Assembly (NCBI GenBank): GCA_947090545.1
Contig: CAMUPC010000015.1
Location: 1-35,333, forward strand
Origin: an uncultured Eubacterium sp.
GTDB lineage: Bacteria > Bacillota > Clostridia > Lachnospirales > Lachnospiraceae
Length of the DNA stretch: 35,333 bases
Direction: 5' to 3'
In this document: positions 1-35,333 of the stretch, one piece after another
Numbering within the stretch: position 1 is the stretch's first letter
Layout: the number at the start of each line of letters is the position of its first letter
Position numbers and translations under genes: made by a program
Notes under the pieces: generated by a model
What the model saw: only the letters and a program-made list of their open reading frames with translations
Told to the model about the DNA's origin: nothing
Databases searched by the model: none

Positions 1-116
1 GGCGAACTAGGTGCCGCGCCCGGACGGTGCCTCAGCGTAACCGCAGGATGCTTAGGGCTCCTTACATTTTGGAATTGGAACCAGAAGCCAGTCCCGCTCC
101 CCTTCCTCCAGCGTCC
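1..116. repeat. Left arm of terminal inverted repeat
   Basis: The first 31 bases are the exact reverse complement of the last 31 bases of the window (35303-35333). Similarity then continues with mismatches to about base 116, ending in both copies with a shared CCAGCGTCC element next to a run of six or seven A. It encodes no convincing protein. It may be a member of a dispersed intergenic repeat family at which the contig was broken, or a true inverted repeat bounding this segment; the sequence alone cannot decide. Confidence 0.75.
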
Positions 117-289
117 CTCCCACCAAAAAATACAACTCTCGACCAAAATAAAACCATGACGATTATTACAAGTAACCAGGCTAAAGAACACTCAACAACC
201 GAAAATAAACTATATCGGGTCGTAAACCCAATCAAGCAGTAAATACGTAACATAAAAATCCAACAATAGGAATAGAAAAGGAGTAAGCT
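117..289. other. Leader region of the heptose guanylyltransferase gene
   Basis: This AT-rich stretch lies between the left repeat and the first gene. I see no convincing sigma-A promoter pair. A good ribosome binding site (AAAAGGAG) lies at its end, just before the ATG at 290. No other feature is supported. Confidence 0.4.
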
Positions 290-1555
290 ATGCATACAGT
301 AATTATGGCAGGCGGAAAAGGAACCCGAATCGCACAGGTACGTGCAGATATACCAAAACCGATGATGCCAGTCTTAGGAAAACCCATCCTGGAGCATCAG
401 CTCGAAGTACTGAAACGGCAGGGCTACAAGGAGATTACGTTGGTAACCGGGCATTTGGGAGAGCAGATCAGGCAGTATTTCGGCACCGGGGAAACCTATG
501 GCGTATCGATCCAATATATCGAGGAAGAGCAGCCGCTTGGTACAGCCGGGGCGCTTTTTTATCTGAAGGATCAGATCAAAGAGGATTTTCTTCTGTTAAA
601 TGGAGATATTATTTTTGATATCGATATTGACAGAATGCTTGCTTATCATAAACAAAAAGGCGGCATTGCTACGATCCTGACCCATCCGAACAGCCATCCG
701 TACGACAGCGGGCTGGTGATCTGCGACCGAAATGGCAGGGTCACAAAGTGGCTGACAAAGGAAGAAGAACGTACATACTGCCGCAACAGTGTGAATGCGG
801 GCGTTCATATTCTTTCGCCGGAGGTTTTTTCTTATTTTGCGGAACCTAAAAAGGTGGACTTAGACCGCGAGATCTTAAAAAAGCTGATTCCAGCCGGGCA
901 GCTCTATGCCTATGCTTCGCCGGAATACATCAAAGATATGGGTACGCCGGAGCGTTATGCACAGGTGGAGCAGGACATGAAAAACGGCAAGGTCAGGATG
1001 AAAAACCTGCACGAAAAGCAGAAGGCGGTATTTTTGGACAGGGATGGGACGCTCAATGTCCACAAAGGCTTTATTACGAGAGCAGAACAAATTGAGTTGT
1101 GCGAGGGCGTAACAGAAGCAGTCAAAATCATTAACGACAGCGGGTATCTTGCCATTATTGTATCTAATCAGCCAGTGATTGCAAGGGGTGAGGCGGATTT
1201 TGCGGAAGTAGACCGGATGATGGACAAGATCGAAACGTTATTGGGAGAAGGCGGCGCTTATATCGACGATCGTTTTTACTGCCCGCACCACCCAAACGGC
1301 GGCTTTGCGGGGGAACGCGCGGAGTATAAGATCAAGTGTAGCTGCCGTAAGCCGGAACCGGGGCTTTTGTTGCAGGCGGCGGAAAAGTATCATATTGACT
1401 TAGAGAAATCGTATATGATCGGAGACAGCTACCGGGATGTCGGCGCAGGGAAGAATGCCGGATGCACTTCCTTTTTGCTGGATGACCAGGAAGGGAATGA
1501 CTATGATTATAAAGACCTGCTGGCGTGTGTAAAGGATATTTTTGGTGGAAAATAA
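290..1555 (+). CDS. Fused heptose-1-P guanylyltransferase / heptose-1,7-bisphosphate phosphatase
   Basis: A 421-residue two-domain protein. Residues 1 to about 235 are a nucleotidyltransferase fold with the AGGKGTR pyrophosphorylase motif at 7-13 and an NGD metal site near 104, like HddC. Residues from about 244 are a HAD-IIIA phosphatase with the FLDRDGT nucleophile motif near 247, a GmhB-type zinc cluster (CPHH near 331, CSC near 350) and GDSYRD near 378. HddC and GmhB catalyse the last two steps to GDP-D-glycero-D-manno-heptose: removal of phosphate 7 and guanylylation of phosphate 1. The partner enzymes hddA and gmhA lie about 17-20 kb downstream, which supports the heptose assignment over a plain mannose-1-P guanylyltransferase. 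The start has an AAAAGGAG site seven bases upstream. The two activities are separate proteins in the classic pathway, so the fusion is notable. Nucleotide specificity (GDP versus ADP or CDP) is inferred. Confidence 0.85.
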   Translation: MHTVIMAGGKGTRIAQVRADIPKPMMPVLGKPILEHQLEVLKRQGYKEITLVTGHLGEQIRQYFGTGETYGVSIQYIEEEQPLGTAGALFYLKDQIKEDFLLLNGDIIFDIDIDRMLAYHKQKGGIATILTHPNSHPYDSGLVICDRNGRVTKWLTKEEERTYCRNSVNAGVHILSPEVFSYFAEPKKVDLDREILKKLIPAGQLYAYASPEYIKDMGTPERYAQVEQDMKNGKVRMKNLHEKQKAVFLDRDGTLNVHKGFITRAEQIELCEGVTEAVKIINDSGYLAIIVSNQPVIARGEADFAEVDRMMDKIETLLGEGGAYIDDRFYCPHHPNGGFAGERAEYKIKCSCRKPEPGLLLQAAEKYHIDLEKSYMIGDSYRDVGAGKNAGCTSFLLDDQEGNDYDYKDLLACVKDIFGGK

Positions 1556-1617
1556 AGTGTGCTATTAGAATAATAGTGGAAAAAGCGTTGGTTTCCTTTG
1601 AGAAGGGAATGGATGTT

Positions 1618-1668
1618 ACAATCAGCAGCAGTATGGTGTTCCGGCACTTTTCTGCTGCTGATTGTTTT
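1618..1668. terminator. Hairpin between convergent genes, likely bidirectional terminator
   Basis: Perfect 14-bp arms at 1618-1631 and 1652-1665 enclose a 20-base loop, followed on the plus strand by a short T run (1665-1668). It sits in the gap between the plus-strand heptose gene (ends 1555) and the minus-strand Rpn gene (ends 1667). The position fits a shared terminator; the T run is short, so efficiency is uncertain. Confidence 0.6.
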
Positions 1669-2593
1669 AAAGATGAAACTCTTCTAAAAGCTTTTTTAAG
1701 TATTCTTTGTCTACAGATACTCTTTTTAAGTCCTCCAGCCGGTTTTCTGTAAGAAGTTTTTGGGTTAAAAACAAAATCTGTCCCTGACCGGCTTCTCGTC
1801 CTTCTGCTAAGCCAGCTTCCCGTCCTTCTTCAAAAGTATATTTCATATGTTGTTTTTCGTCATATTCTGTTAAAAACATAAGCAGCACCTCACTTCGGCT
1901 CTGAACCAGCAGGTCTTTTAAAATATCCTGCTGGATACAGGTGTCTATAGCAGTATTTACAGATCGTTCCAGTGAATAACCATGGTCCAGGTTCTGATTT
2001 ACTTCATCTACAAATTTAGCATATTCCCATAATCTGTGGCATCGCTGCATCAATGCTTCATTGTGCCCCAGATTAATATTCAGCATTCGCACCCGGCATT
2101 CCAGTACAGGCGCTTCTCCATCCTGCAAAGGCGGAAAAAATGCATCGGAGAGTTTGAGTTCCATGTCGTCTGGCTGGTTGCCACGCCCATTATAAAACAC
2201 AAGATACTGGGGTGCGGGCAGCACAATTCGTTTTTTGCCATACACATTCAGTTCGTATTTGCTCATATAGGCCTCATACAGTCTCGCAAAATAAGACAGC
2301 CCACGGATTGGCATATTCGGATTAAACGTGGACTGGTGTTCGTACAGGTTCATCACAAAGCCAATCATAAAAGACAGGTCATTTTTCATTGACATATAGA
2401 TGGCATTGTCAATCGTTGTGATTTCCAGCGCCGCGGGATCTTTGTAATCGGTAAGGTTAATAGCATTATAAAGGTCAAGGAGATCCTTTTTGTTTTGAAA
2501 GATCTTGCGGAACAGCTTGTCTTTGTATTTTTTTCTGATCCATAGATTGCTCCACCAGTGGATGATATGAAGTTTCCGTTTTCTTTTCGCCAT
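1667..2593 (-). CDS. Rpn-family (PD-(D/E)XK) nuclease / transposase-like protein
   Basis: A 308-residue protein on the opposite strand to all its neighbours. It resembles the Rpn / 'PD-(D/E)XK nuclease family transposase' group common in Clostridia: an N-terminal KDKLFRKIF segment, a central PAPQYLVFYNG strand typical of the family, and a C-terminal EGREAGLAEGREAG repeat-like linker before a helical tail. Rpn proteins are DNA endonucleases linked to recombination in E. coli; here the role is unknown. I chose ATG 2593 because GGAGG lies seven bases before it; an upstream extension of 21 residues has no such site. It interrupts the polysaccharide genes between the fused guanylyltransferase and the main operon. 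No inverted repeats or target duplication flank it, so it is not an insertion sequence. Confidence 0.75.
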   Translation of the reverse strand: MAKRKRKLHIIHWWSNLWIRKKYKDKLFRKIFQNKKDLLDLYNAINLTDYKDPAALEITTIDNAIYMSMKNDLSFMIGFVMNLYEHQSTFNPNMPIRGLSYFARLYEAYMSKYELNVYGKKRIVLPAPQYLVFYNGRGNQPDDMELKLSDAFFPPLQDGEAPVLECRVRMLNINLGHNEALMQRCHRLWEYAKFVDEVNQNLDHGYSLERSVNTAIDTCIQQDILKDLLVQSRSEVLLMFLTEYDEKQHMKYTFEEGREAGLAEGREAGQGQILFLTQKLLTENRLEDLKRVSVDKEYLKKLLEEFHL

Positions 2594-3299
2594 GTACTTT
2601 CCTCCATTATAATCAAAAAGAACGTATGATACAACAAATAATTTGGGTAAAATCAATGAATGTTACAGATATTGTTTGATCAAACAGGCGGAAATTGGAA
2701 GTCTGCCGTCTGTTTTGAAAAAGAATCGCAGACTCTTTCTGGCACGGCGGTTATGCTGCAATGCTGTGCGCGATATTTATTATAACAGATAAAATGATAT
2801 TTGACAATGGTTTTTTGTCTGTAAAAACAGGGATACTGGGCAGAATGGAAATTGTAATTTTTGCAAAATGTGTGGAAATATGCGGCGGTTAAGCCAGATA
2901 AGCTTGCCTAGGATGTGTAAACATGGAAAGACAGGACTGTGAGTAAAAGCCTGGGATATTTCTTATACACAACTTTTTATACGAAATTGTTACCTGAAAG
3001 TATTCTATACCAATTTTGCTTGATTTGCAATAGGAAAGAAAAAATTGGCAGTTATTACTGGTTTTTCTTTTATTTTTCAAAGATTATTTGTGAAATATCT
3101 ATAGAAAATCTTATGGATTACCATTACGTAAAAGAAAGGACGAAAAAATAAGCATTGTGCAAAGCATTGCGGGATGTCTGTGTGAAAACGCGGAAATCCC
3201 TTTGTCTATGCGGATTCTGCGAAATCAGACTATATTTATAAAGCATAACATTTTCGTATAAAATGTTATGTTTTGATCGAGGGCGTCGGGAGGAAGGAA
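2594..3299. other. Long AT-rich intergenic region before the polysaccharide operon
   Basis: About 700 bases between the divergent Rpn gene and the XRE regulator. It contains a hairpin at 2682-2715 (10-bp arms with one G-U pair, then TTTT) that may be a terminator or chance, and a perfect palindrome at 3244-3270 described separately. A weak possible promoter for the regulator is a TATAAA at 3237-3242 with a poor -35. Short reading frames here have no ribosome binding site or protein-like composition. Much of the region remains unexplained. Confidence 0.5.
3244..3270. promoter_or_regulatory. Perfect palindrome upstream of the XRE regulator, likely operator
   Basis: Perfect 11-bp arms (CATAACATTTT at 3244-3254 and its complement at 3260-3270) flank a 5-base centre. 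It starts just downstream of a possible -10 (TATAAA, 3237-3242) and contains another TATAAA (3257-3262), 30 bases before the start codon of the helix-turn-helix gene. The low GC stem makes a terminator unlikely. Autoregulation by the adjacent XRE protein is the simplest reading, by inference. Confidence 0.5.
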
Positions 3300-3644
3300 A
3301 TGAAAGAGCTGGATTATGGCAAATTGGGAATAAGAATCCGCCAGGTCAGGAAAGCGAAGGGCTGGTCACAGGAGGAGCTGGCGAAAAGATGCGGGATCAG
3401 CATGTCGTTTTTAGGGCATATTGAGCGCGGCACGCGGATTATGAGCCTGGAAACCTTTGTCAGCCTGTGCGGTGCACTGGATACCGGCGCTGACGAGCTG
3501 CTTTTTGGCATTCCCAATGCTTCGGATACGGTGCTTGGCATGTGGAAGCCGGGTTCTGAGGAAGCAGAGCAGAAACGTACGGACAGCTATTCGATGTATA
3601 TTCGGATTATGAAATCGGTAGCTGAGATTATGAACGAAGCATAA
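3300..3644 (+). CDS. XRE-family helix-turn-helix regulator
   Basis: A 114-residue protein with an HTH_3/Cro-CI domain at about residues 7-65 (GWSQEELAKRCGISMSFLGH and the following IERGTR are the recognition region). The C-terminal 45 residues are charged and have no recognised domain. The start is ATG 3300, six bases after GGAGG; a TTG at 3273 would lie inside the regulatory palindrome's flank and has no such site. It is the first gene of the polysaccharide operon, 14 bases before the first glycosyltransferase. Small XRE regulators are often found at the head of Clostridial polysaccharide loci. It probably controls this operon, perhaps through the palindrome at 3244-3270. Ligand or signal is unknown. 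Confidence 0.85.
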   Translation: MKELDYGKLGIRIRQVRKAKGWSQEELAKRCGISMSFLGHIERGTRIMSLETFVSLCGALDTGADELLFGIPNASDTVLGMWKPGSEEAEQKRTDSYSMYIRIMKSVAEIMNEA

Positions 3645-3658
3645 AACCTGAGGAAAGC

Positions 3659-4888
3659 ATGGGAGCGTTGAGCCGGATGAAACAGGATGAAGAAAAGGGG
3701 AAAACGAAACGAAAGCAAAAAGTACTGATGGCTGCCTCCGTAGCTTCTATGATCGACCAGTTTAACCTGCCGAATATCAGGCTGCTGCTGCAAATGGGCT
3801 ATGAGGTGCATGTGGCTTGTAATTTTACAGAGGGAAATACGTGTGACAAAAGGCGGATTGAAAAGCTGCGAAAAGAGCTTGGAAGGCTTGGTGTCAAGCC
3901 GTATCAGTGGGACTGTCCGAGAAATGCGGCTTCTGGCGTGAAGTGCCTAAGAGCGTACCGCCAGTTATGGAGGCTGACGCAGCGGGAGCAGTTTGCGTGG
4001 ATGCACTGCCAGTCTCCGGTTGGAGGAGTGCTGGCGAGGCTGATTGCGCACCGCAGAGGGATGCCGGTTGTGTATACGGCGCATGGGTTTCATTTTTATC
4101 GTGGAGCGCCTTGGAAAAACTGGGTGCTGTATTATCCGGTGGAAAAGCTGCTGTCGTATTGGACGGATGTGCTGGTTACGGTGAACCGGGAGGATGAGCG
4201 GTTTGCGAAGCGGCATTTGAATGCAAAAAAGGTGTTTTATATTCCTGGGGTTGGGGTGGATACGGCAAGGTTTCAGAAAGAAAATGTGGAACAGGATCAT
4301 ACGGGAGGGAGTTTGCGGAAAAAGTATGGGGTTGCGGCTGACGCAGTGCTTTTGCTTTCGGTCGGGGAGTTAAGCAGGCGCAAAAATCAGAAGGCGGTAA
4401 TAGCTGCCCTGCCTTATTTTAAGAAGGAAAACCTTTATTACTTGATCTGCGGGCAGGGAAAACAAAAGCAAAGGCTGAAAAGGCTTGCAAAGAGGCTTGG
4501 TGTAGCGGAGCGTGTCAGGATGGTTGGATATACAGAGGATGTCAGCGCGCTGTATCAGACGGCAGATCTTTTTTTATTTCCATCGAAACAGGAAGGAATG
4601 CCCGTGGCTTTGATGGAAGCGATGGCTGCAAAGCTGCCGTGTGTGGTATCGGATATTCGGGGAAACCGGGAACTGATGGATGATGCATGGGCGCAGGAGT
4701 TTTTATTTCAACCGGAAAACCTGGCACAGATATGCAAAGCGCTAGATAGGATGCTTCATAAGAAGGAACAGTGGCAGTTGTACGGGGAAAGGAATCAAAA
4801 TAAAATACAGTATTATCGTTTGCCTGTTGTGCAAAAAAGAATGAAACAAATCTACCAGGAAATGCGCCTGCAAGGAAGGATGGAGTAA
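3659..4888 (+). CDS. GT4-family glycosyltransferase (EpsD/CapM-like)
   Basis: A 409-residue GT-B fold retaining glycosyltransferase. The N-terminal half begins with a SVASMIDQFNLPN segment and holds the YTAHGFHFYRGAP motif typical of EpsD-type family 4 enzymes. The C-terminal nucleotide-sugar half holds SVGELSRRKN near residue 235 and the EGMPVALMEAMA motif near 310-325, which carries the two acidic residues of the E-x7-E signature. It transfers a sugar from a nucleotide donor to a growing lipid-linked glycan on the cytoplasmic face. Start ATG 3659 follows GAGG by five bases. It is the first catalytic gene of the operon. Donor and acceptor cannot be told from sequence. Confidence 0.85.
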   Translation: MGALSRMKQDEEKGKTKRKQKVLMAASVASMIDQFNLPNIRLLLQMGYEVHVACNFTEGNTCDKRRIEKLRKELGRLGVKPYQWDCPRNAASGVKCLRAYRQLWRLTQREQFAWMHCQSPVGGVLARLIAHRRGMPVVYTAHGFHFYRGAPWKNWVLYYPVEKLLSYWTDVLVTVNREDERFAKRHLNAKKVFYIPGVGVDTARFQKENVEQDHTGGSLRKKYGVAADAVLLLSVGELSRRKNQKAVIAALPYFKKENLYYLICGQGKQKQRLKRLAKRLGVAERVRMVGYTEDVSALYQTADLFLFPSKQEGMPVALMEAMAAKLPCVVSDIRGNRELMDDAWAQEFLFQPENLAQICKALDRMLHKKEQWQLYGERNQNKIQYYRLPVVQKRMKQIYQEMRLQGRME

Positions 4889-4917
4889 GGCTGCTGTGAG
4901 GGGGATTGGCAGAAAGG

Positions 4918-5994
4918 ATGAAAAAAGTATTGTTGATTTGCAAAGCGAAGGATGATCCTTCGTCATATTACCGTTTGGGACAATATTTAGATTCAAATAA
5001 AAACGTGCATTGTGTGTATATGCTGTCAGGCAGGCAGTACAGAAGCCTTTATGGATGCAGGGAGACTGTGATAAAAAAATTAATGATCGGATTTGGGGCG
5101 GCGTGCAGAATCGCAGTTTTTATTTTATGGGATGTTTGCTGTTATCATTCCAGTACGGTGATTGTAAACAGAAAAATCGTGCCGCGGTATTGTCCGGTTT
5201 TTCTTGGAGCGATATTGGATCACTATTTACGCCGCAGGTTTGTGATATGGGATGTGGATGACAATATTTTTGAGAGCGGGGAAATTACGCGCTTAGAAAC
5301 AAAACTATATGAAAAGCTTGCTGATCGAATTGTAGTTAGCACGCCATTTCTGAAAGCACAGTTACACAGCAGCCTTTGGAGAAAAACAGAGGTATTGTAT
5401 ACCACAGACAGAGATTTGGAAGAAGTTCAGATACAAGAATGGAATGCTGTCAGGAAAAAGCTGTTTAATACACGCATCCATCTGCTTTGGGCAGGTACAA
5501 AGGGCAATCTGCATTATCTGGATGCTGTGATTGGACAGCTTGACCAGGCGGCGGGAGAACTTGCTCCTAAAAAAGTGACATTGTATGTGGTAAGCAGTAT
5601 GCGCTATTTGAGAAAGACTTCTTATATGCAGATCCGAAATATCCGATGGACAAGGGACGGCTTGCTTCGTATGATGCCCTATATGCATATAGGGATTATG
5701 CCGCTTTTAGAAGATGCATTTACAAAAGGAAAAGCGGCGTTTAAGACGGTGCAGTATATTGGCGCAGGGCTGCCGGTCATTGCTTCTCCGGTAGGGTTTA
5801 ACGGCAAAGTGGTGCAAAACGGAGTCAATGGTTTTTTGACAGAAAAAGGGTGGGGAAGCTGTCTCAAGCTTTTGGCAGGCAACGATAAACAATGGGAAGC
5901 ATATGCGTTAAGGGCAAGGGGATACTGGGAGCAAAATTTTAACGGCAAATACAATGCGGCGTATTGGGAAGATCTTATGAAGAGGGATGTGTAA
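4918..5994 (+). CDS. GT4-like glycosyltransferase
   Basis: A 358-residue GT-B type protein. The N-terminal half contains FVIWDVDDNIFE, a motif found in a group of family-4-like enzymes from polysaccharide loci. The C-terminal half has HLLWAGTKGNLHYL near residue 185 and a region with KTVQYIGAGLPVIASPVGFN near 275-295 that forms the nucleotide-sugar site. I chose ATG 4918; a TTG at 4906 sits too close to its GAGGGGG sequence. Neither spacing is ideal, so the start is uncertain by four residues. The stop codon overlaps the next start (TAATG), indicating translational coupling. Specificity is unknown. Confidence 0.75.
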   Translation: MKKVLLICKAKDDPSSYYRLGQYLDSNKNVHCVYMLSGRQYRSLYGCRETVIKKLMIGFGAACRIAVFILWDVCCYHSSTVIVNRKIVPRYCPVFLGAILDHYLRRRFVIWDVDDNIFESGEITRLETKLYEKLADRIVVSTPFLKAQLHSSLWRKTEVLYTTDRDLEEVQIQEWNAVRKKLFNTRIHLLWAGTKGNLHYLDAVIGQLDQAAGELAPKKVTLYVVSSMRYLRKTSYMQIRNIRWTRDGLLRMMPYMHIGIMPLLEDAFTKGKAAFKTVQYIGAGLPVIASPVGFNGKVVQNGVNGFLTEKGWGSCLKLLAGNDKQWEAYALRARGYWEQNFNGKYNAAYWEDLMKRDV

Positions 5995-7199
5995 TGCGTA
6001 TATCGTACTTTTTCTGGGGATTTCTTTCCTGGATTGCAGAATCATCCAGGAAGCTTGGGATAAAAAAACTGTATTTTTTCACAAGGGAAGGAGAGTTTTT
6101 TAAAACACTTTATGATCAATTGGCAAAAAACAGCTTGTACAGATCGGAAATTCCAGAAGCGGCACTTTTAGAAGTCAGCAGAATGTCCACGTTTTTTCCT
6201 TCTTTGCGCACAATCAGTATCGAGGAATGCAAAAGGATCTGGAACCAGTATACGGTGCAGTCGATGGATGCTTTTTTCAGATCGCTGCATCTGGATCTTG
6301 GGCTGGTAAAACATATCCTGAACAGGCATCAAATTCCAATCAAAGAACAGATCCGAAATCCGTCAGAGGACAGCAGGATACAGGAGCTGTTTCAAGACCA
6401 GGAGTTTTTATCAGTGATGGAGCGGCAGCAAGAGGAAAAACGGGCACTTTTATATGCATATTTAAGGCAAAATGGATGGAAGCAGGAGGAAAAAGACAGG
6501 ATCGGTGTTGTAGATATTGGCTGGAGAGGTACGATACAGGATAATCTTTGCTTTTTATATCCTGATTATAAAATCTTTGGATTTTATACAGCATTACAGC
6601 CTTTTTTGTCCAAACAGCCAGAAAATGCAAGGAAATATGCATATATAAATGCGTTCCGTCAAAAAGGCCTGATTCTTTTATCTGTACGGCCATTGGAAAT
6701 GCTGTGTAATTCCAAAAATGGCAGCACCGTAGGCTATCAGCGCTGCGAAGGGCGTGTCAAGGCTGTAAAAAAAACAGAGAAGGAGGAGGCTGCGGCTTAT
6801 GAATGGTATGCTAAAAAAGCGCAGGCAGAAATAAGAAACGATCAGAGAAAATGCATGTTTCAAATGAGAATCTGCGGTAGTGCTCTTTACAGGAAAAAGG
6901 CAATGCGAGGGCTTTTTCAATTTATAGCTTATCCAGACCGGCGCAGTGTGCGGGCATATTTTTTGTTAAATCATAATGAAGAGTTTGGAATGGGTGAATA
7001 TGTCCACGTAAAAGAAAAATATCATTTGCATCTATTTTTACACGCATTGTTTGGGAAAAGAGGAATCGATCGGTGTAAAAAGCTGCTTTTGGAGTCAGGA
7101 TGGCCGCAAGGCTGTTTTGTCAGGTTTTATTGCTATCCTCTGCTGCCGGTTTATCATCTGCTTTTGAGCTGTCATTTAAGAAAGGCGAAAAGAAAATGA
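5994..7199 (+). CDS. COG5610-like protein lacking the HAD domain
   Basis: A 401-residue protein that is a shortened paralogue of the product at 11710-13731. Shared landmarks are LYFFTREGEFFKTL near residue 30 (FFLSREGEFLKRM in the longer one) and VVDIGWRGTIQDN near 180 (LVDVGWKGTIQDN). The family, usually annotated as predicted HAD-superfamily hydrolase (COG5610), is found in surface glycan loci and has no firm biochemical role. This copy begins just where the shared region begins, so it lacks the N-terminal HAD part. The start overlaps the previous stop as TAATG, and the end overlaps the next gene as ATGA. An eight-A run at about 6767-6774 lies in the gene but is unremarkable in AT-rich DNA. 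Confidence 0.7.
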   Translation: MRISYFFWGFLSWIAESSRKLGIKKLYFFTREGEFFKTLYDQLAKNSLYRSEIPEAALLEVSRMSTFFPSLRTISIEECKRIWNQYTVQSMDAFFRSLHLDLGLVKHILNRHQIPIKEQIRNPSEDSRIQELFQDQEFLSVMERQQEEKRALLYAYLRQNGWKQEEKDRIGVVDIGWRGTIQDNLCFLYPDYKIFGFYTALQPFLSKQPENARKYAYINAFRQKGLILLSVRPLEMLCNSKNGSTVGYQRCEGRVKAVKKTEKEEAAAYEWYAKKAQAEIRNDQRKCMFQMRICGSALYRKKAMRGLFQFIAYPDRRSVRAYFLLNHNEEFGMGEYVHVKEKYHLHLFLHALFGKRGIDRCKKLLLESGWPQGCFVRFYCYPLLPVYHLLLSCHLRKAKRK

Positions 7200-8425
7200 A
7201 AAGTGTGGCATATAAGGCGGCATGGCTGCTGCCGGCTTTTTTGGAAGGTTCCGGCGGGCACCGCACCATTTTTCAGAATATCCAGTATTTGGCGGAGCAT
7301 GGATATCGGTGTGATGTGTATATCGAAGATTGCGGACAGGCAAGGAATGCAAAAGATCTGAGAAAATTGGCAGAGTCCTATTTTGGCGTCTGCCGCTGCC
7401 GTTATTTTCTGGGATATGATGTGCAGGGAACCTATGATATCGTAGTTGCTACGGTTTGGTATACAGCAAAGATTGCCGCAGGGCTTTTGGGAAACGTGAA
7501 AAAAATATATTTTATCCAGGATTACGAGCCGCTTTTTTATCCGGCCGGGGAGAACTATCTGGAAGCGTGCGATTCTTATTGTCAGGGATTGTACCCAGTT
7601 ACAATCGGCAGATGGCTTGCACAAAAGATACAGCAGGATTATAAGGTGCCGGCACAATTTTTTGAGTTTTGTGCAGATACGGGTGTCTACCGGAAAACAG
7701 GAAAGAAACAGGAACAAGCGGTCTGCTTTATCTGCCAGCCGGAAAAAAAGAGGCGCTGCGCGAGGCTTGGCATTGCTGCACTGGCAATTGTAAAATACTT
7801 AAAACCGGATATAAACATATATCTATATGGTTCTAAAGAACAGGTCGATGTCTGGTTTGAACATAAAAATTTAAAGCTGCTAAGTGTAGAACAGTGTAAT
7901 CGGTTATATAACAAGTGTACCGTTGGATTGTGCATCAGCGCTTCCAATCCGTCCAGAGTTCCTTTTGAAATGATTGCCGCGGGGCTTCCGGTTGTAGATA
8001 TCTATCGGGAAAATAATCTGTATGACCTGCCGCCTCAGGCAGTCAGCCTTGCGCATTATACACCACAGGCGATCGCACAGGCAATTTTGGATATCCTTTG
8101 CCATCCGGCAAAAAGGAAAGAAATGTCAGAAGCGGGGCAGGCATACATGAGGGAAAGAACGATCGAGGAAGGATGCAGGCAGTTTTTGGATGCGGTAGGC
8201 AAGATCACAGATCAAAGCGGCACAGGCTTGCAGCATATACCAAAGCTGTACCAAAAAGAGGCAGTCGATGCAGGTACGGCCTGTCAGATGCTTACAAAGG
8301 AGGAATGGGAGATGCTTGCGCAAAAAAGCAAAGACCATTCTTTGCTAGCCCGGCTGAAAAGGAACTACTGGCTGAAAAATAATAAGGCGTTGCGAAGCAT
8401 TTATCAAAAATTACGGGATTCTTAA
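7196..8425 (+). CDS. WsaF-like glycosyltransferase
   Basis: A 409-residue GT-B protein resembling WsaF, a rhamnosyltransferase of the Geobacillus S-layer glycan locus. Key signs are SGGHRTIFQN near residue 18, FIQDYEPLFYP near 107, an FCADTGVYRKT segment near 160 and the SNPSRVPFEMIAAGLPVVD nucleotide-sugar region near 245-265. The C-terminal 70 residues are extra and charged. ATG 7196 overlaps the upstream stop as ATGA, so translation is coupled; a longer upstream frame would overlap the previous gene by 100 bases. It would act on the cytoplasmic face to extend the glycan. Rhamnose as donor is only suggested by family resemblance; no rhamnose synthesis genes are in the window. Confidence 0.75.
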   Translation: MKSVAYKAAWLLPAFLEGSGGHRTIFQNIQYLAEHGYRCDVYIEDCGQARNAKDLRKLAESYFGVCRCRYFLGYDVQGTYDIVVATVWYTAKIAAGLLGNVKKIYFIQDYEPLFYPAGENYLEACDSYCQGLYPVTIGRWLAQKIQQDYKVPAQFFEFCADTGVYRKTGKKQEQAVCFICQPEKKRRCARLGIAALAIVKYLKPDINIYLYGSKEQVDVWFEHKNLKLLSVEQCNRLYNKCTVGLCISASNPSRVPFEMIAAGLPVVDIYRENNLYDLPPQAVSLAHYTPQAIAQAILDILCHPAKRKEMSEAGQAYMRERTIEEGCRQFLDAVGKITDQSGTGLQHIPKLYQKEAVDAGTACQMLTKEEWEMLAQKSKDHSLLARLKRNYWLKNNKALRSIYQKLRDS

Positions 8426-8447
8426 AAGCCGGTTGAAGGAGAACAGG

Positions 8448-9254
8448 ATGAGATTTTTAATAGGCATTGGAAAAGAATTGTTTCGCAGCAGAAGGCTGGT
8501 ATTTGATCTGGCAAGAGATGACTTTAAACTGCGGTTTGCAGGGTCAGGGCTTGGCGCTGTGTGGGGATTTGTGCAGCCGTTTGTAACGATTCTGCTGTAT
8601 TGGTTTGTGTTTCAGGTGGGATTTCGCAGCGGCAATGCTGGAAATGGGATGCCTTATATTCTCTGGCTGATTGCAGGGATCGTGCCGTGGTTCTTTTTCA
8701 GTGAGGCGTGGAATGGGGCGTCGAACTGTATGTATGAATACAGCTTTCTTGTGAAAAAAATTGTATTTAGAATTGAAATCCTTCCTTTTGTAAAGATACT
8801 GTCAGCGTTATTTGTGCATTTGTTTTTTATCGGCTTAACCTTTGTAGTGTTTGCTTTGTATGGGCATTATTTTAAGGCCTGCCAGCTACAGATCTTATAC
8901 TATTTGTTTTGTGAAATTGTGCTTGTCTATGCGGTGTCGCTGTTATGCTCTTCCCTTGCAGTATTTGTCAGGGATGTTTTACAGCTTACGGGTATTTTTA
9001 CACAGATTTTTTTCTGGATGATACCAGTTGTATGGGCACCGGAAAATATTCAAAGTGGGACAGTACTTTTTTTGTTAAAGCTGAATCCGATTTACTATCT
9101 GGTGGAAGGATTTCGGGATTCGATGATGGATCAAGTCTGGTTTTGGGAAAAGCCGCTGCATACGCTGTATTACTGGCTGTCTGTGGCAGTACTGACAGCG
9201 GCGGGAGTCTGGGTTTATCAACGGCTGAACCGGTACTTTGCAGATCTGCTGTAA
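8448..9254 (+). CDS. wzm: ABC-2 type polysaccharide exporter, permease (Wzm/TagG-like)
   Basis: A 268-residue membrane protein with about six predicted transmembrane segments. The cytoplasmic start contains DLARDDFKLRFAGSGLGAVW, the classic pattern of the ABC2_membrane family that moves O-antigen, teichoic acid and capsule chains. LNPIYYLVEGFR near the end is another family landmark. It pairs with the ATPase starting 43 bases downstream. The ATG at 8448 follows a GAAGGAG site; a TTG at 8433 lies within that site. Export by ABC transporter implies that the glycan chain is completed in the cytoplasm on a lipid carrier before transfer, and fits the absence of Wzx and Wzy from this window. Confidence 0.9.
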   Translation: MRFLIGIGKELFRSRRLVFDLARDDFKLRFAGSGLGAVWGFVQPFVTILLYWFVFQVGFRSGNAGNGMPYILWLIAGIVPWFFFSEAWNGASNCMYEYSFLVKKIVFRIEILPFVKILSALFVHLFFIGLTFVVFALYGHYFKACQLQILYYLFCEIVLVYAVSLLCSSLAVFVRDVLQLTGIFTQIFFWMIPVVWAPENIQSGTVLFLLKLNPIYYLVEGFRDSMMDQVWFWEKPLHTLYYWLSVAVLTAAGVWVYQRLNRYFADLL

Positions 9255-9297
9255 CCAGCGTTCCATCTGGGCAGAAAAAAGTTGGCAGGAAGAGGAT

Positions 9298-10596
9298 ATG
9301 TGTGCAGTAATACAGGTAAAACAGTTAAGTAAAATCTATACGATATATGAAAAGCCTGCAATGCGCCTGATCGATGCGCTTGGGCTTTCCAAAACAAGCC
9401 ATGGCAGAGAGTTTTTCGCGTTAGACCAGATTGATTTTACTGTGGAAAAAGGAAAGACACTTGGCATTATCGGAGAAAACGGCGCTGGAAAGTCTACGTT
9501 ATTAAAGATTATTACAGGTGTATTGTCTCCTTCGGATGGCGAAGTTTTTTTAGACGGCAGGGTATCTGCGCTGCTGGAGCTTGGCACAGGTTTTAATCCA
9601 GAGTATACGGGTATTGAAAATATCTATCTGAGCGGAAATATGATGGGGTTTTCCAAAGAGGAAATCAGGCGCAAGGTACCGGATATTTTGGAATTTGCGG
9701 ATATTGGGGATTTTGCGTGTCAGAAAGTAAAGACTTATTCCAGCGGGATGTTTGCAAGGCTGGCGTTTGCGGTGGCGATCCATGTAGAACCGGAAATATT
9801 AATTGTAGATGAGGCGCTTGCCGTTGGGGATTTGTTTTTTCAGCAAAAATGCAACCTGTATATGAAGGAAAAGATGAGCCAGTGCACGAAGCTGCTTGTG
9901 ACGCATGATATGACGAGTATTGCAAATATGGCGGATGAAGTGATTGTACTTTCAAAGGGCAGGCTCGTGTTTTCTGGAAAGCCATTAGAAGCGATTTCCT
10001 ATTATACAAAGAAGGCGCATACAGAGCTGTTTCAGGAACAAAAAAAGGAACAGGAAAGAAAGGCGGCAGGCAGCGGCCATGCGCAAGAGTCCGGTACGGG
10101 CGGATGGGAAAGCATTGGAGAGGAAAGCCTGGGCGGTGCGATGGACGCAAAAATTGAAGCGTTCCGCGTAACAATCAATGAGGAAGATTACAAGGGATAT
10201 GTGCAAAGCGGCGACCTTGTTACAATACAGCTTCAGGCGTATGCAGCGCGTCGGATACAAAGCCTGATGATCGGTTATCAGGTGAAGGACAAATACGGGA
10301 ATGTGATATTTGGCGAAAATACGCACAGCAGCGGATTTGCAGAAAGCAGCCTGGCAGAAAATACAAGGGTTCAGGCGGAACTGTCATTTCGGTGGCCCGC
10401 AATCCGGGAAAATGACTATTTTCTGACACTCGGGTTGGGAGAAGGCACACATGAAATGCAGCATATTATCCAATGCTGGGCACATAATATTTTCCAGTTT
10501 CAAAATATATCAGGTATGCCTGACCACGGATTATTTAATCAGAAAATAGAGCAGTTTCGTATATGGCAGGCGGCAGAGAAGGGAGCAGAAAAATAG
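9298..10596 (+). CDS. wzt: ABC polysaccharide exporter ATPase with C-terminal glycan-binding domain (Wzt-like)
   Basis: A 432-residue ATPase. Residues 1 to about 245 form the nucleotide-binding domain with Walker A GENGAGKST near 59-67, the variant signature YSSGM near 146 and Walker B ILIVDEAL near 166-173. After a linker rich in K, E and G (about 247-280), residues 283-432 resemble the Wzt C-terminal carbohydrate-binding domain (FGENTHSSGF, YFLTLGLGEG). In E. coli O8/O9a that domain recognises the modified end of the finished chain and so couples termination to export. The start ATG 9298 follows GGAAGAGG. The next gene encodes a methyltransferase with a coiled-coil tail, a plausible chain terminator to pair with this domain. 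Confidence 0.88.
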   Translation: MCAVIQVKQLSKIYTIYEKPAMRLIDALGLSKTSHGREFFALDQIDFTVEKGKTLGIIGENGAGKSTLLKIITGVLSPSDGEVFLDGRVSALLELGTGFNPEYTGIENIYLSGNMMGFSKEEIRRKVPDILEFADIGDFACQKVKTYSSGMFARLAFAVAIHVEPEILIVDEALAVGDLFFQQKCNLYMKEKMSQCTKLLVTHDMTSIANMADEVIVLSKGRLVFSGKPLEAISYYTKKAHTELFQEQKKEQERKAAGSGHAQESGTGGWESIGEESLGGAMDAKIEAFRVTINEEDYKGYVQSGDLVTIQLQAYAARRIQSLMIGYQVKDKYGNVIFGENTHSSGFAESSLAENTRVQAELSFRWPAIRENDYFLTLGLGEGTHEMQHIIQCWAHNIFQFQNISGMPDHGLFNQKIEQFRIWQAAEKGAEK

Positions 10597-10598
10597 CT

Positions 10599-11705
10599 AT
10601 GGCAGCACAATGGACAATTAGCGGACAGATACAGTTTGAGGCAGACAACATTCATAAAGAGCTTGCCGTTTCGCCATGGGCAGGGCATCGCTTCTTTGCG
10701 TATGACCTTGTATCGTTTTTGCAGCCGCGCAGGATCGTGGAGCTTGGCACGCATTACGGCTGTTCCTTCTTTTCGTTCTTACAGGCGTGCAAGGATCATG
10801 GGCTTGCTACAGAGGTGATAGCGGTCGATAGCTGGAAAGGGGATGAACAGGCAGGATTTTATGGGGATGAGGTTTTTCAGACCGTAAAGAAAACGGTAGA
10901 GACATATTTTGCCGGGCAAAACAGCAGGCTGGTCCGAGCATATTTTAAAGATGCGCTTGCACAAATAGAGGATGGCAGCGTGGATCTTTTGCATATTGAC
11001 GGGCTGCATACGTACGAAGCTGTATCGGAGGATTACAGCCAGTGGCTGTGCAAGCTGCGGCAGGACGGCATCGTATTGTTTCATGATACCGCAAGTATGC
11101 TGGGATATGGAACCAATGTATTTTGGGAAGAACAAAAAAGCAGTTGCCCCTACCACTACAGTTTTGTGCATAGCTGGGGACTGGGCGTTTTATTTCCAAA
11201 GGGAGAAGCTTATTATAACCTGTTTCAGGAAAACAATATGCAGGACAAAATGCTTGTGTATGAATATATGGCAAAATATGACCTGGAGCACCGCCAGTTA
11301 AAAGACCATATACGTATGGTGCAGGAGAGGGACAAAGCGATTGCCTTCAACGAAACGATGATCCGGGAACGGGATAAGACGATCCAGGCAAACGAGCGGC
11401 TGATCAGGCAAAAGGATGAAGTGATTCAAAAGAACGAGGCGATGATCCGGGCAAGGGACGAAGCAATCCGTTCCAATGAGCTGCGCATACAGGAACTAAG
11501 AGAGGCGGAACAAAAAAGCGAAGCTGCTATTCGGTCGCGGGATGAAGCAATCCGGGCAAACGAAGCGATGATCCAGGAAAAGGACAGGCTGATTGCCAAA
11601 TGCGAGGCGATGATCCGAGACAGGGATGAAGCAATCAAATCCAACGAAAGCATGATCCGGGAGAGGGATGCCCTGATTCAGCAAATGGAACAGCAAAGAG
11701 GATAA
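10599..11705 (+). CDS. SAM-dependent methyltransferase with long coiled-coil tail
   Basis: A 368-residue protein. Residues about 40-195 form a class I methyltransferase (Methyltransf_24 type): VELGTHYGCS is the SAM-binding glycine loop, IAVDSWKGD the acidic second motif, LLHIDGLHTYEAV and IVLFHDT later motifs. Residues 240-365 consist of nine 14-residue units of the pattern MIRxRDEAIxxNEx, two heptads each, predicted to form a long left-handed coiled coil. It follows wzt by two bases. A methyltransferase plus coiled coil next to a Wzt with glycan-binding domain resembles WbdD of E. coli O9a, in which the coiled coil acts as a ruler for chain length and methylation ends growth. WbdD also has a kinase domain that is absent here. 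ATG 10599 was preferred to 10563, though its ribosome site (GGGAG) is 13 bases away, so the start is uncertain. Confidence 0.75.
   Translation: MAAQWTISGQIQFEADNIHKELAVSPWAGHRFFAYDLVSFLQPRRIVELGTHYGCSFFSFLQACKDHGLATEVIAVDSWKGDEQAGFYGDEVFQTVKKTVETYFAGQNSRLVRAYFKDALAQIEDGSVDLLHIDGLHTYEAVSEDYSQWLCKLRQDGIVLFHDTASMLGYGTNVFWEEQKSSCPYHYSFVHSWGLGVLFPKGEAYYNLFQENNMQDKMLVYEYMAKYDLEHRQLKDHIRMVQERDKAIAFNETMIRERDKTIQANERLIRQKDEVIQKNEAMIRARDEAIRSNELRIQELREAEQKSEAAIRSRDEAIRANEAMIQEKDRLIAKCEAMIRDRDEAIKSNESMIRERDALIQQMEQQRG
11316..11693 (+). repeat. Nine degenerate 42-bp tandem repeats in the methyltransferase gene
   Basis: Nine consecutive 14-codon units encode the coiled-coil tail. The best conserved part reads ATGATCCGG followed by a GAxGAAGCAATC-like core. 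Units differ by several bases, so they are older than the repeats at 30235. Unit gain or loss would lengthen or shorten the coiled coil in steps of two heptads without breaking the frame. Confidence 0.8.
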
Positions 11706-11709
11706 TAAT

Positions 11710-13731
11710 ATGTGTAAGGAAGCAGTATTACCCGACAGTTATGATATTTATTGTTTTGATTATTTTGATACCATAGTTTCCCGTACGGTCGAGCCGGAAT
11801 ATGTCAAAAAGCTTTGGTGCAGGCAGGTAAAGGATGATTTTGGGCTTACGATAAGCCTGGAAGAATTGTATGGGCACAGGCGCAGGCTGGAAGAGGAGCT
11901 GTGCAGAGAAAATGAAGCAAACGGGAAGGATTTGGAGTTTCAGTACAGGCAGCTTGCGGCACGGATGTATGCGCTGTTTGCAAAAGATATCGAAGTTACT
12001 AAGGAGGAATTTGCAATAAAACTCGAACAGGTAGAACTGGATATAGAATGCAGGGTGCAGAGAACGTGCAGCGATGTGACAGCGGAGATGGCACGATTAA
12101 AATCACTTGGCAAAACGATTATCTGTGTTTCTGATTTTTATGCATCTAAGGATTTTATGAAGCGCCTGCTTGCCTGGCATGGATTAGAAGCCTTGTGTGA
12201 TGAGGTATATGTATCAGGAGAAGTTCTGTTAACGAAGCGTTCCGGCAGGTTATATGAGTTTCTTTTGCAGCAGTATGCGGCATTGCCGGGACAATATATG
12301 ATGACAGGCGACCATCCGTATTCAGATTTTGAGATGCCTGGGCAAAAGGGGATGGGCGCCTATTTGCTGGACAGAGACAGACAAAAGACTTATTACAGAC
12401 AGTTTCTCGCTGCACATGAGCAGAAAAACTACGTAGGCAGGCATCTGTCCAGCCTGTATCATGCCTGTAGGAGAGATCAGTTTGAAGATTTTGCATTTTC
12501 CCTCTACTGCTTCACAGACCAGTTGTATGCGGCACTGCGAAAAAATAGGATACAGGATGTCTTTTTTCTTTCCAGGGAAGGAGAGTTTTTAAAGCGGATG
12601 TTTGACGCTTATCAAAGTGCGCGGACTGGGAACAGCATGAATATTCGCACGCATTACCTGATGGTTTCACGAAAATCGACCTTGATGGCATCGTTAAAGC
12701 CGATCAAAGAAGAAAATTTTGAGATGATATTTCGCCAGTATGTAAACATTTCTTTGTATGATTTTTTGTCAAGCCTTGGGTTTCCAATAGAACTTCAACA
12801 AGAAATCGCAAGCCGGCTGCACGTGGAACTCTATCAAAAACAGACGGGCCTGCCGCACAGCAGCCTGTATCAGAAGCTGCTCTCGGATCACTGTTTTCTG
12901 CAAAATTATGAAACGCTGCGCATGGAACAAAAACAAAATTTTGCGCAATATCTGGATGACTTTCAGATCGATTTTCATAAGGATGGGATGTGCCTGGTGG
13001 ATGTGGGATGGAAAGGTACGATACAGGATAATATATTTCAGTTTTTTGAAGGTTCCGTAAAGATGCACGGAATGTATGTGGGGTTGGTAAGCCCTGGAAA
13101 GGTGCATCCGGGAAATATTAAGACGGGGCTGCTTTTTTCCTGTATACCAAAGCCTTCCCGATATTTTTACGTCTATGATGAAAATAAATCTTTGTTTGAA
13201 GTACTGTTAGGAGCTTCCCATGGAAGCGCAGACCATTATCAAAAGACGAATCAGGGAATCCAGGTAGCAACTGTACAGAAGGAAGAAGAAAAGCAGTTGT
13301 TTGAAACGGTCATAGCGCCTATGCAGGAACGCATGTTTCAGTGTTTTTTGAACATTGACCAGGTATTAAATGTCCATTGCTACGAAAGAAGCGAACTGGA
13401 ACGCTTTACGGGCTGGGTTCATGCAAAAATGGTATTTTTTCCGGTCAAGGAGCAGACACAATTGTTTTACGGAATCTGTCATTACGAAAATTTTGGTATT
13501 TTTGAATTTACCAAATTTAAGCGGCAGGATAAAGTCCCGCTGCTGCAAAAGGGAAAAAATGCGGTGCGCATGTTCAGGCAGAGAAGGGCATTTTTTCAGT
13601 CCGGCTATTGGGGCGTGATTGCGCTTAAGGATGCGGGGCTTGGGATATTTATGATGCCGTATGGCTGCTATATGTATTGGAAATATTACAAACAGGGCAC
13701 GGGCAAAAAGCGTAGCCGAAAGGAACGATAA
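11710..13731 (+). CDS. Large COG5610-like protein with N-terminal HAD domain
   Basis: A 673-residue protein. The N-terminal about 235 residues are HAD-like: FDYFDT (nucleophile motif I) near 16-21, CVSDFYASK (motif II) near 139 and GDHPYSDF (motif IV) near 200. From about residue 265 it matches the shorter paralogue at 5994-7199, with FFLSREGEFLKRM near 285 and LVDVGWKGTIQDN near 430. The family is recurrent in surface glycan loci; the activity of either part is not established, although the HAD motifs suggest phosphate-ester chemistry. It begins four bases after the methyltransferase stop and is followed by the next gene after one base, so it belongs to the same operon. Confidence 0.75.
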   Translation: MCKEAVLPDSYDIYCFDYFDTIVSRTVEPEYVKKLWCRQVKDDFGLTISLEELYGHRRRLEEELCRENEANGKDLEFQYRQLAARMYALFAKDIEVTKEEFAIKLEQVELDIECRVQRTCSDVTAEMARLKSLGKTIICVSDFYASKDFMKRLLAWHGLEALCDEVYVSGEVLLTKRSGRLYEFLLQQYAALPGQYMMTGDHPYSDFEMPGQKGMGAYLLDRDRQKTYYRQFLAAHEQKNYVGRHLSSLYHACRRDQFEDFAFSLYCFTDQLYAALRKNRIQDVFFLSREGEFLKRMFDAYQSARTGNSMNIRTHYLMVSRKSTLMASLKPIKEENFEMIFRQYVNISLYDFLSSLGFPIELQQEIASRLHVELYQKQTGLPHSSLYQKLLSDHCFLQNYETLRMEQKQNFAQYLDDFQIDFHKDGMCLVDVGWKGTIQDNIFQFFEGSVKMHGMYVGLVSPGKVHPGNIKTGLLFSCIPKPSRYFYVYDENKSLFEVLLGASHGSADHYQKTNQGIQVATVQKEEEKQLFETVIAPMQERMFQCFLNIDQVLNVHCYERSELERFTGWVHAKMVFFPVKEQTQLFYGICHYENFGIFEFTKFKRQDKVPLLQKGKNAVRMFRQRRAFFQSGYWGVIALKDAGLGIFMMPYGCYMYWKYYKQGTGKKRSRKER

Positions 13732-13732
13732 G

Positions 13733-14938
13733 ATGAAATGGGCAGTATTTTTAGGGTCAGCAGCAGTTGGCGGCGGGACGTATGTGATATTTGAGCACGC
13801 GGTGAGAGCGTATGAGCGCGGGGAGCAGGTCACGATTGTAACGATGGAGCCAGTCAAAAAAGAAGAGCTGTACTGGCATCCGAAAGCGGGAATGCTTCGG
13901 TGGCTGTCATTGCAGGAAGCACAGGCAGAGCGGTACGATGTTGTGATTTCTACCTGGTGGCGGCTTGTTTACGAAGCTTACCGGCTGGAGGGCAGGCATT
14001 ATCTGTATTTTGTACAGTCGGTTGAATCGAAGTTTTACGTACCGGAAGAAAAGCCGATCCGTCAGCTTGCAGAGGCGACCTATCTGCTGCCTATGCAGAT
14101 GATTACGGAAGCTTCCTGGATCAAAGATTATCTGAAAGAGCATTACTGCAAAGAGGCTTTGCTTGTTCACAATGGTATCCGAAAGGATCTCTATACGCCA
14201 GACGGCGAATGCTACGCGCCGCGGGAAAGAGGAAAGCTTCGTGTGCTGGTGGAAGGGCCTGTAGATGTAGATTTTAAAAATATACCAAAAACAGTCGGTT
14301 TGTGTATGGCGTCTGAGGCAGATGAAGTCTGGCTGATGACAGCAAGCAAAATCAGCAGCTACAAAGGCGTAGGACGTGTTTTTTCCAGGGTGCCGATTAC
14401 AGAAACGCCAAAAATATACCGTTCCTGTGATGTCATTGTCAAATTAAGCTATGTAGAAGGGATGTTTGGGCCTCCGCTGGAAATGTTCCACTGCGGCGGG
14501 ACAGCAATTACATATGATGTAACCGGACACGAGGAATATATTGTACATGGAGAAAATGCACTGGTTGCCCCAACAGATGATGATGAAAAGGTCATTGCGT
14601 ATATCAACAGGTTAAAGCAGGAGCCGGATTTTTTGGAGAAGCTAAAGCAGGGTGCGCGAAAGACAGCCGGACAGTGGATTTCATGGGAAGAGTCGTCCAA
14701 ACGGTTTTATGATGCGGTATATCAGTTATGCGCGCAGGAAACAGGAGTTACGCAAAGGCAGATGGAAAAAGAAAGCAAGTTCCATTTTGACAGCTATGTG
14801 ATTGCTGAAGATTATCATAATGAGGTTAGACTACTGAAGGAGACAAGTATCTGGAAGCGGTGCCTAGCGAAGATGAAGGCACGGATACCTCTGCGGATTA
14901 AAGTAGAGATTAAGAAAAGGCTGGGTATGAAAAATTGA
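13733..14938 (+). CDS. GT4-family glycosyltransferase
   Basis: A 401-residue GT-B protein. GSAAVGGGTYVIFEHA near residue 5 and YDVVISTWWRLVYEA near 70 match the WsaF-neighbouring class of family 4 enzymes; YLYFVQSVESKFY is the counterpart of the FIQDYEP motif in the 7196 product. The nucleotide-sugar side has YVEGMFGPPLEMFHCGGTA near 245-265 with the expected acidic pair. A C-terminal basic tail (about 375-401) may contact the membrane. ATG 13733 has AAAGGAA eight bases upstream and starts one base after the previous stop. It probably extends or branches the same glycan. Donor unknown. Confidence 0.8.
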   Translation: MKWAVFLGSAAVGGGTYVIFEHAVRAYERGEQVTIVTMEPVKKEELYWHPKAGMLRWLSLQEAQAERYDVVISTWWRLVYEAYRLEGRHYLYFVQSVESKFYVPEEKPIRQLAEATYLLPMQMITEASWIKDYLKEHYCKEALLVHNGIRKDLYTPDGECYAPRERGKLRVLVEGPVDVDFKNIPKTVGLCMASEADEVWLMTASKISSYKGVGRVFSRVPITETPKIYRSCDVIVKLSYVEGMFGPPLEMFHCGGTAITYDVTGHEEYIVHGENALVAPTDDDEKVIAYINRLKQEPDFLEKLKQGARKTAGQWISWEESSKRFYDAVYQLCAQETGVTQRQMEKESKFHFDSYVIAEDYHNEVRLLKETSIWKRCLAKMKARIPLRIKVEIKKRLGMKN

Positions 14939-17361
14939 AAAGATGGCAGCAGCGGAGATGTGAATGTGTGAGAACAGACGTGGGTTTTGCTAAATATAAG
15001 TTTATTTATGGAATTGTATTGGTTCTTTGCATATATTGTATTGGCATAACGGATCATGTGCGCGATACTTATTACTGTTCCAAAGAACTGGATGTAAGTG
15101 GTGCGCCTGTAATACAATTTCAAAGCCTGGAACAGTCTTTTCATGTATCGGACGGCAGGCTGGACAGCCTGGAATTTATGTTTGCGGATATTCCTGAGCA
15201 TAAGGAAGGAACGCTTTTGCTTCATGTAGAATCGGAAGGAAAAGTGTTATACACAACGAATATTACAATGGCAAAGCTGGAAGCGGGGATATGGTACAGA
15301 CAGGTAGTTAATATTCCGGTTAGGAGCGGGTGCCAGTACCGCATGAAGTTAAGCCTCGGTGAAAATACGTTGTCTCCGTCGGTGTATTTACTGGATGCAA
15401 TGCAGGCTGCACCAGAGACAGGGGAGTGTGAGATAGATGGCTTGAAGCAGAATGGAAGCTTTGCGGTGAAGTACGGATATCAGCGGGCATTCCAAATGAC
15501 GGATAAAATACTGGCTGGCGTGTTTGCTGCACTGTTTTTGCTTGTGATAGAAACAGGGATTTCCTATCTTCAAAAACACTGGCAAAAGATAAAAAAGAAG
15601 CTTTGGAATATTTGGGATACCTATGGATACCTTCCATTTTTGTTTATGGAAATGGTTTTATGCGGGATCATAATTGAAAGCAGCGGGATTGCGTTTCATA
15701 TTTCGGTAAAGGCTGTTTTTTATTTATTGTCTGCATGGTCCGTTTTTCAACTGCAATGTAAGGTGAAGGCTGTTTTTTCACGGATGCAGTCGTTTTCACA
15801 AAGACTGCTCTTTGTCTGTTTGGTACTGTATACGGGGTTTGCGCTTGTAGGAAACCGCCTGTTTGTGTATCCATTAAATAAGAAGGTTTTGCTTGCTGAC
15901 TGGACAGTTTATGGCGTAACATGCTGCTGGCTTGTGCCAATACTAATCACAGGGATCTATCAGTGTTTTCAGATTACAATGTGCAGTCCAAGAAAAATAG
16001 AAAAACGTGATCAGTGGAAAATAGGGATTGTGGCAGGGGCGATACTGCTTGTGTCGGCAGGAATTACCTTGTATGCATTTAATCCGGCGATTACAAGCCC
16101 AGACACAGCGTACTGCCTGCAATATGCACATCATTTAAAAGGGGTGCAGGACTGGCATCCTCCCGCTTATATTATGATTCTCAAAGCATTGATACAAGTT
16201 TGGGACTCAACATACGGTATTGTTTTTGCGCAGTGGTTTTTTTGGATTTATGTAAATGTAGAGATGCTTCTTTTTTTACAGGAGCGAGGATGGAAATACA
16301 GCCGGCTTGTTTGTATCGCTGTAGTGGCCGCGCTGAACTGCGGCAATGCTTTGCATATTTGTACGATTTGGAAGGACATACCCTATACGCTGGCGCTCGT
16401 ATGGCTGACGGTCCTATTTGCGAAGCTGTCTGTAAAACCAGATTTTTATAAACGAAAAAAATATATCTATCTGGAACTGACAGTTGCTTTGTTTTTGACA
16501 GGAATGATGAGGCAAAATGGGATTGTTCCTTATATAGTAACGGTATGTGTAATATTTCTGTGCTTTCGCAGCAATAGGCGTATGGTTATATCAGCGTCAG
16601 TGTCCATTCTGCTGATTGCAGTAATAAAAGGGCCTGTGTACCAGTACATTGATGTGCAGCCAGCGGCAGAGGGCGGAAAATACGTTGGATTGAGCCAGGA
16701 TATTTTGGGTGTTTATTATGCGGGCGGTGATGTGTCGGAGGATACGCTAGAAATGATTGCGGTGCTGACAGGCAATAATATGGGGGAGTTTGATTTTTCG
16801 CCTTATTATGCAACATGTTCGCAGGAGTTAGATGTGCCCGTTTTTAGGTTTATCAGAAATTATATGGATACTTTTGTGCATAATCCAGTCGTTATGATCA
16901 GGGAGATCTTATGCAGGCAGGATGTTGCGTGGGGAATCTTCGATGGACAGGATGCATTTGAGCCACAGGTAAACAGTCATGGAACTGTGGAAGAAGATCC
17001 GAATTGGCAGGAAATGTGGGAAACTTACTATCCCAAAAGAAAAGAAAATGCAGTAACGGCAAGGCTGTCAGATACGACACTCTATTCTTCACAAAATCAA
17101 TTGCTGCGCATTTTGGAATGGCGGGCAGGCTTTTGGATGGTGCTGCTGTTATTTTCTTCACTGATACTGTTTCTGAAAAAAGGCTGGAGGATATTTTCTG
17201 TCTATGTGCCTGTGGCGGGGCATGTGTTAAGCCTGCTGTTGTCGACCGGATGGAGTGATTTTCGATATTACTGGGGGATTAACCTAATCGCTTTTTTTAT
17301 CTGTCTTTTCGTTTTGACGGTAACAGGCAGTATCGATTGTGGACAAGAACACAGAGGCTGA
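14935..17361 (+). CDS. Large GT-C-like multi-spanning membrane protein
   Basis: An 808-residue membrane protein. A first transmembrane helix (about 20-40) is followed by a beta-rich segment of about 140 residues likely outside the membrane, then many hydrophobic helices. NPAITSPDTAYCLQYAHHLK near 382 and QDWHPPAYIMILK near 403 resemble the first-loop acidic motif and following region of GT-C glycosyltransferases (DUF6020-like group). GT-C enzymes take sugars from polyprenyl-phosphate donors on the outer face. The start is unclear: TTG 14935 overlaps the previous stop by four bases, while GTG 14968 has GGAG nine bases upstream. No G run is present, unlike the second GT-C gene at 22351. Confidence 0.65.
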   Translation: MKRWQQRRCECVRTDVGFAKYKFIYGIVLVLCIYCIGITDHVRDTYYCSKELDVSGAPVIQFQSLEQSFHVSDGRLDSLEFMFADIPEHKEGTLLLHVESEGKVLYTTNITMAKLEAGIWYRQVVNIPVRSGCQYRMKLSLGENTLSPSVYLLDAMQAAPETGECEIDGLKQNGSFAVKYGYQRAFQMTDKILAGVFAALFLLVIETGISYLQKHWQKIKKKLWNIWDTYGYLPFLFMEMVLCGIIIESSGIAFHISVKAVFYLLSAWSVFQLQCKVKAVFSRMQSFSQRLLFVCLVLYTGFALVGNRLFVYPLNKKVLLADWTVYGVTCCWLVPILITGIYQCFQITMCSPRKIEKRDQWKIGIVAGAILLVSAGITLYAFNPAITSPDTAYCLQYAHHLKGVQDWHPPAYIMILKALIQVWDSTYGIVFAQWFFWIYVNVEMLLFLQERGWKYSRLVCIAVVAALNCGNALHICTIWKDIPYTLALVWLTVLFAKLSVKPDFYKRKKYIYLELTVALFLTGMMRQNGIVPYIVTVCVIFLCFRSNRRMVISASVSILLIAVIKGPVYQYIDVQPAAEGGKYVGLSQDILGVYYAGGDVSEDTLEMIAVLTGNNMGEFDFSPYYATCSQELDVPVFRFIRNYMDTFVHNPVVMIREILCRQDVAWGIFDGQDAFEPQVNSHGTVEEDPNWQEMWETYYPKRKENAVTARLSDTTLYSSQNQLLRILEWRAGFWMVLLLFSSLILFLKKGWRIFSVYVPVAGHVLSLLLSTGWSDFRYYWGINLIAFFICLFVLTVTGSIDCGQEHRG

Positions 17362-17380
17362 ATTATGACAGGAGTGGAAA

Positions 17381-18301
17381 ATGAATAAAAAAAGAATTTT
17401 AATTGTTGGTGCCAGCGGATTTGTCGGTTCGGCTTTAAAACGGCGTCTAAAGAAAGATCAAACGCTTGAGGTATTTACACCGTCGTCAAAAGAGATGGAT
17501 GCACTGGATGGCCAAAGAGTCAGCAGTTTCCTTAGAGAAAATAAAATACAATATGTATACCATGCCGCGGCGAACCATGCGGGAATTGGGACGGGGATTT
17601 GCCGTCATCTATACTTTTTGGAATCAAATTTAATCATGAATTATAATCTCGTGAAAGCGTCTTACGAGAATGGAATTATAAAATTTATTACATTTGGTAC
17701 GTCCTGCTGTTATAACGATGAAACAAAATATGTGATGGATGAGGGTGATTATTGGAAAAACCGTTCAGAAAATACATATGGCACATGTAAAAGAGTGCTG
17801 CTGGAGCATCTGGAAAATCAGCAGCATATGGATTGGGTGTATTTGATTCCGCCAAATTTATATGGACCCGGAGATCATTTCGGCAAAAAAGATGCACATT
17901 TTATTCCGGCAACGATCAAAAAATTTGATGATGCGGTTTCCGATGGAACAAATGAGATTATGGTTTGGGGAGATGGAAGCCAGAAAAGGGATTTTGTCTA
18001 TATTGATGACTTGGTGGATATTTTGGAAAAATGCCTGCATACAAATGTACTTGATAAAAAAGCAGTCAATATTTCGACTGCTTTTGGAACCAGTATTAAA
18101 GAAGTTGTGCTGCTGATACAAAAATATATGGGATGCGGGCAGGTCAAAGTATGCTGGGATATAACCAAACCTACGGGTGTGAAGCAGAAAGTACTGGATC
18201 ATAGGCTGTTTTGCAGGATAATGCCGGACTTTGTATTTACCCGTATAGAAGAGGGGATTGCGAACACAGTGAACTGGCATATCAACAAAGAACAATGGTA
18301 A
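17381..18301 (+). CDS. NAD(P)-dependent sugar epimerase/reductase, GDP-fucose-synthase-like
   Basis: A 306-residue extended SDR protein. It has the GASGFVGS dinucleotide motif at residues 10-17, the catalytic YGTCK (YxxxK) near 130, and landmarks close to GDP-L-fucose synthase (WcaG/Fcl): PPNLYGPGDHF, HFIPA and VWGDGSQKRDFVYIDDL, with KPTGVKQKVLD near the end. In 6-deoxy-heptose pathways (Yersinia DmhB, Campylobacter MlghC) a reductase of this type reduces the 4-keto group of the GDP-6-deoxy-heptose intermediate. The dehydratase, cupin and heptose genes just downstream make that the most likely job; GDP-fucose synthesis is the alternative. It opens the nucleotide-heptose module, 19 bases after the GT-C gene. 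Confidence 0.8.
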   Translation: MNKKRILIVGASGFVGSALKRRLKKDQTLEVFTPSSKEMDALDGQRVSSFLRENKIQYVYHAAANHAGIGTGICRHLYFLESNLIMNYNLVKASYENGIIKFITFGTSCCYNDETKYVMDEGDYWKNRSENTYGTCKRVLLEHLENQQHMDWVYLIPPNLYGPGDHFGKKDAHFIPATIKKFDDAVSDGTNEIMVWGDGSQKRDFVYIDDLVDILEKCLHTNVLDKKAVNISTAFGTSIKEVVLLIQKYMGCGQVKVCWDITKPTGVKQKVLDHRLFCRIMPDFVFTRIEEGIANTVNWHINKEQW

Positions 18302-18341
18302 ACAATACTGCTTTCTAGCAGAAAGGAAGGATACAGAAGAA

Positions 18342-19424
18342 ATGGTGATTACACAGACTCCGTTTCGGATTTCATTTTTTGGCGGAGGAACAGATTTTGC
18401 AGAGTTTTATAGAGAACATGGGGGCAGCGTAATATCGACTACGTTTGACAAGTACTGTTATGTGACAGCCTCTCATCTTCCAAGATTTTTTGAGCATAAA
18501 AATTCTATTGTATACAGCAGGATCGAAAAAACAAACAGCGTGGAGGAGATCAGGCATCCTGCGGTACGAAATGCGATGAAATATTTAGATATGCATGAAT
18601 TAAGGCTTACTTATGATGCTGATCTGCCCGCGAGGTCGGGGCTTGGGACGAGCAGTTCTTTTGCAGTTGGTATGCTGAACGCATTTTATGCGATGAAGGG
18701 CAAACAGGTAGACAAGCATAAGCTGGCGGATGATGCCATTTATCTTGAGAGGACTTTGTGTCATGAAAGCGGAGGGATACAAGATCAAATCGCAGCTTCT
18801 TATGGCGGACTGAACCGGATTGACATGGATGCTGGAGGGTATACGGTAAAACCGGTTATTATTCCAAGAGAACGCAAACAAGATCTTAATGATTGTTTCA
18901 TGTTATTTTTTACAGGGCTTTCGAGATTCTCCAGCGATATTGCAAAGTCGCAGGCAGCATCTGTGAAACATAAGACTGCGGATCTTTTGGAAATGCTGCA
19001 ATTGGTAGATGAAGCAGAAAGAATCTTAGTGTCCAAATCGAACTTGAATGAATTTGGACGGTTGTTAGATTATACATGGAAACTAAAACGTGGGATTACA
19101 GATGAGATATCCACACATGAGATTGACGTGATCTATGAAAAAGCATTACGAGCGGGTGCAGTTGGCGGAAAGCTGCTTGGAGCAGGAGGAGGCGGTTTTA
19201 TGCTGTTTTATGCAGAACCGGATAAGCAGCGGTGCGTGAAGGAAGCGCTGGAAGGAATGTTGTATGTGCCGTTTGCATTTGAGAATACTGGAGCCAGGAT
19301 CTTATATTATCAGGACGAATTTTTTGATATTCATGAGCTTAGAAAATGCGGGGGGGGGGGTATTTATGAAGATAAAAGCATTGATCACCGGAATTACCGG
19401 AATGGTAGGTTCACATTTATGTGA
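18342..19424 (+). CDS. hddA: D-glycero-D-manno-heptose 7-phosphate kinase (GHMP family)
   Basis: A 360-residue GHMP kinase. TPFRISFFGGGTDFAEFY at the N-terminus is the HddA signature; the ATP loop ARSGLGTSSS lies at 96-105 and KLLGAGGGGF at 277-286. HddA phosphorylates the anomeric position of heptose 7-phosphate. The family normally ends shortly after the FENTGARILYY segment (about residue 325). Here the frame runs through an 11-G tract (19350-19360) and then 59 bases into the next gene in a different frame, adding about 21 unusual residues. One more G would end the protein at a TGA overlapping the next ATG; one fewer would fuse it in frame to the dehydratase. Next gene in pathway terms is gmhA at 20408. 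Confidence 0.88.
   Translation: MVITQTPFRISFFGGGTDFAEFYREHGGSVISTTFDKYCYVTASHLPRFFEHKNSIVYSRIEKTNSVEEIRHPAVRNAMKYLDMHELRLTYDADLPARSGLGTSSSFAVGMLNAFYAMKGKQVDKHKLADDAIYLERTLCHESGGIQDQIAASYGGLNRIDMDAGGYTVKPVIIPRERKQDLNDCFMLFFTGLSRFSSDIAKSQAASVKHKTADLLEMLQLVDEAERILVSKSNLNEFGRLLDYTWKLKRGITDEISTHEIDVIYEKALRAGAVGGKLLGAGGGGFMLFYAEPDKQRCVKEALEGMLYVPFAFENTGARILYYQDEFFDIHELRKCGGGGIYEDKSIDHRNYRNGRFTFM
19350..19360 (+). repeat. G11 homopolymer at the hddA-dehydratase junction
   Basis: Eleven consecutive G on the coding strand, five bases (TATTT) before the ATG of the dehydratase gene. It is both the 3' coding region of hddA and the only possible Shine-Dalgarno sequence for the next gene (G run pairing to CCUCC with one G-U). 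Frame outcomes: G11 gives hddA running 59 bases into the next gene; G12 gives an ATGA stop-start overlap; G10 gives one fused open frame. Length is prone to slippage and to sequencing error. Confidence 0.9.
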
Positions 19425-20403
19425 TTTTCTTCTTGAGAATACAGATTGGGATATTTATGGTGTATGCAGGTGGCGCAGCCCGCTTGACAATGTCGGGCAT
19501 TTGTTACAGAGAGTGAATCAGAAGGACAGGGTTTATTTTGAATATGCAGATTTAAACGATCAGATTTCTTTGTTGACAGTGTTTGAGAAAGTGAGGCCGG
19601 ATTATATCTTTCACCTTGCAGCACAGAGTTATCCGCTGACCAGCTTTACTGCACCGATTGATACGTTAAATACAAATATATTGGGAACCTGTAGGCTGTT
19701 AGAAAGTATTAGGAATGTGATGGTATCGGAAAATGGTGGTTATCAGCCTTTGATTCACGTGTGCGCATCTTCGGAGGTTTTTGGAAAAATACCTGAGGAT
19801 AAAAAGCCGGACAAAGGAATCCATGAAGAATGCCCATTTCATCCAGCATCACCATATGCCGTATCAAAGGCTGGCACAGATTTGCTCGGACGTTATTATG
19901 CGCAGGCATATGGCATGAAGGTTATGACAACGAGGATGTTTACACATACAGGCCCAAGGAGAGGAGATGTATTTCACGAGTCTACCTTTGCCAAACAGAT
20001 TGCAATGATCGAAGCTGGCTTGATGCAGCCGGAGGTTCAGGTTGGAAATTTAAAATCTTTGCGCACGTATGCAGATGTACGTGACGCAGTGCGTGCATAT
20101 TATATGCTTGTAACGGTGAATCCAATTCCAGGCGAATATTATAATATCGGAGGTTCGTATACTTGCGAGGTTGGAGATACGCTGCATACGCTCCTTTCAA
20201 TGTCGCCAATCAAGGATACCATCAGGATTGTAGAAGATCCTGGCAGGCTAAGGCCTGTTGATGCAGACCTGCAAGTGCCGGATTGCAGAAAATTTAAAAT
20301 GCATACCGGATGGGAGCCTCAGATTTCCTATGAGAAAACGATGATGGATTTGCTCAACTACTGGAGAGAAAGGGTCAGAAAAGAGAATTTTCTGACACGG
20401 TAA
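19366..20403 (+). CDS. GDP-mannose 4,6-dehydratase-like enzyme, probably GDP-heptose 4,6-dehydratase (DmhA-like)
   Basis: A 345-residue extended SDR enzyme. It has TGITGMVGS near residue 8, an HLAAQSYP segment near 85, the catalytic CASSEVFG (S/E) near 128, and YAVSK (YxxxK) near 165, with TRMFTHTGPRRG and VGNLKSLRTYADVRD typical of GDP-mannose dehydratases. Between hddA and gmhA it most likely acts on GDP-D-glycero-D-manno-heptose, as DmhA of Yersinia and Campylobacter does, giving a 4-keto-6-deoxy intermediate. GDP-mannose as substrate cannot be excluded. I chose ATG 19366; a longer frame from 19264 only reads through hddA out of frame. Its ribosome site is the G11 tract, so expression may depend on tract length or on coupling to hddA translation. 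Confidence 0.82.
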   Translation: MKIKALITGITGMVGSHLCDFLLENTDWDIYGVCRWRSPLDNVGHLLQRVNQKDRVYFEYADLNDQISLLTVFEKVRPDYIFHLAAQSYPLTSFTAPIDTLNTNILGTCRLLESIRNVMVSENGGYQPLIHVCASSEVFGKIPEDKKPDKGIHEECPFHPASPYAVSKAGTDLLGRYYAQAYGMKVMTTRMFTHTGPRRGDVFHESTFAKQIAMIEAGLMQPEVQVGNLKSLRTYADVRDAVRAYYMLVTVNPIPGEYYNIGGSYTCEVGDTLHTLLSMSPIKDTIRIVEDPGRLRPVDADLQVPDCRKFKMHTGWEPQISYEKTMMDLLNYWRERVRKENFLTR

Positions 20404-20407
20404 GGAA

Positions 20408-21046
20408 ATGAAAGCAGGTACAAAACAAATTTTTGATACATATTGTAATAAATATGATTTTATAGACACGATAAAAGGCAGTATCATCACAGCATTTGAA
20501 TGTTTAGTGGATAGTTTTTTGAATGGAAACAAGCTTTTAGTTTGCGGGAACGGGGGAAGTTGTTCGGATGCAGACCATATTGCAGGAGAACTGATGAAAG
20601 GGTTTCTTAGAAAACGGCAGTTAAAAAATGCAGATGCATTACTGGATTTTGGAGAGGAAGGAGAATATCTTTTAAAAAATCTACAGGGCGGGCTGCCAGT
20701 CGTCAATCTGGGGGCAAATATGTCTCTTGTGACAGCGGTTATGAATGATATGGATGGAAAACTGATCTTTGCCCAGCAGGTATATGCACTTGGCAAAAAA
20801 GGCGATGTTTTGCTTGGAATCAGCACATCAGGGAATTCCCTGGATGTATTGTACGCTGGAATGGCAGCAAAGATAATGGGAATAAAAGTGATCGGTTTAA
20901 CGGGACAACAAGGCGGGAAAATAGCAGGCTTGACAGAATGTGCAATGATGGCTCCATCTAATTGTACGCCGGATATCCAGAATATGCATACCGTTATTTA
21001 CCATTTGCTCTGTGCGGCGATTGAAAATGAATTTTGGGATATTTAA
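20408..21046 (+). CDS. gmhA: Sedoheptulose-7-phosphate isomerase
   Basis: A 212-residue SIS-domain protein with the GmhA pattern: LLVCGNGGSCSDADHIAGE near residues 43-61 (substrate and metal site), LGANMSLVTAVMNDM near 102, and ISTSGNSLDVL near 138. It converts sedoheptulose 7-phosphate into D-glycero-D-manno-heptose 7-phosphate, the first committed step of nucleotide-heptose synthesis. It begins four bases after the dehydratase stop; AAGGAAATG places the ribosome site very close to the start, which suggests coupling. Together with hddA and the fused guanylyltransferase/phosphatase at 290 it completes the four activities leading to GDP-heptose. Confidence 0.9.
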   Translation: MKAGTKQIFDTYCNKYDFIDTIKGSIITAFECLVDSFLNGNKLLVCGNGGSCSDADHIAGELMKGFLRKRQLKNADALLDFGEEGEYLLKNLQGGLPVVNLGANMSLVTAVMNDMDGKLIFAQQVYALGKKGDVLLGISTSGNSLDVLYAGMAAKIMGIKVIGLTGQQGGKIAGLTECAMMAPSNCTPDIQNMHTVIYHLLCAAIENEFWDI

Positions 21047-21074
21047 GAATGATATCGAGGGGAAAGGAAACGGG

Positions 21075-21434
21075 ATGATAAAGATCATAGAGCCCGATTT
21101 TATACATACGGATGAAAGAGGGAAGCTGGTGCAGATGGTTCATAGTGGGTGGAGTCAGGTAAATGTAATTACTTCAAAGGCGGATGCAGCCAGGGGAGGA
21201 CATTACCATAAGGTGAATCAGGAGTTATTTTATGTTGTAAACGGCAGATTTCGGGTAAGAGTGAGAAAAGAAGAAAAAGAAGAGGAGTATCTGTTTGCAG
21301 AAGGAGATATGTTTTTAATACCAGAATATGTCATTCATGATTTTTATTATGAGAAAGATACCGTTATTATAAGTATGTACAGTAGAGGCGTTATGCTAAG
21401 CGATGGGCAAATGGATTTATATGTCACAGATTGA
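21075..21434 (+). CDS. Cupin-fold sugar ketoisomerase/epimerase-like protein
   Basis: A 119-residue single-domain cupin. The core GGHYHKVNQELFYVVNGRF and the later GDMFLIPEYVIHDFYY contain the histidines expected of the fold. It resembles the WxcM/FdtA group (3,4-ketoisomerases) and small sugar 3-epimerases that act on 4-keto-6-deoxy nucleotide sugars. Set between GmhA and downstream transferases, it probably modifies the product of the dehydratase before reduction, like the epimerase step of the Campylobacter 6-deoxy-heptose pathway, although MlghB belongs to the RmlC family. ATG 21075 has AAAGGAAA upstream; an upstream frame from 21012 would overlap gmhA. Confidence 0.65.
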   Translation: MIKIIEPDFIHTDERGKLVQMVHSGWSQVNVITSKADAARGGHYHKVNQELFYVVNGRFRVRVRKEEKEEEYLFAEGDMFLIPEYVIHDFYYEKDTVIISMYSRGVMLSDGQMDLYVTD

Positions 21435-21481
21435 CCAGGCGTTGTCTCAACCAGGCATAGCAAGAAAGGAGGATGAGTGCA

Positions 21482-22294
21482 ATGCGTATGACAGAGGAAA
21501 TTCCTGTATATAAAGAGCAGATTTATTTTGATAAAAAGAACAAATACTGTCTGTTAATCCCTTTGTATAATGAAAAAGAACGATACCGCAGACAGGTGAA
21601 GCATATGCAGAGGGGAAATGTTTTTAAGAAAGTAGATGTAGTGATCTGTGACGGAAATTCCAATGACGGATTGACAGACGGAGATTTTTTGCGCAGCAGC
21701 GGACACAGGGCAGTTTTAGTTCGTAAAGGAAAAGGCAGATATTCTACTGATTTGCAAATGGGGTATGCTTGGGCATTGTCACAAGGATATGAAGGAATGA
21801 TCTCTGTAGACGGTAATAATAAGGACGATGTTTCTAATGGAATCGATTTATTTATATCTAAGCTGGAAGAAGGATATGGTTATGTGCAGGGATCAAGATT
21901 TATAAAAGGCGGAAGGGGAATACGAACACCTTTGAGCCGGTATTTGGCAATGAAGCTGATTACACAGCCAGTGATGACATATTGTGCAGGCTTTAAACTG
22001 ACGGATACGGCAAATGGATTTAAGGCATATTCCAGAGAATTTTTGCAGGATCAGGATGTGCAGCCTTTTCGTAATATCTTTTATGGATATGAGCTGATTT
22101 ATTATCTGCCTGTAAAAGCCTGCCGTTTAGGTTATAAGGTTACAGAAGTACCTGTTACAAGAATTTATCCTAAAAACGGCGAGGTGCCGACAAAGGTAGG
22201 AGGGATGAAAGGGAATCTGTATATACTGAGTATCTTATGGAAGATGATATGGAAAAGATATGAACCAATAAAGAAAATAGGAAAGGCTAAATAA
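21482..22294 (+). CDS. GT2-family glycosyltransferase, polyprenyl-phosphate sugar synthase-like
   Basis: A 270-residue GT-A enzyme. LIPLYNEKE near residue 27 starts the fold, VICDGNSNDG near 55 and ISVDGNNKDD near 105 are the acidic donor-binding motifs, and QGSRFIKGGRG near 138 and TDTANGFKAYSREF near 175 match dolichyl-phosphate mannose synthase (DPM1)-like proteins. Such enzymes charge a polyprenyl phosphate with a sugar on the inside; GT-C enzymes use it outside. Two GT-C-like genes in this locus make that role attractive. There is no clear C-terminal membrane domain. ATG 21482 follows AGGAGG by nine bases; ATG 21473 touches the same site and is less likely. Confidence 0.75.
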   Translation: MRMTEEIPVYKEQIYFDKKNKYCLLIPLYNEKERYRRQVKHMQRGNVFKKVDVVICDGNSNDGLTDGDFLRSSGHRAVLVRKGKGRYSTDLQMGYAWALSQGYEGMISVDGNNKDDVSNGIDLFISKLEEGYGYVQGSRFIKGGRGIRTPLSRYLAMKLITQPVMTYCAGFKLTDTANGFKAYSREFLQDQDVQPFRNIFYGYELIYYLPVKACRLGYKVTEVPVTRIYPKNGEVPTKVGGMKGNLYILSILWKMIWKRYEPIKKIGKAK

Positions 22295-22350
22295 GAAATC
22301 TGTATGGATGTATCCCAATGAAAGAGAGGAGCAGGAGGAAGGATCGGATC

Positions 22351-24168
22351 ATGATGAAAGAAAATAGGATCGGTCTATTGAAAATGACTGTTGCGGTTCT
22401 GTTAGGAATGTATTTTTCAATGATATTTACGAATATAATTTCACCTAAAGTACAAGTATTTATTGATACTGCAAAAGTTTCTTCGGATCAATCGGTACAA
22501 GTATTTATTTATGATCGGGAATACGAGACGATTGATCCAGATGAAAACGGGTATTATACCTATTCTGCTGAAATATATGGGAAACCATATGATTTGGTTT
22601 TTAAAATAAATGCTTCTGGCTTGGAGTGTTCCAAAATGCAAGGGGGGGGGTACTACGATGTTGAGAAAATATCCGATATTACATCGTATTCGCTGTATCA
22701 GGACGTATATTGTGTAAAGCTAAATGCGGCCAGCAAGTGGCATCTCGTTGTTTTTACTGTTTACAGTGTTCTGTTTAGTGTTCTTTTTTGGGGTATTCTA
22801 AAAAAAGAAATTTTTGCTGGCAAGCAGTATACGCATGTGCTGACTTATTCTCATACAGCATTTTTGCATATTGGATGGAAGCCGGTAATGGTTTCGATGA
22901 TTGCGGCATTGGCATCTCTTGCGGTTTATTATGGATGCGATTTGAACGTATTGTCGGAGACAATCATTCTTTATCAAAAGGGAATCGATTTTTATCAGAT
23001 GTTTGCAGCACTGAATGATTATAAACAGGCTGGGCTGCTGATGTGGCAGTATGACGGATCGATGTTTGCTGGTTATCATTTCGTATCTTATTTGATTTAC
23101 CCGTTTCTGCATTATTTTGATCCGCACCAGTACCATTGGATACAGGCAGCTTGTTATAAGCTTTTTCATATGGCATTATATAATCTGTTGGTTTTATCTG
23201 TCATCAGTTATCTTGCTGATCATGATTTTATATCGGAAAGTAAAATAAAAAAGGTATATTATTGGTCTGTATTTAATCCGCTCACATTTTATGTCGCGAT
23301 TTTATTTATACAGTTTGATATGCTGCCGGCTTATTGTATTACGCTAGGGGTTTTGCTGCTGAGCAAATTACAAAATAAGAAGAGATTGTCGGCTATGCTG
23401 CTGGCGTTTGGAATTTCCTGCAAAATGACAATGTTTTTACTGATTCCGCTGCTTGCATTTTTGATTGTGTTTGTAATGCTACAGCAAAGAAAGCAGATGA
23501 AGAAGCAGAAGCTGTGTTTTTTTGCAGTCTTATGTATGCTGCTGGCTGTTTTTTTGGTTCTTCCAAGGATATTAAGGACGCCGTTGTCTGCCGCTTTGGG
23601 GCATTTGGCTCAGGCGGAAAGGATTTGGTTTACAACCATTCCATATGCGCCGGAAGTATTTTTATTTGTGGCAGTTTTCGGGCTTGCGGTACTGCATATT
23701 TTTCATCTGTGCAGCGTACACCTTGGGATCAAAAAAGAGAGGATGATTCTGAATACTTTATATGGCATCGGTGCAGTTGTTTTGATCTTTTCTTTTGCGA
23801 CCTTGGCAACTCCTGCGTTTTTTCTTGAAACAATTCCGGCGTTTGTTCTTTTCTATGCGTCGGCTGAAGATGATTTCCAATCCTTTTGGTTTGGCATTTT
23901 GGGTATGATGATTGCGGCGAATATGATGTTTATGCCGGAAGGCGATATTACGGCTTCTTTGCTTTTTATAGGAAAGCAGCCTGTATTTACGTCTATTTGC
24001 AGGATGATGGAGCAGATGGGGCAGGGAGTCCGTTGGAATTCGTTGCTTCATACGATTTCATCATCTGCAATGTTTGCTTATGCAGTGATTTTTGCAAAAA
24101 AAGGAAAGCTGCTTTTGCAAAGTCATGAAAAAGAAAACGGAGAGGAGATGAAATCATGGATAAAATAA
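22351..24168 (+). CDS. GT-C-like membrane glycosyltransferase with in-frame G9 tract
   Basis: A 605-residue membrane protein. One N-terminal helix is followed by an extracytoplasmic segment of roughly 100 residues and then about ten hydrophobic segments. YWSVFNPLTFYVAILFIQFD near the middle matches the pattern of GT-C / GT87-like mannosyltransferases, as does the CKMTMFLLIPLLAF helix. It would transfer a lipid-linked sugar to the exported glycan. Codons 98-100 are GGG GGG GGG (22642-22650) in the extracytoplasmic segment; G10 would stop four codons later and G8 about 20 codons later. The present sequence is the full-length state. ATG 22351 has AAGGA seven bases upstream; a start at 22318 would add 11 residues but has no good site. 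Confidence 0.72.
   Translation: MMKENRIGLLKMTVAVLLGMYFSMIFTNIISPKVQVFIDTAKVSSDQSVQVFIYDREYETIDPDENGYYTYSAEIYGKPYDLVFKINASGLECSKMQGGGYYDVEKISDITSYSLYQDVYCVKLNAASKWHLVVFTVYSVLFSVLFWGILKKEIFAGKQYTHVLTYSHTAFLHIGWKPVMVSMIAALASLAVYYGCDLNVLSETIILYQKGIDFYQMFAALNDYKQAGLLMWQYDGSMFAGYHFVSYLIYPFLHYFDPHQYHWIQAACYKLFHMALYNLLVLSVISYLADHDFISESKIKKVYYWSVFNPLTFYVAILFIQFDMLPAYCITLGVLLLSKLQNKKRLSAMLLAFGISCKMTMFLLIPLLAFLIVFVMLQQRKQMKKQKLCFFAVLCMLLAVFLVLPRILRTPLSAALGHLAQAERIWFTTIPYAPEVFLFVAVFGLAVLHIFHLCSVHLGIKKERMILNTLYGIGAVVLIFSFATLATPAFFLETIPAFVLFYASAEDDFQSFWFGILGMMIAANMMFMPEGDITASLLFIGKQPVFTSICRMMEQMGQGVRWNSLLHTISSSAMFAYAVIFAKKGKLLLQSHEKENGEEMKSWIK
22642..22650 (+). repeat. G9 homopolymer in the GT-C gene
   Basis: Nine G on the coding strand forming three glycine codons (98-100). 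At nine the frame is open; eight or ten shift to an early stop. Typical size and placement of a slipped-strand contingency tract. Confidence 0.9.
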
Positions 24169-25019
24169 AAGCATGGTTAAAACTGCTCCGGGTTCGGCAT
24201 TATATCAAAAATGCATTCATCTTTTTTCCGTTATTTTTCAGCGGAAGATTTTATACTGTTCATATGGATTTGGTTCTTGCTGGGAGTATTGTTTTTTCCT
24301 TTGTTTCGTCGATCGTATATGTGGTCAACGATATCAATGATATAGAAAAAGACAGGGTACATCCGGTAAAATGCAGCCGGCCTCTGCCAGCGGGAGATTT
24401 GAGTATTCGTGAGGCGAAAGCCGCAATAGCAGTGCTTTTCATACTGACAGGCATTCTTTTTTGCTTATTTCATTTAGATTTGCTGTCTTTGTGCATTGTT
24501 TTGGGATATTTGCTTTTGAACCTGTTTTACAGCAAATATGCGAAAAATATTCCTGTTGTAGATGTATTGATCCTGGCGTCTGGTTATTTGCTAAGGGTAT
24601 TTTACGGAGCGGAACTGGCAGGGGTGAAGGTATCGGAATGGATGTATTTTACAGTACTTTTTGGAGCTTTGTTTATGGGGCTTGGAAAAAGGCGGGGAGA
24701 AACCAGATGTATAGATGGCGGGCATTCCAGAAAAGTATTGCAGTATTATAATGAACAATTTCTGGATAAAAATATGTATCTGTCTTTGGCAGTTACGATT
24801 GTATTTTATGCTTTGTGGTGTGTTTCAGAAGAGGTTTCTTCGATGTATCCGCAGATGATCTGGACTACGATTTTGGTATACGCAATCTGTATGAAATATA
24901 CGTTGATTTTGGAAAAAGGCTCGGATGGAGACCCGGTGTCAGTTCTTTTTGCAGACAAGGTGCTTTTAGGAATGGTTGCAGGGTTTGCGGTTATTATTTT
25001 ATGGATGATGTATGGATAA
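24156..25019 (+). CDS. UbiA-family prenyltransferase, polyprenyl-phosphate phosphoribosyltransferase-like
   Basis: A 287-residue membrane protein with about eight hydrophobic helices. VNDINDIEKDRVHP near 57 is the first aspartate-rich motif, followed by the SRPLPAGDLS landmark. These features, and the start LLRVRHYIKNAFIFFPLFF, match the decaprenyl-phosphate phosphoribosyltransferase (Rv3806c-like) branch of UbiA rather than quinone enzymes. That branch makes polyprenyl-phosphoryl-5-phosphoribose from PRPP, a donor precursor of ribofuranose or arabinofuranose. In this locus it would supply a pentofuranosyl lipid donor. It overlaps the GT-C gene by 13 bases. The phosphatase needed to remove phosphate 5 was not recognised nearby. 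Confidence 0.75.
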   Translation: MDKIKAWLKLLRVRHYIKNAFIFFPLFFSGRFYTVHMDLVLAGSIVFSFVSSIVYVVNDINDIEKDRVHPVKCSRPLPAGDLSIREAKAAIAVLFILTGILFCLFHLDLLSLCIVLGYLLLNLFYSKYAKNIPVVDVLILASGYLLRVFYGAELAGVKVSEWMYFTVLFGALFMGLGKRRGETRCIDGGHSRKVLQYYNEQFLDKNMYLSLAVTIVFYALWCVSEEVSSMYPQMIWTTILVYAICMKYTLILEKGSDGDPVSVLFADKVLLGMVAGFAVIILWMMYG

Positions 25020-25033
25020 AGGGGTGCAGGCGC

Positions 25034-26077
25034 GTGGATGAAAAGCTGAGGAAAAGAGATAAGAAAATTGACTTGTATCGGGGGATAGCTGCCATCGGAG
25101 TCGTTTCTATACATACGGCATTTTGGTCAGGTGAGAGCTATGTTCCGCAGTGGTTTCAGTCTTTGACACTATTGATCGATGTTCCGTATTTTTTCTTTAT
25201 TGCCGGAAAAAGTGCACGTTTCCATGAAGGATCGGTCGTCCAGACAGGCAGAAGCTTATATAAAATGTGGATCAAATGGATATTTGCGGTTTCGGTACTG
25301 GCAGTCGGCTGCTTTATTTTTAAGGGGGGGGGTATTACAGATTTCAGAGATTTGCTGCGGAATTTTTGGTTTCATGTGTCCTTTGAAGGGCTGCCTGTAA
25401 TTGGCGGTTCGATCTGGTTTATGCCGTATTATATTGTGGTTTCATTGGTAAACCAGGTGATGCTTGCTATCTTGCCATACAGCAGTGAAATGTTTGGAGA
25501 CGGTAAGAAATGGTATTGCGGGCTTATGTTGTTTGCTTTTTGCTGGACAGCAGCCGGACATGGATTTTTGGGAATGGATGCCTATTATTTATTTTATAGT
25601 TTTTACTGGATGCTTGGTATAATCAGCCCATCGCTACAGATTAAGCATTTAAAAAAATTAATGCAGATTCTTTTTCTTGTTTTGACAGGTTATTTATTAG
25701 CGGGGTATTATACAGATATTCCATATATGAATTTGCAGCAGGCTAAATTTCCTCCGCAACTGCCATATCTTTTTGCTTCTTTGATAGGGATTGCTTTCAC
25801 CGTTTATTTTGAAAGACATATAAAGAAACCGAATCCCTATGTTGTACATATCGGACAGAATGCGTTTTTCTATTATATAGCGCAAGGAGTTGGCAGCAGT
25901 ATGCTGTATCGGATTCTTCCAATGATCACGACGGATCTGTGGTTTGTTAAATGGGGAATTTCTTTTATAGCTAACCTGCTGATTACGGTTGTAACCGCGG
26001 AGTTTTTCGCTGCGGCTTATGGATGGCTTGAAAAATTTTGCAAGAAGGTTGTTTGGGTTGTCGTCAATAGAAATTAG
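25034..26077 (+). CDS. Acyltransferase 3 family membrane protein (O-acetyltransferase-like) with in-frame G9 tract
   Basis: A 347-residue membrane protein of the Acyl_transf_3 type. KIDLYRGIAAIGVVSIHTAF near residue 10 is the family's N-terminal motif with its histidine, and about ten hydrophobic helices follow. Members add acetyl or other acyl groups to surface glycans. Codons 97-100 contain nine G (25324-25332); one G more or less leads to a stop about 20-25 codons on. The present length is open. GTG 25034 was chosen as start, with AGGGG upstream and 14 bases after the UbiA stop; an ATG at 25001 lies inside the preceding gene without a ribosome site. Confidence 0.8.
   Translation: MDEKLRKRDKKIDLYRGIAAIGVVSIHTAFWSGESYVPQWFQSLTLLIDVPYFFFIAGKSARFHEGSVVQTGRSLYKMWIKWIFAVSVLAVGCFIFKGGGITDFRDLLRNFWFHVSFEGLPVIGGSIWFMPYYIVVSLVNQVMLAILPYSSEMFGDGKKWYCGLMLFAFCWTAAGHGFLGMDAYYLFYSFYWMLGIISPSLQIKHLKKLMQILFLVLTGYLLAGYYTDIPYMNLQQAKFPPQLPYLFASLIGIAFTVYFERHIKKPNPYVVHIGQNAFFYYIAQGVGSSMLYRILPMITTDLWFVKWGISFIANLLITVVTAEFFAAAYGWLEKFCKKVVWVVVNRN
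25324..25332 (+). repeat. G9 homopolymer in the acyltransferase gene
   Basis: Nine G on the coding strand spanning codons 97-100 (K-G-G-G). G10 leads to a TGA and G8 to a TAA within about 25 codons, so a single-base slip would remove most of the enzyme. Confidence 0.9.
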
Positions 26078-26094
26078 TTCGAGGGAAGGTTAGC

Positions 26095-27117
26095 ATGATT
26101 TGCAGGAAAAAAATATTCCATTGGCAGGTATTATGCCTGTTGGGTTATTTGTTGTTTTTAATTGCTTCTGCATGGAAAGGAAACAGAACGGTTATATACA
26201 GCACGGATATTTCAATGCATGGAGATCTGGATGACTTTTTTGATTTATCTGTGATTTCTTCTATTCAGGACATAGATTTGAAAGTCATTATAGATGGATT
26301 TGATTTACAAGAACAAAAAAGCGGGCTTACATCAGTTCGGCGATTTGATAAGATTCTTGAACGGACAAATGAGTATATGCTGGGATCTTTGCAGAAATTT
26401 TCTGGACAGGCAAATGGTTTTTGTCACAGCACGATCCTACAATGGCTTGAAAGCTCCGGGGGGGGGTGCGACATTATTACGGTCGGGAGTTTAAGAGATA
26501 TTGCAAAAGCATATTGTTCCGACCGGGAGCTGTTTTTGAAAAAAGTGAATAAAATATATGTATTCGCCGGAGATGCACAGGGGACGTATGTAGAAAATAA
26601 TGTCGCTTTGGATGAAGAGGCATTTTTGACAATTATGAATTCAGGATTGGATATATACTGGATTCCGTGCTTTGAAAACGGGTTGTGGACAACAGGCATG
26701 AATACTTCCTATTTTACAGTGCGGCACAGTGAGATTTTTCAAAAAGAGGATGGAGCGCTTCTCAGATGGTTTGTATATTATTTTCTGAGAGGGCCGGGAG
26801 ATTATCATAAATATGAGATGTCAAAAGATGACAGGGAAATGTTTATGGCAGATATAAGAAATATTTGGTGCGCGCCGATTTTTACGATTTTAGACGGCAG
26901 TATCGGGCAGTATCTAAAAAAGCTGAGTGCGCAAAAAGGAGAGCAGGTTCCTATGCCGTTTGAATTTATAGAAAAGCAGGTAGAATTTGGTTCAGGCGGC
27001 AGGGTTACGTATCAAAAAGGAAATTTGATCCATTGTTTTCATATTACGCAAAGGGATGCTTATGAAGAATTATGTAAATTTATTTTAAAAGAGATCGAAG
27101 GCAGTTTAATTTCATAA
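26095..27117 (+). CDS. Membrane-anchored nucleoside-hydrolase-superfamily protein with in-frame G9 tract
   Basis: A 340-residue protein. Residues about 9-25 are a hydrophobic anchor, so the rest is probably outside the membrane. IYSTDISMHGDLDDFFDLSV near 34-52 resembles the calcium-binding aspartate cluster of inosine-uridine nucleoside hydrolases (IunH), and VGSLRDIAK near 130 matches the NVALAL-like second site loosely. Canonical residues are spaced differently (TDIxxxGDLDD rather than DxDPGxDD), so catalysis is unproven. Family members cleave N-ribosides; next to a phosphoribosyltransferase-like UbiA gene it may act on ribofuranosyl residues or be a sugar-binding relative. Codons 122-124 are nine G (26458-26466); G8 or G10 both run to stops. 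Last gene of the long operon. Confidence 0.6.
   Translation: MICRKKIFHWQVLCLLGYLLFLIASAWKGNRTVIYSTDISMHGDLDDFFDLSVISSIQDIDLKVIIDGFDLQEQKSGLTSVRRFDKILERTNEYMLGSLQKFSGQANGFCHSTILQWLESSGGGCDIITVGSLRDIAKAYCSDRELFLKKVNKIYVFAGDAQGTYVENNVALDEEAFLTIMNSGLDIYWIPCFENGLWTTGMNTSYFTVRHSEIFQKEDGALLRWFVYYFLRGPGDYHKYEMSKDDREMFMADIRNIWCAPIFTILDGSIGQYLKKLSAQKGEQVPMPFEFIEKQVEFGSGGRVTYQKGNLIHCFHITQRDAYEELCKFILKEIEGSLIS
26458..26466 (+). repeat. G9 homopolymer in the nucleoside-hydrolase-like gene
   Basis: Nine G on the coding strand forming codons 122-124. With G8 the shifted frame stops after about nine further codons, with G10 after about 27. The current length is open. Confidence 0.9.
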
Positions 27118-27138
27118 AAAATTAATCTTCCTGACAGG

Positions 27139-27167
27139 TTGTAAAATCTGCCATAAAGTGTTAAAAT
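27139..27167 (+). promoter_or_regulatory. Probable sigma-A promoter for the secreted protein
   Basis: TTGTAA (27139-27144) and TAAAAT (27162-27167) are separated by 17 bases, 33 bases before the ATG at 27200. It lies in the gap after the operon's last gene and suggests the secreted protein has its own transcript. Confidence 0.5.
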
Positions 27168-27199
27168 GGAACAAATTATGGAAAAAGAGGAGGAACGAC

Positions 27200-29722
27200 A
27201 TGTCAAAGAAGATTCAAAAAATACTGACATTATTTCTAGCAGTTGCAATCATGCTCACAGGTATGCCGATCAAAGCGAAAGCAGCGGCAGACCCGGCATT
27301 TCAGACAACTTATTCGGCCTTTTATGAAAACCGTGCCAACCAGGGCATTTACGATATTCAGGTCAACAATGTACAGAAAGGCTACATATTAAAATGGCAT
27401 ATTACAGGAAAGGGCAAGAAATATGCGTCCTTTGATACGAAAAAGATCATTGCCAAAGGCACAACCGTTACAAACAAGCTGACCATCGACAGCAACGGGG
27501 AAATGGCGTTTGCGGCAGGCGAGCGTATCCGTATCACTGTAAATGTATATACGTCCAAATGGAAGCTGGTAGACAAGCTTACCTTTGCCGGAAAGCTGCA
27601 AAGCAAGGCAAAGTCCGTGAATATTGACACAACAGCCGTCGGTGATTTAAAGAAGCTCAAATCCGGCGAGACGTATAAGTTCCGTGCGGTTATGACGCCG
27701 GCAAATGCGACAAGCAAGGTTTACTGGCAGGTAAAGGACGCCCAGGGCAAAGACTATTCTTCGCAGATTACCGAGGATGGGGCTTTTACGCCGCTTCAGT
27801 CAGGAGAGTATACAATTAGCGCTACGCCTAGAAACTCAGCGAAGGGCGCCGCACTTTGCACAAAACAGGTGCAGGCGACCGTTGGCACATTTATTGAAAA
27901 AATTGAACAGACGGCGTCCAATGCATTTCGGATTACGTTTGCGGCGGCTCCGGCGGCAAAATTTAAGGAAACAGATTTTACTGTAAAATCAGGGGAATCT
28001 GCAAACGTAGTGAAAAAGATCAAATATTCGGAGGATGGAAAGAGCGTCGATGTTACTACGGCGACCAGCTTTTCCGACGGAAAGGTTTACAACGTTTCCT
28101 GCGCAGGCTATACAAAAGAATTTACGGCGAGTGTAGGAAAGCCTACCAAGCTTACGATTACAACGACGACAGCACAGGCGGGCAAGTATACGGTTATAGA
28201 GTATGCGCTGCATGACGCAAAAGGAATCGATGTAACGGAAACCGTGAAAAACGGTTCGTTCCGCTATACAGGAACGGTAACGAACGGGCTGTTAGACCAG
28301 CAGACGAACAAGCTGTTTATGACGACGATCGGCAGCATTGCCAATATCACATTAGAGTATACCGGGATTGACGGTACACGCTTAACGGATACCAAAACGA
28401 TTGTCTGCGTAGAGCAGAAGGCAGAAGAAGCGGCGGATTCCAGATTTACACTGACAAACAGTGTCCAGGCGCCGACGTTCCGTGACCCGGATGTACGTGA
28501 GATTGCCATTGGGGACACGATGTACGCACACTTTAGCGCGCTGAACGAGAATGGGAATGCAATCGCATATGACAGCGTGACCTACGCTTCCTCAGATCCT
28601 GACAGCCTGATTGTCAGCTCACAGGGCAAGCTGACCCCGATTAAGGCAGGCGCGGTAACCGTTGTAGTAACAGCGATGCAGAGCAGTATCCCAGTGACCT
28701 ATTCCTACAGCGTTACGGTAAAAGAAGGCCGTTACCTTGCGTCCATTCAAATGAAAGAAACGGCTATCCAGATGTCAAATGTAAATGTGCAGGGATACCA
28801 GAAGGAAATCCCGGTTACCGCGATGGACCAGTATGGAGAAAGGCTGGTATTAACCAATGCGACGGGCGTTATTACAGAAGCATACGGGCGCCAGATCGCC
28901 AGCTTTGACCCGATCAATAACTGCATTATTGTGAAAACGCCGAACGCGTCTGTTGGCATTTATAACTGTGTGCTGGCACTCACCTATCGCGGGGTAACCT
29001 TAAATCAGAATTTTACTGTGATCGTATCAGCGCCAGTCAGCGGTGCTTACACGTATCAAGTAGAAATGAGCAATAATACGGTGGATTTGGCAGTGAATGA
29101 AAATACGGTCGGAAATAAGGAGGTCGTTGTACGCCTTGCAAGATACCGCGGCGGCGTATTTGAAAATTATATCAACTTTAATTCGGCAAAAATCCAAAAA
29201 GGAAACGTATCTTATGCGCCGAATCTGATGACGGCGGCAACCGGAAGCGCGATTACAGGAAATCGGAGCGAGCTGCGCCTGACGCCGCTTACGATTTCAG
29301 ACGTGCCGGATAACAGCGGAGTTTCCATGTGCTCAAAGGCAGAACAGGGTGTTTATGTCATTACGCTTAGCGGATATGCTGCACAGTCAGGATCTTATGG
29401 GCAAAACGCGGTATCCGCGAACCTGGAGCTGACAAATACACAGAAAACGCCGGAGTTTGGCATTAAAAACTTGACAACAAGCATGTCTGTGCAGACAGCG
29501 CTGCAAATGGCGATGGATTGTATACAGATGACGAACGGGGATATGATTACGGACTGTACCGTAACCGGATATTCTCAGCCGGGATCTTCGATTATTGTAA
29601 AGAGCGGCGAGCAGGTGAATATCAGTACGATTACAGTCAGGACCGTTGTTACGATTAAAGACCAGAGAAAAGTGTATGTCGATCATGTAATGCCGGTTGG
29701 CAGGACGTTTACGAACCGATAA
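27200..29722 (+). CDS. Secreted protein with Ig-like (Big_2-type) domains
   Basis: An 840-residue protein with a signal peptide: a basic start (MSKKIQK), a hydrophobic core at about 8-22, and a likely cut after AKA near 30. At least two bacterial Ig-like segments are visible: around 130-225 (YWQVKD, SGEYTISATP) and around 425-515 (VTYASSDPDSL, GKLTPIKAGAVTVVV). The rest is beta-rich with much T, S and N. There is no LPxTG sorting signal, SLH domain or transmembrane tail, so attachment is unclear. ATG 27200 follows AGGAGGA; the extra upstream frame to 27158 crosses the promoter. Its place just after a glycan locus makes it a candidate acceptor glycoprotein or wall-associated partner, by inference only. 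Confidence 0.75.
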   Translation: MSKKIQKILTLFLAVAIMLTGMPIKAKAAADPAFQTTYSAFYENRANQGIYDIQVNNVQKGYILKWHITGKGKKYASFDTKKIIAKGTTVTNKLTIDSNGEMAFAAGERIRITVNVYTSKWKLVDKLTFAGKLQSKAKSVNIDTTAVGDLKKLKSGETYKFRAVMTPANATSKVYWQVKDAQGKDYSSQITEDGAFTPLQSGEYTISATPRNSAKGAALCTKQVQATVGTFIEKIEQTASNAFRITFAAAPAAKFKETDFTVKSGESANVVKKIKYSEDGKSVDVTTATSFSDGKVYNVSCAGYTKEFTASVGKPTKLTITTTTAQAGKYTVIEYALHDAKGIDVTETVKNGSFRYTGTVTNGLLDQQTNKLFMTTIGSIANITLEYTGIDGTRLTDTKTIVCVEQKAEEAADSRFTLTNSVQAPTFRDPDVREIAIGDTMYAHFSALNENGNAIAYDSVTYASSDPDSLIVSSQGKLTPIKAGAVTVVVTAMQSSIPVTYSYSVTVKEGRYLASIQMKETAIQMSNVNVQGYQKEIPVTAMDQYGERLVLTNATGVITEAYGRQIASFDPINNCIIVKTPNASVGIYNCVLALTYRGVTLNQNFTVIVSAPVSGAYTYQVEMSNNTVDLAVNENTVGNKEVVVRLARYRGGVFENYINFNSAKIQKGNVSYAPNLMTAATGSAITGNRSELRLTPLTISDVPDNSGVSMCSKAEQGVYVITLSGYAAQSGSYGQNAVSANLELTNTQKTPEFGIKNLTTSMSVQTALQMAMDCIQMTNGDMITDCTVTGYSQPGSSIIVKSGEQVNISTITVRTVVTIKDQRKVYVDHVMPVGRTFTNR

Positions 29723-29734
29723 GGACATGCATGG

Positions 29735-29810
29735 GGCTGCCGAACGGCAGCCAGGCAAAAGAAAAATGATAAGCAGAAGGGGTGTTGGAAATTTTCTGAC
29801 AGCCCCTTTT
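29735..29810 (+). terminator. Two hairpins downstream of the secreted-protein gene
   Basis: A GC-rich hairpin (GGCTGCC, loop GAAC, GGCAGCC; 29735-29752) is followed by A-rich sequence. A second at 29777-29808 pairs AAGGGG and TGT with ACA and CCCCTT around a 13-base loop and ends in a TTTT run. The second has the form of an intrinsic terminator for the gene ending at 29722. Confidence 0.5.
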
Positions 29811-30192
29811 GTGTTAGAAAAAAACAAAGTACAGTGTTGCGGAAATAACAGTAAATACAGTGCCTGCATGTTGTGCCAGCGCAAGGCGGAGGAAGGAAGC
29901 GATGTGGTGGTTCCATTGCTGACTGACGACAACGGGCGATGGCGCAAATGGCAGGTGCTGTATGACTGTTATTTCCGCAATGATGTATTAGAATAGCAGC
30001 AGTTATTTATAGCTCCTTAGCTTGCAGGACGAATTGGAATGGTGCGGCGTATGAATATGAAAATATTTTATAAATAGTAGTTGAATTATTGACGCAGTTG
30101 CAGTATAATGATTGAGACGGAAATGGGTTTTAGTTAGGGAATACATAATGGAAATAAAAGGAAGTTAAAAAACAGTTAAGGAGGTATGTGAA
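29811..30192 (+). other. Intergenic region before the repeat protein
   Basis: No convincing gene. A frame of 62 residues from GTG 29811 to 29996 includes a few cysteines and the segment LLTDDNGRWRKWQVLYDCYF but has no ribosome binding site and I recognise no family; it may be a small gene or a remnant. The 3' part is AT-rich and carries the promoter at 30081-30109. Confidence 0.4.
30081..30109 (+). promoter_or_regulatory. Sigma-A-type promoter for the repeat protein
   Basis: TTGAAT (30081-30086) and a consensus TATAAT (30104-30109) are spaced by exactly 17 bases, 84 bases before the start codon at 30193. Confidence 0.65.
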
Positions 30193-30933
30193 ATGTTGGA
30201 TCAGAAAGACTTGGAAGCGTTTAGAGGAATTATGAAAGAAGAGATCGTAGAATCCGAAACAAGGATGAAGGGAACGATCAAAGAAGAAATGGCGGAATCG
30301 GAAACAAGGATGAAAGAAGAGATCGCGAAATCGGAAACGAGAATGAAAGAAGAGATCGCAAAATCGGAAACAAGGATGAAGGGAACGATCAAAGAAGAAA
30401 TGGCGGAATCCGAAACAAGGATGAAAGAAGAGATCGCGAAATCGGAAACAAGGATGAAGGGGACGATCAAAGAGGAAATCGCGGAATCGGAAACGAGAAT
30501 GAAAGAAGAGATCGCGAAATCGGAAACAAGAATGAAGGGAACGATCAAAGAGGAAATTGCGGAATCGGAAACGAGGATGAAGGGAACGATCAAAGAAGAA
30601 ATCGCGGAATCGGAAACGAGAATGAAAGAAGAGATCACGAAATCGGAAACAAGAATGAAAGAAACGATGCAAGAGACAATCGCGAAATCAGAAGCATCCA
30701 TGAAGGTAGTAATGAGAAAAGAGATTACAAGATCAGAAAATCTTATCTTGGACGAGATGGAGCGGACGAGAAATATTTTAGAAAATAAAATTACAAAAAT
30801 GCAGGAAAATATGGATGAATTAAAGCAGTATTATCATCTGGTGAAGCTGGAAAATGAAAATGCGAAAATGTTGTTTCAAATGATTGAGGATTTATCTAAG
30901 CGGGTTGTTAAATTAGAACAAAAGACAGCATAG
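30193..30933 (+). CDS. Coiled-coil repeat protein of 11- and 15-residue units
   Basis: A 246-residue, highly charged protein with no signal peptide or membrane helix. After a 14-residue head (MLDQKDLEAFRGIM), residues 15-155 are six 11-residue units (KEEIAKSETRM) and five 15-residue units (KGTIKEEIAESETRM) in mixed order, then two degenerate 15-residue units, then a non-repetitive helical tail ending in VVKLEQKTA. Eleven- and fifteen-residue periods (3.67 and 3.75 residues per turn) favour straight or right-handed coiled coils. Start ATG 30193 follows AAGGAGG by eight bases. It is monocistronic, with its own promoter, between the secreted protein and the por operon. I recognise no function. 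The near-identical repeats also create long open frames on the opposite strand that I regard as artefacts. Confidence 0.75.
   Translation: MLDQKDLEAFRGIMKEEIVESETRMKGTIKEEMAESETRMKEEIAKSETRMKEEIAKSETRMKGTIKEEMAESETRMKEEIAKSETRMKGTIKEEIAESETRMKEEIAKSETRMKGTIKEEIAESETRMKGTIKEEIAESETRMKEEITKSETRMKETMQETIAKSEASMKVVMRKEITRSENLILDEMERTRNILENKITKMQENMDELKQYYHLVKLENENAKMLFQMIEDLSKRVVKLEQKTA
30235..30657 (+). repeat. Tandem 33-bp and 45-bp repeats
   Basis: Eleven in-frame units in the order 33, 45, 33, 33, 45, 33, 45, 33, 45, 45, 33 bp. Units of each class are nearly identical at DNA level, differing mainly at third positions, so they are young or kept similar by recombination. The 45-bp unit equals the 33-bp unit plus a 12-bp insertion (G-T-I-K codons). 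Copy number is expected to vary between strains. Confidence 0.9.
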
Positions 30934-30972
30934 AGAAACGGAAATATAGGTGCCCTGTTATTGTAACTGTAA

Positions 30973-31027
30973 ACAGATGAATAAAATTCATCTGTAAAGT
31001 GAAAAATTCTCACACTTTCACTTTACA
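30973..31027. promoter_or_regulatory. Two overlapping inverted repeats upstream of the por operon
   Basis: The first has 10-bp perfect arms (ACAGATGAAT, 30973-30982; complement 30986-30995) with a 3-base centre. The second has 12-bp perfect arms (TGTAAAGTGAAA, 30993-31004; complement 31016-31027) with an 11-base centre. They share three bases (30993-30995). The right arm of the second ends in TTTACA, which is also the -35 element of the por promoter. Either may instead act as a terminator for the upstream gene, but the low GC and lack of a T run argue for operators. Confidence 0.6.
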
Positions 31028-31050
31028 AACGAAAAAGATATTATTATAAT
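31022..31050 (+). promoter_or_regulatory. Sigma-A-type promoter of the por operon
   Basis: TTTACA (31022-31027) and a consensus TATAAT (31045-31050) with a 17-base spacer, about 125 bases before porG. The -35 lies inside an inverted repeat, so a bound regulator would be expected to block or alter polymerase access. Confidence 0.7.
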
Positions 31051-31174
31051 AGAATTCGTTGATAAGAAATAGAAATGCAAAGTTTAAAAGGGTTAACATT
31101 TTAAAGTTGTTATTCCAATCGTTATTAAACAGTTCTTGCAGAAGAAACAGTTACATAAAAAGGAGATTAGGAAA

Positions 31175-31780
31175 ATGAACAGTGGACTTGAGATCAGATG
31201 GCATGGCAGGGGCGGCCAGGGTGCAAAGACGGCGGCGCTGCTGCTGGCGGATGCGGCGTTTAAGACAGGGCAGTATGTACAGGGATTTCCTGAGTATGGC
31301 CCGGAGCGTATGGGTGCGCCGATAACGGCTTACAACAGGATCGGCAGGGAGCCGATTCGCGTGCATTCTAATATTTATACGCCAAATCTGGTGATGGTTG
31401 TGGATGAGACATTGCTGCATTCTGTGGATGTGGCCGCAGGGCTTAAGAAGGATGGTGCGGTGATTATTAACACGCCGAAAACGAGAAAAGAGATTCTGCC
31501 GCTTTTAAATGGTTACAGGGGCAGCGTCTATACAGTGGATGCCAGAAGGATTTCGGAGGAGACATTGGGAAAGAATTTTCCAAATTCGCCAATGCTGGCA
31601 GCAGCCGTTGCGGTCAGCGGAGTGATGGAGCGGGAAGCGTTTTTAAAAGAGATGCAGGGCTTGTATGAGCATAAATTTGCAAAAAAGCCGGAGGTTGTGG
31701 AAGGAAATATGCTTGCGCTTACAAAGACGTTTGAGATTATGGAAGAAATGTTAAAACAGGAAGAAAGAAAAAGCGCATAG
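31175..31780 (+). CDS. porG: 2-oxoacid:ferredoxin oxidoreductase, gamma subunit
   Basis: A 201-residue protein of the POR gamma family: WHGRGGQGAKTAALLLADAA near residue 8, followed by GFPEYGPERMGAPITAYNRI, the typical start of the coenzyme-A-side subunit. It works with the delta, alpha and beta subunits encoded just downstream to interconvert a 2-oxoacid and CoA with acyl-CoA, CO2 and reduced ferredoxin in the cytoplasm. ATG 31175 follows AAAGGAGA; a TTG at 31136 has no such site. First gene of the operon, in the order gamma-delta-alpha-beta. Pyruvate is the likeliest substrate, but 2-ketoisovalerate-type enzymes have the same layout. Confidence 0.88.
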   Translation: MNSGLEIRWHGRGGQGAKTAALLLADAAFKTGQYVQGFPEYGPERMGAPITAYNRIGREPIRVHSNIYTPNLVMVVDETLLHSVDVAAGLKKDGAVIINTPKTRKEILPLLNGYRGSVYTVDARRISEETLGKNFPNSPMLAAAVAVSGVMEREAFLKEMQGLYEHKFAKKPEVVEGNMLALTKTFEIMEEMLKQEERKSA

Positions 31781-31834
31781 CAGCGTGAATGAGCGCAAAA
31801 AGAAAAAAGGAAAAGAAATCGGAGATTCTGATTG

Positions 31835-32137
31835 ATGAGGACAAACGTACATAAAATAAATGAGCAGACGAGGCATCAGGATTTGACAGAGGGACTGATG
31901 ATGTTTGCTCCGGGAACGAGTAAATATTTTCATACGGGTGAGTGGAGGACGAGCACGCCGGTATTTCATGCGGATTTGTGCAGGCAGTGTATGCTGTGCG
32001 TGCCGGTTTGCCCGGATTCGAGTATTCCTGTGCAGGATGGCGTGCGGGGAGATTTTGATTATGATCATTGCAAGGGATGCGGGATTTGCGCTAAAGCCTG
32101 TCCGTTTCATGCAATTACGATGAAGGAGGGGAGATAA
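31835..32137 (+). CDS. porD: 2-oxoacid:ferredoxin oxidoreductase, delta (ferredoxin) subunit
   Basis: A 100-residue ferredoxin-like protein with two 4Fe-4S motifs, CRQCMLCVPVCP near residue 50 and CKGCGICAKACP near 80. It passes electrons from the thiamine-diphosphate site of the beta subunit to external ferredoxin. It begins 54 bases after porG and ends two bases before porA. ATG 31835 has GGAG ten bases upstream; a TTG one codon earlier is possible. Confidence 0.9.
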   Translation: MRTNVHKINEQTRHQDLTEGLMMFAPGTSKYFHTGEWRTSTPVFHADLCRQCMLCVPVCPDSSIPVQDGVRGDFDYDHCKGCGICAKACPFHAITMKEGR

Positions 32138-32139
32138 CA

Positions 32140-33321
32140 ATGGCGATCAAAGACCGTATGTCAGGGAATGAGGCAGTATCTTTTGCAATTCGTCAGATTA
32201 ATCCTGACGTCATGCCTGCATTTCCGATTACTCCATCGACAGAGATCCCGCAGATGGTGTCTGCTTATATTGCAAATGGCGAGATGGATACGGAGTTTAT
32301 TCCAGTTGAGAGCGAGCATTCGTCTATGAGCGCTGCGATTGGCGCACAGGCGGCGGGGGCGAGGAGCCTGACGGCGACTTCTTCGGCAGGGCTTGCGCTG
32401 ATGTGGGAGGAGCTGCTTTTGGCGGCGTCGAACCGGATGCCGATTGTGCTTGCGCTTGTGAACCGTACGCTGTCCGGGCCGATCAATATTAACTGTGACC
32501 ATTCGGATGGAATGGGCGCCAGGGATACCGGATGGATTCAGATCTATGCAGAAAATAACCAGGAAGCGTATGATAATTTTATCCAGGCATATCCGATTGC
32601 GGAGCATGAGAACGTACATCTTCCGGTGATGATCTGCCAGGACGGTTTTATTACGAGCCATGCGGTGGAAAATATCGAACTGCTGGAGGATGACGCAGTA
32701 AAGCAGTTTGTCGGCGAATACCAGCCGGAGGAATATTTGCTGCATCCGGGGTATCCGGTTGCGGTCGGGCCGTATTCTGCGTCCGGCTATGTGATGGAGG
32801 CGAAGAAAAACCAGGAACTTGCGATGGAGAATGCAAAAGAAGTGATTCTTGCGGTCGCAAAGCGGTTTGAAAAGCTTTCTGGAAGAAGTTATGGCTTGTT
32901 TGAACAATACAGGACAGAAGATGCGGATTATATAATGCTGCTGATTGGTTCCGCGGCAGGTACGGCAAAGCAGGCGGCAGACGAACTGCGTGCCAGAGGA
33001 AAAAAGGCCGGTATTATTAAATTGCGGGTGTTTCGCCCATTTCCGGCGAAGGAGCTTGCCGAGGCTTTGAAGCATTGCAAAATGGCGGCGGTTATGGATC
33101 GCTGTGAAAGCTATAACGGCAATGGCGGGCCATTAGGATGCGAAGTGGACGCAGCTTTGTTTAGAAATAAAATCACGATTGAAACCGTGAATTATCTTTA
33201 TGGGCTGGGCGGGCGTGATTTTACAGTGGACGATGTGTTTGCGGTATTTCAGCAGTTGGAGGATGCATACCGAAATGGTACAAAGGTAGAACAGTTTCAA
33301 TATATCGGGCTACGGAAATAG
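32140..33321 (+). CDS. porA: 2-oxoacid:ferredoxin oxidoreductase, alpha subunit
   Basis: A 393-residue protein. FPITPSTEIPQMVSAYIANG near 28-47 is the N-terminal alpha-subunit motif, TSSAGLALMWEELLLAAS near 85 and CQDGFITSHAVEN near 167 are further landmarks; the C-terminal third (GIIKLRVFRPFPAKEL) is the transketolase-C-like domain. Together with the beta subunit it forms the thiamine-diphosphate active site. ATG 32140 follows GGAGGGGAGA. The length is normal for the four-subunit enzyme, unlike the single-chain pyruvate:ferredoxin oxidoreductase of many Clostridia, so this may be a second enzyme with another substrate. Confidence 0.9.
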   Translation: MAIKDRMSGNEAVSFAIRQINPDVMPAFPITPSTEIPQMVSAYIANGEMDTEFIPVESEHSSMSAAIGAQAAGARSLTATSSAGLALMWEELLLAASNRMPIVLALVNRTLSGPININCDHSDGMGARDTGWIQIYAENNQEAYDNFIQAYPIAEHENVHLPVMICQDGFITSHAVENIELLEDDAVKQFVGEYQPEEYLLHPGYPVAVGPYSASGYVMEAKKNQELAMENAKEVILAVAKRFEKLSGRSYGLFEQYRTEDADYIMLLIGSAAGTAKQAADELRARGKKAGIIKLRVFRPFPAKELAEALKHCKMAAVMDRCESYNGNGGPLGCEVDAALFRNKITIETVNYLYGLGGRDFTVDDVFAVFQQLEDAYRNGTKVEQFQYIGLRK

Positions 33322-33330
33322 GAGGAAGAA

Positions 33331-34317
33331 GTGGATTATCAGACAGTGTTATCAGAAAAGGCAGGTCAGCCAACGGGCGGCAGTTATCGGCTAAAAGACT
33401 GGGTCAGCCGAAAGGAGCGCCTGGCACCTGGGCATCGGATGTGTGCGGGCTGCGGCGCCACAATCGGGGTGCGTGCGGTTTTGCGCGCGCTGCATGAAGG
33501 CGACCATGCGGTGATCGGCAACGCGACCGGATGCCTGGAGGTTTCTTCCTATATGTATCCGTATACGGCATGGGAGGATAGTTATATCCACAATGCATTT
33601 GAGAATGCAGGCGCGACGTTAAGCGGTGTAGAGACGGCATACCGCGCCCTGAAAAAACGCGGGCGGCTGCCAGGACAGGAGACGTTTAAGTTTATTACAT
33701 TTGGCGGTGACGGCGGGACATATGATATTGGGTTTCAGTCGCTGTCGGGAGCGATGGAGCGCGGCCATGACATGGTCTATGTCTGCTATGACAACGGAGC
33801 CTATATGAATACCGGGATTCAGCGTTCGTCAGCGACGCCGATGTATGCGGACACGACAACGACCCCGGTTGGCACATGTTCAAACGGGAAAATGCAAAAC
33901 CGCAAGGATCTGGCTTCTATTATTGCAGCCCATGATGTCGCGTATGTCGCGCAGACAACGCTGACACAGGATTTTAAAGACCTGCATTTGAAAGCGGAAA
34001 AGGCGATTTATACAGAAGGCGCCAGCTTTTTGAATATTTTGACACCTTGCCCGAGAGGGTGGCGCTATGAGACGCCGGAGATTATGGAGATCTGTAGGCT
34101 GGCGGTAGAAACCTGCTATTGGCCGTTGTTTGAAGTAGACCATGGGAAATGGAAGTTGTCCTATGAGCCGAAAAAGAAGCTGCCGATTGAAGATTTTTTA
34201 AAGCCGCAGGGCAGATTTAAGCATTTGTTCCAAAAAGGAAATGAGCATTTAATCGTGCAGTTCCAGGCGGAAGTAGACCGCCGTTGGGAAGAATTGCAGT
34301 ATCAGTGCGCACGTTAG
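33331..34317 (+). CDS. porB: 2-oxoacid:ferredoxin oxidoreductase, beta subunit
   Basis: A 328-residue thiamine-diphosphate-binding subunit. HRMCAGCGATIG near 37 supplies two of the cysteines for its Fe-S cluster, GNATGCLEVSS near 66 another, and GDGGTYDIG near 126 followed by CYDNGAYMNTGIQRSSATP is the cofactor and magnesium motif. NTGIQRS is characteristic of pyruvate-type enzymes. The start is GTG 33331, five bases after GGAGGA and nine bases after porA, so a non-ATG start is well supported. Confidence 0.9.
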   Translation: MDYQTVLSEKAGQPTGGSYRLKDWVSRKERLAPGHRMCAGCGATIGVRAVLRALHEGDHAVIGNATGCLEVSSYMYPYTAWEDSYIHNAFENAGATLSGVETAYRALKKRGRLPGQETFKFITFGGDGGTYDIGFQSLSGAMERGHDMVYVCYDNGAYMNTGIQRSSATPMYADTTTTPVGTCSNGKMQNRKDLASIIAAHDVAYVAQTTLTQDFKDLHLKAEKAIYTEGASFLNILTPCPRGWRYETPEIMEICRLAVETCYWPLFEVDHGKWKLSYEPKKKLPIEDFLKPQGRFKHLFQKGNEHLIVQFQAEVDRRWEELQYQCAR

Positions 34318-34326
34318 GAGAATCTG

Positions 34327-35202
34327 ATGACATTATTAACATATCAGGTGTTTCAGACCGCAGCAAATATCGGCAGCTTTCAAAAGGCTGCCGATATTCT
34401 TGGTTTGACGCCTTCTGCAATCAGCCATACGATCTCGTCGATGGAACATGAGCTTGGCTTTACCGTATTAACGCGCAGCAAGTCGGGAATTGCGCTGACC
34501 AATTATGGAGAGCATCTGCTGCCGTATGTCAACGCGGTGCTGAACAGCGACGAAAGCTTACAGCAGGCGATCGCAGAATTAAATGGGCTAAAACAGGGAA
34601 AAGTAAAGATTGCGGTATTTTCCAGTGTATGTACGAACTGGCTGCCGGATCTTCTCCGCTCGTTTCAAAAACAGTTTGACAGGATTACAATGGAAGTGTT
34701 CCAGGGGACTTATGACGATGTGTACTATTGGATCAAAAACGGAGTTGCGGATCTTGGGTTTTTGTCGGTATCCAGTGCCAAGGATATTCCGATTGAGCCG
34801 TTGTATAAAGACCCGCTGCTTTGTGTGCTTCCAAAGGGGGCGCGCAAGGATACGTCCAAAGCTTATATGGATATTGAAGAAATGCGTGCGCATCAGTTTG
34901 TAACGCAGAGGGAATGTACGGATGCGGATATCCAAAACTTTTTAAAGGAAAATTCTTTGCGTATTCAGTCTAATTATCATGTGGTGGACGACTTATCTAC
35001 GATTGCACTGGTGGCGAAAGGGTTTGGTATTTGTCTGATGCCGGAGCTTGTGATGCGGGATATTCCTTATGAGGTTGATTGTTATCCGGTTTATCCGCAG
35101 GCTTGCAGGATTATTGGGATTGCTGCGCTGCATCCTGAGTTTATGGCGCCTGCGGTGCGGACGTTGTATAATCATATTTTGGAGAGGTATCGGTGTTTGT
35201 GA
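34327..35202 (+). CDS. LysR-family transcriptional regulator
   Basis: A 291-residue LTTR. Residues about 3-62 are the winged helix-turn-helix (FQTAANIGSFQKAADILGLT, then SAISHTISSMEHELGF). Residues from about 90 form the effector-binding domain (KVKIAVFSSVCTNWLPDLL onward). It begins nine bases after porB, with AGGAGA upstream, in the same direction and so probably in the same transcript. LysR regulators are usually divergent from their targets; here it would be the last gene of the operon it may control. The inverted repeats near the por promoter are candidate binding sites, but the inducer is unknown. Confidence 0.88.
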   Translation: MTLLTYQVFQTAANIGSFQKAADILGLTPSAISHTISSMEHELGFTVLTRSKSGIALTNYGEHLLPYVNAVLNSDESLQQAIAELNGLKQGKVKIAVFSSVCTNWLPDLLRSFQKQFDRITMEVFQGTYDDVYYWIKNGVADLGFLSVSSAKDIPIEPLYKDPLLCVLPKGARKDTSKAYMDIEEMRAHQFVTQRECTDADIQNFLKENSLRIQSNYHVVDDLSTIALVAKGFGICLMPELVMRDIPYEVDCYPVYPQACRIIGIAALHPEFMAPAVRTLYNHILERYRCL

Positions 35203-35212
35203 TTTTTTTTCA

Positions 35213-35333
35213 TATGCGGACGCTGGGAGAGGGGATTGGCACGTCCTGGCGGCGTCCGTTCCAGAAGGTTAAGAAGCGCTAAGCGTCCTGCGGTTACGTT
35301 GTGGCACCGTCCGGGCGCGGCACCTAGTTCGCC
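35213..35333. repeat. Right arm of terminal inverted repeat
   Basis: Bases 35303-35333 are the exact reverse complement of bases 1-31, and imperfect similarity extends inward to a GGACGCTGG element near 35218. The arm starts about ten bases after the LysR stop codon and includes a T7 run (35204-35210 area) and an internal 7-bp stem (CGGACGC with GCGTCCG), so it may also serve as the operon's terminator. Confidence 0.7.

Follow-up and report, generated by a model that had tools for sequence, protein, structure and literature searches.

Candidate poly-G contingency tracts in a polysaccharide locus of an uncultured Eubacterium sp. and across its genome and genus

Described contingency loci and the tracts of the window

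Poly-G contingency loci are textbook features of Campylobacter, Helicobacter and Neisseria. In Neisseria-type systems, poly-G/C runs cause phase variation by changing the spacer length of promoters. Heptoses occur in the capsules of Campylobacter jejuni. Slipped-strand phase variation is itself an established mechanism in Campylobacter. In the available part of one account, the tracts of C. jejuni, an organism without functional mismatch repair, centre on nine or ten Gs in the coding frames of surface-glycan transferases; a minority are non-coding, and a tract at the 3' end of a gene may act on the gene downstream, as for cj0045/cj0044 (PMC8355987). The available part of a review ascribes to invertible promoters the stochastic switching by which gut anaerobes such as Clostridioides difficile and Bacteroides vary surface and signalling genes (PMC11868660); these act through DNA inversion by recombinases, whereas homopolymer slippage is proposed here. 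The main text of that review uses ‘Firmicutes’, ‘Gram-positive’ and ‘Lachnospir’ zero times each. Among the matches listed in a search of the open-access literature, judged by title and the start of the abstract, there was no report of poly-G phase variation in Lachnospiraceae.

The window, a stretch of 35,333 nucleotides from an uncultured Eubacterium sp. of the Lachnospiraceae (GCA_947090545.1, contig CAMUPC010000015.1), carries four poly-G tracts, all on the plus strand. The tracts and the genes around them are as follows.

290–1555, plus strand: sugar-1-phosphate nucleotidyltransferase-like domain fused to an HAD-IIIA, GmhB-like phosphatase domain (context gene)
18342–19424, plus strand: GHMP kinase, heptose-7-phosphate-kinase-like, far below the NCBIfam cut-off; 360 aa with the assembled G11
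19350–19360, plus strand: G11 tract at the kinase–dehydratase junction, in the 3'-terminal part of the kinase ORF
19366–20403, plus strand: GDP-mannose 4,6-dehydratase-family SDR; ATG at 19366, 5 nt downstream of the G11 tract
20408–21046, plus strand: GmhA-like isomerase, below the NCBIfam cut-off (context gene)
22318–24168, plus strand: 616-aa protein with nine predicted membrane segments, without Pfam or NCBIfam family
22642–22650, plus strand: G9 tract in this polytopic membrane protein, which is GT-C-like by topology only
24156–25019, plus strand: UbiA-family gene, decaprenyl-phosphate-phosphoribosyltransferase-like, below the NCBIfam cut-off; tract-free
25034–26077, plus strand: acyltransferase-3-like gene, probable GTG start at 25034, 347 aa, within a longer ORF (24815–26077)
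25324–25332, plus strand: G9 tract in this acyltransferase-3-like membrane protein
26095–27117, plus strand: protein of 340 aa with a single membrane segment, at the N-terminus, and a match to IU_nuc_hydro below threshold
26458–26466, plus strand: G9 tract in this protein of weak nucleoside-hydrolase similarity

The initial annotation had located these four runs (11, 9, 9 and 9 Gs) correctly, and its statement that the window holds no further G or C run of at least seven can be tightened, since none of at least six was found across the whole window. It had put the G content at ∼23%, which is too low; G makes up 26.9% of the plus strand. Its judgement that the runs are far from chance was borne out. 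Shuffling codons within the ORFs predicts 0.15 runs of at least G9 per window, while dinucleotide shuffles predict 0.44 overlapping G9 words as compared with the six seen, a number that none of 100 shuffles reached. As in homopolymer contingency loci, the window tracts lie in or near genes and exceed what chance would place there. If Campylobacter is a guide, nine Gs should be long enough to slip. Neither the window nor four stretches that bear repeats had a match in Rfam.

For the three genic tracts, only some lengths are predicted to give a complete product. When the tract at 22642 was varied from G7 to G13, G9 gave the 616-aa protein and lengths that are not multiples of three gave 114–133 aa; at 25324, G9 gave the full-length protein, with G8 and G10 running into a stop within ∼25 codons past the tract; and at 26458, G9 gave 340 aa as compared with 132 aa for G8 and 152 aa for G10. 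The GT-C-like, acyltransferase-like and anchored nucleoside-hydrolase-like genes would thus all be in the ON state as assembled. The eight surface states that the initial annotation derived from these three tracts presuppose that they switch independently.

The names given to these three products in the initial annotation are weak: neither the GT-C-like nor the acyltransferase-like protein could be placed in a Pfam or NCBIfam family, and for the third there is just the sub-threshold similarity. Nothing matched the 616-aa gene in the other 12 genomes of the genus, nor did a PDB search with its product give a hit. The acyltransferase-3 resemblance of the 25034–26077 product lies in what we take to be the N-terminal motif of that family; against profiles including Acyltransferase family 3 (PF01757) it gave no family at E up to 5, and BLASTP detected no significant similarity to two acyltransferases encoded in the same genome. 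The 26095–27117 product scored 20 bits against Nucleoside hydrolase (PF01156), below the curated cut-off of 34.2. Within the fetched loci, none of the three had a homologue at an E-value of 1e-5 or better, so the lengths of their tracts cannot be compared with those of relatives. The UbiA-family gene between them has a 42%-identical paralogue on another contig (C3), which carries a G12 tract.

The resemblance to C. jejuni, as far as the available part of PMC8355987 describes it, extends to coding tracts of about nine Gs in glycan-modifying transferases, to some tracts being non-coding, and to a 3'-end tract near a downstream gene. The HddA-, GmhA- and GmhB-like genes of the window add a likeness to C. 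jejuni in heptose-type gene content, all three falling short, some by far, of the NCBIfam cut-offs for the heptose families. The differences are the host, the mismatch repair genes, of which MutS1 and MutL are intact here, and an ON length of nine that is common to most genes.

Tract length, reading frame and gene class across the genome and genus

The clustering described in the initial annotation proved ordinary in its own genome. The 4.42 Mb assembly, in 380 contigs, contains 87 runs of at least G9 (52 + 35), making the window locus one of dozens in the genome and genus. The 12 other genomes of the genus carry 3–113 such runs each; of 24 genomes from elsewhere in the family, 21 have no more than three. 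Strains on record by name that have a related kinase locus are also tract-rich (39 tracts in 1XD21-29, 25 in 1xD42-87 and 20 in Clostridium porci WCA-389-WT-23D1). Exact lengths in the genome of the window, repeat-linked runs included, were 37 for G7, 34 for G8 and 58 for G9, a distribution that peaks at nine instead of falling off with length; tracts of G11–G14 are also present.

Reading frame was assessed in a set of 80 tracts with at least 200 nt on each side, from which the 6 flagged beside a palindromic repeat were dropped; the flank requirement leaves further tracts near contig ends outside the set. Among 47 genic tracts of this genome, G9 was in frame in 22 of 26 cases as compared with 3 of 18 for G8 or G10 (Fisher p = 9e-6), whereas control runs of G4–5 judged by the same rule were in frame in 293 of 327. 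It is characteristic of contingency loci that a change of length shifts the frame and terminates translation early; this is what the predicted products of the window tracts show, and 15 of the 18 genic tracts of G8 or G10 in this genome are out of frame. The G8 tracts were mostly one base short (8/10) and the G10 tracts mostly one long (6/8), so that 37 of the 47 genic tracts share a nine-G register; the same register was found for 35 of 46 in stretches of the sister genomes G003, G004 and G007. The misfits (10/47 and 11/46, respectively) reflect either other ON lengths or a wrong frame assignment by the mechanical rule. Loss of the frame at a tract with both halves still open is frequent, and the open frames on either side often extend over long distances. 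The 25 in-frame tracts are spread over the three codon phases (10, 10 and 5), and the tracts are therefore not simply a Gly-Gly-Gly feature of the protein, an origin that we ruled out. We regard reading frame as the best sequence-based evidence for slippage.

Length also varies at the same site between relatives. In homologous tract pairs from sister genomes, with flanks 67.6–84.5% identical, the G count differed in 9 of 13, all of them elsewhere in the genome than the window; in one of the nine (contig C47), alignment by eye showed a T-to-G substitution at the tract edge and no indel.

Most annotated tract genes have sugar or surface functions, among them SAM methyltransferases, acyltransferases and glycosyltransferases; the few others include one MaoC-like protein, one glyoxalase-like protein and two response regulators. 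The initial annotation had named G runs common in housekeeping genes as a finding that would count against it; runs are indeed common, but sugar and surface classes prevail and other genes are few. Methyltransf_11 was found in 12 of 47 tract genes of this genome (Fisher p = 8e-7) and Methyltransf_23 in 7 of 47 sister tract genes (Fisher p = 6e-4), in each case against at most 1 of 120 control ORFs. The concentration in surface and host-interaction genes typical of contingency loci was thus seen for methyltransferases, which, judging from their neighbours and from Campylobacter, would act on surface glycans. The enrichment of Acyl_transf_3 (3/47 own and 4/47 sister tract genes, at most 1/120 controls) is suggestive only, and glycosyltransferases were not clearly enriched (Glycos_transf_2 in 4/47 own tract genes; Glycos_transf_1 in 7/120 and Glycos_transf_2 in 2/120 controls).

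Proposed slippage, its alternatives and mismatch repair

We consider it likely, with a probability of about 0.85, that the tracts are slippage-prone contingency tracts that support slipped-strand phase variation. A G would be gained or lost during replication in a run of about nine; for most coding tracts, nine Gs would place the gene in frame (ON), whereas eight, ten or eleven would cause a frameshift and an early stop (OFF). Such switching would be used genome-wide, largely on enzymes that modify surface glycans. The proposal of the initial annotation, slippage-based phase variation of surface-glycan genes, is supported by the frame statistics, the length differences in homologous tracts and the gene content.

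It is very improbable that the OFF genes are sequencing or assembly errors in genes truly stable at G9, their lengths being off by one G. OFF lengths are mostly 8 and 10, which is what miscounting nine by a single base would produce, and in an assembly as fragmented as this one the consensus may be wrong in G runs. Nevertheless, errors would leave unexplained the excess of G9 over chance, the tracts of G11–G14, the frequency of methyltransferase genes, the use of all codon phases and the genus-wide spread. Neutral tracts, arising from a mutational bias towards coding-strand G runs in dispensable genes, some of them decaying, would fit the second set of tracts that adjoins a palindromic repeat outside genes, as well as the wide range of tract numbers within the genus. 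The long open frames on both sides of many tracts, the skew to methyltransferases and the nine-G register common to many genes make this explanation very improbable. Least credible of all is programmed slippage, in which RNA polymerase or ribosomes slip, so that genes at G8 and G10 would retain some full-length product and the tract would set its level with no switch in the DNA. Frames that are lost while both halves stay open would be expected from it, and the available part of one paper describes transcriptional slippage at runs of A or T (PMC3711429). However, homologous tracts of different species have different G counts, an indication of DNA indels, and the modal state is already in frame, where such slippage would be unneeded.

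We rejected the idea that loss of mismatch repair gave rise to the tracts of this genome, in which MutS1 (1038 bits) and MutL (559 bits) are both open on contig C18; the lack of functional MutS and MutL that accompanies the Campylobacter-type phasome is not found here. With both genes intact, slippage rates would be lower than in Campylobacter. In sister genome G008, neither MutS1 nor MutL was found, and its tract lengths were 77 for G7, 24 for G8 and 1 for G9, while nine Gs is the commonest length in most genomes that have MutS and MutL. On balance it seems unlikely, though worth entertaining, that the genus runs a poly-G phasome of Campylobacter scale whose set-point is tuned to mismatch repair; if so, tract length would evolve to keep the switching rate steady. 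The G008 comparison is of one species, and G008 also lacks a gene located next to mutS in a sister, so an assembly gap is possible there. The MutS-positive sister G001 has more G7 than G9 tracts (38 and 7), as do G003 (23 and 12) and G012 (4 and 1).

If the tracts do switch by slippage, members of what is probably a common gut Gram-positive family would each vary dozens of genes at random, many of them for surface glycans, with a bearing on phage resistance, IgA targeting and strain persistence. We infer that lengths slip within a clone, that OFF genes lose their protein, that the glycan is altered as a result and that recognition by phage or the immune system may be affected. One genome per strain would then misstate which glycan genes are expressed, and the genome of the window looks like a snapshot of switching by G gain and loss under way.

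Tracts at a gene junction and in promoter-like spacers

The initial annotation had placed three of the tracts, those it took as genic, on genes for decoration of the glycan. This does not extend to the tract at 19350, at the coding junction of two sugar-nucleotide-type genes, and hence not all tracts lie on decoration genes. Two relatives (L171 and L092) have no tract there; where the window has G11, they have the stop codon of the kinase and a Shine–Dalgarno-like site for the dehydratase. The G11 tract would therefore act in a different mode from the genic tracts, as it occupies the place of a stop codon and a Shine–Dalgarno site between genes. At G9 or G12, the kinase would end at a TGA overlapping the dehydratase ATG (coupled); at G10 or G13, kinase and dehydratase would be fused in frame; and at G8 or G11, the latter being the assembled state, the kinase would be 18–19 residues longer and overlap the dehydratase start. 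Such a junction would be an unusual switch, choosing between two proteins and one fusion protein. The nearest kinase loci are from Lachnospiraceae, with Treponema and Selenomonas also among them.

Outside the window, two tracts of the same genome sit between hexamers resembling −35 and −10 elements, upstream of genes with signal-peptide-like starts. The likeness of these two sites to the Neisseria-type spacer switch is one of consensus matches only. Counted by eye, contig C116 has TTGACA, a 21-nt spacer with G14, and TATACT, and contig C201 has TTGACA, a 19-nt spacer with G9, and TATAAT.

Poly-G tracts in the window and across the genus

The poly-G tracts of this genus behave like phase-variation tracts, in frame and in gene content. 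The putative mechanism, slipped-strand phase variation, is of an already known kind; what is distinctive is the host group, as inferred, the intact mismatch repair and a tract at a kinase–dehydratase junction. The four tracts that the initial annotation reported in the window are present, with 11 Gs at 19350 and nine each at 22642, 25324 and 26458, and a scan of the window revealed no further G or C run longer than five. Its judgement that they lie far from chance also stands: codon shuffling within the window's ORFs gave 0.15 expected runs of ≥9 per window, and dinucleotide shuffles gave 0.44 G9 words as compared with 6 observed. G content is 26.9% rather than the ∼23% it had assumed. The finding was understated, the window being a single locus within a genus-wide set of tracts.

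The window's own genome (4.42 Mb, 380 contigs) contains 87 runs of ≥9 G, 52 followed by T and 35 by A or C; exact-length counts are 37 for G7, 34 for G8 and 58 for G9. Twelve other genomes of the genus carry 3 to 113 runs of ≥9 G each. Beyond the genus, 21 of 24 genomes of the family have three or fewer, and two genomes from the rest of the order, G053 and G040, have 93 and 19. Among 24 named relatives, hand-picked from 80 loci found via the window's kinase gene and partly for tracts in those loci, 20 have at least one tract (maximum 87); a G run of ≥8 occurs in 19 of the 80 loci.

The window locus looks like a surface-polysaccharide cluster. The named loci nearest to its kinase gene are mainly from Lachnospiraceae and other Clostridia, with some from Treponema and Selenomonas, at ≤71% identity; the host is probably a gut Lachnospiraceae. 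For the kinase, dehydratase-family and UbiA-family genes the Pfam match is above its curated cut-off and the specific NCBIfam name below its own.

Genes of the window locus; family assignments of the three tract-gene products are weak
290–1555: fusion of a nucleotidyltransferase-like domain with a GmhB-like phosphatase
from 18342: GHMP kinase
from 19366: GDP-mannose-dehydratase-family gene
from 20408: GmhA-like gene (specific NCBIfam name below cut-off)
from 21473: weakly GT2-like gene
tract at 22642: 616-aa product, nine predicted membrane segments
from 24156: UbiA-family gene
tract at 25324: acyltransferase-like membrane protein
tract at 26458: product with a single membrane segment, matching nucleoside hydrolases below threshold

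Elsewhere in the window, an ORF at 1667–2656 (minus strand) gives a sub-threshold match to a YhgA-like putative transposase family, and the ORF at 30193–30933 is a coiled-coil-like tandem repeat whose near-identical units are of the type KSETRMKEEIAE.

Reading frame and gene content

The tracts at 22642, 25324 and 26458 are intragenic and each is in frame with nine Gs. Gain or loss of one G at any of them is predicted to end translation at 115–152 aa, with the second gene counted from 24956; if that gene starts at the probable GTG at 25034, its products would be 26 aa shorter.

The same preference is seen genome-wide. Stretches were taken for 83 of the 87 runs of ≥9 G and for 24 of the 34 G8 runs; removal of runs <200 nt from a stretch end left 80, six repeat-adjacent runs were dropped, and a mechanical rule classed 47 as genic. 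Genic G9 tracts were in frame in 22 of 26 cases, as against 1/10 for G8 (8/10 one base short) and 2/8 for G10 (6/8 one base long; G9 versus G8 plus G10, Fisher p = 9e-6). The contrast persists across four length-threshold sets, and also when the second-frame condition is dropped (for instance, 12/15 versus 1/9 at the strictest setting). Control runs of G4–5 in a 200-kb background sample were in frame in 293 of 327 cases under the same rule. An immediate stop triplet follows 21 of the 47 genic tracts, and TA follows 35. In stretches of the sister genomes G003, G004 and G007, selected for containing tracts, 46 of 64 tracts were genic, with G9 in frame in 29/37 and G10 in 1/6.

Gene content was assessed (Pfam E ≤1e-5) in 47 hand-picked genes of the own genome with G9 or longer, a set distinct from the 47 of the frame test; for out-of-frame genes a single piece was used, mostly the longer one. 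These gave Methyltransf_11 (12), Glycos_transf_2 (4) and Acyl_transf_3 (3). A set of 47 sister genes (48 minus one identical copy) gave Methyltransf_23 (7), Methyltransf_11 (6), Acyl_transf_3, Hexapep and TupA ATP-grasp (4 each) and MBOAT (2). The control comprised 120 of 164 ORFs (>900 aa skipped) from 20 hand-chosen 10-kb stretches lacking a G9 tract; neither methyltransferase families nor Acyl_transf_3 were among the families with at least two members there, and Glycos_transf_1 and Glycos_transf_2 occurred in 7 and 2 ORFs. By these counts methyltransferases are clearly enriched among tract genes, whereas glycosyltransferases show no clear enrichment. Tract genes outside the glycan theme include those for two LytTR response regulators, glyoxalase-like, MaoC-like and glycerophosphodiesterase-like proteins and a solute-binding protein. 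One tract lies at the end of a LytTR response-regulator gene (contig C39, stretch L053) and another near the start of a second (C110, L064); switching may therefore reach regulators.

The kinase–dehydratase junction

The G11 tract at 19350 lies inside the kinase ORF at its 3′ end, 5 nt upstream of the dehydratase ATG. With G9, the kinase is predicted to be 341 aa, its TGA stop overlapping that ATG; with G10, kinase and dehydratase would form a single 686-aa ORF; with G11, the assembled state, a 360-aa kinase would overlap the dehydratase start. The tract would be a three-state junction. Among nine relatives compared, loci L171 and L092 show, where the tract would lie, the stop codon of the kinase followed by a Shine-Dalgarno-like GGAGG or AAGGAG ahead of the dehydratase start, an arrangement shared by L138 and L093; the other five differ, four having another gene next. 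L171 contains G runs at other places of its locus. In C. jejuni, a tract at a gene's 3′ end is described as thought to act on the downstream gene (PMC8355987).

Tract length, mismatch repair and tracts outside genes

For thirteen own-genome tracts, some with additional own-genome paralogues, the G004 or G003 stretches analysed contain a homologous tract in the corresponding position (flanks 67.6–84.5% identical, each sister tract used once). G counts are unequal in nine of the 13 pairs; by eye, one of these nine (contig C47) reflects a substitution at the tract edge and no indel, and the C5 pair, with equal counts, differs by one base directly after the tract.

MutS1 and MutL score above family cut-offs in 12 of the 13 genus genomes, including the own genome. 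The exception, G008, has 77 G7, 24 G8 and one G9 run; open frames contain many (untallied) of these G7 and G8 runs, with mixed frame-keeping lengths. The gene adjoining mutS in G007 is found in G000, G010 and G012 and is also missing from G008, so an assembly gap is possible there. A simple link between tract length and MutS is disfavoured, because G7 is commoner than G9 in G001, G003 and G012, all with MutS. In G003 (a six-contig assembly) mutS and mutL are each in pieces (C1:1557145–1562967), which may mean genuine loss or errors of the indel type.

Outside the window, two tracts are candidate promoter-spacer tracts, offered as a lead: on C116 (L067) a G14 lies between TTGACA and TATACT, and on C201 (L075) a G9 between TTGACA and TATAAT, with assembled spacers of 21 and 19 nt; both sites are upstream of genes with signal-peptide-like starts. 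The own genome also contains a palindromic interspersed repeat of ∼260 bp (by eye), beginning GGGACGCTGG and ending near CCGGCTG, at many contig ends and, for example, at L054:2415–2700, L060:2280–2560 and L204:2218–2500. Four stretches searched against Rfam gave no match. Its outer arms occur in two variants, apparently changing together, and a run of 8–12 G often lies 0–25 nt upstream of the repeat.
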